This document shows positions 1-64,000 of a stretch of 64,000 nt of DNA, piece by piece; position 1 is the stretch's first letter; every line of letters begins with the position of its first letter. The position numbers were made by a program, and so were the translations under genes. Source of the stretch: Methanocorpusculum sp. (GTDB lineage Archaea > Halobacteriota > Methanomicrobia > Methanomicrobiales > Methanocorpusculaceae); NCBI RefSeq assembly GCF_030655665.1, contig NZ_JAUSPQ010000007.1, positions 1 to 64,000 of the forward strand, read 5' to 3'. The notes below the pieces were generated by a model. The model was not told where the DNA came from. It did not search any database and saw only the letters and a program-made list of their open reading frames with translations.

Positions 1-366
1 ATGATTCGCGTTTTGTCCTCCACTTAAACAGCTCTACTATATCAGCATCAGATGCTTATATAGTCTTCGAACCGAATCCCCTTGGAGCCAGGCACGGAGT
101 GCCAAGCCCTTTGGAGGTCAAATCCGAAGGCCTTGCGAGGTAACATAGTTACCCCCAATCACTTATAAACCCACCGAAACAGAGAAGGAACACACCCGGA
201 GAAAACCAGGAGATTTCCAACGCAGATCGGTTGGCTTGTGAGGTAATAATGTTAGGGATTCCGGCATATAAAGACGCCGGTTTTATGAAGACAGCTAGAC
301 CATAAACATCATTATCATGGACCACGCAGACAAAATAATAAACACAAATCACAGGACAAAACACCC
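1..366. other. Gene-free left end with hairpins and a leftward promoter
   Basis: No convincing gene is seen here. Short hairpins are visible: GGCAC-gga-GTGCC near 92-104, GGTAAC-ata-GTTACC near 140-154, and the palindrome GCATCAGATGC near 44-54. The stretch 75-150 is more GC-rich than its surroundings and could be a structured RNA or a degenerate dispersed repeat. An ORF covering 149-373 on the minus strand has no recognisable content. Near 325-345 an A/T-rich stretch could serve as the promoter of the downstream GNAT gene. Confidence 0.35.
17..64 (-). promoter_or_regulatory. Candidate promoter and SD for a gene left of the window
   Basis: Read on the minus strand, a TATA-like CTATATAAG lies at about 56-64. 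A Shine-Dalgarno-like GGAGG follows at 17-21, roughly the spacing of a transcript beginning near 30-35. This suggests a leftward gene whose start codon is at or beyond the window edge. The distance from GGAGG to the window edge is rather long for an optimal SD, so this is tentative. Confidence 0.3.
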
Positions 367-792
367 TTGTCAAAAGAAGAAATAACCCTTAGCGAAGTCC
401 GTTCGTGGAACTCATCCGAAATCGTCGACCTTTATCGAACCGGCGGATGGTGGGACATGGGATGGAGTACAGACCGTATCGCGCAAATTCTTGATGGAAG
501 CTTCATCCTCATAATCGCCCATGACAAGCAAAATCGCGCAGTCGGCATGGGACGCATGATCTCCGATGGAGTAGCTGACGGATACATTCAGGACGTGGTC
601 GTCTTCCCCGAATATCGTGGACGCGGCATAGGAGAGCGCATAGCAAAAACGCTCAGGCGACTCGGATTGGCACACGGTTTGACATGGATCGGCCTCATCT
701 CTGCACCCAAAAAAGAATCGATCTATCTCAGAGCAGGCTTCTCTGAAATGAAAAACTACACACCCATGCTCTTTGAAAATGAAAAGAACTGA
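367..792 (+). CDS. GNAT-family N-acetyltransferase
   Basis: A 141-residue protein with the GNAT fold. The acetyl-CoA pyrophosphate loop is visible as PEYRGRGIGERIAKTL (about residues 79-94), after the beta-4 strand DVVVF and before a C-terminal GLISAPKK / YLRAGF segment typical of the family. It would transfer an acetyl group from acetyl-CoA to an unknown amine in the cytoplasm. The start is a TTG; no earlier in-frame ATG exists, and the next ATG would cut off the first helix. An AGGA about 11 bases upstream is a weak ribosome site. Its end overlaps the following DUF2156 gene by 14 bases, so the two are probably translated together. The substrate cannot be read from the sequence. Confidence 0.8.
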   Translation: MSKEEITLSEVRSWNSSEIVDLYRTGGWWDMGWSTDRIAQILDGSFILIIAHDKQNRAVGMGRMISDGVADGYIQDVVVFPEYRGRGIGERIAKTLRRLGLAHGLTWIGLISAPKKESIYLRAGFSEMKNYTPMLFENEKN

Positions 793-1681
793 CTTCCAAA
801 GAATAACCCTCGCGGAAAAACCCATCATCGATGACTACTTTCAGCGATTTCCCCAATATCACTCGGAACACAACTTCCTTACGTTATTCTCGTGGGAACA
901 CTACTCGCCCTGTGAATATGCAGTGATAAATGACCACCTGATCCTCTCTAACACGGTCAACGGCAAAAGCACGTGTCATGCCCCTGTTGGTGAATTTGAC
1001 CCCATCATATTTGAAGAACTCCTGCACTTCGCCAAAAAACATACCGGCGACTGCGCTATTGCCTTCTATGAAGAGAAATATCTCCCGTATATGAAAACGC
1101 ATCATCCCGAAACACCGGTGTATGAATCACGCGGATGCAGCGAATATTATTACAGAACAGAGGAACTTGCCGAACTCTCCGGACAAAAATACCTCAATAT
1201 CCGAAGACAGATCAACCGGTTCAATACCAAATACCAGTACACGACTGAAGCTGTCACACCAGATATCATTACCGAGATTCATGAAATGCTCGATAAATGG
1301 AGCGACGCCAAAAACACCGAAGCAAATATTGTTCTGAAAGAAGAAGTGGGCGCTGCACACGCTGCACTGGACAACTGGGATGAACTCGGGTGTGAAGGAC
1401 TGGTTATCCGGGTCCTACCAAAGAACAGAATAGGGGCAGTCGCCATTTGGGGGGAGATGAATTCCGAGACCGCAGTCATCCATTTCGAAAAAGGTATCTC
1501 CCAATACAAAGGTATCTACAAAGTCATCAATCAGGAAACCGCACGACTACTCCAAGGCAGATATGAGTGGATTAACAGGGAATCCGACATGGACGTCCCA
1601 GGACTCCGCGAGGCAAAACTCCGCTATCACCCGGGAAAGTGTGCCAAAACCTGGTACATCAAACGAAAAGAGATCGTATGA
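779..1681 (+). CDS. DUF2156 (FemAB/GNAT-like) protein
   Basis: A protein of about 300 residues resembling DUF2156, the C-terminal domain of bacterial phosphatidylglycerol lysyltransferases, which has a doubled acetyltransferase-like fold. Features seen are an N-terminal aromatic segment (FLTLFSWEHY), a central charged linker after YLNIRRQINRF, and a C-terminal WINRESDMDVPGLREAKL motif typical of the family. It probably transfers an aminoacyl or acyl group, but the substrate is unknown. An ATG at 779 is preferred; a TTG six bases earlier is possible. The start lies inside the preceding GNAT gene, suggesting translational coupling and a shared process. Confidence 0.75.
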   Translation: MKRTDFQRITLAEKPIIDDYFQRFPQYHSEHNFLTLFSWEHYSPCEYAVINDHLILSNTVNGKSTCHAPVGEFDPIIFEELLHFAKKHTGDCAIAFYEEKYLPYMKTHHPETPVYESRGCSEYYYRTEELAELSGQKYLNIRRQINRFNTKYQYTTEAVTPDIITEIHEMLDKWSDAKNTEANIVLKEEVGAAHAALDNWDELGCEGLVIRVLPKNRIGAVAIWGEMNSETAVIHFEKGISQYKGIYKVINQETARLLQGRYEWINRESDMDVPGLREAKLRYHPGKCAKTWYIKRKEIV

Positions 1682-1770
1682 TGTTGAAGGACGTTGGTAG
1701 TCACAAAAACGTTACTGATGCTTCCTGACCCCACAGATATTATTAGCCAGACCGCACATCTATAAAGCGG

Positions 1771-2724
1771 ATGAACCTGTTGTTTGAACTCTCCGGAGAG
1801 AATCTATCTCTGGCAACTGCCGAACTATCCTGTGTGGGAAACGTGATCCGCACAGAGAATGGTATTGCCATCGTAGATGTTGACGATCCGGGAAGAACGA
1901 CACGGCTCGCTCAGACGCATGTCGTAATGCGCCTCCTAGGCGAATGTGATGCCACAAAAGAAGACCTCGAACGTCTTCTTGAAAGCCTCGCACTCACAGC
2001 CCCCGGCAGTTTCTGCTGTCGGGCAAGAAAGATTCATCCAGTCACTGTCAATGCATCCCAACTGGAACTCGAGCGCATGATGGGACAAAAAATTCATGGT
2101 AATGTTGACCTCAAAGATCCCGATATCGAATACCGTGCGGTATTCACAAACGGTAGATGCTTTTTCGGGGAAGTACTTCACACCATAGACCGTGGGTCAT
2201 ATGCTTACCGAAATCCCCAGAGAAGAGCATTCTTCCACCCGGGAGTTATGATGCCTCTGATGGCACGGACAATGGTCAATTTGACTCATGTTGAACCCGG
2301 CCAATTGTTATGCGATCCCTTCTGTGGAACAGGCGGCATGCTCCTCGAATGTGATATGATGGGGATCGAAGCAGTCGGAAGCGATTATGATCCCGAGATG
2401 CTCATTGGATGCCGGCAGAATCTCCCAAACGGAGCTTACATCCGGGCCGATGCAACAAACATGCCTTATCCAAACGAAGCATTTGATGCAATCGCAACCG
2501 ACCTGCCGTACGGTCAGTCAACAACCATCGGAGCTGACAGCATTGATACCCTCTACACCGGATCCCTGAAAGAAATCAGGCGTGTTCTCAAACCCGGAGG
2601 GAGGGCAGTCATAGTGACTCATACAGACATCAGACCTCTTGCAAAAGATCTCTTCGAGATCGTCGGATACTACGAGCAGAGAGTGCATAAAAGTCTCACG
2701 CGACGGATTCTCGTCCTCGCATAA
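1771..2724 (+). CDS. tRNA (guanine-10-N2) methyltransferase, Trm-G10 type
   Basis: A 317-residue protein with an N-terminal THUMP-type RNA-binding region (about 1-150) and a C-terminal Rossmann methyltransferase domain. The SAM-binding motif is DPFCGTGGMLLE, acidic motif II is GSDYDPEM, and the catalytic N-methyltransferase tetrapeptide reads DLPY (near residue 244), the usual form being DPPY. This architecture matches archaeal Trm-G10, which makes N2-methyl and N2,N2-dimethylguanosine at tRNA position 10. It acts on tRNA in the cytoplasm. The gene stands alone after a 90-base gap; the next gene follows after a short spacer, so they may share a transcript. Confidence 0.88.
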   Translation: MNLLFELSGENLSLATAELSCVGNVIRTENGIAIVDVDDPGRTTRLAQTHVVMRLLGECDATKEDLERLLESLALTAPGSFCCRARKIHPVTVNASQLELERMMGQKIHGNVDLKDPDIEYRAVFTNGRCFFGEVLHTIDRGSYAYRNPQRRAFFHPGVMMPLMARTMVNLTHVEPGQLLCDPFCGTGGMLLECDMMGIEAVGSDYDPEMLIGCRQNLPNGAYIRADATNMPYPNEAFDAIATDLPYGQSTTIGADSIDTLYTGSLKEIRRVLKPGGRAVIVTHTDIRPLAKDLFEIVGYYEQRVHKSLTRRILVLA

Positions 2725-2758
2725 AATAAACTATGAAACAAGAAAGCGGAGAGTTGTA

Positions 2759-3979
2759 ATGCTCTCATGGATTAGTGAGCAGTTCAGCCACTACAAACCT
2801 GACCGGGCAATTGCTGTAAGAGCACTGCGTCACATGCGTCCAGCCGAACGCAAAAACCTCTTCTCGGAAGACATAATGCTGATGCGGACGGCCGAAGGAT
2901 ACTGGTTTGAAAATCTCATATACGAACAGCTCATCAGGATCGCGGAAAAAACCGATACTATCAAGAAGGTCGTAAGAAAAGGCGCCGATGTCCCAAAACA
3001 CCGAGAAAAAATCAGACTCGGAGTGAACGGCATCTATTCTGCGGAAAAAGGCGATATCAGAGTCAGAGGAAACGGTCAGGATCTGGCAGAGGTGGATCTC
3101 CTCCTCTTCGATAAAGATAAACAGGTCGTATTCAGTGAGATCGTGACCAGTCCTGCCGATCTAAAGGACCTTGAAGCAGAGATCATCTATAAGAAAAAGC
3201 TGTTCGGCTACATGTTCAATCAGGAGCATGTGGGATTCATTCTCTTCTCATCCGTTGATATCTCCGGAACACAGGTCGTGCGAAGGCTGGTTGCCGATCC
3301 GGATAATGCGTACATTGGGACACATGAATGTGAAGTAATGAAATCCTGCCTTAAAGGTCTCCGGATCACATCCATCCTTACACATCCGGAAAAAAATCCG
3401 GTACTCACCCCAAGTGAGACCTTAAAGATACGCGACTTCGATTATAAAAAACTCCACGATGACGCACTCACAAAGCTGTTTTTCGCAATGGATCATAATA
3501 TGTCGCCTGACCAGTACTTCTCAGACCCTTCTGTCTCCCCTCTCGTAAAAAAAGTAATCTGCGGAGGCTTGTACCCCTCGGCGATCAAAGCAGTGATCGC
3601 AAATTATGGTCTTCGGGTAAAGTCGGAGATCCTTGATGCCGATTCGATCATGGAAAACTACTCTAGAGTGATCCTCGCCGTAGATTTCCCCGAGATGTCA
3701 CCTGTGATTTATCTCAAACCAAAGAAACAGCGGACATATCTAAAGATGATCCCGTCAAAAACGGGCGGCTTCAAATATGAACGTCCCACTCCTTCACGGG
3801 TAGGATTCTATTTATGGCTGGAGGCAACAAAACCGGCAATCGGGGCCGAGCGGTTACTAAGTGTGCTGCAGTATTGTAATACCCCCGTAAAAGACTGTGT
3901 CTCTGCACCCATCACTGCGCTTCCACCGGGCAGTGTTGTACCCAAACATCATTACCATCCACGAAGAAAACGGAAGTAA
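2759..3979 (+). CDS. Uncharacterised protein, possible PD-(D/E)XK nuclease fold
   Basis: A 406-residue protein whose family I do not recognise with certainty. The reading frame is open further upstream, but the ATG at 2759 has a GGAG ribosome site seven bases ahead and avoids a large overlap with the tRNA methyltransferase gene. Residues near 110-135 read AEVDLLLF then VVFSEIVTS, a D followed by E-x-hydrophobic on a second strand, which resembles a PD-(D/E)XK nuclease core, although the usual catalytic lysine is missing at the expected place. The C-terminus is very basic (HHYHPRRKRK), which suits nucleic-acid binding. It ends six bases before the convergent MFS gene. The nuclease idea is an inference. 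Confidence 0.6.
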   Translation: MLSWISEQFSHYKPDRAIAVRALRHMRPAERKNLFSEDIMLMRTAEGYWFENLIYEQLIRIAEKTDTIKKVVRKGADVPKHREKIRLGVNGIYSAEKGDIRVRGNGQDLAEVDLLLFDKDKQVVFSEIVTSPADLKDLEAEIIYKKKLFGYMFNQEHVGFILFSSVDISGTQVVRRLVADPDNAYIGTHECEVMKSCLKGLRITSILTHPEKNPVLTPSETLKIRDFDYKKLHDDALTKLFFAMDHNMSPDQYFSDPSVSPLVKKVICGGLYPSAIKAVIANYGLRVKSEILDADSIMENYSRVILAVDFPEMSPVIYLKPKKQRTYLKMIPSKTGGFKYERPTPSRVGFYLWLEATKPAIGAERLLSVLQYCNTPVKDCVSAPITALPPGSVVPKHHYHPRRKRK

Positions 3980-3985
3980 GAACTA

Positions 3986-5077
3986 TCATCCTCTTTTTAA
4001 CGTTGGAGCATAGCACGGACATCGGACGATGAGAAGACCGCCAACCAAAACCACAACTCCGACTAAAATAAAGACCCCAAAATATCCGATGGGAAGAACA
4101 ATGAGACCAGTGATGAACGGTAAAGCCGCCATGCCTGCATACTGCATCGTCGTAAAGAGTCCATTCATCACGCCCTGGGGGTGAGGAGTTCCGGCGATAT
4201 AATTCAGTACGGCAACCGATATCACGCCAAATACAGCCCCGACGAGGATCATACCTATAGGTGTAAAGAAGACAAGTGGAACTGAAATGGCAAGAACAAC
4301 CGCTGATTTCCGGATAACCCCTAGTGAATCCAAAAGAGCGAATCGTGATGCGGCGAAGACGCATATGGCTGTAGCTACACTCATCAGTGCAGTCACAACT
4401 CCGGAAATTTCGGCTGAATATCCGGACATTTCCGGATACATACTCGTAACAACACCTGTAGCTCCCGCAAAAACAAATAGAGTCACCCAGAGCCATTTAT
4501 GATATTGAGTGATCGAAAAAATCATCTTTACCGGTATCATTATGGAAATAAATCCATCTGAATCTCGGAAAAAGATTCCAATAAGAAAAGCAGCCCCGGT
4601 CAAAATGCCGAACACGAGCACCCCAGCATACGGATAAATTACGGCGAGTACTCCTGGAATAATAAGCCCAGCCACCAGACCCACATTTATCAAAGCAACA
4701 AACGTACCTGACAGTTTTTTATGGTCAACCTCAGAGTTGACGTAGGATAGAGCGGATGACACAAACATCCCCGTAAACAGACCTTCCAGGAATCTGAGAC
4801 CGACCGTAACCACAGGATCCCCCACCAAAAACCAGATCATGATCCCGGACAAAAAGGTTCCGGCAAGCCCTATTTTAATGAGAGGAGCTCTCCCGATTTT
4901 ATCAGATATCCAGCCGGCAGGGAACACCATGAAAAAGGCGCCCAAAAAATAAGCAGAAAATACTGCCCCCTGCATTGCGGCATCCGGAGTGATAATTGCC
5001 AGAATAGGCACGACCGAATTTGAAAGTGCCATAGTGGCAAAAACTCCCAGATAAATGGCAATTCTTGAAATATTCAT
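3986..5077 (-). CDS. MFS transporter
   Basis: A 363-residue, strongly hydrophobic protein with about eleven to twelve predicted membrane helices. The major facilitator motif A is visible in the loop after helix 2 as GWISDKIGRAPLI. It probably exports or imports a small solute by proton exchange; the substrate cannot be inferred. The start ATG overlaps the stop of top6A by one base (TGATG), so it is the last gene of the hisS-top6BA operon. It is shorter than most 12-helix members (around 400 residues), mainly through short loops. Confidence 0.8.
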   Translation of the reverse strand: MNISRIAIYLGVFATMALSNSVVPILAIITPDAAMQGAVFSAYFLGAFFMVFPAGWISDKIGRAPLIKIGLAGTFLSGIMIWFLVGDPVVTVGLRFLEGLFTGMFVSSALSYVNSEVDHKKLSGTFVALINVGLVAGLIIPGVLAVIYPYAGVLVFGILTGAAFLIGIFFRDSDGFISIMIPVKMIFSITQYHKWLWVTLFVFAGATGVVTSMYPEMSGYSAEISGVVTALMSVATAICVFAASRFALLDSLGVIRKSAVVLAISVPLVFFTPIGMILVGAVFGVISVAVLNYIAGTPHPQGVMNGLFTTMQYAGMAALPFITGLIVLPIGYFGVFILVGVVVLVGGLLIVRCPCYAPTLKRG

Positions 5078-6174
5078 CAGCGTTTCAGGACACCTATTTC
5101 TGACAGCATTGACGGGAGATATTCTTTCGTAACGAAATCAAGACCGCGGCTTGCAAATGCCTGCTGTTCAGACTTCAGATTCATTTCAAGCTGCAGATTG
5201 ATCTCCTTCCTCCAGAAATCAGTCGCAAACCGCGGATCGGTCAGTTCCGACCTTAGTGCAGCAACATCCTGTTCTGTGAGTTTATCGGCAGGCAGATTGT
5301 ACCGTTGGATATCCGAAGGTTTTACCCCGATAAACTGGGCAGAAGGCGTTGCCAAAAGTTCTGACATGTGGGCAGACTTGATCGAACCGTAGGCAACAGA
5401 TGCATAAATACGGTAAGACCAGGGATCGCCGTCGGTGAAAACCACAACCGGGATGCCCAGTTCCTCGTTCATTCGTTTCAGCATACGCCGTGTCGCCCGG
5501 GCTGGCTGACCCTTCAGGTGAAGAAGGACAGCATTGTAATCTTCATCAAAGCCGTTTTCCTGTAAACGGGAAAACATACCACCTGTTTCGATGGCGATAA
5601 CGCAGGAAGCATCATGATCCACAAGTTCCACGTTTTCCACATTATTCGGAATATTGTATCCGGCTTCTCCCACATCATCCTGACAGTGGATCTCTTTCAT
5701 ACCCCGCCTGGTATTTTCCCGGATGCGGATCGGGCCGAAAATCGAGGCCCCGTCCTCTTCCGGACGCATATGGAAAAACTCCCTCTGCATAGCAGTGATG
5801 ATCTCGAGATCTTCGATCAGATAGTTACTCTCGTTCTGAGCTCCGAACTTCGCCTGCTTCCAACCCTCAGAGATGTAATACATTTCTCTTAAAGTCGAGG
5901 AACGGTTCTCCTGCAGCTGCGTTTTTATGAACCAGATAACATAGGCCATCTTGAGCATGTGCGTGGCCGACTTCGCAGTCCCGGCATTTCTGACGGACTC
6001 TTTGTCACCATACTTCCAGACCTCGGATTCATCATCATATTCGATATTGTATTTTGTCCTAGTAGGAAGAGTGATCGACGGGATCTCCCCGCTGTTCATC
6101 TGGTCATACCAGACTTTGGCCATTTCCATAAGACGCTTCTTCGTTGCCGTGTCTCTTTCAGTTGGGTCAGACAT
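5077..6174 (-). CDS. top6A: DNA topoisomerase VI subunit A
   Basis: A 365-residue Spo11-like subunit that cuts both DNA strands in the type IIB topoisomerase. The catalytic tyrosine lies in the winged-helix domain in LREMYY (Tyr99 or Tyr100). The Toprim metal site is seen as IAIETGGM with its glutamate, then FTDGDPW with the paired aspartates. The ATG at 6174 (MSDPTERD) is preferred to the longer open frame because family members begin near here; it overlaps the top6B stop by eight bases. Together with the B subunit it relaxes and decatenates DNA using ATP. It lies in one operon with hisS and top6B. Confidence 0.95.
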
Positions 6175-7969
6175 CCAGATCCACCACCACTTTGAGGTTT
6201 TCAGCCACTCCCTGCATCTCAATCATTCCTCCGCCAAGACCAGTATAGATCACTTCGAATACTTCACCGGCAGCAAGACCGAATTTCCAGATCTTCGTGT
6301 ACTCGCCATCCATTTCAGATACGAATGAAGGAGGTACGGTCGCATCATCTGCGTTGTCTCCAGAGATATCATACAGGGATATTTCCTGTGATTTTGTTGT
6401 GTAGTTATCGATATGGATCATGACTTTCCCGCCGGCTGAGCTTTTCTTGAGAACCACACGACGCATGATCCTTCCCTCAATAATTGAAGTGTCTGGGGTT
6501 GGAAGCTCCACGATCTCACCGACCTTCACGGCGATCAGGGGAATCACCGAGCAGATCGCCCGGGCACGGTCATCCTGAAGTTTGTTCCTGTCGCGGCGGG
6601 ACAGAAACATCTTTAGATCACGACCAAGTTCCTGAAGAGCAAGCGTGATCTCACGCTCGATTTCTGGCACTGCCGCGACGGCATCCTTTGATTCGCTCGT
6701 GAACGGAACGTTGGTTGCTGCCACATGCACGAGGATCATTATGGGGCCGGTGGGAAGTCCGGACTGTGAAACCCCATAGGATTTCCAGTTCACATTCTGA
6801 ACCGCGTTTGTGATCGCACAGGCCCCCTGCTGATAGAGAAGTGGGACACGATTCGCGAATCGCAAAAGAATGGCACTTCCCTCCGGAGGAAGTTTTCCGC
6901 CGTATCCTATCGCCGCTTCCACGATGAACGAGTGACCGCCGTATACACTTCCTGGACGTGTCCGTGCCTTGATGAAGTCAAGTTCAAACTCCTTTTCCAT
7001 TCCTTTCACGATAAGTTCGTCGGTGATTGGGGACAAACACTGTGATGCAGAAGGAGCCGGAATCCTGGTTGTCTGCATGGCATCAAGAAGAGGATTGAGC
7101 GATTCGAGACCAAGCGAGGCAACCTTTACTGCGGAATCAAGTTTTGCAGAACTGCAGATCTCAAGAGCGGTTTTCTCCCCGACCTTCGAGAAGCTTTCAA
7201 CTAAAAACTCTCTAAGAGGCAGATCGGATGCGGTCGTCATCCGTTTTAAGACGCCAAGCTCTATGCCGTAGGGATGGGGTTTGATGGCCACTGGACATGG
7301 CGGGACCTCGGATGAAACGCGCTCAAAAGTAAAGGATTCGTCATCGATCTCAACACGGAATTTTGCGTGGGGGTTGACGATCGAGGTGTACTTCAGATAC
7401 TCAATGAGTTTTTTCCTGGCAGCGATGTTGCTTTTGAACTCGAGTTGGACACGTGTCCCGTGAGGAAGGATCCAGTCTACTTCTTCATGGGAAAGAACTT
7501 CAGGTTCGTTTGTCTCTGTTTTGATGACAAGGGACATGGTATGTGCCTTGTTCTTCGCATCGGTTCGGGATGTTACAATCGTCGGTTTACCGGTGGTGAG
7601 CTGGGCATACAAAACGGCGGCTGAGATACCGATTCCCTGCTGACCGCGTGTCTGTCTGACCTGATGAAAACGTGAGCCGTAGAGAAGTTTGGCAAAAACA
7701 CTCGGCATTTTTTCAGGAACTATTCCAGGACCATTGTCTTCGACAACAACACGAAACACATCGTTTGAGATCCGCCTGACCGAGACGAGAATGTCCGGGA
7801 GGACCTGTGCCTCTTCGCAGGCATCAAGTGAATTGTCGATCGCTTCTTTTATTGTGGTGATGATGCCCCGGGTTGGGGAATCAAAACCAAGCATCTGCTT
7901 ATTTTTTTCAAAAAATTCCGCTACACTGATGCTTCGCTGGTTCTTGGCAAGCTCATCGGCAAGAACCAT
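6167..7969 (-). CDS. top6B: DNA topoisomerase VI subunit B
   Basis: A 600-residue GHKL ATPase subunit. The Bergerat fold is visible as [10 protein letters not shown] (N box), VEDNGPGI (G1) and [14 protein letters not shown] (G2/lid), followed by a helix-two-turn-helix region, a transducer domain with its ATP-sensing lysine region, and a C-terminal beta-sandwich extension that ends [10 protein letters not shown]. It clamps DNA and powers strand passage for subunit A. The start has a good ribosome site (GAGGT, six bases ahead) inside the end of hisS, giving a 17-base overlap. Length is usual for methanogens that carry the C-terminal extension. Confidence 0.95.
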
Positions 7970-9185
7970 GAATTACCTCGATGGCAGATTCTAGTGGCAT
8001 CTCAGTCTGGACTGCGGTTGTAAGATCTTTGAGTGTTATTGTTCCGGCATTTGCTTCTTTTTCTCCGATAACCACAGCAAAGGATGCCCCGGATTTCAGT
8101 GCCGAAGAGAGCTGGGCCCCAAACCCTCTGTCGAGCAGATCCATGACCGCTGTTATGCCTGCACTACGGAGTCCCGCGGCAACTTTGTAGGCCGGAAGAC
8201 GTGTTTCCGGGGTACAGACCACCGCAACCACCGGTTTTGTCTCAGGCGTGAACTCGCCCAGTGAGACGAGGACCCGGTCGAATCCTATACCAAACCCACA
8301 GGAGGGAACATCCTTTCCGCCGAAAAGGTGGGCAAGTCTGTAGACCCCCCCACCAAGGATCTGGTTTTCCGCCCCGAGATTGTCGGCAAATGCTTCAAAG
8401 ACCATCCCTGTGTAGTAATCGAGACCTCGTGCAATCCCGAAATTCTGTTCAAACGGAATGTTCTGCGCTTCAAGATACCCAAAGGTTTCCTCGATCCGCC
8501 CTTTTTCCGGAATATCTCCCGTTACTGCAAATACTTCTGAGAGGGTTTTTGCGGTGGTGAGTACCTTTAACGGCTCAAACAAATCAGAACGGTCAAGAGC
8601 TGCAAGCACAGTTGCAAGCAGCTCCATATCTCGTTTATCGAGAGCGGCCATTACCTGCTTCTGGGAAGGAGCATCCAGACCTGAAAGAAGATGTTTCATC
8701 GGTGCAAGATGTCCGATTTTCATAACAAAATGGACACCAGTACATTGCAAAAGTGCATAAGAAAGAGCGATAACTTCCGCATCTGCGGCCGCTGAGTCAG
8801 CACCGATAAGTTCAGAACCAAACTGCCAGAACTGCCGGTAGCGTCCTTTCTGCGGACGTTCATAACGGAAGCATTCCGCAAAGTAGAACCAGCGCAGAGG
8901 TTTTGGCGCCATCTGCGCTTCGTTGACATAGGCACGGAGAACTGCGGCGGTGAGTTCAGGACGGAGGGTGATTTTTCTGCCGCCTTTATCCTCGAAGGCA
9001 TACATCTCACCGATGATCCCTTCGCCGGATTTTATTGTGAAGAGCTCCTGCTCTTCGAACATAGGGGTCACCACTTCGCCATAACCGAATGAAGCAGCGA
9101 CGGCACGCATTTTTTGTTCGATAAACCTGCGCTGCGCCATTTCGATCGGGAGGAAGTCCCTTGTTCCGCGGGGTTTTTGTATCAT
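7953..9185 (-). CDS. hisS: Histidine-tRNA ligase
   Basis: A 410-residue class II aminoacyl-tRNA synthetase that charges tRNA-His. Motif 2 is visible in FRYERPQKGRYRQFWQFG, histidine motif A in GLDYYTGMVFE, motif 3 in GFGIGFDRV, and a C-terminal anticodon-binding domain starts near residue 320. The ATG at 9185 (MIQKPRGTRDFLP, the canonical start) is preceded by GGAG at a normal distance; the open frame runs 16 codons further but that extension is not homologous. It begins three bases after the small membrane-protein gene and overlaps top6B, so it sits in the middle of the operon. Confidence 0.95.
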   Translation of the reverse strand: MIQKPRGTRDFLPIEMAQRRFIEQKMRAVAASFGYGEVVTPMFEEQELFTIKSGEGIIGEMYAFEDKGGRKITLRPELTAAVLRAYVNEAQMAPKPLRWFYFAECFRYERPQKGRYRQFWQFGSELIGADSAAADAEVIALSYALLQCTGVHFVMKIGHLAPMKHLLSGLDAPSQKQVMAALDKRDMELLATVLAALDRSDLFEPLKVLTTAKTLSEVFAVTGDIPEKGRIEETFGYLEAQNIPFEQNFGIARGLDYYTGMVFEAFADNLGAENQILGGGVYRLAHLFGGKDVPSCGFGIGFDRVLVSLGEFTPETKPVVAVVCTPETRLPAYKVAAGLRSAGITAVMDLLDRGFGAQLSSALKSGASFAVVIGEKEANAGTITLKDLTTAVQTEMPLESAIEVIHGSCR

Positions 9186-9187
9186 AT

Positions 9188-9517
9188 TTATTTTCTCTCC
9201 TGACGAGGCGCCGATCCGATGAACCGGGACCATGCAGATTCATTTCCTACCCATACATCCTCTTTCTTCAGTCTTGACTGAAGATACAGTGCAATCAACA
9301 TACAGCCGACACCCAGATACATAAATGTAGTTTCAGCAAAACCGGCAAGAGCACAGCCGAACCACCCAAGAGCTGAGTAAAGAACACCCTGATAGGCAGC
9401 TTTCCGATATCCTTCTTTGCCGGTCCGGACAAAGATTCGGGTATCTCTTAGCCAGAGGAACGAAACGGAAGCTGCACCAAAGGCGATGATTATTATTATC
9501 GGGTCGATGTAGGACAT
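9188..9517 (-). CDS. Small membrane protein of unknown function
   Basis: A 109-residue protein with about three hydrophobic helices (IIIIIAFGAASVSFLW; a segment around SALGWFGCALAGF; and MYLGVGCMLIALYLQ) and a charged C-terminal tail (SRLKKEDVWVG). It is the first gene of the hisS-top6BA operon and ends only two bases before the hisS start. I do not recognise the family; its conservation upstream of hisS in relatives would be the best clue to its role. Confidence 0.6.
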   Translation of the reverse strand: MSYIDPIIIIIAFGAASVSFLWLRDTRIFVRTGKEGYRKAAYQGVLYSALGWFGCALAGFAETTFMYLGVGCMLIALYLQSRLKKEDVWVGNESAWSRFIGSAPRQERK

Positions 9518-9658
9518 GGATGCTGTACTATTTGGCGGGATTATGCATTAAAGATGTCACCCGAATTTCTCTTCTCAATGAGTATACAGTGGAGATCCAG
9601 TTGGATAATGCCCGGTATCCGTGATGATATGAATCCAGACTGAAAAAAAAGAAAAAGA
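9518..9658. promoter_or_regulatory. Spacer between gyrA and the hisS-top6 operon
   Basis: This 140-base gap on the minus strand separates the gyrBA operon from the operon that starts with the small membrane protein. It must hold the promoter for the latter; A/T-rich stretches around 9540-9560 are candidates, but no clear TATA element stands out. Confidence 0.4.
9643..9656 (-). terminator. gyrA: T-tract terminator after gyrA
   Basis: On the minus strand the bases directly after the gyrA stop read as CTTTTTC followed by eight Ts, an archaeal-type oligo-T terminator without a strong stem. Confidence 0.5.
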
Positions 9659-14078
<4,420 letters not shown>

Positions 14079-14106
14079 CTAAATTTGGTTCTCCTTATCA
14101 ATTGGA

Positions 14107-14172
14107 CATATATTTGAGGGCGGTTTCGAAAATGGTTAACATGCTCGGAAGCGATTCTCAAAAATATATTTT
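14107..14172 (-). promoter_or_regulatory. gyrB: gyrBA promoter region
   Basis: Two TATA-like elements are seen on the minus strand, AAAATATATT around 14163-14172 and CAAATATATG around 14107-14115. Either could serve gyrB; the second would give a short leader, the first one of about 60 bases. Two start sites would suit supercoiling-sensitive control of gyrase, but that is inference. Confidence 0.45.
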
Positions 14173-14339
14173 CATTATTATATTAGTGCGGATTCCTTAT
14201 TAATGTGGGTGAACCATAAATAGTATACCCGATGAAAATGGTCAGAATAGACAGGGAATCCGCCCTCATCCAAACACAGATGAAGGCAAAAAAGGAAGTA
14301 TTTCATAAAGATGAAAAGGAGAAAATAACATCCCACTTC

Positions 14340-14948
14340 TCACTCGGTCATCTGAACATAATTCTTCAGAATCCTGATCCCGGCGTCCCCGCTTTTTTCC
14401 GGATGGAACTGAACACCCATAACATTGCCCGCACAAACGGCTGATGCGTATGATACGACATAATCGGTCGTCGCAATCGTAAAGTCGGGAGTTGTATCAG
14501 CATAATACGAGTGAACAAAATAGACATACGTCCCATCAGGTATTCCTTCAAACAGCGGATGACCTGAGGAAGAGATAGTGTTCCACCCCATCTGAGGGAT
14601 CTTCATGCCGGGTTGTTTTGGAAACAGACGGACCGTTCCGGGCACAAAACCAAGCCCTTTGTGGAAACCGTGCTCTTCACTTTCCTCCAAAAGCATCTGC
14701 ATGCCGAGACATATTCCCAGAAGAGGTTTCTTTGCCGCCTCTTCTTTCACAAGATCGATCAGGGGCGTGAGTTTGTTCATTCCTTCGGCAAAGGCCCCCA
14801 CGCCAGGAAGGAGAAGCCCATCTGCCGATTGGATGATCTCAGGATCGTTCGTGATTTTCGGGCGGGCACCTGCGGCTTCGAGACCGCGGACCACACTTCG
14901 GAGATTTCCTAATCCATAATCCAGAACTGCGATTTCAGAAGTGCCCAT
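14340..14948 (-). CDS. hisH: Imidazole glycerol phosphate synthase subunit HisH
   Basis: A 202-residue class I glutamine amidotransferase. The nucleophile cysteine lies in LLGICLGMQML, the oxyanion strand PGVGAFAEGM is present, and the histidine and glutamate of the triad are in GVQFHPEKSG. It releases ammonia from glutamine for HisF to form imidazole glycerol phosphate and AICAR in histidine synthesis. It is the last gene of a five-gene operon and overlaps the PAPS-reductase-like gene by 14 bases; no other his gene is nearby. Confidence 0.94.
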   Translation of the reverse strand: MGTSEIAVLDYGLGNLRSVVRGLEAAGARPKITNDPEIIQSADGLLLPGVGAFAEGMNKLTPLIDLVKEEAAKKPLLGICLGMQMLLEESEEHGFHKGLGFVPGTVRLFPKQPGMKIPQMGWNTISSSGHPLFEGIPDGTYVYFVHSYYADTTPDFTIATTDYVVSYASAVCAGNVMGVQFHPEKSGDAGIRILKNYVQMTE

Positions 14949-16353
14949 CTATGTCACCATCTTCTTCATTTGTTTCACGGATCCTCCATAAACCTTTCGA
15001 CGCCCATTCCTGTGATTTTCCGTTTGCATCCCCCCATGCTTTCAATTTCCGTTCCCAGTCAGCCCACATCTCCGGATAGCGTGCCTCAATATCCTTCATG
15101 CAGGCTATGTCGGACGACGGGCACATGAAACAACCGATTCGATCCAGACCAAGTTCGTAGAGTGGATTGTAGGGTGCTTTTTCCCGGAAAAGATACAGCC
15201 AGTCGTGCATAGCAGTCCAATGCTGGATCGGGGCAGCAGAAAGCTGGCAGGGAACATTCCTGTTTCTCCAGACCCTTGGACTCTGCATACGTTTTGCGGA
15301 TTCAAACTTCCGTTGACCAATAAATGAAATAGCCTCGCCCCACTCATTTTCGATCAACGTCTTGACCGGAGTAAGTTTGCATGCGTTGCAGCACCACCTA
15401 TAATCCACCGCAGGTGGGCCCAGCTTCTCGAATGCGTCCCAGAATCCCGAATCCCCCGACTCCTGAATAAGCGGAAGTCCAAATAGTTCAGAGACCTGAT
15501 GGACATTTTCGATCGTTTCCGGGAACTCAAGTCCGGTATCCGCAAAGATCAACGGAAGTCTGAGCCCTGCCTTGAGAGTGATGAGAAGCATTACCAGACT
15601 GTCTTTTCCGCCCGAGTAAGAAACGGTCGCCTGGAGACCGGGATTTTTGGCGATGACATCATTTATGAACTCGATCGATTTTCTTTCATAGAGATCGAGG
15701 ATGTTTTTATTTGCGGCAATTGCATCCTCCCAAGTCGAAGGAGCAACGTCCACCACTGGTTTCTGGGTCCGGCGGGTCCGAACAAGCTGACCGCGGGTCG
15801 CACCAACAGTTTCCTGATAGGACATCTTTGCTCTGCCAACTGCCACGCATTCACCTGACTCGGCAATGACGAAAACACTATCTCCTACGGCGATATCGGG
15901 AGATATAAAGGTAACGCCGGGTATCAGAACACTGCTTCCGTCCTTGATATACCCAGCTGCGTCATCAGTGACTCTGATAAAACGCTTGGTTGGCACGACC
16001 AGTGATGCCGCCGCTTCCCTTGGGAGGACTTCCCATCGTGACTCAGCCGGAATATATCTGATTGCACAGATTACCGCTCCACCGATGATGATCTCTTCCA
16101 TCCGGTCCTCGTCAGGGACTTTATTCAGAATTGCTAGAAATCCATCAGGGATCAGCGGAACCCCGAACTGCTCTTCGAACAGGCGGTTCACGAGATTCCG
16201 GTCACGATCAAAAGCAGGGCGTACATCGCCCGGCGGAGTGACCGAGACAGGGCGGGTATTTTCTCCGCATGTGCAGAGTCTTCCCATGACCGGAGTGTGA
16301 CATTTGTCACACCAGTAAAACGGCACGGGGGCAAGGAATGGGGAGTTTTTCAT
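14935..16353 (-). CDS. Zinc ribbon-PUA-PAPS reductase-like protein
   Basis: A 472-residue three-part protein. Residues 13-32 hold a zinc-ribbon-like C-x2-C ... C-x-C. Residues about 125-192 look like a PUA RNA-binding domain (VTDDAAGYIKDG to VGRAKMSYQE). The rest is a phosphoadenosine-phosphosulfate-reductase family domain with the PP-loop SYSGGKDSLVM (about 245-255) and cysteines in WCCNACKL and GCFMCPSS that could bind a cluster. PUA plus PP-loop points to RNA modification or sulfur transfer rather than plain sulfate reduction. The ATG at 16353 is preferred to a GTG nine bases upstream because of a GAGTGA site. Substrate unknown. Confidence 0.8.
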   Translation of the reverse strand: MKNSPFLAPVPFYWCDKCHTPVMGRLCTCGENTRPVSVTPPGDVRPAFDRDRNLVNRLFEEQFGVPLIPDGFLAILNKVPDEDRMEEIIIGGAVICAIRYIPAESRWEVLPREAAASLVVPTKRFIRVTDDAAGYIKDGSSVLIPGVTFISPDIAVGDSVFVIAESGECVAVGRAKMSYQETVGATRGQLVRTRRTQKPVVDVAPSTWEDAIAANKNILDLYERKSIEFINDVIAKNPGLQATVSYSGGKDSLVMLLITLKAGLRLPLIFADTGLEFPETIENVHQVSELFGLPLIQESGDSGFWDAFEKLGPPAVDYRWCCNACKLTPVKTLIENEWGEAISFIGQRKFESAKRMQSPRVWRNRNVPCQLSAAPIQHWTAMHDWLYLFREKAPYNPLYELGLDRIGCFMCPSSDIACMKDIEARYPEMWADWERKLKAWGDANGKSQEWASKGLWRIRETNEEDGDIDGHF

Positions 16354-16358
16354 AATAT

Positions 16359-16973
16359 TCACTCTATTAAAAGGAGCATGACGGTCGTCATCGGAGAATC
16401 CAGAACGGATCCGCCGTCAACCTTCGTGCAGGAGAGGATCTCTAGATCCCAGCCGACGGATGCGCAGGTGGCATACACATCGATCCCTGCAGCTTCCATA
16501 CTTGGGCGCATCTTTCTTCTGTTCAGGCAGTCAGTGAGCTCTGCACCGTCATCTTTTGCAGTACAGTGCGTGCATAATCCGCACTGATGACCCGTATAGG
16601 CAAATGCCTTGTAAAAACCTGCGGAGAATGCCATCTTCTCAAGATCAAACATGACCCCCTGGACATAGGAGGTCATCTCACGGGAAACTAACCTCTCCGG
16701 CGTGGTTTCGCCGACATCGCCTAAAAATTTTATGAGGATGGCAATTTTGTATTCTTTGAGGACTTTCCGGGTCTCTGCAGGAGTTGGTGTATACGGAGGG
16801 CAGGAAAACCGGCGGCCAAATCCATTGCAGCCGTAGAAACACTTTTGTCGAACCCATTCGGCGGTGACGATATCTTTTGCAGGGATCATGGTCGCATCCC
16901 CGCCTTTTTCGACGATGAATCTGACAAGCTCTGATAGGTTATCCTGCTTTTCCTGTTTCTTCTCCTGCTTCAT
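16359..16973 (-). CDS. DUF2284 metal-binding protein
   Basis: A 204-residue protein of the DUF2284 family, predicted to bind metal or a cluster through cysteines. Visible motifs are CFYGCNGFGRRFSCPPYTP (about 46-64) and HQCGLCTHCTAKDDG in the second half. The function is not established. It overlaps the FAD synthase gene by four bases (ATGA type) and ends three to six bases from the start of the PAPS-reductase-like gene, so the two Cys-rich proteins are probably made together and may act in one redox or sulfur step. Confidence 0.82.
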   Translation of the reverse strand: MKQEKKQEKQDNLSELVRFIVEKGGDATMIPAKDIVTAEWVRQKCFYGCNGFGRRFSCPPYTPTPAETRKVLKEYKIAILIKFLGDVGETTPERLVSREMTSYVQGVMFDLEKMAFSAGFYKAFAYTGHQCGLCTHCTAKDDGAELTDCLNRRKMRPSMEAAGIDVYATCASVGWDLEILSCTKVDGGSVLDSPMTTVMLLLIE

Positions 16974-17392
16974 TGCGTCCGTCTCCTAACAGCTTCCTCG
17001 ATGATCTTTGTCGAGGAGGTGAACGGCATCCCGGTGTACTCAGAAATGCGGACGACATCCGCACAGATACCGCGTTCGTTCATATCAGTTTTGAGCTTAT
17101 CCTCAGACCATTTCTGATTGAATCCTATAGTGATAACTGCTGGATCAATCTCCCGAATCGGTTTATACATATCAGTATGGTCCCCCAAAACTGCGTGATC
17201 CACGCATCGGAGACTCTGGATCATTTTGAGCCGCTGATCTTCAGAAACGATCGGCAGGGGTTTGTGAACGACATTCTTTTCCCGCGCAACGATGACCCAT
17301 AACTCGTCACCAAGTTTTTTCGATTCTTCAAGATAGTATATATGTCCGGGATGGAGGATATCAAAGGTCCCGGTGGCAACTATTTTTTTCAT
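16970..17392 (-). CDS. ribL: FAD synthase (RibL-type cytidylyltransferase family)
   Basis: A 140-residue nucleotidyltransferase with GTFDILHPGHIYYLEE (the HxGH motif is in HPGH), and the second signature ISEYTGMPFTSSTKII near the end. It matches archaeal RibL, which adenylates FMN to FAD, rather than the bacterial bifunctional enzyme. The ATG at 17392 overlaps the stop of the JAMM gene by four bases; the open frame runs further but that extension is non-homologous. Other members of this transferase superfamily use CTP, so the exact substrate is a family-level inference. Confidence 0.83.
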   Translation of the reverse strand: MKKIVATGTFDILHPGHIYYLEESKKLGDELWVIVAREKNVVHKPLPIVSEDQRLKMIQSLRCVDHAVLGDHTDMYKPIREIDPAVITIGFNQKWSEDKLKTDMNERGICADVVRISEYTGMPFTSSTKIIEEAVRRRTQ

Positions 17393-17760
17393 GGTATAAC
17401 TTCCAGAGTTTTCTGCTTCCCGTCCCTGCCGTAACATCTCCATGAATTTTCATCGAAGGGCGCCCCGACGATGATATGACACTGACCGCTCTGTGCAAAT
17501 GTGGTCAGATCCGCGTCGGAAGGAGATAAACAGCCATTCGGATGACTGTGTGCGGTCCCTGCGATATGCATGCCCAGAGGGATCATGTCCATGAAAATGT
17601 TTGCACTATCCTGTGAGACAGTAGTCCCGGGGATTGGATAGGTCACGTCGATGACGCCCTTTTCCATGCCCAGCATGACAATATATTCATCAGGAAAACT
17701 GGATTTACCCATCTCCAGAAGGAGTTCAAGTACTTCCTGATCTATGGCACGGGCTAACAT
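17389..17760 (-). CDS. JAB1/MPN (JAMM) metalloprotease
   Basis: A 123-residue minimal JAMM domain. The zinc site is seen as the glutamate in PDEYIVMLG, then HSHPNGCLSPSDADL (H-x-H-P then S-x2-D). In archaea this family includes desampylases that remove ubiquitin-like SAMP proteins, and proteins in sulfur-carrier metabolism. It is the first gene of an operon with FAD synthase, DUF2284 and a PAPS-reductase-like protein, which favours a role with a sulfur-carrier or SAMP-like protein, but this is inference. The promoter lies in the short divergent gap to the gene at 17793. Confidence 0.85.
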   Translation of the reverse strand: MLARAIDQEVLELLLEMGKSSFPDEYIVMLGMEKGVIDVTYPIPGTTVSQDSANIFMDMIPLGMHIAGTAHSHPNGCLSPSDADLTTFAQSGQCHIIVGAPFDENSWRCYGRDGKQKTLEVIP

Positions 17761-17792
17761 TCAGTTACTTATATTGGAGAGTAAGAGAGATA

Positions 17793-18518
17793 ATGTTTCA
17801 CATTATGGTTTTGTCGATCGTGTGGAATGGACAACATATTCTTATTGAGATTATCTACTCTGATAGGAGACGGTCCTGGGCAATCGAAGTCAAAACCACA
17901 GGCGAGGTTCTCGTTCGGGTCCCTTGTGCCGTCTCAGAAAAAAAAGTGATGGAGATCGCACAAAGCAAGGCTGAGTGGATCGCAAAACAGCAGGTGAAAT
18001 TCCAGACAAGAGAGAAGGAACTGCGCAGATATGCAGACGGGGATATGATTTCGTTTTTCGGGGAGCAGCTGATCATTGCACGTACCGCAGGCCCCTCCCG
18101 GGCGGAGATCTCCGGAGGATATCTCAACATATCCATACCCGATTCTTTTTCACCGGATGATGCCGAAATGATTGCCCGTGATGTGGTGATGCTTTTGTAC
18201 CGGCGGCTTGGGACCACAGTTCTGGACGCATACGTGGAAAAGTATGCAGGTCTTGCCGGCGTGATAAAACCAAAACTGCGCATGAGACTTCAGAAGAAAA
18301 AATGGGGATGCTGTACACCAAAAAACGGGATAATCATCAATGCAAGGGTTTTACTTGCACCCAGAATCGTTGCCGAGTATCTGGTCGTGCACGAGATAGT
18401 ACATCTCAGATATCCTCACCATCAAAAAGCATACTGGAGTGAGGTTGAACGGCTGATGCCGGAGTACCGGAAAGTCGAGATACTGTTGAAGGATGATGGA
18501 TGGAAGTGGGAATTTTAG
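17793..18518 (+). CDS. YgjP-like (DUF45) metallopeptidase
   Basis: A 241-residue protein with the gluzincin motif VVHEIVHL (HExxH) followed by PHHQKAYWSEVERLMP, the YgjP/WLM pattern, in which the third zinc ligand is a histidine a few residues later. A conserved RMRLQKKKWGCC segment precedes it. The N-terminal half is a beta-rich domain of unknown role. In other species this family is linked to restriction-modification systems or DNA-protein crosslink repair; neither neighbour is seen here. It is transcribed divergently from the JAMM gene across 32 bases. Confidence 0.85.
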   Translation: MFHIMVLSIVWNGQHILIEIIYSDRRRSWAIEVKTTGEVLVRVPCAVSEKKVMEIAQSKAEWIAKQQVKFQTREKELRRYADGDMISFFGEQLIIARTAGPSRAEISGGYLNISIPDSFSPDDAEMIARDVVMLLYRRLGTTVLDAYVEKYAGLAGVIKPKLRMRLQKKKWGCCTPKNGIIINARVLLAPRIVAEYLVVHEIVHLRYPHHQKAYWSEVERLMPEYRKVEILLKDDGWKWEF

Positions 18519-18556
18519 TTCCAGGAATTTTGCCCCGCATAAATTATGCAGGACTA

Positions 18557-18571
18557 AAAAATAAAAAAAAT
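18557..18571 (-). terminator. T-rich terminator between convergent genes
   Basis: An A-rich run on the plus strand (T-rich on the minus) lies between the convergent metallopeptidase and lipoprotein genes and would end the lipoprotein transcript. Confidence 0.35.
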
Positions 18572-18576
18572 AATAT

Positions 18577-18912
18577 TTATGCTTTCTTTACAAATACTGT
18601 AAGTCCGGTGGAAACTTCCACGAGGGATTTCCCATCAGCAGAGACAGTATAGGTGCCTGCGTTGAATAATGCGGAGGTTCCAGTGATCTTATAGGTCTTC
18701 TCTTCGACCTTCTCCCATGCCAGAGGGACGGTGGAGATGACACCAAACAGATAGAGGGTCAGAGTTCCGGTTCCATCATCATGGAACACAACGGGGATCT
18801 CGGTACCTGAGACGAGCCAGTCGCCAACGATCGGTTCACTGCCAATACATCCTGCAGCTCCCACAGAGACAAGCAGGACTGCAAGCACAGCTGCAATCAG
18901 AATTTTCTTCAT
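18577..18912 (-). CDS. Small secreted lipoprotein
   Basis: A 111-residue protein with a signal peptide of about 21 residues ending in a lipobox (GAAGC, Cys22), so it is probably lipid-anchored outside the membrane. The mature part (IVGDWLVSG... GTGTLTLYLFGV ... YTVSADGKSLVEVS) has the repeating beta-strand look of a small lipocalin-like or calycin sheet, common in methanogen surface proteins. No function can be assigned. Confidence 0.7.
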   Translation of the reverse strand: MKKILIAAVLAVLLVSVGAAGCIGSEPIVGDWLVSGTEIPVVFHDDGTGTLTLYLFGVISTVPLAWEKVEEKTYKITGTSALFNAGTYTVSADGKSLVEVSTGLTVFVKKA

Positions 18913-18959
18913 AAGAATAGAAATGAGAGAGTGAAGTATTTCACTCTTTCTTTTTCCGA

Positions 18960-20777
18960 TTACGCGGTTTTTATCTTCGCAACGTCTGCGAGATCAAGGT
19001 CGACAATGGATATCTCCTGCATATCACCCTTCTTGATTTTGCCGGTGACGGTCATTGGGAAGGTATCAACGAACTTGTAGTAACGCGGGATCTTGTGGCG
19101 GGCGATCTTGCCCTCAGCAAATGCCCGGATCTCCTCTTCCGTGATCGTCGTTCCAGGCTCTGCTTTTACCCATGCACAGAGTTCCTCGCCGTACTTTGCA
19201 TCCGGGACCCCGATGACATAGATATCGGAGATCTTCGGGTGAAGGTGGAAGAACTCCTCAATCTCTCTTGGATAGAGATTTTCTCCGCCGCGGATAACCA
19301 TCTCTTTCAGACGGCCCGCCATCCGAACGTAGCCTTCCTCATCCATTGTTCCAAGATCACCGGAGTGGAGCCAGCCGTCTTTGTCAATGACCTGCTTGGT
19401 TGCATTCGGATTGTTGTAGTAACATTTCATCTTCATGTAACCGCGGGCACATATCTCACCTTTTTCACCGAGTGAGACGATCCTTCCAGTCTTCGGGTCC
19501 GTGATCTTGATCTCGGTATGCGGGAATGCTCTGCCAACGGTCGCGACACGGTTCTCAAGGGTGTCAGAGGTGGTGGACATAGTGATTCCCGGAGCAGTTT
19601 CGGTAAGGCCGTAGACGATGACGATATCTTTCATGTTCATCCTGGTCGCGACTTCCCGCATCTTCTCGATCGGACATGGGGAACCTGCCATGATTCCGGT
19701 ACGGAGACTTGACAGATCATATCGATTGAAATTCGGGTGTTCCAGTTCTGCGATGAACATGGTCGGGACCCCGTGAAGGGCCGTACACTTCTCCGCTTCA
19801 ATCGCTTGGAGAACGGACTCGGCATCGAAGAACGGTGCAGGAATGACCATCGTGGATCCATGCGTCATGCAGGCCATGTTCGAGAGGACCATACCGAAAC
19901 AGTGGTAGAACGGAACCGGGATACAGAGTTTATCATTCTCGGTAAAACCCATACCGTCACCGATAAACAGTCCATTGTTCAAGACGGAGTGATGAGATAA
20001 TACGACCCCCTTCGGGAATCCGGTCGTTCCGGAGGTATACTGAATGTTCAGTGCATCATCGAACGAGACAGACTCCTCACGGTTTTCCAACTCGAAGTCG
20101 GAAACATACTCGCCCATTTCAAGAAGTTCGCTCCAGCGATACATACCGTTGTAGATGATCTCTCCCATGAATACGACGTTGCGTAAATACGGGAACTTCT
20201 CGGACCGGATCTTGCCGGGTTTTGCTTCGAATGCCTCGGGACATGCCTCGTAGAACATTCCGACATAATCAGATGTCTTGAACTTGCCCTGTAAGATCAG
20301 GGTGTCCACCTCGGATTGTTTGAGAGCGTACTCCAGTTCGAACGTCCGGTAGGCAGGGTTGATGTTGACCATCACGGCCCCGATTTTTGCGGTCGCAAAC
20401 TGTACGAGTGCCCATTCTGCATAATTCATTGCCCAGATAGCAACACGTGTCCCGTGTTCCACGCCAAGCATCATAAGACCTTTTGCCACGGCATCTGTCT
20501 CAGCAAGGAACTCCGCCCAGGTGTAGCGAAGGACCTTAGACCCGACAGTGGTTAGGGTTCGTCCGGTCTCGCGGTACGAGTTCGGCTCGTCGGAAACGAG
20601 CCCTTCGTGGCAGTAATTTGCCGCGTCAGACATACACCGTTTACTGTAGGGATTCGGCTGAAAGGAGACTAGAGCATCGTTGCGGGGATATTTAGCCGCA
20701 ATGCTGTTCAATACGTATCCTACGGTACTTCCCATAAGTGGTTTTTGGGAAGTCCCACACGCGTAGCTTTCAGACAT
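18960..20777 (-). CDS. AMP-forming acyl-CoA synthetase
   Basis: A 605-residue ANL-superfamily enzyme. The phosphate-binding loop is YTSGTTGFPKGVV, the adenine motif VYGLTETAPG, the hinge motif GRLKEMVIRGGENLYPREIE, and the C-terminal catalytic lysine is in MTVTGKIKKGDM. It activates a carboxylic acid with ATP and CoA through an acyl-adenylate. Overall features fit a medium-chain or general fatty acyl-CoA ligase; the acid is unknown. It is monocistronic, lying between the lipoprotein and valS. Confidence 0.85.
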   Translation of the reverse strand: MSESYACGTSQKPLMGSTVGYVLNSIAAKYPRNDALVSFQPNPYSKRCMSDAANYCHEGLVSDEPNSYRETGRTLTTVGSKVLRYTWAEFLAETDAVAKGLMMLGVEHGTRVAIWAMNYAEWALVQFATAKIGAVMVNINPAYRTFELEYALKQSEVDTLILQGKFKTSDYVGMFYEACPEAFEAKPGKIRSEKFPYLRNVVFMGEIIYNGMYRWSELLEMGEYVSDFELENREESVSFDDALNIQYTSGTTGFPKGVVLSHHSVLNNGLFIGDGMGFTENDKLCIPVPFYHCFGMVLSNMACMTHGSTMVIPAPFFDAESVLQAIEAEKCTALHGVPTMFIAELEHPNFNRYDLSSLRTGIMAGSPCPIEKMREVATRMNMKDIVIVYGLTETAPGITMSTTSDTLENRVATVGRAFPHTEIKITDPKTGRIVSLGEKGEICARGYMKMKCYYNNPNATKQVIDKDGWLHSGDLGTMDEEGYVRMAGRLKEMVIRGGENLYPREIEEFFHLHPKISDIYVIGVPDAKYGEELCAWVKAEPGTTITEEEIRAFAEGKIARHKIPRYYKFVDTFPMTVTGKIKKGDMQEISIVDLDLADVAKIKTA

Positions 20778-20830
20778 GTGCTTACTACGTTAGAGTGGAG
20801 AATATAAAAAGCGTGTTACACCTGATTAAA

Positions 20831-23428
20831 TCAGGTGCGTTTTACGGTGATCATCACATCATCAAGCATGATGACGTCGACCGATTCACCGGAAACCGAG
20901 TAGATGTAGGATGTGGTCCAGGCATTTTCCGGAACAGGAATTTCCTCGCCGTCAATAACAACTGTTGCCGGCGGAGTGATCTTGTCGGAATCCGAAAGGA
21001 GATTGACAACCGCCATAAATGCGCCTGCTTTATTCCGGAGGGTTTTACCTACCACTCCTTTATTGAAGACAACTTCGCCAACAGTCTTTTCAAGTGCAGG
21101 CTCCTCTGCTTTCCAGACGACCATCGCATTTATGGTCCGACCAAGATCGCCGGAGTCATCGATATCATGGGAAGGAGTATATATCGTGACATTTCCAAGA
21201 GGGGCATTGAGAGCAAGACCTGAATCATGCTTGTACTTTCGGAGAAGGCTGACGATCTTTACAATGAGTTCCCCATCACGCAGAGCATCCTCATCTTCGT
21301 AGGAAAACGTGGTCCACGGCTGGTCGATGATCCGCTTTCCACCGGATAAGTGGTGATAGCATTCCTGAGCAAAGAACGGAATATAGGGTGAGAGCATCGT
21401 ACAGAGTGAGTCCAGGGTCGTTTTCAGCGTATAGATCGCACCGGCACGTAAGGGATCTTCACTGTAAAGTCTGCCTTTCACAAACTCAAGATATTCATCA
21501 GCCATCACATCCCAGGCAAATTCACGGATCGCCTTCAGACCCTTATCAAAGAGATAAGCATCCATGGACTCAGTAACTTCAGCAACCGTCTTTGAAAGGT
21601 TCGCAAGCATCCACCGGTCGATAAGCGTGGACGGAGCATCCGTCTCCGGGACTGAGGATTCTTTCTGAATCTGCATCAGGGAGAATCTGACAATGTTCCA
21701 CATCTTCGTCTGGAATCTAGATGCAGCAAGCACATCGTTCCAGTTGAAGAGAATATCCTGACCTGTTGATGAACCTGCGGCTGCCCACTGTCTGAGTGCA
21801 TCCAGACCATATGGACCCATAACATCTTCCGGACCGATCACGTTGCCGCGTGACTTGGACATCTTGAAACCATCCTCCCCCAAAACCATGCCGTTGATGA
21901 GGATACCATCCCACGGCTTCTCTCCAAGAATGGCCATGCTTCTGAGAATCGTGTAAAACGCCCATGTACGGATAATATCATGACCCTGCGGGCGGATCTG
22001 AGCCGGGAAATACGGTGGCATGCCACTTCCGTCCCATCCGGTAACGTGAAGATCCGTGATGGAGGAGTCCATCCAGGTGTCGAGAACATCCTTCTCGCCG
22101 GTGAACTCGGTTCCTCCGCATTTCGGACATGCATGTTTTGGTTTTTCCATGGTCGGATCTACCGGGAGATCTGCCTCGTCAGGGAGGATAAGCTCACCGC
22201 ATTTGTCACAGAACCAGACCGGGATCGGAGTTGCAAACAATCTCTGTCTGGAGATACACCAGTCCCACTCCATTTGATCAGCCCAGTTTTCCAGGCGCTG
22301 GAGCATGTGTTCAGGATACCATTTGATCTCTCTGGCGGCCTTGACGATCTCGCCGCTGTTCACCTTAACAAACCACTGTCTTTCGGAAAGAATCTCGATC
22401 GGAGTCTTGCATCTCCAGCACCCTCCGACTCTCTGCTCAATCTTTTTCTGGTCTTTGAGGATGCCGAGCTCTTTCATATCTGCAAGAATCGCCGCACGAC
22501 ATTCCTTAGAAGGCATGCCCTCATATTTCCCGCAGATCGCGGTCATCGTACCTTTGGTCGTAAGAGCCTTGCGCAGCGGAAGGTGGTGTTTTTTCCACCA
22601 GAACACATCGGTCTTATCACCAAAAGTACAAATCATCACAGCACCGGAACCAAACGCCATATCTACAGCATCATCCGCAATGATGACGACATCGTGACCA
22701 AAGATCGGGACCGTGAGCGTTTTTCCTACGATAGATTTGTACCGCTCATCATCCGGGTGAACTGCGACCCCAACACAGGCTGCGAGGAGTTCGGGACGGG
22801 TCGTGGCGATCTCGATTCCGTCGAAATCGAAGAAGTTGAGAAGCGTCTCCCCATCGTAATATGAAACTTCGGCAAAGGCGATCGCCGTTTCACAGCGGGT
22901 ACAGAAGTTGACCGGATGCTCGTCCTGATAGATGTAGCCTGCTTTGAGCATACGCAAAAACGACAGCTGGGTCTTTGCGTAGTAATACGGCTCCATGGTG
23001 ATGTATTCGTTACTCCAATCGATGGAGAAACCCATAGTCCGGAGACTCTGCCGCATCAGGGCGATGTTTTCGACGGTGAGTTCCCTGCACATTTTGCGGA
23101 ATTCTTCACGCGAGACATCGTTCTTTGTGATATGGTGGGTCTCTTCGACTTTTACCTCGGTTGGGAGTCCGTGACAATCCCAGCCCTGGGGAAACATGAC
23201 ATTGAAACCCGTCATGCGTTTGTAACGGGCAATGATATCCATGTACACCCAGTTAAGAGCATGCCCGATATGGAGTTTTCCAGTCGGATACGGCGGGGGA
23301 GTATCTATTACGTATTGAGGTTTTTTCGAGTCTTTATCGAAGTAAAAGTCGCTGTCGTCCCACTGGTCAAGCCAGCGTTTTTCGACAGAGGCAAAGTCGT
23401 AGGTCTTTGGAAGTTCCTCGGTCAACAT
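20831..23428 (-). CDS. valS: Valine-tRNA ligase
   Basis: An 865-residue class I synthetase with the HIGH signature [13 protein letters not shown] (residues 53-56) and the KMSKS signature FKMSKSRGN near 521. A zinc site is visible as CDKCGELI ... CPKCGGTEF, and an editing CP1 domain lies between about 180 and 350 with ATTRPELL. The [10 protein letters not shown] motif is present. It charges tRNA-Val and edits mischarged threonine. The size is that of the archaeal form. Its own tRNA-Val(TAC) gene lies about 4 kb downstream on the other strand. Confidence 0.96.
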
Positions 23429-23481
23429 GTGGAATACGTTTTGTTTTTCTTCCCATATAATCCTCCCACACCCGAGAGGAA

Positions 23482-24531
23482 TTATTCTTCTACTGCGTTG
23501 AGTTTGCGGGAGACCGCCGGACGATCGAGTCGGTTATGCTGGATGAACTCAGCAAGACCGGCGAGTTTCTGATACTCAGCGACGAGTCTGTTGTAAGAGT
23601 CGAACTTCTTCTTTAGACGCTCGACATTTTTGTTGTGGATACACCGAAGCGTTTCATACTCTTCAGTTTTGCCTTCAGCACGCAAGACCGGCAGTTCATC
23701 CCGTGATCTGGTGAGCTCCTTCTTGAGCAGGAGAAGTTTCTCATGGAGGCGAACGATCTCCAGCGTAAGTGTTCCATTCTCGGATATTTTTTCATTGAGT
23801 GAGGTGAGTGTCGCGAGGATTTTTGCGACCTCTCGGATGCAGTCATATCGTTTTGTTCCGTGACCGATCGGGAAGACCTTAGGTCTGGAGATCGTGTCGG
23901 CATACTCCCCTGCGGGATGGCCAATATAAGATATCGCCGTGGTTTCGACGACCGCCTGACCGCATCCGGCAAAATCATACCCCGCAGGAGCGGGCAGTCC
24001 TGCGGTCAAATGATTTTCCTTGCCAAACTGAAGAATGGATACCGCATACCCCTCGTGGGAGAGGAGACCCGCAAGAAGCAGAGATTTGTCGCTGCATATC
24101 CCGGTGCCGTCAACGATCGTTTCGACCGGGAAACGGGGGGCTATTTCTATTGAGGAGAGTTTGTCTGTGTCATACGGGAGCGACTGGACGTAGGCGGTCA
24201 AAAGTTCCAGATACTCATCACCGTTCAGGTTTCGCTCATTTCTGATCCTGCGAAACTGTGATAAAAGCGTCTGATAAACACGCGTCTGGAATGGATCGAG
24301 AGCGAAGGCTTTGTAGTAGCCGTCAAGCCAGGCATCCTGGATCCCGGCAGGAACACGGGCGGATTTGCCCGAGAGCTTCGCGCCTTCATACAGAGATAGC
24401 GGGACTTCGATGGTGAACGAGTAGTTCAGATGACGATACGGAAACGCGATTTTTGCGGAAATCATTTCAGACTTTTTTGTCGGAACGATCGAGGGGTAGG
24501 TCACATATTTTTCCAGACCGCGTTTTGCCAT
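23482..24531 (-). CDS. Transglutaminase-like domain protein
   Basis: A 349-residue protein whose central region has [16 protein letters not shown], a cysteine-containing signature of transglutaminase-like thiol enzymes, followed by GKENHLTAG with a candidate catalytic histidine. The last 100 residues form a charged, likely coiled-coil segment. No signal peptide is seen (it begins with [10 protein letters not shown]), so it appears cytoplasmic. It may be a peptidase or crosslinking enzyme; methanogens encode several of unknown role. It lies upstream of valS on the same strand. Confidence 0.68.
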
Positions 24532-24754
24532 GCTGAGTAATTTATTAGGAGTAGTATGAGAAAAAACCGGAGATTGTGATCCCAGAAAGAAACAGTTTCA
24601 GAGAGAAGAAAAGTGATAGGACATCAGGACCACGCATCATCACAACCTTGCGGTTCAGCGGGGGTAACTTTCATCATCTGTCCGATTAACTATTATATCA
24701 CTCATCAATATCATTAATTCTTTGCAAAACATACTAGAACACAACATACTGCTT

Positions 24755-25273
24755 ATGGTGGACAAGAGGACAGTAACAATTGGAGTGACCATCAATCTGG
24801 GCAATTACGAGAGCCTGAGGGTTGAAGTCTCCGATATAGCCGAAGATGAGATCGCTTTCAGAGACCTCGCGGATTTTCTCGGGAAGGCTCTGGACGAATT
24901 CGGCACGCAGGACGCCGCAACGAGAGCGGCGGTCGAAAGATATAAAGAGCGGGTGCTGGAACGATACGCGCAGGAAAAGGAGGAAGAAGCAGGATACTTC
25001 CCGATGGAAGAGATCCCCCTGACGCACCCGGTCGAGGAATATGAAGCGGAAGAGGAGATCCCCATGCAGGTTTTGGAAGACACGCGAGTCTCTCTGCCGG
25101 CTGAAATTGAGCCAGAAACACCAGCAGTCATGCCTGAACCGACACCTGCTGCCTCACCAGTCCCGGAGGGCGAGTTTGTCTGCGAAAAATGCGGCGTTCC
25201 GATATCCAAAGTGCAAAGAGACGTATCAAATCTTTTTATGGGAAAAACGCTCTGCAAGAAATGCATGAAATGA
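24755..25273 (+). CDS. Unknown protein with zinc-finger tail
   Basis: A 172-residue protein in three parts. The N-terminal part (TVTIGVTINLGNYESLRVE) has the NLGNYES motif seen in other uncharacterised prokaryotic proteins. A Pro/Glu-rich acidic linker (about 80-145) follows. The C-terminus is a treble-clef-like C-x2-C ... C-x2-C zinc site (CEKCGVPI then LCKKCMK). The ATG at 24755 is preferred to an upstream TTG. It ends 7 bases before orc1/cdc6, so the pair is probably cotranscribed and it may act with the initiator. This association is inference. Confidence 0.7.
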   Translation: MVDKRTVTIGVTINLGNYESLRVEVSDIAEDEIAFRDLADFLGKALDEFGTQDAATRAAVERYKERVLERYAQEKEEEAGYFPMEEIPLTHPVEEYEAEEEIPMQVLEDTRVSLPAEIEPETPAVMPEPTPAASPVPEGEFVCEKCGVPISKVQRDVSNLFMGKTLCKKCMK

Positions 25274-25280
25274 GGAGAAA

Positions 25281-26414
25281 ATGAAAAAGAATCTGCTGAT
25301 GTGGGACCAGACTCTTTTCAGAGACATAGAAGTCTTTGATATCTCTTTTGTTCCTGAGCAGTTCGATTATCGTGACGAACAGATAGAACGGCTTGCTTTT
25401 GCCGTTAAACCCGCATTAATGGGCGGAAACATCCTCAATACCATCTGCAGGGGCGTTCCCGGGACCGGGAAAACGACCTCGGTGAAGAAATTCTTCGAAG
25501 AGATCGAAGGAGCAACAACAAAGATCGTGCCGATCCACATCAACTGTCAGATCGACAGTACTGAATATGCAATTTTTTCCAGGATCTACACAAAACTGAC
25601 GAAAAACAGTCAGCCGTCATCAGGCACTGCGTTCAAAGTACTCATCGACATGATCGCAAAATACATTGAGAAGGAGGGAGTTATTCCTCTTATCTGTCTG
25701 GATGATGCGAATTATCTGATTTATAATAAAGAGTTCAATAATGTCCTTTACGCAGCCCTGCGAATCCACGAAGTCTATGAAAAAGTCAGGATAGGGATCA
25801 TTGTCGTCATCAGTGATCAGGATATCCGTCTCGAGGAGGTACTCGATGCACGTGTCTCCTCGGTTTTCAGATATGAAACGATCAACTTTGAGCCGTACAG
25901 TGCCGCAGAAATTGCCGGGATTCTATCTCAGAGACTGGCACAGGGTCTGTATCCGAACGTATTATCCTCCGAACAACTGGATTATATCGTGGACCGGACG
26001 ATGCGGTGCGGAGACATTCGAATCGGTCTTGATCTGATCAAACGTGCCGTGATGTATGCCGAGACGGATGCACGACGGGAGGTCATGCAGACAGATTTGG
26101 AAAAAGCCTTCTCCGCCTCGCAGGATCTGCATCTTGCCGGAACGATCAGGTCTCTTTCCCCCGACGAGCTGAGTGTCCTTAGACAGTTGGTGAAAATGAC
26201 TACCGATGACACGCTGATGACGACAGGGGATGTCAGAAGAGCGATGCCGAAGGAGGCTCCGAAAATCACCCGGTTCAATGAGATCATGGAGAAGTTCGAC
26301 CATCTCCGGCTGATCACGATGGGATATGCAAACAAGGGAGAAGGAAGAAAACGCTATGTGAACCTCAGATATGATAAAGAGCGGGTGAACAAGCTTCTCC
26401 AAAAGAAGAGCTGA
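25281..26414 (+). CDS. Orc1/Cdc6-type replication initiator
   Basis: A 377-residue AAA+ ATPase. Walker A is GVPGTGKT (58-65). The Walker B-like stretch is LICLDDANYL, where the usual acidic pair is D-D, followed by sensor-like residues. A winged-helix domain forms the C-terminal third (about 290-377, MTTGDVRRAMP through RYVNLRY). Such proteins bind origin repeats and load the helicase. It follows the zinc-tail gene by 7 bases. No clear origin-recognition repeats were found in the 220-base gap upstream at 24532-24754, so any origin role there is unproven. Confidence 0.88.
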   Translation: MKKNLLMWDQTLFRDIEVFDISFVPEQFDYRDEQIERLAFAVKPALMGGNILNTICRGVPGTGKTTSVKKFFEEIEGATTKIVPIHINCQIDSTEYAIFSRIYTKLTKNSQPSSGTAFKVLIDMIAKYIEKEGVIPLICLDDANYLIYNKEFNNVLYAALRIHEVYEKVRIGIIVVISDQDIRLEEVLDARVSSVFRYETINFEPYSAAEIAGILSQRLAQGLYPNVLSSEQLDYIVDRTMRCGDIRIGLDLIKRAVMYAETDARREVMQTDLEKAFSASQDLHLAGTIRSLSPDELSVLRQLVKMTTDDTLMTTGDVRRAMPKEAPKITRFNEIMEKFDHLRLITMGYANKGEGRKRYVNLRYDKERVNKLLQKKS

Positions 26415-26488
26415 TAAAAATCCCGACTCATAACTCTTATCTATTTGACGGTCCCATATCTGAATAATATTCCTTAGGGTGATTTATT

Positions 26489-27433
26489 TTGGTAAGTGTA
26501 AACGAACTTGGACTTGATCTCTTCGAAGAACTCGTAGAGAACGCAGATCTGTTTAATGTTGCATACCACGAACTCGACAACGGTTCCCGTGTAGTCGATT
26601 GTGGTGTGAGTGTTGCGGGCGGCTATGGAGCCGGAGACTACTTTACCCGTATCTGTATGGGCGGTCTTGGCGATATCGCATTCCGTCAGGGTATGGTCGG
26701 CCAGTTCCCGATGACCTTCATCGATGTGAACACCGATTTCCCGGCGATCTCCTGCCTCGGCTCACAGAAAGCCGGCTGGACAATCAAGCAGGACAACTTC
26801 TTCGCAATGGGATCAGGACCCGCACGTGCCCTGTCCCTTCAGCCGAAACACACCTATGAGGTCATCGGCTACGAGGATGAGTCGGATGCAGCAGTTATCT
26901 GTCTTGAATCTGACCGCCTTCCAAGCGGAGCAGTCATGGAAATGATCGCAGAGAAGTGTAAGGTCGATGTCGCAAATGTCTGCGCTCTTGTCGCCCCGAC
27001 TTCCTCTATGGTCGGTTCGATCCAGGTCGCAGGACGCTGTGTTGAGACCGCAATCTACAAGCTGAACGAACTCGGCTTTGACACGACGAAAATCATCGCA
27101 GCAGCAGGTACTGCCCCGATCCCGCCGGTACGCGGTGCAAAACTCGCGATGGGCGTTACAAACGATGCAACGATCTACCACGGACAGATCAACCTGACGA
27201 TGAACGCACCGGAGATCGTGGACTTCCTTGAGAAGATCCCGAGCTGCTCGTCCAACGGATACGGTAAACCGTTCAATGATATCTTCAAAGAAGCAGGATA
27301 TGACTTTTACAAGATCGACAAGAGTCTGTTCTCTCCGGCAGAAGTTATCATCAACGAAGTCTCCACGGGCAAAGTGTATCAGGTCGGAAAGATCGATACC
27401 GCTGTGACCCTGAAGTCATTCGGTCTTGCATAA
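26489..27433 (+). CDS. mch: Methenyl-tetrahydromethanopterin cyclohydrolase
   Basis: A 314-residue enzyme of methanogenesis that hydrolyses N5,N10-methenyl-H4MPT and the reverse. It shows the Mch features GYGAGDYFTRICMGGLGDI near the start and ALSLQPKHTYEVIGY. The start is TTG (MVSVNELGLD), with a GGGTGA ribosome site at good spacing; no ATG is available. It forms a step of the CO2-to-methane path between formyl transfer and methylene reduction. It stands alone between orc1/cdc6 and tRNA-Val, as is common in this order. Confidence 0.95.
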   Translation: MVSVNELGLDLFEELVENADLFNVAYHELDNGSRVVDCGVSVAGGYGAGDYFTRICMGGLGDIAFRQGMVGQFPMTFIDVNTDFPAISCLGSQKAGWTIKQDNFFAMGSGPARALSLQPKHTYEVIGYEDESDAAVICLESDRLPSGAVMEMIAEKCKVDVANVCALVAPTSSMVGSIQVAGRCVETAIYKLNELGFDTTKIIAAAGTAPIPPVRGAKLAMGVTNDATIYHGQINLTMNAPEIVDFLEKIPSCSSNGYGKPFNDIFKEAGYDFYKIDKSLFSPAEVIINEVSTGKVYQVGKIDTAVTLKSFGLA

Positions 27434-27450
27434 GACTGGGATCAGAACAG

Positions 27451-27471
27451 GGATTTTTCCCACTCTTTTTC
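27451..27471 (+). terminator. mch: T-rich terminator after mch
   Basis: A GGATTTTTCCCACTCTTTTT run follows the stop after a short spacer and resembles an archaeal T-rich terminator. Confidence 0.35.
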
Positions 27472-27488
27472 CGCAGGATTAATAACTC

Positions 27489-27500
27489 CGTAAATAGTAT
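27489..27500 (+). promoter_or_regulatory. tRNA-Val TATA element
   Basis: GTAAATAGTAT lies about 25 bases before the first base of the tRNA, the spacing expected of an archaeal TATA box. Confidence 0.4.
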
Positions 27501-27515
27501 TTAGTAAGGTAATTT

Positions 27516-27589
27516 GGACTCGTGGTCTAGGTGGTTATGACGCCAGCCTTACATGCTGGAGGTCAGGGGTTCGAATCCCTTCGGGTCCA
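27516..27589 (+). tRNA. tRNA-Val (anticodon TAC)
   Basis: A 74-base cloverleaf can be drawn. The acceptor stem GGACTCG pairs with CGGGTCC, with one G-T wobble. The D arm has three pairs. The anticodon stem CCAGC/GCTGG encloses CTTACAT with anticodon TAC. The T arm has AGGGG/CCCTT around TTCGAAT, with a discriminator A. The CCA tail is not encoded. It decodes GTA and, by wobble, other valine codons. Confidence 0.95.
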
Positions 27590-27888
27590 CTGTTTTTGAT
27601 TTTGTTTTTTGGGGATATGTTTCAGTGTGCGTTTCCATCACACAAAATTATCTTAACTCAACGAAATACGCGAAAAGGCGATGATTTTTCCAATCGAATA
27701 CATCAAGTGCATGGGAAAAATAGCTGAACATATCAGAAAAGAAGCGTCTCAACCAAAACATACGTAATTATAATCTTGAATAGAGCAATAGATATAGTAA
27801 ATATCACAGACCCTGTTAATCATATGTAATTTACCTCTTCTTTAGGAAGAGAAAATAGTCAGGATATTTTTCTCAGAACCACCTCACC
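27590..27888. other. Spacer before the metal-system operon
   Basis: No gene is seen in about 300 bases. The first 25 bases hold T-runs (27592-27611) that could end the tRNA transcript. A short stem CTCTTC-tttag-GAAGAG lies at 27835-27851. A GATATTTTT near 27863 sits at about -26 from the operon's ATG and could be a TATA box for a leaderless start. Confidence 0.35.
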
Positions 27889-28581
27889 ATGAAACTCATA
27901 ACTGTAGCCGGCCCGCCCTCATCGGGAAAAACGTCGGTGATTCTCAAAACCATAGCCCATCTAAAGGTACCGGAAAACAGTGTTGGTGTTGTCAAATTCG
28001 ACTCACTCACCTCGTTCGATCATCTTCGTTACGACGAACAGGGCATCCCAAATCAGACAGGATTCGCCGGAAAAATCTGCCCGGATCATTTCTTTGTGAG
28101 TAATATTGAAGACGCTGTGCAATGGGGACGGAGAAAAGGACTTTCTATACTCGTCACAGAAAGTGCAGGACTTTGCAACCGCTGCTCACCCCACATCAAC
28201 GGCATTCTCTCCGTATGTGTCATCGACAATCTTTCGGGTGTCAACACGCCGAGAAAAATTGGTCCAATGCTCAAATACGCTGACATCATCGTCGTAACCA
28301 AAGGTGACATTGTCTCCCAGGCAGAACGCGAAGTGTTTGCCTTCAATATAAAAGAAGTCAATGCAAATGCTCAGATACTTTTTATCAACGGCATTACCGG
28401 ACAGGGAGCATTTCTCCTCGCGAAATACTGGCAGGATACTCTGGATATCGACACTCTCAAAGATCGTAAACTTAGATTTACCATGCCGGCTGCAATCTGC
28501 TCATATTGCACGGGTGAGACAATGATCGGTGATACTTATCAGATGGGGATGCTGAAACGCATGGAGTTTGATAACGAATGA
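27889..28581 (+). CDS. HypB/UreG-like GTPase with two CxxC motifs
   Basis: A 230-residue P-loop protein. Walker A is GPPSSGKTS (8-16), and a G4-like TKGD (137-140) replaces the usual NKxD. Two cysteine pairs, CNRC (96-99) and CSYC (204-207), could bind a metal ion. The order of motifs resembles the HypB/UreG/CooC group, which load nickel or cobalt into enzymes, but the short length and the CxxC pairs are not those of standard HypB. No hydrogenase maturation genes are nearby. It starts an operon with an ABC ATPase and a DUF364 protein, upstream of a molybdate transporter, so metal handling is a fair guess; which metal is unknown. Confidence 0.78.
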   Translation: MKLITVAGPPSSGKTSVILKTIAHLKVPENSVGVVKFDSLTSFDHLRYDEQGIPNQTGFAGKICPDHFFVSNIEDAVQWGRRKGLSILVTESAGLCNRCSPHINGILSVCVIDNLSGVNTPRKIGPMLKYADIIVVTKGDIVSQAEREVFAFNIKEVNANAQILFINGITGQGAFLLAKYWQDTLDIDTLKDRKLRFTMPAAICSYCTGETMIGDTYQMGMLKRMEFDNE

Positions 28582-29627
28582 ATACCGACGCATACTTTAC
28601 GGAAGTCTCCACAACAAAGATCTGTGAACTGCTGAAACGCTACCCTCTTGCATCCGATTATCTGGCAAACATTCGTCTCGGCAAAATCAATCACGATCTG
28701 ACACTCCCGGAAGCACTTCTTGATGTGGATGAAGATATTCTCGAAGAATTCGGTCTCACGCGTGACAGTGTGGTTCTGCATTTTTGTTCGTTTCTCTTAG
28801 CATTCTCCCAAAATACAGAACTGAACGGAGGTATTTCTTCGATAACCATTCTTGGCGGACAGGATAAATCAGGTAAACCTGAGCAAATCGAAATAACCGT
28901 TGTGCCCGGAGAGATCGTGAGTATTGTTGGTCCGACCGGATCGGGAAAAAGCCGCCTTCTGGAAGACATCGAATGTCTGGCCCAAAGGGATACGCCAACA
29001 GGCAGACAGGTCCTCCTGAACGGGGCTGCCCCGGATGATGAACGACGATTTGCGACAGGTGGAAAACTCGTTGCACAGCTGTCACAAAACATGAATTTCG
29101 TCATGGATCTAACGGTGCGTGAATTTCTGGAGATGCATGCAAAAAGCCGGATGACGACGGACCCGGCAGAGACGGCAGAACGATGTTTTGTCTGTGCGAA
29201 CACTCTTGCCGGAGAAAAATTTACTCCGGAAACAAAAGTGACACAGCTTTCCGGAGGTCAGTCACGGGCATTGATGATAGCAGACACTGCCCTCATGAGT
29301 GCATCACCGATCATTCTCATCGATGAGATAGAAAATGCCGGTATCGACCGAAGAGAGGCGATAAAACTGCTTGCAAATCACGAAAAAATCATTCTGATGT
29401 CGACCCATGATCCGCTGCTCGCTCTTCGGGCGGATAAACGGATCGTGATCAAAAACGGCGGGATAGCAAAAATTCTCGTAACAACCGAAACAGAACGGCA
29501 AAGCCTCAACCATATCCAGCAGATGGATGAGATTTTGCAGAATCTGAGAAATCATCTAAGAAAGGGTGATACCATCACCATGGAAATGATACCAAAAATG
29601 GAGGACAATTATGTGGGAACTTTATGA
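28578..29627 (+). CDS. Soluble ABC-type ATPase with N-terminal DUF1858-like domain
   Basis: A 349-residue protein. Residues 1-80 (ICELLKRYP ... LTLPEAL ... DILEEFGLT) resemble DUF1858, a small domain often found before sulfur or metal-related proteins. Residues 85-320 are an ABC ATPase with Walker A GPTGSGKS (118-125), signature LSGGQ (224-228), Walker B IILIDE (245-250) and an H-loop in STHDPLL. There are no membrane helices and no permease beside it, so it is probably a cytoplasmic ATPase. The start overlaps the previous stop by four bases (ATGA). A cysteine pair at C203/C206 (CFVC) is notable. Confidence 0.8.
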   Translation: MNTDAYFTEVSTTKICELLKRYPLASDYLANIRLGKINHDLTLPEALLDVDEDILEEFGLTRDSVVLHFCSFLLAFSQNTELNGGISSITILGGQDKSGKPEQIEITVVPGEIVSIVGPTGSGKSRLLEDIECLAQRDTPTGRQVLLNGAAPDDERRFATGGKLVAQLSQNMNFVMDLTVREFLEMHAKSRMTTDPAETAERCFVCANTLAGEKFTPETKVTQLSGGQSRALMIADTALMSASPIILIDEIENAGIDRREAIKLLANHEKIILMSTHDPLLALRADKRIVIKNGGIAKILVTTETERQSLNHIQQMDEILQNLRNHLRKGDTITMEMIPKMEDNYVGTL

Positions 29628-30372
29628 CGCTTTAATCGAACATATCCCTGACGATATTACTGCAAAAACTATTATCATCGGTAATGAGACAACAATTGTG
29701 GAATCCGATATTGGCGGAGTAGGATTCGCTCCATTCCGTGCCTACTTCCAGCGGGCACCGTCTTTAACTCAGAATAAACTAGGTATGCCGCTGAAAGAAC
29801 TTGCCGAATGTGTAAAATCCTGGAACTTCCCCGAAGCTTCTGTCGGGAATGCCGCAATCAATGCATGGTATAATCACCCGGATACTGCCAAACGTGCAGG
29901 AATCGATGTCCCTGACCGAAAAACGATAAAGGACAGACTAAATGACCCGTTTATCAACTCGCAGAATCAGGTGAAGGGTAAGATGGTCTGCGTTGTAGGT
30001 CATTTCCCCTTTATAGAGAAACTGTTCGCACCGGTCTGTGACCTGCGCATCATTGAATGGGACCCAATAGAGGGAGACTATCCCTATACGGCATGCGAAT
30101 ATCTGCTGCCGGAATGTGATTATGCATATCTGACCTGCGCAGGACTTGGCGACAAAAGTCTGCCCCGTCTCCTGGAACTTTCCGAAAATGCAGAAAAAGT
30201 CGTTGTTGTGGGTCCGGCAACCCCGCTAGCAGCACCATTGTTTGATTTCGGGGTCGATGATCTCTCCGGTCTCGTAATAACAGACAATGCACTTGCACTG
30301 CGGATAGCATCCGGTGCAGAAAACCAGCGGATCTACAATGCAGGACAAAAGGTACATTTTTTGAAAAAGTAG
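29611..30372 (+). CDS. DUF364/DUF4213 putative heavy-metal chelation protein
   Basis: A 253-residue protein that matches the DUF4213 (enolase-N-like) plus DUF364 (Rossmann-like) layout. The structure of one such protein led to the suggestion of heavy-metal chelation. Visible family features are GNAAINAWYN (about 79-88), VCVVGHFPFIEKL, and GPATPLAAPLFDFGVDDLSG near the end. A GGAGGAC site sits seven bases before the ATG. It overlaps the ABC ATPase gene by 17 bases. With the GTPase and ATPase it forms a three-gene operon, probably one system. Confidence 0.82.
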   Translation: MWELYDALIEHIPDDITAKTIIIGNETTIVESDIGGVGFAPFRAYFQRAPSLTQNKLGMPLKELAECVKSWNFPEASVGNAAINAWYNHPDTAKRAGIDVPDRKTIKDRLNDPFINSQNQVKGKMVCVVGHFPFIEKLFAPVCDLRIIEWDPIEGDYPYTACEYLLPECDYAYLTCAGLGDKSLPRLLELSENAEKVVVVGPATPLAAPLFDFGVDDLSGLVITDNALALRIASGAENQRIYNAGQKVHFLKK

Positions 30373-30427
30373 AGAGTGCCTAAACGTAACATGAAAATGA
30401 TTACTGATAACTAATTGTACATCAAAT

Positions 30428-30931
30428 ATGATATCCATGCATGAACAGAATATGGTCCATTTCGCACCGATTGGATGTGTCCATTCTCCTCACCAAGATC
30501 TTGCCGGGATGCCGATCCAGCCTCCTGCAGCCAAAGAATTTGCCGGAACAATAGAGATATTTCCTGAGTTTTCGGACGGGCTGAAAGATATAGAAGCTTT
30601 CACGAGACTAATGCTTATTTATCATCTGCATAAAAGTACCGGCTGCAATCTTACCGTGACACCGTTTCTCGACACACAAAGCCATGGTGTTTTTGCAACC
30701 CGAGTCCCGAAAAGACCGAATGCGATCGGTTTTTCCGTAGTTCGCCTGCTTGGGCGTGAGGGGAATATACTCCAAATCGGGGATGTCGACATCCTGGACG
30801 GCACGCCTCTTCTGGACATCAAACCCTATGTTCCATTATTCGACGCGTATCAGAATGAACGGTATGGATGGTTTGAAGGAAAGCTGACTGATATCGACGT
30901 TGCCCGCTCCGATGACCGGTTCAAAAAATAA
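30428..30931 (+). CDS. TrmO-like (UPF0066) SAM-dependent methyltransferase family protein
   Basis: A 167-residue protein (from the first ATG; 30437 is a plausible alternative) of the TrmO/YaeB/TsaA family. The characteristic signature HGVFATRVPKRPNAIG (87-101) and ILDGTPLLDIKPYVP (122-136) are intact. E. coli TrmO methylates N6-threonylcarbamoyladenosine in tRNA. This short form lacks the bacterial C-terminal extension. It lies between the DUF364 operon and a molybdate transporter whose operon holds a second copy, which is unexpected for a tRNA enzyme. Confidence 0.8.
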   Translation: MISMHEQNMVHFAPIGCVHSPHQDLAGMPIQPPAAKEFAGTIEIFPEFSDGLKDIEAFTRLMLIYHLHKSTGCNLTVTPFLDTQSHGVFATRVPKRPNAIGFSVVRLLGREGNILQIGDVDILDGTPLLDIKPYVPLFDAYQNERYGWFEGKLTDIDVARSDDRFKK

Positions 30932-30940
30932 AACAAGCAT

Positions 30941-30962
30941 ATTTTTTCCAGCATTCTTTTTT
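30941..30962 (+). terminator. T-rich terminator after the first TrmO-like gene
   Basis: Two T-runs (ATTTTTTCC and CATTCTTTTTTC) follow the stop of the first TrmO-like gene. Confidence 0.35.
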
Positions 30963-31013
30963 CATCATGCGAATAAAGCCATGTAAAGAAAGTTTTTTGC
31001 ATTTATATTAATC

Positions 31014-31041
31014 ATGTTAACTTAACATTTTAGAAATATAT
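31014..31041 (+). promoter_or_regulatory. modA: modA promoter with palindrome
   Basis: A perfect 15-base palindrome ATGTTAACTTAACAT (31014-31028) lies just upstream of a TATA element AAATATATA (about 31034-31042). The modA ATG is about 40 bases downstream. The position suits binding of a regulator that affects TBP or TFB. Confidence 0.5.
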
Positions 31042-31078
31042 AATTAAATTATTTACATATGGTTGCCAATCTGTACAT

Positions 31079-31873
31079 ATGAAAAGATCAATTCTCTCTG
31101 TCTTAGCTGTATTTGCCATTCTTCTGGCAATCATCTGCTCTGCTGGTTGTATCGCGGAAGATCAGAAGTATGACGGCAAAAGTCTTCTTGTGTATTCCGG
31201 TGCAGGACTTAAAGGCCCCATGGCTGAAATCGGACAAGTATTCGGGGATAAATACAATGTGACCGTTGACCTCACCTATGGAGGTTCCGGCGTTTTGATT
31301 TCCCAGATGGCAACCACGAAGCTCGGCGATATTTTCATACCGGGTGGAGAACCTGATTATCAGAACGCTGTTGCGAAAGGTCTTGTGAGTGCAGAGTATC
31401 AGCCGGTAGCCTATCACGTGCCGGTTATTGCCGTTGCCAAAGGAAATCCGTATGGAATTACAACCGTTGAAGACCTTGCCAAACCCGGACTCCGTGTTGC
31501 TCTTGGAGATGTAAATGCTACTGCGATTGGAAAAGCCAGTGTCGTCATCTTTACTAAAGCCGGTGTTTTAGATGCCGTTGAAAAGAATGTCGTTCTTCGC
31601 GGGGCTACCATCAACGAAGTCGTAACGGCTCTTTCTACCGGAAATGCCGATGCAGCTGTTTTGACGCTTGACAGTGCCAATCAAGACCTTTTCACCACTA
31701 TCGAAATCCCAGTAACGGAAAATTCCATCCTCGTTACGCCGATCGGCGTGACAACGTTCACCACTCAGCCGGAACTTGCCCAGGCATTCGCTGACTTTGT
31801 AGCATCCGACGAAGGAAAAGCGATCTTTGAAAAGTATGGATTCCCCGGATATCCGGATGCGAAATACACCTGA
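31079..31873 (+). CDS. modA: Molybdate/tungstate ABC transporter substrate-binding lipoprotein
   Basis: A 264-residue ModA-type binding protein. The signal peptide ends in a lipobox (CSAGC, Cys24), so it is anchored on the outer face of the membrane. The oxyanion-binding fold shows SLLVYSGAGLKGPMAEI and TYGGSGVLISQM, typical of the ModA rather than the WtpA branch. The C-terminus (ASDEGKAIFEKYGFPG) is standard. It is the first gene of an operon modA-trmO-like-modB-modC, with a separate promoter carrying a palindrome. Molybdate and tungstate cannot be told apart by sequence alone. Confidence 0.85.
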   Translation: MKRSILSVLAVFAILLAIICSAGCIAEDQKYDGKSLLVYSGAGLKGPMAEIGQVFGDKYNVTVDLTYGGSGVLISQMATTKLGDIFIPGGEPDYQNAVAKGLVSAEYQPVAYHVPVIAVAKGNPYGITTVEDLAKPGLRVALGDVNATAIGKASVVIFTKAGVLDAVEKNVVLRGATINEVVTALSTGNADAAVLTLDSANQDLFTTIEIPVTENSILVTPIGVTTFTTQPELAQAFADFVASDEGKAIFEKYGFPGYPDAKYT

Positions 31874-31876
31874 AGC

Positions 31877-32356
31877 ATGTCGGAAACATTTACCCTTGAA
31901 CAGATAGGGGTAATCCACTCCCCCTATACGGACCCCATGCAGACCCCTTTACAGAGTGTGTTCAGCAAAGGCAGGGGAACCATAGAGCTGTTCGCCGAAT
32001 TTGCAGAAGGACTGGACCAGATTGGGTCATTTTCTCATCTGATCCTTATTACCCGTCTGCACAAAGCTCCATCAGAAATGCTTGTTGAAACACCCATGGT
32101 TGACGGCGGAATGCCGCACGGTATTTTTGCCACCAGACATATGTGCAGACCAAACCGTATCGGATTTTCGATCGTAAAACTCCTGTCGGTAGCAGATAAC
32201 TCTCTCGTGATCGAAGGGGTAGATCTGCTTGACGGGACACCCGTTCTTGACATCAAACCCTATATCCCGGCGTTTGACGCTGTTTTGGATGCATCCTCCG
32301 GGTGGCTGAGCAGCCAGCATCTGGATAACATCCGGAAAAAAAGTCAGTCTCTTTGA
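31877..32356 (+). CDS. Second TrmO-like protein, inserted in the mod operon
   Basis: A 159-residue paralogue of the protein at 30428. The signature is partly altered: HGIFATRHMCRPNRIG (81-96) in place of the usual SPxRPNxIG, while LLDGTPVLDIKPYIP is intact. It starts three bases after modA and ends three bases before modB, so it is cotranscribed with the transporter. This placement and the altered loop suggest a role tied to Mo or W, or diverged substrate use, but this is inference. Confidence 0.8.
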   Translation: MSETFTLEQIGVIHSPYTDPMQTPLQSVFSKGRGTIELFAEFAEGLDQIGSFSHLILITRLHKAPSEMLVETPMVDGGMPHGIFATRHMCRPNRIGFSIVKLLSVADNSLVIEGVDLLDGTPVLDIKPYIPAFDAVLDASSGWLSSQHLDNIRKKSQSL

Positions 32357-32359
32357 ATT

Positions 32360-33172
32360 ATGGTACAGAGACGCTTACCCACCTTTTTTCAGGCCGTATG
32401 CATCGGGATCACACTCATCACAGTTATCATTCTGATAGCAGTTTTTTTAGGTCTTATCCTCTTCTCATCCCCGGAAGCACTGATCGCGAGTTTTCTCTCG
32501 GACGAAATATGGTATGCAATCAAGTTATCCATAATAACTGCGGTGATATCAACGCTCATTTGTTTGATTATTGCGGTACCGATTGCCTATTCCATGACAC
32601 GATTCAGTTTTTTTGGGAAACAGTGGGTTAACGTTCTCCTGAATCTCCCTCTCTCCCTTCCACCGCTCGTAGCGGGTGTGGCATTGTTGATTTTTCTCTC
32701 TCCAGTCACATCACCGGTCGGTCAGTTTTTCACCGGCATGGGAATATATGTTGTTTACACTCCTGCGGCAATCATCATAGCCCAAGTCTTTGTGAATGCC
32801 CCATACATGGTCAGAATCGCCCGATCAACATTTGCTATGATAAGCCCGCGGTATGAACACGTGGCACGAACTCTCGGGTGCTCGGAGTTTGGAGCATTTC
32901 AAAAAATCACGCTTCCTATGGCAAAGAACGGACTGATCGGAGGAGTCATCATCACTTGGTCAAAAGCCATGGGTGAGTTTGGAGCTGTGTTGATGCTTGC
33001 CGGCGCGATTGCCATGAAAACAGAAACCTTGCCGATTGCCCTTTTCCTGAACATGTCCACCGGAGATTTGGATATGGCAATTGCGGCAGCACTTATTCTC
33101 CTGATAATTTCAGGAACTGCTCTCATTCTGTTTGAATATTTCGGGAAAGATGTTGGTGATGTATATGCTTGA
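32360..33172 (+). CDS. modB: Molybdate/tungstate ABC transporter permease
   Basis: A 270-residue membrane protein with five to six predicted helices and the binding-protein-dependent transport motif. The EAA loop is seen as TLGCSEFGAFQKITLPMAKNGL, which contacts the ATPase. It forms the channel with two copies of itself and ModC. It overlaps modC and follows the TrmO-like gene, so the operon order is A-TrmO-B-C. Confidence 0.88.
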   Translation: MVQRRLPTFFQAVCIGITLITVIILIAVFLGLILFSSPEALIASFLSDEIWYAIKLSIITAVISTLICLIIAVPIAYSMTRFSFFGKQWVNVLLNLPLSLPPLVAGVALLIFLSPVTSPVGQFFTGMGIYVVYTPAAIIIAQVFVNAPYMVRIARSTFAMISPRYEHVARTLGCSEFGAFQKITLPMAKNGLIGGVIITWSKAMGEFGAVLMLAGAIAMKTETLPIALFLNMSTGDLDMAIAAALILLIISGTALILFEYFGKDVGDVYA

Positions 33173-34217
33173 AATAGATGCACTTTCCATTCAGCTCGGT
33201 GAATTTTCCTTTACTGATCTAAATCTGAATGTGAAGGAGGGGGAATACTGTATCATCCTTGGTCCTACAGGTGCGGGCAAAACGATCCTGCTCGAAACGA
33301 TCGCAGGTATCCATTATCCAAAAAGCGGCAGGATACTTTTGAACGGAAAGGACATTACGAATACTCCGCCGGAATCACGCGGAATCGGGATGGTCTATCA
33401 GGATTACATGCTCTTCCCCCATATGACCGTGGCAGAAAACATCGGATTTGGTCTTAAGGAACGAGGGGTGCCCAAGCCGGAACGGGATGCTGCAGTACAA
33501 AAAATCGCTGCTACGTTTGGGATCTCCCACCTTCTCGAGCGTCATCCAAAGACCCTTTCGGGGGGTGAACAGCAGAGAACCGCGATCGCCCGGTCACTTC
33601 TCCTGCGTCCCTCGGTTCTTCTTTTGGATGAACCTCTTTCCGCTCTGGATACGATCACACGTGAGCGTCTCCGAGATGAACTCAAGGCGATCCACAAAGA
33701 AACAGGAATGACGATCCTACATATCACGCATCATTTTGAAGATATTTATGCCCTTGCCGATCGTGTGGTTGTGATGCGGGACGGGGGAATCGTTCAGGAG
33801 GGGACGCCGGATATGATCATGCGTCATCCGGTCTCAAATTTTATAGCAAACTTCACCGGCATGGATAATATTTTCACCGGGAATGCAGTAATAACTCAGG
33901 CAGGAATCGTTGAAATCCACATGGGTACGATGATTGTTCGTGCAGTAACAGAGTTGACCGGTCGGGTACATGCAGGAATCAGATCAGAGGATATGATCAT
34001 ATCCTCTGAACCGTTTACTTCATCAGCACAAAACTCATTTACCGGGATTGTTACCCAGATCATCGACATTGGTGCATATTCGAAGATTGTTGTGGATACA
34101 GGTCTTATTCTGACAGCAGTTCTCACCCGTCAAAGCATTCAGCGTCTTGGGATAACGGTGGGAACTTCCGTGTGGATCACGTTCAAGGCAACTTCCGTTC
34201 ACGTGTTCAGGGAATGA
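33165..34217 (+). CDS. modC: Molybdate/tungstate ABC transporter ATPase
   Basis: A 350-residue ATPase with Walker A GPTGAGKT, a Q-loop in YQDYMLFPHM, signature LSGGEQQR, Walker B VLLLDEPLSALD and the H-loop ITHHFED. The C-terminal 80 residues are a TOBE/Mop-like domain (SFTGIVTQIIDIGAYSKIV), which can bind oxyanion for feedback. The ATG at 33165 follows GGTGAT; longer upstream starts are possible. It overlaps modB by eight bases. Confidence 0.88.
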   Translation: MLEIDALSIQLGEFSFTDLNLNVKEGEYCIILGPTGAGKTILLETIAGIHYPKSGRILLNGKDITNTPPESRGIGMVYQDYMLFPHMTVAENIGFGLKERGVPKPERDAAVQKIAATFGISHLLERHPKTLSGGEQQRTAIARSLLLRPSVLLLDEPLSALDTITRERLRDELKAIHKETGMTILHITHHFEDIYALADRVVVMRDGGIVQEGTPDMIMRHPVSNFIANFTGMDNIFTGNAVITQAGIVEIHMGTMIVRAVTELTGRVHAGIRSEDMIISSEPFTSSAQNSFTGIVTQIIDIGAYSKIVVDTGLILTAVLTRQSIQRLGITVGTSVWITFKATSVHVFRE

Positions 34218-34230
34218 TCACTGATAAAGC

Positions 34231-34242
34231 AAAAAACAAAAA
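34231..34242 (-). terminator. T-tract terminator after the molbindin gene
   Basis: On the minus strand, downstream of the molbindin stop, a TTTTTGTTTTTT run would end its transcript in the gap to the convergent modC. Confidence 0.4.
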
Positions 34243-34310
34243 CGCTACGAGTTAATTATAACGGAAAAAAGTGAATGGTTGTCAGCAAAAGAAGCTGGCT
34301 TCATTCGGTA

Positions 34311-34520
34311 TTAGTCAACGGCTACCAGTACTTCGCTTGACTTGATGACCGCGTAAACGTCTTTACCCACGGCAAGGCCCAGGGATTCAGCGGATGTTTT
34401 TGTAATAACGGATACGATCTGCTGACCTTTGCCAATATCAATGACGATTTCGCTACTAACCATCCCGTGAGTTACTTTGACTACTTTACCTTTGATCTGG
34501 TTTCTTGCGCTAAGTTTCAT
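34311..34520 (-). CDS. Molbindin (Mop domain protein)
   Basis: A 69-residue single TOBE/Mop domain: MKLSARNQIKGKVVKV then VVSSEIVIDI-like strands and a C-terminal GKDVYAVIKSSEVLV. Molbindins store molybdate or tungstate in the cytoplasm as oligomers. It is transcribed towards the mod operon from its own promoter. The ATG at 34520 is preferred; another lies nine bases upstream. Confidence 0.85.
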   Translation of the reverse strand: MKLSARNQIKGKVVKVTHGMVSSEIVIDIGKGQQIVSVITKTSAESLGLAVGKDVYAVIKSSEVLVAVD

Positions 34521-34529
34521 ACGTATCAT

Positions 34530-34977
34530 ATGTTACATGACCATACTGGATGATATAGATATTGATAGAGGCATTTAATTAACATAATTAATATAACACT
34601 GAAATATCCACATAAAAATTGACATTATGATCACTAATACCTGTCATATACATTCTTAATTTTTTCGACAAAAACCGGAAAGTGGGGACATACTGTAACT
34701 CGAAAAAACATAGTATCTCATAGGTCCCGATGTATTTTCCAGTCTGTCCTGAGTTTTTCATCACCACATATGAGTCATTACATACACATTCATCATAATT
34801 TGTTGACACATAATCATAATTATTAGACATTTAAGATTAAATATACTAAATTTGAAAAAAAAATATCGTCATTAATAATGTATTTATCCTTGTGAGTGAG
34901 AATATGCAACATAATGAATTGTCATACGATGTATAATCGTACCGTTGAAAATTATTGACATATCTAGGGAAGTTCAG
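34530..34977. other. Divergent spacer between molbindin and polyferredoxin
   Basis: About 450 A/T-rich bases with no convincing gene. On the minus side a TATA-like CTATATCA lies near 34547-34556, about 30 bases from the molbindin start. A 17-base palindrome TTAATTAACATAATTAA lies at 34575-34591. On the plus side ATGTATAATC (about 34929-34938) is a possible TATA box for the polyferredoxin. Several T-rich and A-rich runs sit in between. Confidence 0.4.
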
Positions 34978-36162
34978 ATGGGAATGAGCACGATATATCC
35001 AAAATATTCTTGGAGAAGAGAAGGAGATACGGTAATTATGGAGCAGCGTCTGCTCAAAACAATAACTCACCTTCACTTATTTACCACCCGGTGTGCAGGC
35101 TGCGGCGTCTGCGTAGATGCCTGTCCAAAGGAAGCAATTCACCTTGGCATGGTCGGCGCATCTATCCGCGGTTTAACTGAAGACCCTCCCATATACATCG
35201 ACCCGGCAAAATGTTCCTATTGTGGTGTCTGTGTGATTCTCTGTCCGTATTACGCACTTCGCCTGGAAATAGACGATAAACCAAGGCTTCCCATTTTGGA
35301 ACATGGAGGATTCCCAACCTATGATGCTATTGCGGAAATTGATCTGGAAAAATGTGTCCGTTGTACAATCTGCTATGAAGTATGTCCAAACAACGCAATC
35401 ATTAATGATATCCCTGTTTTTGAGGGGAAAGGGGAGGGAGGCGTCCCGCGCCAGAATGCACTCAACGCAAAGACGACGTTCGTTGTGGAAAAGGATAAAT
35501 GTTCTATATGCGGGATATGTTCCTCCTTATGTCCGGCAATAACACAGAAACGTGTTCCGTTTAGTGCAGAAAATATTGGTTTTCAAGGAGAAATCCTCTG
35601 GAATGAAGAACTCTGTGATGCCTGCCAAATATGTGTCGAGGCCTGTCCCTACAATGCAATCACCGTCGAGCGGAAAATTAACGCCAAAACAAAACTTCCG
35701 GGAAAAGTCTCGATTAACAAAGCCAAATGTATGTTCTGCAACTGGTGTGAACAATCCTGCCCTACGAAGGCCATTCATATTGATATGGCCTTTGTAGGCG
35801 CAATCCGTGTTAATACCTGGACGTGCCCAGGCGGTTGTTCCACTTGTATTGATATCTGCCCATGCCGGGCATTGTTCCTGCCAATCCCGGTACCGGTGAG
35901 CGAGATGAATAATGATAGTATCAGACCAAATATTGCAATAAATTATAAACTTTGTAATGTCTGCGGCGCATGCGTGAATGCATGCCCGTCCGAAGATGCG
36001 ATCAATATGAGAAGAACCGGCATCCACGTTATCGGAGAAGAAACCGATTTGTACAAAAAGATCCTGGCGAAACTGTGTGTTCCCCGGACATCCAAAGTGG
36101 TGGAATCCAAATTCGGGACAAGCGAAACGAAAGTACTGCCGCCGCTAAAAAAGAAGAAGTGA
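34978..36162 (+). CDS. fwdF: Polyferredoxin, formylmethanofuran dehydrogenase subunit F type
   Basis: A 394-residue protein with eight C-x2-C-x2-C-x3-CP type cluster motifs (for example CAGCGVCVDACP, CSYCGVCVILCP, CVRCTICYEVCP, CSICGICSSLCP, CDACQICVEACP, CMFCNWCEQSCP, CSTCIDICP and CNVCGACVNACP). That is the number expected in FwdF/FmdF, which wires electrons in the formylmethanofuran dehydrogenase complex. The ATG at 34978 has AGGGA eight bases ahead; an in-frame TTG at 34945 is possible. No other fwd subunit lies nearby. Its place next to the Mo/W locus supports the assignment. Confidence 0.82.
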   Translation: MGMSTIYPKYSWRREGDTVIMEQRLLKTITHLHLFTTRCAGCGVCVDACPKEAIHLGMVGASIRGLTEDPPIYIDPAKCSYCGVCVILCPYYALRLEIDDKPRLPILEHGGFPTYDAIAEIDLEKCVRCTICYEVCPNNAIINDIPVFEGKGEGGVPRQNALNAKTTFVVEKDKCSICGICSSLCPAITQKRVPFSAENIGFQGEILWNEELCDACQICVEACPYNAITVERKINAKTKLPGKVSINKAKCMFCNWCEQSCPTKAIHIDMAFVGAIRVNTWTCPGGCSTCIDICPCRALFLPIPVPVSEMNNDSIRPNIAINYKLCNVCGACVNACPSEDAINMRRTGIHVIGEETDLYKKILAKLCVPRTSKVVESKFGTSETKVLPPLKKKK

Positions 36163-36462
36163 ACTAACAGATAGCAGGATGATGAACTCATCCCCATTCA
36201 CGTTCCTGTTGATTTGAAACTCTTCAATGCATCTGCAGAAGAGCATGATAAGATACCCCGGAAAAATCGATTTTAACCCTGTTTTGAGAATCATTATTGA
36301 TGGTAAATCATGAGAATCAAGATTTTCTGTCGTATTTTCGCTGAGAAATAAATTGAACGGCAAATATAATTCAAATTGCAGCAAGTGTAAAATATATATT
36401 ACATAATGTAATACATACTAGTCAATTAAATTTGGAGCGATGCTATCCTCTGGTGAAAACTG
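36163..36462. other. Spacer before the NapH-like gene
   Basis: No convincing gene is seen. An ORF on the minus strand at 36145-36384 has low-complexity content and is taken as a shadow. The promoter of the NapH-like gene lies at the right end. Confidence 0.35.
36389..36412 (+). promoter_or_regulatory. Promoter with palindrome overlapping TATA
   Basis: AAAATATATATTA (about 36389-36401) is a good TATA element, and the perfect 15-base palindrome ATTACATAATGTAAT (36398-36412) overlaps its end. A protein bound there would block TBP, so repression of the NapH-like gene is plausible. Confidence 0.5.
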
Positions 36463-37761
36463 ATGAAAAATAAATTACGAAAATCTCTGATGATGATTGG
36501 AGGTACAGCATTTCTTGCAGCTCCCGCATGTGCTGCCGTATGTCCTCGGGGTCATTCAGAATGCCCGTATCCCGGCAAGTGTTTTCTCTACGTTGATGCT
36601 GATGGAAACTCTCTGTGCGACTACACTTCCACAGATTCGGGTTCTACAGTAAGTACGACAGATGCATCAGCAATATCTGAGAATTCTGTGCAGGTAGCAT
36701 CTGGAAGTCAGACTGACAGTGTTGGCGATATCGTTTCGTCTGCTGTATCTACAGAAAGCATAACTACATCATCCGCAGACTCGGGACTCAGTCCGCTGGT
36801 ATTTTCTGCGGCAGGACTCTTGATTGGCGGTGCACTCATTCTTTTCCTGTATTTTGCGATGAAATATCTCAGGAAAGAAAAACCGGAAGCATACGGGAAA
36901 ATATTTTTCTATGCAGGTTTTGTCCCGGTCCTGCTTGGAATACTGATCATTCTCAATGATCCTGAGTCATTTGGATTTACAGGGACATTGGCTGATATAG
37001 CTGCATCTTATTCAGGCATCATGTATATGTTTGGAGGCACCCTTCTGATGGCTGCCCTCTGGATGAGAAAAATCCTTTCAAAAGCGGCTTTGATCTCTGT
37101 ACTTCTCCTTACATCAGCGGCAGGATTTTTGCTTGTCGTGCCAATAACACCGGACGGTTTTTACGTAACCGTATCATCAATTTCTACCCTTTCATTTGCT
37201 GGTCTTGGTTTTGCGGGATTGTTGGCGCTTATCATTATCTCAGTTATCTTCGGCCGTGTGTTCTGTGCTCACATGTGTCCTGCGGGGGCACTGCAGGAAC
37301 TGCTCTCCCGTATACCCGTGAAAAAACTGCAGATCAACAACAGGAAGATCCCAAACACAATACGTGCTCTCGTGTTTGTAGCCCTTTTGACAGGTGCGGT
37401 ATTTTCCTATAATATCTTTGAATATGTCGGCATTTCGTCGTTCTTTGCCCTCATGTTTACAACGGCAGCGTTCGTGTTTGCTATGATCCTTCTTGTATCG
37501 GTCTTCGTCTACAGACCATTCTGTACGTTCTTATGTCCGTACGGATTTGTTCTTTCATTGTTTGCACGTTTCGGACGTTTCGGCCTGAAAAGGACGAACA
37601 CATGCATCAACTGCAGAAAGTGCGAGAGGATCTGCCCGACAAAAGAAGCAGGAAGGAAGGACACAAAGGCTGAGTGCTATCTCTGCGGAAGATGTATCGA
37701 AGTCTGCCCGGTTGAATCAGCTATCGTATACGGAAAAAGGACGCATAAGCGGGAAAAATAG
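36463..37761 (+). CDS. NapH/NosR-like membrane ferredoxin
   Basis: A 432-residue membrane protein. After a signal-like helix (LRKSLMMIGGTAFLAAPAC) comes a cysteine-rich external region (CPRGHSECPYPGKC then CDYT), a Ser/Thr-rich linker, and about seven membrane helices. Two C-x3-CP loops (FCAHMCPAGAL and FCTFLCPYGFV) are the NapH-family pattern, and the C-terminus has two 4Fe-4S motifs (CINCRKCERICP and CYLCGRCIEVCP). It probably moves electrons across or along the membrane. The partner is unknown. Confidence 0.78.
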   Translation: MKNKLRKSLMMIGGTAFLAAPACAAVCPRGHSECPYPGKCFLYVDADGNSLCDYTSTDSGSTVSTTDASAISENSVQVASGSQTDSVGDIVSSAVSTESITTSSADSGLSPLVFSAAGLLIGGALILFLYFAMKYLRKEKPEAYGKIFFYAGFVPVLLGILIILNDPESFGFTGTLADIAASYSGIMYMFGGTLLMAALWMRKILSKAALISVLLLTSAAGFLLVVPITPDGFYVTVSSISTLSFAGLGFAGLLALIIISVIFGRVFCAHMCPAGALQELLSRIPVKKLQINNRKIPNTIRALVFVALLTGAVFSYNIFEYVGISSFFALMFTTAAFVFAMILLVSVFVYRPFCTFLCPYGFVLSLFARFGRFGLKRTNTCINCRKCERICPTKEAGRKDTKAECYLCGRCIEVCPVESAIVYGKRTHKREK

Positions 37762-37770
37762 TAGTAATCT

Positions 37771-37780
37771 AAAAAAAGAA
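37771..37780 (-). terminator. leuB: T-tract after leuB
   Basis: On the minus strand the bases just downstream of the leuB stop read as TTCTTTTTTT. Confidence 0.35.
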
Positions 37781-37797
37781 GGGGATTCAAATCTGGA

Positions 37798-38922
37798 TTA
37801 CCTTCTCAGAATATCCTTCGCGATCCAGTCGCCGATATCCGACGTATGCATTGATCCGCCCATATCCTTGGTGACCGCCTTTGCAAGGATCGAATGTTCA
37901 ATCGAGCTGACAACAGCTGATGCCGCCGCGTGCTCACCGAGCGAATCCAGCAGAAGTGAGCCCGACCAGATCGTTGCAAGCGGATTTGCTACATTCTTTC
38001 CTTTATACTTCGGCGCAGATCCATGGATCGGCTCGAACATCGACGTCCCCTTCGGGTTGATGTTTCCTCCCGGTGCAAGACCCAGACCTCCCTGGATCAT
38101 CGCCCCAAGATCCGTGATGATGTCCCCGAACATATTCGGCGTGACGACCACATCGAACCATTCCGGATTCTTCACAAACCACATCGTGATCGCATCAACG
38201 AAGTTATATTCGGTTGTCACGTTCGGGTAGCCCTTCTTCGTCTCCTCGAACACTTCACGCCAGAGTCCGTACACATCCGTCAAAACATTCGCCTTATCGA
38301 CAGACGTCAGTTTCTTTTCCCGGGTTTCCGCAAGATCGAATGAATACTCCATCACGCGCTTCGAACCCTCGCGGCTCACGACGCCGATCTGGTACGCAAG
38401 TTCATCAGAATCGGTTTCCACATCGATCCCGAACTTGACCGAGTAAAGATCGCGGATCACCTCTAAATGATCCCGCTGTTTCCCCGCCTTAGCGCGTGAA
38501 CCGATACCCACATAGAAGTCCTCGGTGTTTTCCCGCACGACCACGAAGTCGATATCCTCGGGCTTCTTATTCGCGAGAGGGGTCTCGACTCCCTGCAGCA
38601 GTTTGATCGGACGGAGATTTACATACTGATCGAAGTAGAATCTGATAGCGAGCAAGACCCCTTTCTCCAGGATTCCCGGTTTGACCCGGTCATCACCGAT
38701 AGCGCCGAAGTAGATCGCCGGGAATTTTCCCAGTTCTTTCAGTTCATCCTCAGAGATCAGTTCCCCGGTCTGCAGATACTTCTCTGCTCCGGTATCGAAA
38801 TCGGTCCAGTTGATATCGAACCCGAACTTCTCTCCGGCAGCGTCCAATACTTTTCTTCCTTCGGCAATGATCTCAGGACCAATGCCGTCGCCCGGCATAC
38901 ATGCCGCATTATATTTTGTCAT
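37798..38922 (-). CDS. leuB: 3-isopropylmalate dehydrogenase
   Basis: A 374-residue member of the isopropylmalate/isocitrate dehydrogenase family. It shows GDGIGPEI, the [11 protein letters not shown] segment that marks the archaeal-type branch, the [17 protein letters not shown] metal site and [13 protein letters not shown] before the NAD-binding end. In this pathway it oxidises 3-isopropylmalate, and also 3-methylmalate on the citramalate route, with NAD. It is the last gene of cimA-ilvB-ilvN-leuC-leuD-leuB and overlaps leuD by four bases. Homoisocitrate dehydrogenase is the other possible member of this family. Confidence 0.88.
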
Positions 38923-39395
38923 TTATTTCCTCGCATTTTTGCGTATTCAACAAGGCCGCCAGCCTCAACTATTCTCATCATAAACACCGGGATCGGTTCA
39001 AGCGGATACTGCTTTTTGTTTACTTCGATGTATGCCTCCTTGAGGTTCACGAAAACCTCTGCTCCGTCGGCAATCTTGTCCGTATCCGGACAAACGAGCG
39101 GCAATACTCCGGTATTTATCGCATTCCGGTAAAAGATCCTGGCAAACGATTTTGCAACCACAAAACCGATACCTGCTCCTTTCAATGCAAGGGGTGCATG
39201 CTCACGCGATGAACCGCAGCCGAAATTCCTGCCGGCAACTATCACATCTCCGTCTTTTGCCTCTGCAGCAAATTCTTTCCGGGTGCCTTCGAAAGCATGC
39301 GATGCAAGCTCTTTTGGATCATAGATCGTCAGGAATCGACCCGGAATTATTGCATCGGTATCGATGTCGTCCCCGAACTTCCATGCTCTTCCCAT
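38919..39395 (-). CDS. leuD: 3-isopropylmalate dehydratase small subunit
   Basis: A 158-residue subunit with the swivelling-domain signature [14 protein letters not shown] and a hydrophobic substrate loop (DPKELASHA region). With LeuC it isomerises isopropylmalate, and citramalate on the isoleucine route. It starts three bases after leuC and overlaps leuB by four bases, and is the normal archaeal length. Confidence 0.93.
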
Positions 39396-39398
39396 GAT

Positions 39399-40649
39399 TC
39401 AGACCCTCCTTGGGTCGGTGATCACGCCGGTAACCGCGCTCGCTGCAGCGGTCGCAGGAGAAGAGAGATACACGAAACTCTCGGTACTTCCCTGTCTTCC
39501 CCGGAAGTTACGGTTCGATGTCGAGAGGGAAACCTCTCCGGGAGCTAAGATCCCGAAAGCTCCGCCCATACACGGACCGCAGCACGGTGCTTCAACGAGT
39601 GCCCCTGCTTCGACGAACTTCTCGATAAGTCCTGCTTTGAGGACTTTCATGTACTCGGCTTTGGATGCCGGGACCATGATCACGCGAACATCTTCAGAGA
39701 AGACATTGTCGCCAAGAACCTCGGCCGCCTCAACAAAGTCTTCGTATCTGCCATTCGTGCATGATCCGATGAAGACCTGATCGATCGATTTACCGGCGAC
39801 TTCGGTCACATCGACAACATTGTCGACATTATGCGGGACCGCGATCTTCGGATTGATCTTGGAAACATCATAATTTCGTTTTTCAAAGAAGACAGCATCC
39901 TCATCGCTTGCGAGGGAAAACGGCGTGCAGTCCGTTCTTCCCCGCAGATACTCCCAGGTTTTTTCATCCGGCGGGACGATGCCTGCCTTTGCTCCCATCT
40001 CGATGGCCATGTTTGCACAGGTCATTCTTCCGGGAATATCCATGTCGGAGAATGCGTTCCCGCAGAACTCAAGAGCCCGATAGGTCGCGCCGTCCGCACC
40101 GATATCGCCGGCGAGCGTCAGGATAAGATCCTTGGGACCTACCCGGTTCTGGAATTTCCCGTTTGCATTGATCTGGATAGTGTCGGGAACTCTGAAATAA
40201 AGTTCGCCGAATTTCAGAACATATGCCATATCAGTCGAGCCGATACCGGTGGAAAATGCACCAAGGGCACCATATGCACAGGTATGCGAGTCCGAGCCGA
40301 CGACGATATCGCCGGGTTTTACGCGTCCCTTTTCGGGAACGACCTGATGACAGACTCCCTCTTTTATGTCATAGTTGTAGATACCCTGTTCGCGGGCAAA
40401 CGTTCTCATCATCACATGATTTTCTGCTGCGCTGATAGAATCAGCAGGGATCTGATGGTCGAAGAGCATGATGACTTTTTTCGGATCAAAGACACTGCCT
40501 CCTCCCATCTCTTTCATCACATTGATCGCAAGAGGGCCTGTGATATCATGTATCATCGCACCGTCGACCGGTGCCATTACTACATCTCCTGCTCTGCACT
40601 CTTTTTTGCAGTGGGCGGAGAAGATTTTTTCTGTTATGGTCAATCCCAT
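39399..40649 (-). CDS. leuC: 3-isopropylmalate dehydratase large subunit
   Basis: A 416-residue aconitase-family subunit. The [4Fe-4S] ligands are seen in [12 protein letters not shown] and [10 protein letters not shown]. The [14 protein letters not shown] motif and DHQIPADS are also present. It dehydrates and rehydrates its substrate with LeuD. The size and layout are those of the archaeal HACN/IPMI group, which can serve leucine or related acids. It follows ilvN by 40 bases. Confidence 0.92.
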
Positions 40650-40689
40650 TTACATCACTTTCAGTTTTTTATTGTAGTTCATAGTCTTT

Positions 40690-41193
40690 TTACTGACGAA
40701 GAGCGGAGCCCGAGGATCCTCTCTGCAGAGCAACTCTGCCGGTTCGGACGAGTTCCAGAACACCGTAGGGACGCAAAAGGGACTCCATCGCAAAGATTTT
40801 TTCCGAGTCGCCGGTGATCTCAAGAACCAAGGTCTGAGCACCGACATCGATGATTTTCGCCCGGAAAATACCGGCGATCTGCATCACTTCGGAACGCTGA
40901 GATCCAGGTTCTGCATGAACTTTGATCATCGCGAGTTCGCGTTCGACATGCTCTTTTTCCGTGATATCCGTGATCTTTATGACATCGATCAGCTTATTGA
41001 GCTGTTTTTTTACCTGTTCAATGTGCATATCGTCACCGATAACCACGATCGTGATCCGGCTCATACCCGGCGTTTCACAGGTCCCGACAGCAAGACTTTC
41101 GATGTTGAATCCTCTTCGTGAGAAGAGACCGGCAACCCGTGCGAGGACACCCGCCTTGTTTTCAACAAGAACACTGATGATATGCTGTTTCAT
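40690..41193 (-). CDS. ilvN: Acetolactate synthase small (regulatory) subunit
   Basis: A 167-residue regulatory subunit with an N-terminal ACT domain (SVLVENKAGVLARVAGLF and RRGFNIESLAVG) and a second ACT-like half ending VRTGRVALQRG. It binds valine for feedback and activates IlvB. Its start overlaps the ilvB stop by four bases. Confidence 0.93.
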   Translation of the reverse strand: MKQHIISVLVENKAGVLARVAGLFSRRGFNIESLAVGTCETPGMSRITIVVIGDDMHIEQVKKQLNKLIDVIKITDITEKEHVERELAMIKVHAEPGSQRSEVMQIAGIFRAKIIDVGAQTLVLEITGDSEKIFAMESLLRPYGVLELVRTGRVALQRGSSGSALRQ

Positions 41194-42893
41194 GTGTCGG
41201 ACCCTCCGTTGTGATTATGTTTTCCGATCATTTCGCTGATAGCAGCACCTGCCGGAACCATGGGATAGACATTTTCTCCACGCTCGATTTGGAAATCCAA
41301 GAGATACGGACCGTCATAATCTAACGCGGTCCGGAGAGCCTCGTCGATCTGATCAACGGAATCAACTCTCATCCCCTGAATGCCGTAGGCTTTTGCGATC
41401 CCAACAAAATCAACGGACGGCAGTTCCGTGTAGGAATATCTTCTGTCGTAGAAGAGTTCCTGCCACTGTCTGACCATCCCGAGATACATGTTGTTCAGGA
41501 TCACGATCTTCACCGGGACCTTGTACTGCGCGACGGTGGCAAGTTCCTGAATATTCATCTGGAAACTCCCATCACCGGCGATCACAACAACCGTCTCATC
41601 GGGCTTGGCAAACCAGGCCCCTATCGCAGCCGGAAATCCATATCCCATCGTTCCAAGACCCCCTGAGCTGATCCACTGGCGGGGCTTTTTAAAGCCGTAG
41701 TGCTGTGCGGTCCACATCTGGTTTTGACCGACTTCACTTACGATTATCCCCCCGCCGTCAAGGAGTTCAGAGAGCTTGCGGATGATGTTCTGCGGATGAA
41801 CTTTCCCGTCATTTACCACCCGTAACGGATGATTTTTCCGCCATAACTTCACCTGTTCCAGCCATGGTTCAGAGATGCAGCCTTTCTTTTCCGCCAGACA
41901 GATCATATCGGCAAGGACGGATTTGGCATCGCCCACGATCGGCACGTCAGGATTGACATTTTTCCCGATCTCGGCGGGATCAATATCGATATGGATGATC
42001 TTTGCATGCGTTGCGAAATGACTCAGCTTTCCGGTTACACGATCATCGAACCGAGCACCTATCGCAATAAGCAGATCTGACTCGGATACGGCGTAATTTG
42101 CATATTCTGTCCCGTGCATCCCGAGCATTCCCAGATTTAACGGATGAACTGCCGGGATCGCACCAAGACCCATCAAGGTTGTCGTGACCGGGAGGCAGAA
42201 GAGTTCGGCCAATCGGACCATCTCTTCTGATGCACCTGCTGCAATTACTCCCCCACCCGCATAGATCACTGGTTTTTTCGCGTTGTATATCAGCTCAAGG
42301 GCCTTTTTGATCTGTTTGGAATGACCTTTTAATGTCGGCTTATATCCTCTGAGTTCAGGCTCGCCTGAGAGAACTTCTTCCGCTGCAACTTTTGCTGTCA
42401 GGACATCTTTGGGTAAATCGATGAGAACCGGGCCGTTACGTCCGGTTCCTGCGATGTAAAACGCGGCTTTCACCGTCATTTTGATATCACGCGCATCTTT
42501 TACCAGATAGTTGTGTTTGGTGATCGGCAGCGTTATTCCGGTGATGTCAGACTCCTGGAATGCATCATTTCCGAGCATTCCTGTCGGAACCTGACCGGTA
42601 AGTGCAACGATCGGAACCGAATCCATGTTAGCCGTAGCAATTCCAGAAATGAGATTGCAGGCTCCGGGACCGGATGTCGAAAGACAAACACCGACGCGTC
42701 CGCTCGCTCGTGCATATCCATCCGCTGCATGAACGGCTGCCTGCTCATGTCTTACAAGGATGTGTGTTAGCTCCGCATCATATAGCTCGTCATATATCGG
42801 GAGGACAGCCCCTCCCGGATATCCGAATATGATTTCAACACCCTCTTCTTTTAAGCTTTCAATCAGTATTGCTGCGCCTGTTTTCATTCTCAT
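41190..42893 (-). CDS. ilvB: Acetolactate synthase large subunit
   Basis: A 567-residue thiamine-diphosphate enzyme. The catalytic glutamate lies in LVRHEQAAVHAADGYA, the FAD-type domain in the middle has GARFDDRVTGKL, and the ThDP-Mg site is GDGSFQMNIQELATV. It joins pyruvate with pyruvate (valine, leucine) or 2-oxobutyrate (isoleucine). It overlaps cimA by about 35 bases; a start at 42887 is also possible. Confidence 0.95.
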   Translation of the reverse strand: MRMKTGAAILIESLKEEGVEIIFGYPGGAVLPIYDELYDAELTHILVRHEQAAVHAADGYARASGRVGVCLSTSGPGACNLISGIATANMDSVPIVALTGQVPTGMLGNDAFQESDITGITLPITKHNYLVKDARDIKMTVKAAFYIAGTGRNGPVLIDLPKDVLTAKVAAEEVLSGEPELRGYKPTLKGHSKQIKKALELIYNAKKPVIYAGGGVIAAGASEEMVRLAELFCLPVTTTLMGLGAIPAVHPLNLGMLGMHGTEYANYAVSESDLLIAIGARFDDRVTGKLSHFATHAKIIHIDIDPAEIGKNVNPDVPIVGDAKSVLADMICLAEKKGCISEPWLEQVKLWRKNHPLRVVNDGKVHPQNIIRKLSELLDGGGIIVSEVGQNQMWTAQHYGFKKPRQWISSGGLGTMGYGFPAAIGAWFAKPDETVVVIAGDGSFQMNIQELATVAQYKVPVKIVILNNMYLGMVRQWQELFYDRRYSYTELPSVDFVGIAKAYGIQGMRVDSVDQIDEALRTALDYDGPYLLDFQIERGENVYPMVPAGAAISEMIGKHNHNGGSDT

Positions 42894-44373
42894 CTCTCAG
42901 TAATCTATTCATGCCTGCTATTACCGCCTCGACACTTGCCTCTACGATATCCGTTCTGGCACCCCGGGAGGTCAGAACCCTCCCATCCTTTCTCATTTTC
43001 ACCGTTACATCGACCAGCGCATCTGTTCCACCGTTGATCGCATCCACATGAAACTCCTCAAGCGTGATGTCGCCGAACTGGGCGACCGACTGCTGAAGGA
43101 CCTTGATGGTCGCATCGACCGGACCGGTCCCGGTAGCGGCTCCCGTAACCTTCACCCCGTTTACGAACATCGTTGCCGATGCCGTCGGAATCGCGTTACT
43201 CCCGCTTACGACCGTGAACTGTTTAAGGCTGATCACCGGTTTGCATTCAAGGAGCATCACCGAATCTGCGATCGCCATAACATCGGCATCGGTCACTTTC
43301 ATGCCCATATCACCGACTTTCTTGACTCGCGCAACGATCTCGGCAAGATGTTTTTCTCCGGGTTCGTAACCAAGTTCCTTCAGGGCCGACTGAACCGACG
43401 CGGTTCCAGAATGTTTTCCAAGAACGATTCTTCGTTTTCTTCCTACCGTTTCAGGCGACATTGGTTCATATGTCGTCGGATCCCGCAGGAGTCCGTGTGC
43501 ATGGATCCCGCTTTCATGGGTAAATGCCATTCCGCCGACGATCGGCTTATTGGCTGCGAGCGGTATCTTTGTCATCTGCGATACAAGGGTCGACAGTGCA
43601 TAGATCTTGGTCGTATCGATCCCGGTATCATAACCGTATAGCTTTTCAAGCACCATCACAACCTCTTCGAAGGGCACGTTTCCTGCACGTTCGCCCATCC
43701 CGTTGATGGTCGTGTGGGCACAGGTAGCTCCCGATCTTAACGCCGAGATAGTATTCGAAAGAGCCAGTCCAAGGTCATTGTGACAATGGATGCTCAGGGG
43801 TGCGAAGCATAAAGGCGGGATAACCTCTGCGGTCCTTTCAGGCGTTAACAGCCCTACGGTATCACAGAAACAAAGCCTGTCAGCTCCGTGTGCTACTCCA
43901 TCTCTAAAAAGTCGGGCCAGATATTCCTGATCTGCCCTCGAAGAATCTTCGCCCGAGAGTTCGACAGTAAGCCCTCTCTCTTTGGCATATGCAACGGTTT
44001 CCATTGCCATTGCATAGACTTCTTCGCGGGTTTTCCCGAGTTTTTTGGTTATATGAAGGTCAGAAACCGGAACTACAAGATGCACCGAATCCACACCGCA
44101 TTTCACGGCAAGATCGATATCTTCGGTCTTTGCTCGCGCATATGTGCAGATCTCTGCGTTGAGTCCCGCGTCAGATATCAGCTTTATAGCCTCTCTTTCG
44201 CCTTCGGAAGCGATCGCGGATCCAGCCTCGATCACATTCACGCCGATTGCGGAAAGTTCTTCTGCGATTTTCAGTTTCTGTACGGGTGTCAGAGAGACGC
44301 CCGGCGTCTGTTCCCCGTCACGAAGTGTCGTGTCCAGGAAACGGATGTTTTTATAGCCAAATAAAACAATCAC
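42859..44373 (-). CDS. cimA: (R)-citramalate synthase
   Basis: A 504-residue member of the isopropylmalate synthase family. The catalytic RFLDTTLRDGEQTPGVSL and the metal site SIHCHNDLGLAL are present. The stretch VIEAGSAIASEGERE, with a GSA instead of the GFP found in LeuA, is the mark of archaeal CimA. It makes citramalate from pyruvate and acetyl-CoA, the first step of the threonine-independent isoleucine route. The start is GTG, with a TATA at 44415-44425. It heads the operon and is divergent from leuA. Confidence 0.88.
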   Translation of the reverse strand: MIVLFGYKNIRFLDTTLRDGEQTPGVSLTPVQKLKIAEELSAIGVNVIEAGSAIASEGEREAIKLISDAGLNAEICTYARAKTEDIDLAVKCGVDSVHLVVPVSDLHITKKLGKTREEVYAMAMETVAYAKERGLTVELSGEDSSRADQEYLARLFRDGVAHGADRLCFCDTVGLLTPERTAEVIPPLCFAPLSIHCHNDLGLALSNTISALRSGATCAHTTINGMGERAGNVPFEEVVMVLEKLYGYDTGIDTTKIYALSTLVSQMTKIPLAANKPIVGGMAFTHESGIHAHGLLRDPTTYEPMSPETVGRKRRIVLGKHSGTASVQSALKELGYEPGEKHLAEIVARVKKVGDMGMKVTDADVMAIADSVMLLECKPVISLKQFTVVSGSNAIPTASATMFVNGVKVTGAATGTGPVDATIKVLQQSVAQFGDITLEEFHVDAINGGTDALVDVTVKMRKDGRVLTSRGARTDIVEASVEAVIAGMNRLLRDENENRRSNTD

Positions 44374-44414
44374 TCATGGGATTAAACTCCGGTTAGATAG
44401 TCTACATTCGATTG

Positions 44415-44425
44415 GTATATATAAG
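44415..44425 (-). promoter_or_regulatory. cimA: cimA TATA element
   Basis: On the minus strand CTTATATATAC lies about 45 bases upstream of the cimA start. Confidence 0.5.
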
Positions 44426-44526
44426 TTTTGGAGAATCACGAGAATCACGCGCTCCAAAAAATGATTTTTTAAAAATAGCGCATAATACCGGGCATGATGT
44501 CGGTTTTTGACGGATGAAGAGAAAGA

Positions 44527-44536
44527 TTTATAATAT
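44527..44536 (+). promoter_or_regulatory. leuA: leuA TATA element
   Basis: TTTATAATAT lies about 25 bases before an ATG at 44558 and 40 bases before the leuA ATG. Confidence 0.45.
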
Positions 44537-44570
44537 TGTAATGCATTGATACTGGGTATGTCTCAGGAAG

Positions 44571-47193
<2,623 letters not shown>

Positions 47194-47205
47194 ATTTCCC
47201 CTCCA

Positions 47206-47222
47206 CTTTTTTTACGATTTTT
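47206..47222 (+). terminator. ilvC: T-rich terminator after ilvC
   Basis: A CTTTTTTTACGATTTTT run follows the ilvC stop. Confidence 0.4.
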
Positions 47223-47480
47223 ATCGAACTGCTCTGCAGAATAAACATCCAGAGCACATGGTTTTATTACCGATCACGTGAAATGGTACTGGTATGTGTG
47301 ACGGATGTCTGCCAGCAGAGCGAGGAATCGCAGCTAGCAGAAGCTCTGTACTGAGCACATCGCACAATTCACCTTTTGAAGATGTTCTGTCTGTGATCGC
47401 AGACACCCTAGCATCGGTATACTTCAGCGTAGCTGGCATTTTTAGCATTAGCTATGTATTCTGGTTTAGACAGTAGTCAA

Positions 47481-47545
47481 ACTGCACCAGAATAGATTTC
47501 CATAAAATAACTCAAGCCTTTTATCGGGAACTCCTCTGGTGCAGT
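47481..47545. repeat. 11-bp inverted repeat flanking a promoter
   Basis: ACTGCACCAGA at 47481-47491 and its exact reverse complement TCTGGTGCAGT at 47535-47545, 43 bases apart. Between the arms lies an A/T-rich CATAAAATAA that could be the TATA box of the ADH synthase gene. It may be a pair of operator half-sites or an RNA stem. Confidence 0.5.
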
Positions 47546-47598
47546 GGATACCAGATTTTTACAAAATTACCTGAATATTAAAAACACCGGAGAAAAAA

Positions 47599-48396
47599 AT
47601 GAGAGGAAAAGAAATCAGACTCGAAAGAATCATGAAAAGAGATACAGGAACGACCGTCATTGTCCCGATGGATCACGGCGTGTCCAGCGGACCCATTCCC
47701 GGACTGATCGATCTGGAAAGATCGGTCGATCTGGTCGCAAAAGGCGGAGCCAACGCAGTAATCGGTCATATGGGCCTCGCCCTACACGGTCACCGAAAAG
47801 GCGGTCCTGACATCGGATTGATCCTGCATCTATCCGCAAGCACGGATCTGGGACCCGATCCGAACAACAAAGTCCTGGTCAACAGCGTGCAGAATGCGCT
47901 CAAAATGGGAGCAGACGGCGTTTCCATGCACGTAAATATCGGAGCCGAGTATGAAGCAAACATGCTTAGCGACCTTGGACGGGTCGCGATCGAGTGCATC
48001 GAATGGGGAATGCCGCTTCTCGCGATGATGTACCCCCGGGGAAAAGACATCACCTCCGAGAACATGCATGAAGCCGTCAAACTCGCGGCCCGTGTCGGCT
48101 CCGAACTTGGGGCTGACATCATCAAAACGGTTTACACCGGAGACCCGGATTCATTCAGAGAAGTGACCGAAGGATGTCATGTACCGGTAGTAATTGCCGG
48201 AGGTTCCAAGATGAGTGACTTTGCCACGATGCAGCTGATCGAAGGGGCGATGGAAGGCGGCGCTGCCGGAGTATCCATCGGAAGAAACGCATTCCAGCAC
48301 AAATACCCTGACAGATTCGTCAGAGCTGCAGCGATGATCGTCCATGAACGCAGAACTGCAGAAGAGGCGATCGAGATCCTCCTGACCGAGGATTGA
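47599..48396 (+). CDS. 2-amino-3,7-dideoxy-D-threo-hept-6-ulosonate synthase
   Basis: A 265-residue class I aldolase-like barrel. It has the [11 protein letters not shown] motif near the start and a Schiff-base lysine in [11 protein letters not shown], plus the phosphate loop [13 protein letters not shown]. This is the archaeal family that starts the alternative shikimate route, from 6-deoxy-5-ketofructose phosphate and aspartate semialdehyde. A GGAG sits seven bases before the ATG. The next genes act in the same amino-acid family, which supports it. A lysine-aldolase fructose-bisphosphate enzyme is the other possibility. Confidence 0.87.
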
Positions 48397-48440
48397 AGAG
48401 GGTCTGAAACGAAACAGAGGATCATCAGGTCAGGCAGTAT

Positions 48441-49307
48441 ATGAAACGAACCGCAGGAGATGAAGGGGTGGATCCGGGAAAAGTCGTTGGGATAATCGGC
48501 GGATTCGGCGGCATGGGACGGTTGTTCTCGGCTGTCTTCGAGAGGGCGGGGTACAAAGTCCTCAGTTCCGGAAGAAAAACGCCCGTCTCAAATGCGGATA
48601 TCGCCTCGACCTGCGGCATCGTGATCATCTCGGTTCCTATCCATGACACCATCCGGGTGATCGATGAGATCGCCCCTCTCATGAACGAAAAGCAGGTTTT
48701 CTGCGATCTTACCTCCATAAAAACCGCCCCGATCGACGCAATGCTGAGATCCAAAGCGCAGGTCATCGGACTCCACCCGATGTTCGGTCCTTCGGTCTCC
48801 ACGATCTCCGGTCAGACGATCGCTGCATCGCCCGCCCGATGTGATGAAAAAACCCGGGAAATGCTCTATCAGATATTTAGAAACGAAGGAGCGAAGATTT
48901 GTCCGATGGAGCCGAAGGAGCATGACAAGATCATGAGCATCGTCCAGGGTCTTGTACACTTCACGACCCTTTCCGTCGCCGAGACGATAAAAAACACCGG
49001 CATCCCGCTGGAAGCAATTCTTCCGGTGATGAGTCCGGTGTACCGGATCGAACTCGGGCTGGTCGGAAGGATACTCGGGCAGGATCCTTCACTGTATGCA
49101 GACATCCTGCAGATGAATCCGGAAACGACCGGTATTATTGAAATGCTCTCAGATTCGGTCGCTTCCCTGAAAGAGATCGTCGTATCAAAGGATCCGGAGA
49201 AGTTCGCCGCATTCTTTACGGAGAACAGTGAGGCATTCAGATCCTATATCCCCCAGGCAACAGAAGAGACCGACCTTATGATAAAGACACTGGTGAAAAT
49301 GAAATGA
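48441..49307 (+). CDS. tyrA: Prephenate dehydrogenase
   Basis: A 288-residue NAD(P)-dependent enzyme. The Rossmann motif is GIIGGFGGMGRLFS, with VIISVPIHDT and the catalytic histidine in GLHPMFGPS. It makes 4-hydroxyphenylpyruvate from prephenate for tyrosine. It overlaps pheA by four bases and follows the ADH synthase gene by 44 bases, so the three form an operon. Confidence 0.9.
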   Translation: MKRTAGDEGVDPGKVVGIIGGFGGMGRLFSAVFERAGYKVLSSGRKTPVSNADIASTCGIVIISVPIHDTIRVIDEIAPLMNEKQVFCDLTSIKTAPIDAMLRSKAQVIGLHPMFGPSVSTISGQTIAASPARCDEKTREMLYQIFRNEGAKICPMEPKEHDKIMSIVQGLVHFTTLSVAETIKNTGIPLEAILPVMSPVYRIELGLVGRILGQDPSLYADILQMNPETTGIIEMLSDSVASLKEIVVSKDPEKFAAFFTENSEAFRSYIPQATEETDLMIKTLVKMK

Positions 49308-50101
49308 CATTAGCAGTACTTGGCCCGAAAGGCACGTTCTCCTGCGAGCTTGCCGAAAAAATCAGGGAAGAGAACGAGGAGATCCTTCTGTTTTCAACGA
49401 TACGGGATGTTTTCACGGCAGTTCTCGAAAAAAATATCCGGGGCATCGTTCCGGTTGAAAACAGCGAGGCGGGCGGCGTCGGGGAGACCTTGGATGGCCT
49501 ATTACAGACGGAGTGCCGGATCACCGCTGAATACTATATGCCGATACGCCATTTCTTCGTTTCACGCTATAGTCCGGACGAGATATCGGTCATCTACACC
49601 CACCCCCAGTCGCATGAACAATGCAGCATCTATCTGAACTGTTTGAAAGATGCCGCCATTATCCACACGAGCAGCAATGCTCAGAGTGCGAAAGAGGCAG
49701 CAGTTGTCAGCAAATCGGCGGCCGTAACGACAAAAAGCGCAGCGAAATTGTATGATCTGCCGATACTGCAGGAAGATATCCAGAACTCAAAAAACAATAC
49801 CACCCGGTTTCTTGAGATAACAGCCGGCGTTTCGCATCCGGATGATCCGGAAAAATGCAGTGTTGTTATCATCCCAAGAGAGAACCGGCCGGGTCTTTTA
49901 TACGGGATCCTGGGGATCTTTGCGCGCCAGGGGATCAATCTGACACGTATCGAGTCGCGCCCATCGAAGGAAGGAATCGGCAGATATGTCTTTTTCATCG
50001 ATTTTGAAACGAATCGGGGATGGCAGGAAACGATCGCGGAGTTGAAAGAGATCACCGGCGTGAAGGAGCTTGGGTGCTATAGAAGGAAGAACTACGCATA
50101 A
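49304..50101 (+). CDS. pheA: Prephenate dehydratase
   Basis: A 265-residue protein with an N-terminal periplasmic-binding-like catalytic domain (LGPKGTFSCELA, NSEAGGVGETLD, and NNTTRFLEI with the TRF motif) and a C-terminal ACT domain with ESRPSKEGIGRYVFFID, which binds phenylalanine for feedback. It makes phenylpyruvate. Chorismate mutase is not fused to it. Confidence 0.93.
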   Translation: MTLAVLGPKGTFSCELAEKIREENEEILLFSTIRDVFTAVLEKNIRGIVPVENSEAGGVGETLDGLLQTECRITAEYYMPIRHFFVSRYSPDEISVIYTHPQSHEQCSIYLNCLKDAAIIHTSSNAQSAKEAAVVSKSAAVTTKSAAKLYDLPILQEDIQNSKNNTTRFLEITAGVSHPDDPEKCSVVIIPRENRPGLLYGILGIFARQGINLTRIESRPSKEGIGRYVFFIDFETNRGWQETIAELKEITGVKELGCYRRKNYA

Positions 50102-50310
50102 ACGGGCGTGCTCGGCACACGTTACGAACCAGATCCTGCATCGAAACCCGGCTCATAAACGTATCTGATATATTAGTGTGAAGTTGAGGAGGTGGCATTT
50201 TGCATCATGCTTCACTTGACACTATATTATATAATTCAAATAGGACTTACGCGGTGTTGGTGTGGCTCCAATTCGGGAAGGAGTTTGTTGGGTGTAGAAA
50301 CCTGAGAAAA

Positions 50311-50515
50311 AACCAACCGCGAATCGGCGCGAATCCGCCCTTCGGGCGAGGCGAATCGGATTTGCTGACCCTCACTCTCGCTCGTTGGGTCTAGTCGCAA
50401 GGCAAAGCCTTGCTTGGCTGAGGTCGTCGACTTCGTCGCCAACCCGCTCGACCCAACGGCTCGTCCCTTCATCGGGACCGTTCGGGCAAATCCTGTCGGC
50501 GCCCCAGCGCCTCCC
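50311..50515 (+). repeat. GC-rich repeat unit, left copy
   Basis: A 205-base GC-rich element starting AACCAACCGCGAATCGG and ending CCCCAGCGCCTCCC. It contains small hairpins (CGCCC-ttc-GGGCG; AATCCG with CGGATT; GCAAGGC-aaa-GCCTTGC). About 80 bases in the middle differ from the right copy and contain a TTGGGTC / GACCCAA pair. Confidence 0.85.
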
Positions 50516-50605
50516 GTGGGGAGAAATTCATTGAGCAGTTCTTAATCTGAAAAATATCCATTTTACTGACAACCACGACATAAGATCAAGAGGCAAATCA
50601 ATAAT

Positions 50606-50752
50606 GGGAGCCGCTGGGGCGGCGACAGGATTTGCCCGAACGGTCCCGATGAAGGGATGAGCAAGACAGCGAAGCTGGATTGCGAAAGTGAGGGTCAGCA
50701 AATCCGATTCACTTCGCCCGAAGGGCGGATTCGCGCCGATTCGCGGTTGGTT
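50606..50752 (-). repeat. GC-rich repeat unit, right copy (inverted)
   Basis: The reverse complement of this 147-base stretch begins AACCAACCGCGAATCGG and runs through TCGGATTTGCTGACCCTCAC, CCCTTCATCGGGACCGTTCG and GGGCAAATCCTGTC, matching the left copy closely. It has a shorter central module of about 26 bases. The two units are separated by a 90-base A/T-rich spacer. Confidence 0.85.
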
Positions 50753-50915
50753 CTTTCTCTTGTGTCAAAACGAATGCCGTACACGAAATCGAAGTACATC
50801 TCATAAGCACGTCAGTTTTTTTCATTTGAGATCACACCACGTAACTCCTATTCAAAAATGAAACTGCGGAGAGAATAGCGATTCCTTTTTTACCCAGTAG
50901 TGCGTAGTAAATAAA

Positions 50916-50957
50916 GCCTGTTCCCAAAACCTGTTTAGCGGCGGTAAGGGAACAGGC
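50916..50957. repeat. 10-bp inverted repeat
   Basis: GCCTGTTCCC (50916-50925) and GGGAACAGGC (50948-50957) are perfect complements around a 22-base loop. It could be an RNA stem or a remnant of a mobile element end. Confidence 0.5.
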
Positions 50958-51081
50958 ATCCGTTTCTTTAAGCAAGTTCTGTGCTGTTTTTCTTAGTAGT
51001 CACATCCAGATCACCTGATGGCTCATTACACAGATACATAACAGAGCATCCGTATTTCTCCCGACATCACGACAACGAACT

Positions 51082-51101
51082 TGCACTATTATAATAGTGC
51101 A
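51082..51101. promoter_or_regulatory. 20-bp perfect palindrome upstream of DUF3795
   Basis: TGCACTATTATAATAGTGCA is self-complementary over all 20 bases. It lies about 90 bases upstream of the DUF3795 start and fits a dimeric regulator site. Confidence 0.5.
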
Positions 51102-51190
51102 TTTGAGAGGTGTCGACATACATCATTTCGGCATTAGATGGTTTTATCTATCTCCTGGAAAATAGTATTACTTGTTGAGGTGTGTGGTGA

Positions 51191-51619
51191 ATGAAGATGC
51201 CCGATACGATACCCGAAGAAATGTTTGCTCCCTGCGGCATGGACTGTATGGCCTGTTACCGGCATTGCGTATCAAAAAAAGCCTGTGAGGGATGTTTTGG
51301 GGAAACAAATCAAAAAACAGAGCACTGCCGCAAATGCACAATAAAAAACTGTGTCAGGGAAAAAGGAATACCATTCTGCTTTTCCTGCAAAAACTACCCC
51401 TGCAAAACAATAAAAACGCTCGAAAAAAGAACTTTGCATCGATATGGTCAGAGTCTCATAGAAAACAGTCTCCAGGTCAAAGAACTGGGACTTCCCGCAT
51501 TTCTTGAGAGAGAACGGGACAAATGGACCTGTCAGAAATGTGACGGAATCATTTCACTGCATGACAATGAATGCAGCGAATGTCATACCTTTTTTGGAAG
51601 AAACAGGATCTCGATGTGA
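51191..51619 (+). CDS. DUF3795 cysteine-rich protein
   Basis: A 142-residue protein with many cysteines. The DUF3795 start CGMDCMACY is followed by C-x2-C type groups (CEGCFGE, CRKCTIKNC, CFSCKNYPC) and a zinc-ribbon end (CQKCDGII, CSECHTFFG). It probably binds zinc or an iron-sulfur cluster; function unknown. The ATG is preceded by GAGGTG. It is convergent with the CpXC gene. Confidence 0.8.
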   Translation: MKMPDTIPEEMFAPCGMDCMACYRHCVSKKACEGCFGETNQKTEHCRKCTIKNCVREKGIPFCFSCKNYPCKTIKTLEKRTLHRYGQSLIENSLQVKELGLPAFLERERDKWTCQKCDGIISLHDNECSECHTFFGRNRISM

Positions 51620-51623
51620 AAAA

Positions 51624-52337
51624 TCAGACGTTTTCCTCGTCTGAATCTTCATCCTGATCTTCTTCAGAATCTTCGTCAGGATCTATCTGATCACCAAGAC
51701 GTTCGAGGATCCACTGCTGATCGATCGCCGCGCACTCCGTGATCGGCACATCCCAGATCGGCTCTCCGGTGAGAACACATGTCTGATACAGAGCATACGG
51801 CATCTCCAGATTGCCGAGGTACTCCTCTTCTCGGAATGCTGCAAACACAAGCACCTCTTCGCCGTCGACGACCTCGCGCTTCGTGAACTTCAGCTCATCC
51901 GGGATCTTTTCCGGATCATCATCCTGCATCTTTGCAAGGGTCAGGACCTTAAATAGCTCGATCACCCGGTCGTCAAGTCCTGCTTCGAAGATGAAGATCT
52001 TCTCTTTCAGGGCATTCACATCCGCAACAAGCCGCAGCGGTCTTTCATGATAGATCACCTGATCGGCAATATCTCCCTCGATACCGACCTCGCGGTCCTC
52101 GCATTCGGGTTCGAGATAGAGCAGAAATCCGCCGTTCGTTTCCTTATCTTCATACACGAACGGATATCCCGCATATCCGGCGAACCCGCATTTATCGCAG
52201 GTAAACTCAAAAAGCTCCCCGGTGAGGACCTTTTCCCGCATCTCGGGATCGGTCGTCACGTTCACCGACGGGCAGATCGTGATCGTCTGTTCATTTTCGC
52301 AGACAGGGCAGATTATAACATCTTCATCAGTGATCAT
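51624..52337 (-). CDS. CpXC domain protein 1
   Basis: A 237-residue protein with the CpXC domain: CPVCENEQTITICPSVNV near the start, then FTCDKCGFAG, and a very acidic tail. It is homologous to the next gene. The ATG at 52337 overlaps the next gene's stop by four bases and is preferred to a GTG upstream. Confidence 0.78.
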   Translation of the reverse strand: MITDEDVIICPVCENEQTITICPSVNVTTDPEMREKVLTGELFEFTCDKCGFAGYAGYPFVYEDKETNGGFLLYLEPECEDREVGIEGDIADQVIYHERPLRLVADVNALKEKIFIFEAGLDDRVIELFKVLTLAKMQDDDPEKIPDELKFTKREVVDGEEVLVFAAFREEEYLGNLEMPYALYQTCVLTGEPIWDVPITECAAIDQQWILERLGDQIDPDEDSEEDQDEDSDEENV

Positions 52338-52960
52338 ACGCGGATCCACTCTTTATCGACTACGGTATATCCTTCGACAGGGCGTTCCCAGATCACGTGC
52401 ATAAGCATTTTGATCTTTTCATAGGTATCGAACGGGATCTTGATCGGATCAAGATACTCGGTCCCAAGACGCGGAACAAAGATCAGCGACCTGCCTTCAC
52501 AGGCGAACCGGTCCTCGGCATAATACAGAGCTTCCGGCATGAGCTTCTCCTTTTTTGATTCCATTTCTTTGAGGATCGAATCCTTCACAAGCTCAATGAT
52601 CCGGTCATCCAGTTTGTCACGGAAGATGAAGATCTTCTCGCGCAGATCGTCCTGGGTGTGGACAAGTCTCATCCGGATCTCGGGCACAAGATGCGCGGGC
52701 AGAACGTTCGGCAGGTTTGCCGTGCGGTCGGTTGAATCAGGCTGGAAGAAGAGCGAGAACTTTTCGTTCAGATCATGATAGAGAAGCGGGTATTCAACAG
52801 CCCCGGAAAATCCGCAGTTGTCGCAGACGAGCATCGTCAGCGATCCGTCGAGGAATTTCTCACGAAGGTCATGGTTCGATGCGTTGATACTCTGATGAAG
52901 AGTAAACTCCTGTTTTGACCCGCACTTCGGGCAGGTGATGACTTTTACTTGTGATTTCAT
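52334..52960 (-). CDS. CpXC domain protein 2
   Basis: A 208-residue paralogue with ITCPKCGSKQEFTLHQSIN and LVCDNCGFSGAVEYP, two CxxC pairs that may form a zinc ribbon. It begins at the pyrK stop, so it belongs to the pyrD-pyrK operon. Function unknown. Confidence 0.8.
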   Translation of the reverse strand: MKSQVKVITCPKCGSKQEFTLHQSINASNHDLREKFLDGSLTMLVCDNCGFSGAVEYPLLYHDLNEKFSLFFQPDSTDRTANLPNVLPAHLVPEIRMRLVHTQDDLREKIFIFRDKLDDRIIELVKDSILKEMESKKEKLMPEALYYAEDRFACEGRSLIFVPRLGTEYLDPIKIPFDTYEKIKMLMHVIWERPVEGYTVVDKEWIRV

Positions 52961-53715
52961 TACTCTTTCCTCCCGCTTGGGCCGCGGTGATGGTGCGCGA
53001 ATTCACCGGTTTTTATCAGGTCGCCGGTGAAAACCGGACCGTCTTTGCAAACTCTGAGTCCATGATCGTCCATACAGCAGGATCCGCAGACGCCGACCGC
53101 GCATTTCATGTACCGGTGCATGGAGAACTGACCGCGGTTTTCGATCCCTTTTGCAACCAGACGGTCGAGGATCCCTTTCATCATCATCTCTGGACCGCAG
53201 ACACAGATCGTATCGTATGATTCAACATCGATCTGATCAAGAATGCCGGTCACAAATCCGTGGAATCCAAAGGTCCCGTCATCTGTGGCGATCTTGAGGT
53301 CGCTGACTTTTGCGAGTTCCTCGGCAAAGACGAGTTCTTCGCGGGTCCGTGCCCCGAGGATAAACGTGTCGACCTCTCCTGATGCAGCGAGGGTGAAGAG
53401 CGGGGTGACCCCGATCCCTCCGGCGATTGCAAGTACTTTTCCGCTCGGCCAAAATCCATTGCCGAACGGACCGCGGATACCGATTTTATCTCCGGCTTTC
53501 AGTGAGAAGAGCGCTTCTGTGGCATCTCCTACTTTCATGACGGTGATGGAGTTTGCCCCGGAAAATGCCATCGGGATCTCGTCGACTCCCGGGATCCAGA
53601 CCATACAGAACTGACCGGGTCTGAATGCAAAGAGTTTGTCGAAGACGAACGTTTTCACGGTGGGCGTTTCATTGACGACTGTTGTGATCGTGACGACCTC
53701 GGGCATTTCAGACAT
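52960..53715 (-). CDS. pyrK: Dihydroorotate dehydrogenase electron-transfer subunit
   Basis: A 251-residue FAD and [2Fe-2S] protein. The FAD site is FRPGQFCMVWIPG, the NAD site GGIGVTPLFTLA, and the cluster is bound by CAVGVCGSCCMDDHGLRVC near the C-terminus. It passes electrons from PyrD to NAD. The ATG at 53715 has a GGTG site; a GTG six bases upstream is possible. It overlaps the end of pyrD. Confidence 0.92.
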   Translation of the reverse strand: MSEMPEVVTITTVVNETPTVKTFVFDKLFAFRPGQFCMVWIPGVDEIPMAFSGANSITVMKVGDATEALFSLKAGDKIGIRGPFGNGFWPSGKVLAIAGGIGVTPLFTLAASGEVDTFILGARTREELVFAEELAKVSDLKIATDDGTFGFHGFVTGILDQIDVESYDTICVCGPEMMMKGILDRLVAKGIENRGQFSMHRYMKCAVGVCGSCCMDDHGLRVCKDGPVFTGDLIKTGEFAHHHRGPSGRKE

Positions 53716-54592
53716 GGGCACACCCCACGATCTCCTCTGCGGGTATCCCGTCTGGAGAGTAAAGATCAGCTGCTATTTCCGAAAATACATTGACTGAGTC
53801 ATGGATGGCGCTGCCGATCTCGACGGCGGAGGCGCCCGCCATCATCATTTCGAGCACATTATCTGCAGTCGAGATACCGCCGCATCCGATGATGGGGATG
53901 TCGACCGCTTCATACAGGTCGTAGACGCTTCTGAGTGCGATCGGGAAGATCGCTTTGCCGGAGAGTCCGCCGAAGAAGTTTCCAAGGACCGGGCGGCGCA
54001 TTTCGGTGGATATCCGCATGGCTTTTACGGTATTTATTGCGACTATCGCGTCGGCTCCGCCGTCTTCTGCGGCTTTGCCAATTATTTTGATATCGGTCAC
54101 GTTGGGGGTGAGTTTGACCCAGACGGGTTTATTGTATGTTTTGACGATATCGGTGCATTCCCTGACGATGCGGGGGTTTACCCCGATGGATGCCCCGTAT
54201 CCTTCGGCGTGCGGACAGGAGAGGTTCAGCTCGAATGCGGCGGCATCCGGAAACCAGGAAGCTACGGTGCCGAACTGTTCGGGGGTCCCGCCGAAGATGC
54301 TGACGACGACCGGCTCTCCCTTGAGGGGAGCGATCTCTTCGACGAAGTCTTTGGACGGGTTTGGCAGTCCCATGGCATTGATGAGTCCGCCGTCGACCGG
54401 GATGAGGGCGGGTCCGTGATGGCCGGGAATCGCTTCCGGGCCGATGGATTTTGTCACGACGCCTCCTGCACCGAGATCAAGCATTCGTTTTAATGATGCA
54501 CCGGTGGTCCCGAGGATCCCTGCTGCAAGGAGCATATGATTTTTGAGAGGGACACCGGCGATCTCCTCTTCTGGAAGCTGTATCTGGATCAT
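53708..54592 (-). CDS. pyrD: Dihydroorotate dehydrogenase, class 1B catalytic subunit
   Basis: A 294-residue FMN barrel enzyme. It shows ELNLSCPHAEGYG with the active-site cysteine region, PVWVKLTPNVTD with the substrate lysine and IIGCGGISTADN for the FMN phosphate. It oxidises dihydroorotate in pyrimidine synthesis. The ATG at 54592 (MIQIQLPEEEI) is the natural start; the frame is open further. It is divergent from argH. Confidence 0.93.
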   Translation of the reverse strand: MIQIQLPEEEIAGVPLKNHMLLAAGILGTTGASLKRMLDLGAGGVVTKSIGPEAIPGHHGPALIPVDGGLINAMGLPNPSKDFVEEIAPLKGEPVVVSIFGGTPEQFGTVASWFPDAAAFELNLSCPHAEGYGASIGVNPRIVRECTDIVKTYNKPVWVKLTPNVTDIKIIGKAAEDGGADAIVAINTVKAMRISTEMRRPVLGNFFGGLSGKAIFPIALRSVYDLYEAVDIPIIGCGGISTADNVLEMMMAGASAVEIGSAIHDSVNVFSEIAADLYSPDGIPAEEIVGCAHV

Positions 54593-54732
54593 TGTATTTC
54601 TTGAAGGTACTATTCGCGGTTTTGGGTTATGTAACTCTCTATCTTCCTGCGGTTGATCTCCCCATATCCGGAAAAGACTATCAACCATTTTAACTCTACC
54701 GCACTAAATAAGTACATAGGTTTAGAGTTTAC
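54593..54732. promoter_or_regulatory. pyrD/argH divergent promoter region
   Basis: A 140-base gap between divergent genes. A CTAAATAAG near 54702-54712 is a TATA candidate for argH about 25 bases upstream, and AATTTTATAT-type sites are absent; the pyrD side has no clear TATA. Confidence 0.35.
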
Positions 54733-56211
54733 ATGGCAACAGATCAGATACGCAAAGGAAGGCTGGACGGTGTACGACCCGAGGCGGTCGAACGCTATCT
54801 TTCTTCGATGGAAGCGGACAAACAGATCGCATCGAGTGATATCCGGGTGGACATCGCCCACATCCTGATGCTCAAAAAACAGAATTTGATCGATGGGGTC
54901 TCCGCAAAAAAACTGCTGACAGCTCTGCAGGGTTACCTGGAAAACGGTCTCCCTGAGGATGCATTCGATATGACCCGTGAGGATATCCATGCCGGGATCG
55001 AAGCACAGCTCATCGCCGATGCAGGTTCAGATGCCGGAGGCCGCATGCATCTGGGTCGGAGCAGGAACGACGAGGTCGCGACCTGCCTTAGAATGCGTAC
55101 CCGTGAACTGATTATCGATACATTAATCGCCCTATTTGAGCTGCGTCAGTCACTCATATCCCGTGCTGAGGAGCATACGACCACAATAATGCCCGGTTTT
55201 ACGCATCTTCAGCACGCCCAGCCGACAACTCTCGCCCATTACCTCCTTGCCTACGAAAGCCTCTTTGCCCGTGACACGTCCCGTCTTTTCGACGCATATA
55301 CCCGTGTGAATATCTCTCCTCTGGGTTCAGCCGCCTTTGCCGGAACGGGTTTTCCGATCGACCGTAACCTCACCGCCGAATACCTCGGATTTGCAAACCC
55401 GATGGAAAACAGCATGGACGCTGTTGCGAATCGTGATTTTATCGCAGAAACGCTCAGCGATCTTGCCATCCTGATGACAAATATCAGCCGGATCTGTGAA
55501 GAGCTGATCCTCTGGTCGACCTCGTTTGTTAAATTCGTTGATCTGGATGATGCCTACTGCTCGACAAGCAGCATTATGCCGCAGAAGAAAAATCCGGACA
55601 CACTAGAGATCATGCGGGCAAAAAGCGCCGCCGTGATCGGTGAACTTACCGCTGCTCTCACCCTGATCAAATCCCTGCCTATGAGCTATAACCGGGATCT
55701 TCAGGATCTGAACCCGCATCTCTGGAATGCGTTCCATCAGACAAATACTTCGATCCCTCTCCTCGCAGAAATCATTTCTACTGCAGAGTTCAATGTTCCT
55801 GCGATGAAAAAGCAGGCAACGGTCGGCAATACTACCGCCACCGAACTTGCTGATTTCCTTGTCCGCGAGTATAATATTCCATTCAGAACTGCCCACAACA
55901 TAGTCGGCAGGGCAGTTAAACTCGGATCCCTCGATCTCGATGTAGTGAATGGTGCGGCAATAGAGCTTGCAAAGATCTCACTCAAAGAAAAGGGACTGAC
56001 TGAAGACACGATCAAAAAAGTCCTTCATCCGGCAACTATCCTCCGGCAGAAGCAGAGTTTCGGCTCGCCGAATCCGAAGATGATGAAAAAAGCCGTAAAA
56101 GTCGCAGATATCCGTCTGGTCCAGGACCAGGTGACCGGCGATATCCTGCAGGATCAGCTGAGAGATGCTGATGAAAAAATGAAAACAGCTATACAGGAAC
56201 TTGATTTATGA
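54733..56211 (+). CDS. argH: Argininosuccinate lyase
   Basis: A 492-residue fumarase-superfamily enzyme. The superfamily signature is SSIMPQKKNPD, and GRSRNDEVAT and TSSTSFV-type segments are seen. It splits argininosuccinate into arginine and fumarate. It overlaps gatD by four bases (ATGA). Confidence 0.95.
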   Translation: MATDQIRKGRLDGVRPEAVERYLSSMEADKQIASSDIRVDIAHILMLKKQNLIDGVSAKKLLTALQGYLENGLPEDAFDMTREDIHAGIEAQLIADAGSDAGGRMHLGRSRNDEVATCLRMRTRELIIDTLIALFELRQSLISRAEEHTTTIMPGFTHLQHAQPTTLAHYLLAYESLFARDTSRLFDAYTRVNISPLGSAAFAGTGFPIDRNLTAEYLGFANPMENSMDAVANRDFIAETLSDLAILMTNISRICEELILWSTSFVKFVDLDDAYCSTSSIMPQKKNPDTLEIMRAKSAAVIGELTAALTLIKSLPMSYNRDLQDLNPHLWNAFHQTNTSIPLLAEIISTAEFNVPAMKKQATVGNTTATELADFLVREYNIPFRTAHNIVGRAVKLGSLDLDVVNGAAIELAKISLKEKGLTEDTIKKVLHPATILRQKQSFGSPNPKMMKKAVKVADIRLVQDQVTGDILQDQLRDADEKMKTAIQELDL

Positions 56212-57443
56212 ATCTGAATAACAGTGACCCGGTAACCGTAGAATTTGCGGGAATCGAGATGGACGGTATTTTTATCAACCGTTCCGGCGAACATGCGATC
56301 GTAAAACTTTCGAGCGGCTACAATATCTGTGTCCCCGAATCGCTCTGCTCACCAAAGGAAAAGACCGCCTCTGCAGAAAAACCAGCAGTAATTCCTTTGA
56401 ATCAGGATGCATCCCTGCCGCTTCTCTCAATAATCTCGACCGGCGGTACGATCGCAAGTACCGTTGATTACCGAACCGGTGCCGTATCATCAAAATTCAC
56501 AGCCGAAGATATTCTCCGAAGCATCCCTGAACTTGCCGGGATCGCCCGTTATCATACGCTTCAGCCCTTCCAGGTCTTATCTGAAAACATGAATCCCGCC
56601 ATGTGGCAGGAACTTACCCGGAACATTCACGACGAGATCCTCAAAGGTGCTCAGGGGATCATTGTCACGCATGGAACCGATACCATGCTCTATAGCGCTG
56701 CGGCCGTTTCCTTTATGCTGAGTACGCCTGTCCCAATCATATTCGTCGGAGCTCAGCGGAGTGCCGACCGTCCAAGCAGTGACAATGCAATGAATGCGAT
56801 CTGCTCAGCAAAAGCTGCCGTCAGTGATCTTGGCGAGGTCGTTATCTGTATGCACGCAAACGAGAGCGATACGAAATGTGCTCTTCACCGGGCGACCAGA
56901 GTCCGCAAAAATCATACATCCCGCCGTGATGCGTTTCAGAGCATCGGCCGTGAGCCCGTCGGCAGTATAGAATATCCCGAAGGTACGGTCGTTCTCGCAA
57001 AAGATGCCGTCCTTCGCGGAACAAAGGAGCTTCGTCTCTCTGATAATCTTGTATCGAACTGCGGTCTTCTTCAGTATTATCCTGGTATGAATCCGGCGGT
57101 CATCGATGCATTCAAAGGCTACAAAGGTCTTGTGATCGCAGGAACCGGTCTTGGACATGTGGGAACTGATTGTATCGAGAGTATCACCCGCCTTACGGCG
57201 TCCGGAACTACCGTTATCATGACCTCACAGTGTCAGGCCGGCAGCGTGTGTGATCGGGTGTATGAGACCGGACGTGACCTTCTGGATGCGGGTGTCATCG
57301 AAGGAGGAAGTATGCTTCCCGAAGTCGCACTCGTAAAACTTATGTGGGTGCTAGGAAATGCCACCCGAAAAGAGGATATTCGCCGCCTTATGCAGACGAA
57401 TCTCAAGGGTGAACTTGAATATGATCTCTGGAGGTGTGCATAA
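56208..57443 (+). CDS. gatD: Glutamyl-tRNA(Gln) amidotransferase subunit D
   Basis: A 411-residue asparaginase-like subunit after an N-terminal small barrel (about 1-80). The active-site threonines are in STGGTIAST and VTHGTDTM. It releases ammonia from glutamine for GatE in making Gln-tRNA(Gln). It overlaps argH at its start and gatE by one base at its end. Confidence 0.95.
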   Translation: MNLNNSDPVTVEFAGIEMDGIFINRSGEHAIVKLSSGYNICVPESLCSPKEKTASAEKPAVIPLNQDASLPLLSIISTGGTIASTVDYRTGAVSSKFTAEDILRSIPELAGIARYHTLQPFQVLSENMNPAMWQELTRNIHDEILKGAQGIIVTHGTDTMLYSAAAVSFMLSTPVPIIFVGAQRSADRPSSDNAMNAICSAKAAVSDLGEVVICMHANESDTKCALHRATRVRKNHTSRRDAFQSIGREPVGSIEYPEGTVVLAKDAVLRGTKELRLSDNLVSNCGLLQYYPGMNPAVIDAFKGYKGLVIAGTGLGHVGTDCIESITRLTASGTTVIMTSQCQAGSVCDRVYETGRDLLDAGVIEGGSMLPEVALVKLMWVLGNATRKEDIRRLMQTNLKGELEYDLWRCA

Positions 57444-59272
57444 TGGATTATGCAGCAATAGGTCTGAAAGCAGGACTGGAGATCCACCAGCAGCTCAATA
57501 CCACAGAAAAGCTCTTCTGCCACTCGCCGACGGTCGTTCGCGACTCAGCCGAACACAACGGGGAGATCAGCAGGTATCTTCGTATCGCAACGTCCGAGAT
57601 GGGCGATGTGGACCGTGCAGCTAAAGAAGAGCTGATGAATCAGCGTCTGTTTACCTACTACACGTATGATTCCACCGGTCTTGTCGAGATCGACGAAGAG
57701 CCGCCTGCCCCCCTGAACCCTGATGCACTTGACGTCGTGCTGACGATCGCCAAGATGTTTGACATGACTCCCCTTCCGGAGATCCACACGATGAGGAAGA
57801 TGATCGTGGATGGTTCGGCAACGAGCGGGTTCCAGAGAACTGCCCTGGTCGCGCTGAACGGATCGATCGAGCACTCCTGTAGGGTCGAAACCATAGCAGT
57901 CGAAGAAGAGGCATGTCAGCGTATCGAGGACACGATCTTCTCTGTCGACAGACTGGGGATCCCGCTTATCGAGATCACCACCTCACCCTGTATGAAGACC
58001 CCTGACGAGGTCCATGATGTCGCTCAGTATATCGGTATGACGCTTCGCTCGACCGGTCGGGTAAAGCGTGGTATCGGCACGATCCGCCAAGACGTCAATG
58101 TCTCGATCAGAGACGGCGCCCGTGTGGAGATCAAAGGTGTCCAGGAACTTGATCTCATCGCCGAGGTCGTCCGCCGTGAGGTCCAGAGGCAGCTCTCTCT
58201 TCTTGCGATCAAAGACGAACTTGTCGCGAGAAATGCAATAGTCAACGGAGAAGTGTATGATGTTACCGCCGTCTTCTCCCAGACCCAGTCCCAGGTTTTG
58301 AAGAAAGCCCGCGTCATTCTTGGAACCGTTCTTCACGGTTTTAACGGTCTCGTTGGTCTGGAGATCCAGCCGGATCGCCGTCTGGGGTCGGAGATGTCCG
58401 ATTACGCAAAGAAATGCGGTGTCGGCGGGCTCTTCCACACCGACGAACTTCCGGCATACGGCGTGACCGAAGCCGAGGTTCATGTCCTCAAAGAAACACT
58501 CGGCGCCGGGCCGAATGATGCGGTGATCATCGTTGCCGCCACCGAGCAGAAGTGCCGGTGTGCCATGCAGATGATCATCCGCCGTGCGAAGATGGCATTC
58601 GAAGGTGTTCCCGAGGAGACCAGAAAGATGCTTGAGGGTGGTTCGACCGCATATATGCGCCCGCTTCCCGGCGCGGCACGTATGTATCCCGAGACCGACA
58701 TCCTTCCCGTTCCGGTCACGAAAGAGTACTGGGAAAGTATCGCGATGCCTGAACTTTTGTCGGTGAAGGCTGAACGTTTTGTCTCCGAGTACGGACTTGA
58801 TGCCGGCATGGCGAGACAGATGGCATTCTCTGAAAAACTTCCGCTGTTTGAGCGCGCAGTTGCCGAAGGAGTTCGTCCGGTGTTTGCGGCAAGAACGATC
58901 CTTGCTTCACTCAAGGAGCTTTCACGTGCCGGGATCTCCTCTGAAACGTTGTCGGATGACGCCATTATCGCGGTAATGAAGACCGTTGAAGCAGGAAATG
59001 CGGCAAAAGAAGCCGTTCTCGATATCCTCACGGCATGTGCCAAAGGGATGTCAGTGTCAGATGCGGTCAGTCGTGTTGCCCCTGCATTCTCCCGGGAGGA
59101 ACTTCAGGATCTGGTACACGACATCGTGTCCGACCGGGTGGATTTCATCCGCACACGCGGCAAGGCGGCCCTTGGCCCCGTCATGGGTCTTGTCATGAAG
59201 GAAGTCCGCGGAAGGATCGACGGGAAAGTTGTTTCCGAAGTACTGGATGAGGAGCTTGGCCGTATCATCTGA
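57443..59272 (+). CDS. gatE: Glutamyl-tRNA(Gln) amidotransferase subunit E
   Basis: A 609-residue archaeal GatE. The GatB-like start is GLKAGLEIHQQLNT, with GIPLIEITTSP and IRQDVNVSIRDGARVEIKG, and an AspRS-like insert and a YqeY-like tail follow. The ATG at 57443 sits directly after GGAGGTG and overlaps the gatD stop by one base. It amidates Glu-tRNA(Gln). Confidence 0.95.
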   Translation: MDYAAIGLKAGLEIHQQLNTTEKLFCHSPTVVRDSAEHNGEISRYLRIATSEMGDVDRAAKEELMNQRLFTYYTYDSTGLVEIDEEPPAPLNPDALDVVLTIAKMFDMTPLPEIHTMRKMIVDGSATSGFQRTALVALNGSIEHSCRVETIAVEEEACQRIEDTIFSVDRLGIPLIEITTSPCMKTPDEVHDVAQYIGMTLRSTGRVKRGIGTIRQDVNVSIRDGARVEIKGVQELDLIAEVVRREVQRQLSLLAIKDELVARNAIVNGEVYDVTAVFSQTQSQVLKKARVILGTVLHGFNGLVGLEIQPDRRLGSEMSDYAKKCGVGGLFHTDELPAYGVTEAEVHVLKETLGAGPNDAVIIVAATEQKCRCAMQMIIRRAKMAFEGVPEETRKMLEGGSTAYMRPLPGAARMYPETDILPVPVTKEYWESIAMPELLSVKAERFVSEYGLDAGMARQMAFSEKLPLFERAVAEGVRPVFAARTILASLKELSRAGISSETLSDDAIIAVMKTVEAGNAAKEAVLDILTACAKGMSVSDAVSRVAPAFSREELQDLVHDIVSDRVDFIRTRGKAALGPVMGLVMKEVRGRIDGKVVSEVLDEELGRII

Positions 59273-59339
59273 GTATGTACGGTTGAAGTATAGAGATATG
59301 TTTAAGTGACTGGGGCACTAACAAAATACGGAGTTCAAT

Positions 59340-59618
59340 ATGGGTAAGACAGGAAGTATCAACTGGCACCAGGTAAAAGGTGTCAACGGTCAGATTCGCC
59401 TTGTCCCGCAGAAAGAGGGAGAGGTCAAAAAGCCCGGACCGAATCAGAGATTCAAGAGAGCAAGCATTGTTTCCAAGATTGAGAGCCGCATGGCAAACAA
59501 TCCGCAGCAGGGACGTGGACGTGGACGCGGTCCGAAGATCGCCGACCAGCGTATCCGCCGCCGGATCCGCCGCTCGAAGAAATCGATGATGGGCGCAAAA
59601 GCAAAAGCAAAGCGTTAA
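59340..59618 (+). CDS. DUF5350-type basic protein
   Basis: A 92-residue highly basic protein (KPGPNQRFKRAS, GRGRGRGPKIADQRIRRR, ending AKAKAKR). It resembles the archaeal DUF5350 family. Its charge suits RNA or ribosome binding, but no function is known. It lies 67 bases after gatE. A TATA-like TATGTTTAAG sits near 59297. Confidence 0.75.
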   Translation: MGKTGSINWHQVKGVNGQIRLVPQKEGEVKKPGPNQRFKRASIVSKIESRMANNPQQGRGRGRGPKIADQRIRRRIRRSKKSMMGAKAKAKR

Positions 59619-59799
59619 CATTTCACATCAATTTTTCATTACATCAATACATGATGCGGAACCCCGCGTCATTATTTTTCTCTTGTTTTAGAAATCAGTG
59701 CAGATTTTTTTAATCGCATATCTCATTTCAACCGTGTCGAATGACGGTCTATTTCTCAAAAAATGGCAAAAAAGTGTCTGGTTTTTTATATTATTCTGC

Positions 59800-61044
59800 T
59801 CAGATCAGTTCGCCGATCAGATAATGGCGCCTGTGTCCGGTGATCTTCACCGTGATCTCGGTTCCGATATCGATATTTTCCATGATCACAATGTTCTGAT
59901 AGGTCCGATCGCGCGCAGTGACACTTCCCTGTTTTACGACCTCCGTCACGACTGCCGTCATGATCTGACCGATCAGGGCTTCGTTATTCGCATCATACAC
60001 TTCATTTGCTGCATTGGTGAGTTCCCGGGACCGCTGTTTTTTGATTTGTTCGGGAATTTTTTTCATCTTTGCTGCGGGTGTGTTCGGGCGCACGGAAAAA
60101 CGGGTAATGTTCACCTTCCCGGGTCTTGTCCGTCTGATCTGTGCAGAAGACGCCGCAGCATCTTCGTCCGTTTCACCGGAAAAACCTGCAATGTAATCGG
60201 TACTTATGCGGATCTGCGGGAACGCTTCGCGTGCCCTTCGGCAAATCTCTTCATACTGCGCCGAGGTGTAGCGTCGTCCCATCAGTCTGAGGACCGAATC
60301 AGATCCGGACTGGACCGGGATGTGAAGAAACAGGAAGATCTTCGGGTCCCTGAGTGCGTCAAGAAAATCGTCAAGGATCGGGAGAAGTGTATCGGGATTT
60401 GCCATCCCGATCCTAATCATGAAATCTCCCCGGATCTTGCAGAGTTTTCGCAGGAGATCCGGGAGCCGTTGTCCGTCATTTCGGTCAAGACCCCAGGATG
60501 ATGTATCCTGGGCAGTCAATTGGATCTCGGTCGCTCCTGCTTCAATGATACTCTCTGCCTGCCGAACGATGTCTTCGGCTGAAAAACTCACCAGCTTTCC
60601 CCGGGCGATCCGCGTTATGCAGTAAGTACAATGTCCATTACATCCCCGGGCGATCTGGAGAACGGCATTTGTGCCGGAATGTGCAGTTGCGACCTCCATA
60701 TAGCAGGAGTGGATAAGGGCCGGGTCGATAATATGGATGTGGGGATATTTGGTATGGAGAACGTCTTCGGCGACCGGGGGAAGACAGCCGGTAACAAAAA
60801 GAAGTTTTCCGGCATACAGGTCGAGACGTTCATACATATGCTGTTCGGTTTTATCGATAACTACACAGGTATTGATCAAAATTGCATCTGCTTCTTCTGC
60901 GGATGATGCCGGCACGCATCCCTGGTTCCTCGCGATCTCCATGAGTTTCTCGGTATCCCCTGCATTATACGTGCACCCGTAGGTTTCGGCATAGAGGGAA
61001 ATATTTTTGAGAAGCTTCAGTGATTCGGCGGTTTGTGCGTCCAT
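59800..61044 (-). CDS. tRNA threonylcarbamoyladenosine methylthiotransferase (archaeal MtaB/CDKAL1 type)
   Basis: A 414-residue radical-SAM methylthiotransferase. The N-terminal MTTase domain starts YAETYGCTYNAGDTEK (Cys24), with a second cysteine in INTC (Cys60) and a third in TGCLPP (Cys87). The radical-SAM triad is ARGCNGHCTYC (Cys135, 139 and 142). A TRAM domain forms the C-terminus. It makes ms2t6A at tRNA position 37. The ATG at 61044 gives 12 residues before the usual start, with no strong SD. Confidence 0.88.
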   Translation of the reverse strand: MDAQTAESLKLLKNISLYAETYGCTYNAGDTEKLMEIARNQGCVPASSAEEADAILINTCVVIDKTEQHMYERLDLYAGKLLFVTGCLPPVAEDVLHTKYPHIHIIDPALIHSCYMEVATAHSGTNAVLQIARGCNGHCTYCITRIARGKLVSFSAEDIVRQAESIIEAGATEIQLTAQDTSSWGLDRNDGQRLPDLLRKLCKIRGDFMIRIGMANPDTLLPILDDFLDALRDPKIFLFLHIPVQSGSDSVLRLMGRRYTSAQYEEICRRAREAFPQIRISTDYIAGFSGETDEDAAASSAQIRRTRPGKVNITRFSVRPNTPAAKMKKIPEQIKKQRSRELTNAANEVYDANNEALIGQIMTAVVTEVVKQGSVTARDRTYQNIVIMENIDIGTEITVKITGHRRHYLIGELI

Positions 61045-61122
61045 GTTATACCTTACTATATCTTCCCAGAGATAAATAATTAAATAGTATTCAGACTATC
61101 ATTTTAAAACGGAATATTTTAT

Positions 61123-63201
61123 ATGGGAAAAACAGAGAAACCCGGAAAAACGGAAAAAAACAAGTATCAGAAAAAATCAACGCGGTTTCCAAATGAGTCG
61201 GGGCGATACTTTAATCGGGAATTATCCTGGCTTAAATTCAATGAAAGGGTATTATATGAAGCAGAAAATACTGATAATCCTCTGCTTGAACGAGTGACCT
61301 TTCTCGGGATCGTTGCAGGAAACCTGGATGAATTTTTCATGGTGAGGGTGCCCTCTTATCAGAAAGGCGCCACCTACTCGGCTGACGAGTTCAGCGAAGT
61401 GATCGGGAGCGACACGCAGCTTGAGATGATCTATTCCCGCGCCATTGTTCTGATGCGGCACATGGCAACGGTGTGGAACAGTGATCTGGTTCCAAAGCTC
61501 GCCGCCGAAGGGATCTTTTTCTTAAAATATGCGGACTGTACCGATGAAGAGAAAAAAACCTTCAAGCGGGAATTTGAGACAGAGGAGTTCACCATTCTCC
61601 GTGGAGACCGTTTCTCAGATATCCATCACGATGAGTATCTTCGCGGGTTTGCCATGCTGGTTCAGACAAATATGGGAAGAGCAGTCATCCCTATCCAGAA
61701 GATCCTCGATTCTAAGGGAAGATTCGTCCCGGTGGGTAACCGAAAGAATACGTTCATCTTCCGCGAAGATCTTCTGAAAAAATTTATCCCGTCCCTGTTT
61801 CTGGATGAGGCCGTATATGCCGTAATGACGGTTCGTCTGACGCGTGATTCCGATCTTGGCCTCAAAGGCGACGATGCCGATGATCTGATCAGTGCGATCA
61901 TCGACGCACCAAATACACTGGCGAAACGGCTGCCGAGCAGACTTGAAACACTGGATACGATGCCGTTTGGCTATATGGCCCCCTTGGTACAGGCACTCTC
62001 CCTTATCCCGGAACTGGTGTATGACATGGCTGCACCTCTGGGTCTTGTCGATCTGAAAGAGTTCCCGGTGAAGAGGCCGCCCCTCAGATTTCCGCCGTAT
62101 ATTGCATCGCTTCCCTCCGGCCTTACCGGCACCTCCGAAAAAATATTTTCCGCGATCGCCCGCAGAGACCGGTTCATGTTCACGCCGTACAACAGTTTCG
62201 ATGGTCTGATCAATTTCATGTATGCGGCAGCGAATGATCCAACCGTTGTAAAGATCCAGATGACGCTCTACAGACTGGGTTCCGAGTCCCCGGTGATCGC
62301 TGCGCTCATCGCTGCGGCAAAAAACAACATAGATGTTACCGCAGTCGTCGAACTGAAAGCGAGTTTTGATGAGGAGACCAACTTCAAGTGGGCAACGAAA
62401 CTCAAAGAAGGGGGAGTCAATGTCATCGTGGGATACCCTGGTGTCAAAGTCCATGCAAAATGCTGCCTCGTGACCCGAATCGAAAATGGACAGATCGTCC
62501 GGTATGCGAACATTTCTACCGGCAACTACAATGCAAAGACCGCAAAGATCTACTCCGACATGTCGATCTTTACGGCAAACGAGGAGATCTGCTCTGATGC
62601 TGCCGTATTGTTTGCAATGTTTTCAGGTTCTGTCCCGTCCCCGGTTTACCGCCGTATTATTGTAAGTCCGCACTCGATGAATGAGACGCTTATCAGTAAA
62701 ATCGAACGTGAAGCTAATGTCTCCGGGAGCAGCGGGAGGATCATAATGAAGATGAACTCGCTGACCGACCGGGACATCATCAATGCGTTGTATGCTGCGT
62801 CAGAAAAGGGAGTAAAGATCGATCTTTCCGTAAGGGGTATATGTATTCTCAGACCCGGCGTTCCTGGATTGTCCGAAACGATCCGCGTGACCTCCGTTGT
62901 CGGACGGTTTCTGGAGCATACCAGAGTGTATTACTTTGAAAACAGCGGCGACCCTGAGGTGTATATCGGCAGTCCTGATATGATGCCGAGAAACCTGAAC
63001 CGGCGTATCGAGATCCTCTGCCCGATCCTTGATAAAAAGATAAAAAAGGTCCTCATAGAGAAGATCATTCCCGAGTTCATTTACGACTCGGTGAAAGGCC
63101 ACACTCTCGACGCGAATGGAAGATATCATCCCCCTGAACGAAAACCGGGCAATTTAAGTTCCCAGCAGAAGTTTATTTCCATGCAGAAGGTCTGGAGATA
63201 A
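61123..63201 (+). CDS. ppk1: Polyphosphate kinase (PPK1)
   Basis: A 692-residue kinase. It has FNRELSWLKFNERVL near the start, the phosphorylated histidine in GVKVHAKCCLV (about residue 443) and the second conserved histidine in RFLEHTRVYYFEN. It makes and uses polyphosphate with ATP. The start is an ATG after a TTTTATA-type stretch. It stands alone. Confidence 0.94.
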   Translation: MGKTEKPGKTEKNKYQKKSTRFPNESGRYFNRELSWLKFNERVLYEAENTDNPLLERVTFLGIVAGNLDEFFMVRVPSYQKGATYSADEFSEVIGSDTQLEMIYSRAIVLMRHMATVWNSDLVPKLAAEGIFFLKYADCTDEEKKTFKREFETEEFTILRGDRFSDIHHDEYLRGFAMLVQTNMGRAVIPIQKILDSKGRFVPVGNRKNTFIFREDLLKKFIPSLFLDEAVYAVMTVRLTRDSDLGLKGDDADDLISAIIDAPNTLAKRLPSRLETLDTMPFGYMAPLVQALSLIPELVYDMAAPLGLVDLKEFPVKRPPLRFPPYIASLPSGLTGTSEKIFSAIARRDRFMFTPYNSFDGLINFMYAAANDPTVVKIQMTLYRLGSESPVIAALIAAAKNNIDVTAVVELKASFDEETNFKWATKLKEGGVNVIVGYPGVKVHAKCCLVTRIENGQIVRYANISTGNYNAKTAKIYSDMSIFTANEEICSDAAVLFAMFSGSVPSPVYRRIIVSPHSMNETLISKIEREANVSGSSGRIIMKMNSLTDRDIINALYAASEKGVKIDLSVRGICILRPGVPGLSETIRVTSVVGRFLEHTRVYYFENSGDPEVYIGSPDMMPRNLNRRIEILCPILDKKIKKVLIEKIIPEFIYDSVKGHTLDANGRYHPPERKPGNLSSQQKFISMQKVWR

Positions 63202-63326
63202 CGAATCCCATTCTTTTCAGTCGTTGTTGTTCGTCCTGTATGATACGCTGCATTTCGAGAGTATGTTTCCAAAAGGAGGCATTTTTAGGATACCTTTATC
63301 ATCTTTTTGTGCGATAGTAAATCAAT

Positions 63327-63896
63327 ATGACAAGTGTTGTTATGATTGAGCAGGAACTCAATCCAAATGCCTGGAAATTCCAGGTCCTCAAAGCAGTCAT
63401 TTTTGTTTTGTTTGGAATATTCTGTCTCGTCTTTCCGTTCGCGACCCTGAACTTAGGGGCCTATTTAGTAGCTTTTGTCCTGATTTTCGTGTCGATCGCG
63501 GCATTGTTCTCAGGATTTGCCGCATTCGGCGAACCAAAGACCACCTGGTGGATGATCGTGCTTGGTATCATAGGTATCATTATAGCCGTCTATTCCTTCC
63601 TGAACCCGGCGTTTATGATCACGTTCGGCACGATCTGTGTGGGAATCATCGCCCTTCTCTCCGGACTGACCGACATTATCCTTGCATTCAGCAAGGGACT
63701 TTCCGCAGGCATCCGTGTTCTGACATTCATTTTAGGCGTGCTCGGTATTCTCGTCGGTTTGATCTTTCTCCTTCAGCCGGGGATCGGTGCTGAATTACTG
63801 ATCATTCTCCTTGGCATATTCCTTATCCTCGGCGGTATCGTCGCATTGATCGAAGGATTCATGTTCAAAAAATTCATTTCTGAAGTGACCAGCTGA
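63327..63896 (+). CDS. HdeD/DUF308 family membrane protein
   Basis: A 189-residue protein with about six hydrophobic helices arranged as three repeated pairs, like the HdeD family (FGIFCLVFPFATLNLGAYL ... GLIFLLQPGIGAELLIILLG). The role is unknown; bacterial HdeD is linked to acid stress. Confidence 0.82.
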   Translation: MTSVVMIEQELNPNAWKFQVLKAVIFVLFGIFCLVFPFATLNLGAYLVAFVLIFVSIAALFSGFAAFGEPKTTWWMIVLGIIGIIIAVYSFLNPAFMITFGTICVGIIALLSGLTDIILAFSKGLSAGIRVLTFILGVLGILVGLIFLLQPGIGAELLIILLGIFLILGGIVALIEGFMFKKFISEVTS

Positions 63897-63902
63897 TCCA
63901 CT

Positions 63903-63919
63903 CTTTTTTTTTGTTTTTT
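63903..63919 (+). terminator. T-rich terminator after the HdeD-like gene
   Basis: CTTTTTTTTTGTTTTTT follows the stop within ten bases. Confidence 0.45.
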
Positions 63920-63980
63920 GAAAGGCAGTGAGTGCCAAACCTTTTATTATATCGGTGCCATAGAATCAGAGAAGAGCATT

Positions 63981-64000
63981 ATGGCGGAAAATACTAAGAA
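63981..64000 (+). CDS. Partial gene at the right edge
   Basis: Seven codons (ATGGCGGAAAATACTAAGAA, MAENTK...) begin here. A TATA-like TTTATTATAT lies about 35 bases upstream. The product cannot be told. Confidence 0.4.

What the first reader, a model, noticed from the sequence alone, without database searches (positions are those of the whole stretch)
50311..50752. Pair of GC-rich structured repeat units in inverted orientation
Two units (205 and 147 bases) match closely as reverse complements over both outer and inner ends but differ in a central module (about 80 versus 26 bases). They contain hairpins with short loops and are far more GC-rich than the surrounding intergenic DNA. Together they could form a large cruciform. 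This looks like a dispersed, non-coding repeat family with exchangeable middles, perhaps a MITE or a structured RNA element.
Basis: seen in the sequence. Interest (0 to 1): 0.62.

Follow-up and report, generated by a model that had tools for sequence, protein, structure and literature searches.

The report
Inverted-repeat holder for swappable defence genes
The repeat pair is an "empty" copy of a small mobile DNA element in the methanogen genus Methanocorpusculum, and other copies of the same inverted pair enclose whole virus-defence gene sets, sometimes different ones at the same chromosomal site in different species, which suggests a plug-in holder for swapping immune genes.

Summary
The two units (50311-50515 and 50606-50752) are inverted, GC-rich and hairpin-rich. 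They lie inside a 610-bp element (50241-50850) with terminal inverted repeats (TAGGASTTACGCGGTGT) and a 6-bp target duplication (TTCAAA). Four relatives lack it at this site. It is therefore a MITE-like mobile element. One genome search gave 79 matches to the unit, and five other Methanocorpusculum genomes carry the family.

The unexpected part is what other copies hold. The same inward-facing pair encloses 0.5-12 kb instead of the ~57-97-nt loop. The 14 interiors measured are AT-rich (GC 33-42%, flanks 48-57%) and hold known or candidate antiviral genes: Gabija, Dsr1, type I RM, Dcm/Vsr RM, GxxExxY nuclease, DUF4062. Ten neighbouring control genes gave no defence hit. At one orthologous site the genome studied has Gabija while M. 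labreanum and UBA424 have an unrelated gene, with flanks and both units kept. The Dsr1 site is empty or holds a different small element elsewhere. A second related repeat family also encloses defence-like genes.

Best reading: MITE-born platforms whose interiors are exchanged, most likely by recombination in the units. Mobility and the defence link are shown; the exchange mechanism is inferred. No autonomous transposase was found.

The parts
50235..50240 (.). left copy of target-site duplication TTCAAA
   Evidence: M. labreanum empty site reads ATAATTCACACAAAAATGA; 6-bp duplications across 34 elements
50241..50850 (.). whole MITE-like element (610 bp), empty form
   Evidence: absent at the orthologous site in G003, G014, G016, G020
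50241..50257 (+). left terminal inverted repeat TAGGACTTACGCGGTGT
   Evidence: 27/40/13 sites with <=1 mismatch in three genomes, 0 for the reversed control pattern
50258..50310 (+). A-arm (..TCCAATTCGGGAAGGAGTTTGTTGGGTGTAGAAACCTGAGAAAA), conserved among copies
50311..50515 (+). unit A: outer module with 10-bp-period GCGAATNNNN repeats and a CGCCCTTCGGGCG hairpin, long nested-hairpin middle, inner module
50459..50515 (+). inner module of unit A
50516..50605 (.). 90-nt loop that fills the empty form; similar in other empty copies, never found in cargo-bearing copies
50606..50752 (-). unit B: same outer and inner modules, short hairpin middle
50753..50833 (-). B-arm (GAGATGTACTTCGATTTCGTGTACGG.. 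read inward)
50834..50850 (-). right terminal inverted repeat TAGGAGTTACGTGGTGT
50851..50856 (.). right copy of target-site duplication TTCAAA

Best explanation
The window holds the empty form of a two-state element. (1) Shown: a non-autonomous, MITE-like element with 17-bp terminal inverted repeats and 6-bp AT-rich target duplications has spread through intergenic DNA of several Methanocorpusculum species. (2) Shown: its core, two hairpin-rich units facing each other, also exists in a loaded form in which the ~57-97-nt loop is replaced by one foreign, AT-rich cassette of known or candidate antiviral genes. (3) Shown for one site: different species carry different cassettes between the same flanks and units; at another site a cassette is present in one species and absent, or replaced by a different small element, in others. 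(4) Inferred: cassettes are exchanged by homologous recombination within the units and their arms, so copies made by MITE spread act as docking sites. Because the units are inverted, recombination between the two units of one copy flips the cargo instead of deleting it, while a double crossover with an incoming cassette swaps it.
For: Family and pairing: 79 matches in one genome. The complete pairs seen in G000, G014 and G016 all face inward. MITE nature: empty sites; 6-bp duplications in 34 elements, identity peaking only at length 6 (0.775 vs 0.567 control; 10/34 perfect vs 3.7% expected). Cargo: Dsr1, Gabija, HerA/mREase_IV-like; type I RM, Dcm/Vsr, SIR2 PDC-S65; Druantia-E/type IV RE/PDC-S31 and SoFic beside single units; GxxExxY nuclease in five genomes. 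Ten flanking genes: no PADLOC hit. Cargo GC below flank GC in 14 of 14. Swap: the gamma-carbonic-anhydrase site has Gabija in G000 and a 1245-aa gene in G014/G003, with flanks, both units and some DNA inside the left unit conserved. Dsr1 site: no cassette in G003, a type-2 MITE with a similar B-arm in G014/G016. Loop sequence never found in loaded copies. At the swap site the left and right middle hairpins are exchanged between G000 and G014, as recombination between the two units would give.
Against: No recombination event was observed; breakpoints inside the units cannot be separated from convergent gene conversion. Most loaded copies lack recognisable terminal repeats, so how cassettes first entered is unclear. 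Several cargo genes (637 aa, 1245 aa, 431+165 aa, 245 aa) have no defence annotation. Two loaded sites keep the same cargo across species (L033/L125; L129/L133/L136). One large interior (L127) holds only a nested MITE. Variable defence-like genes also occur without units (L280).
Confidence: 0.55

Rival explanations
1. Loaded copies are ordinary non-autonomous passenger transposons (mobile insertion cassettes): a transposase acting in trans moves unit pair plus cargo as one piece, and the empty forms are their internal deletion derivatives.
For: Empty forms have terminal repeats and 6-bp duplications. Two loaded copies keep degenerate terminal repeats on both sides (L126 type I RM; L255 DUF4062). 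The same GxxExxY cassette family sits at more than one site in the genus.
Against: Most loaded copies lack the terminal repeats. Loaded copies never contain any of the loop. PF01609 transposases are absent from G014 and G016 and none of those in other genomes has these ends. One site carries two different cargoes with the same flanks.
Confidence: 0.25
2. Bystander: repeats collect in variable intergenic regions that also collect defence genes, and the bracketing is incidental.
For: Variable defence-like genes also occur at another variable locus without units (L280). The repeats carry other nested small repeats.
Against: Complete units stand in inward-facing pairs and interiors can be filled almost edge to edge by the cargo (L033 42 and 73 bp, L129 45 and 1 bp from unit to ORF). 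A second unit family shows the same bracketing.
Confidence: 0.12
3. The pair is transcribed and works as a structured RNA or long hairpin RNA.
For: Hairpins persist while middle sequences change, including compensatory stem changes; 88 middles, mean z -3.8.
Against: No Rfam match; cargo and loop differ between copies; stems are equally readable as DNA hairpins; no expression data available.
Confidence: 0.05

Closest known systems
MITEs (miniature inverted-repeat transposable elements)
   Same: Short, multi-copy, terminal inverted repeats, target duplications, no transposase gene.
   Different: Core is a long inverted pair of hairpin units with exchangeable middles that also brackets cargo of up to 12 kb; no autonomous partner found.
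Mobile insertion cassettes (MIC231 of Bacillus cereus, mic of qnrD plasmids)
   Same: Passenger genes between inverted repeats with no transposase of their own (MIC231 cited in PMC2266710; mic in PMC3913671).
   Different: Bracketing repeats are ~150-200-nt structured units, not IS ends; cargo is mostly antiviral and differs between species at one site; terminal repeats often lost in loaded copies.
TIMEs (Tn3-derived inverted-repeat miniature elements)
   Same: Miniature elements that make 5-6-bp duplications in AT-rich DNA and help form mosaic non-autonomous elements with cargo (PMC4133298).
   Different: Different terminal repeats (17 nt recognised here, 38 bp in TIMEs); one inverted core holds the cargo rather than two separate copies; no Tn3 link tested.
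Core defense hotspots of Pseudomonas aeruginosa (cDHS1, cDHS2)
   Same: Different immune systems occupy the same site between conserved genes, with lower GC (PMC10250203).
   Different: Here the boundary is a repeated DNA unit present at many dispersed sites, including empty ones, not one pair of core genes.
Integron gene cassettes
   Same: Interchangeable single-function cassettes next to hairpin-forming recombination sites (from general knowledge).
   Different: Inverted sites on both sides, no array seen, and no integrase noticed in the loci examined.

Membership tests
MITE | terminal inverted repeats | tested here: met
   TAGGASTTACGCGGTGT on both sides of the window element and most empty copies
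MITE | target-site duplication | tested here: met
   6 bp, 10/34 perfect vs 3.7% expected; empty sites
MITE | short, multi-copy, no transposase gene | tested here: met
MITE | shares its ends with an autonomous transposon | tested here: inconclusive
   seven PF01609 transposases in three genomes, none with these ends; other transposase families not searched
Mobile insertion cassette (MIC) | passenger genes between inverted repeats, no transposase | tested here: met
Mobile insertion cassette (MIC) | loaded copies bounded by intact IS-like ends and target duplication | tested here: not met
   most loaded copies lack recognisable terminal repeats
Mobile insertion cassette (MIC) | mobilised by a known transposase in trans | not testable with these tools
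   needs an experiment; no candidate transposase found
Integron cassette | integron integrase with attC sites in tandem array | not tested
   no integrase search was run; units occur as inverted pairs, not arrays
Structured RNA family (Rfam) | match to a covariance model | tested here: not met
   no match up to E=1

The most novel reading that the evidence does not exclude
A dedicated DNA platform for immune-gene exchange: paired hairpin units with 10-bp-period (GCGAATNNNN) ends are recognised by a recombination machinery that swaps, flips and protects single defence cassettes, and the same AACC(RCGAATNNNC)n-ended inverted elements seen in Chloroflexi, Kiritimatiellae and other MAGs are members of one cross-phylum class.
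Probability: 0.2. Interest if true: 0.88.

Novelty: new variant of a known kind. Interest (0 to 1): 0.68.

Why it matters
How chromosomal defence systems are gained, lost and swapped without phages or plasmids is poorly understood, above all in archaea. Here a small repeat element marks both ends of the cassettes, so the exchange becomes directly testable, and any gene found between such units is a ready candidate defence gene (for example the 637-aa and 1245-aa families, which have no Pfam, NCBIfam or PADLOC hit). In nine literature searches of open-access papers I found no description of it.

Tried and rejected
Structured RNA: no Rfam match. Autonomous partner: PF01609 search found 7 transposases in 3 of 5 genomes, none with these ends; the one next to a unit (L221) is an IS that jumped into a type-2 unit, with its own ends and an apparent 5-bp duplication GATAA. 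Loop insertion model (cargo inserted into the loop of a MITE): rejected, loaded copies contain no loop halves. Structure of the 637-aa cargo protein: AlphaFold2 with two sequences gave mean pLDDT 30, uninformative. Viral origin: the iteron motif is rare in viral contigs (20 stretches in 2.9 million contigs). L126 site in other species: other genes without units, not clearly the same site, so not used as evidence. Literature: no paper found on Methanocorpusculum repeats, and none describing defence cassettes bounded by such units.

Full report
Observation. No Rfam family matches and no gene overlaps.

Copies. In the window's own genome (G000, 1.81 Mb) a 216-bp query has 79 matches. Among 100 relatives only members of the same genus match. 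Exact 21-mer hits name the genus as Methanocorpusculum. Contig lengths identify G003 as UBA424, G020 as M. parvum XII and G013 as UBA425; G014, 1,804,962 bp, is M. labreanum Z by my memory of its size. In G000, G014 and G016 the units stand as inward-facing pairs, apart from a few single or truncated ones.

The element's true ends. Outside the units lie A- and B-arms and terminal inverted repeats TAGGASTTACGCGGTGT. The core pattern occurs 27, 40 and 13 times in three genomes with at most one mismatch, and never in the reversed control. Across 34 elements the flanks repeat over exactly 6 bp: identity 0.775 against 0.567 for mismatched flanks, 10 perfect against 3.7% expected, and no such peak at other lengths. 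G003, G014, G016 and G020 lack the element at the window's site; M. labreanum reads ATAATTCACACAAAAATGA where the window has ATAATTCAAA-element-TTCAAAAATGA. The window element is therefore 50241-50850 with duplication TTCAAA.

Units are modular. Of 96 distinct units, 88 distinct middles sit between constant CCTCACT and CCCT(T)CATCGGGA sequences. Nearly all form a hairpin, although several hairpin sequences are unrelated and some carry further repeats nested in the loop (mean z -3.8 against mononucleotide shuffles). Compensatory stem changes occur (CCAGC..GCTG and CCTGC..GCAG).

Loaded copies. At other loci the same pair encloses 0.5-12 kb. In G000: Dsr1, read as two ORFs (865 and 264 aa) so probably frameshifted, Gabija GajA+GajB, a 637-aa protein with no family hit, and an operon with HerA-like, HATPase, radical-SAM and mREase_IV/DUF3427 proteins. 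In G014: a homologue of the 637-aa gene at the same site, type I RM, a 116+1133-aa gene, GxxExxY, and Vsr-HATPase-response regulator-Dcm. In G016: DUF4062 protein, GxxExxY, and a SIR2 PDC-S65 protein beside a single unit. In G003: GxxExxY, a 1245-aa gene, and a Druantia-E/type IV RE/PDC-S31 cluster whose left end is off the contig. In G013 and G020: GxxExxY. Interiors of 14 loaded copies have GC 0.33-0.42 against 0.48-0.57 in flanks. Ten genes flanking loaded or empty copies gave no PADLOC hit. The 87-nt loop of empty copies is never found in loaded ones.

Exchange at a fixed site. Between a gamma-carbonic-anhydrase-like gene and a second conserved gene, G000 carries Gabija whereas G014 and G003 carry the 1245-aa gene (read as 116+1133 aa in G014). 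Flanking genes, both units and several tens of bases inside the left unit align across all three; only the cargo differs, and the left and right middle hairpins are exchanged between G000 and G014. At the Dsr1 site G003 has no cassette, and G014 and G016 carry a different MITE (type 2) whose B-arm resembles the arm flanking the Dsr1 cassette in G000. Near the inorganic pyrophosphatase gene, G000 has a unit beside SoFic while G014 has the Vsr/Dcm cassette. GxxExxY cassettes occur at more than one site.

A second family. Type-2 units with ends AACC-GCGAATCTCC-GCGAATTAAC-GCGAATCGCA share the outer terminal repeats and are also paired. Several pairs enclose cargo: PD-Lambda-4, DUF4062 (related to the one in type-1 units), GxxExxY and a YdjM-like protein; an exo/endonuclease-phosphatase protein and a KAP NTPase PDC-S20 protein lie beside single type-2 ends. 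Elements with AACC(RCGAATNNNC)n ends also occur in Chloroflexi and Kiritimatiellae MAGs and a few viral contigs; only short forms, without cargo, were seen there.

Mechanism. Shown: transposition-like spread of empty forms, bracketing of defence cassettes, presence/absence and cargo differences at fixed sites. Inferred: exchange by recombination in the units. The inverted order fits, since recombination between the two units of one copy flips rather than deletes cargo. Unknown: the transposase, the first entry of cassettes, and whether a dedicated recombinase is involved. PF01609 transposases are absent from G014 and G016 and none found elsewhere has these ends.

Comparison. It works like a mobile insertion cassette (MIC231, cited in PMC2266710; mic of qnrD, PMC3913671), TIMEs (PMC4133298) and core defence hotspots (PMC10250203). 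It is a member of the MITE class in its empty form. The loaded form is not filed as a MIC because intact ends and target duplications were mostly not found. A 2026 survey of archaeal immunity (PMC12988326) mentions neither the genus nor inverted repeats.

Limits. PADLOC and Pfam names are homology only. Enrichment was tested on a small control set. Draft contigs break at these repeats, so some pairs are incomplete.

Noticed in passing
L223, L224, L255, L258, L261 and others (G014, G016, G003): A second repeat family (AACCGCGAATCTCCGCGAATTAACGCGAATCGCA ends) with the same outer terminal repeats also forms inward-facing pairs, several enclosing defence-like genes (PD-Lambda-4, DUF4062, GxxExxY).
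   Followed up: partly
L102, L101, L122, L112, L086, L231, L243, L247: Short inverted elements ending in AACC(RCGAATNNNC)n, a 10-bp-period repeat, occur in Chloroflexi and Kiritimatiellae MAGs and some viral contigs; possibly one widespread, unnamed class.
   Followed up: partly
L033:1765-3678 and L125:1542-3266; L185:1819-5556: Two cargo protein families (637 aa, 1245 aa) with no Pfam, NCBIfam or PADLOC hit: candidate new defence genes by position.
   Followed up: partly
window 50394-50447 and many sites on G000 contig C4: The nested part of unit A's middle (GTCGCAAGGCAAAGCCTTGC..CGCCAACCCG) is itself a dispersed hairpin repeat whose stem varies with compensation (AAATC/GATTT, AAGGC/GCCTT, AAGTC/GACTT, AAACC/GGTTT).
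   Followed up: partly
L221:850-2340 (G003 C10): A DDE_Tnp_1 insertion sequence has jumped into a type-2 unit, with an apparent 5-bp duplication GATAA and its own end repeats.
   Followed up: yes
L031:1296-4657 (G000 C4): The Dsr1 homologue is split into a SIR2 ORF (264 aa) and an 865-aa ORF, so it may be inactive or mis-assembled here.
   Followed up: no
L097, L103, L123: Small contigs labelled Acholeplasmataceae, Bacilli and Bacteroidales carry full Methanocorpusculum-type units; probably mis-binned contigs.
   Followed up: no
G000 contigs C1, C2, C3, C8, C10, C11, first 330 bases: Several contigs end in these elements or their terminal repeats, so the assembly breaks at the repeats and some loaded copies may be hidden.
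   Followed up: no
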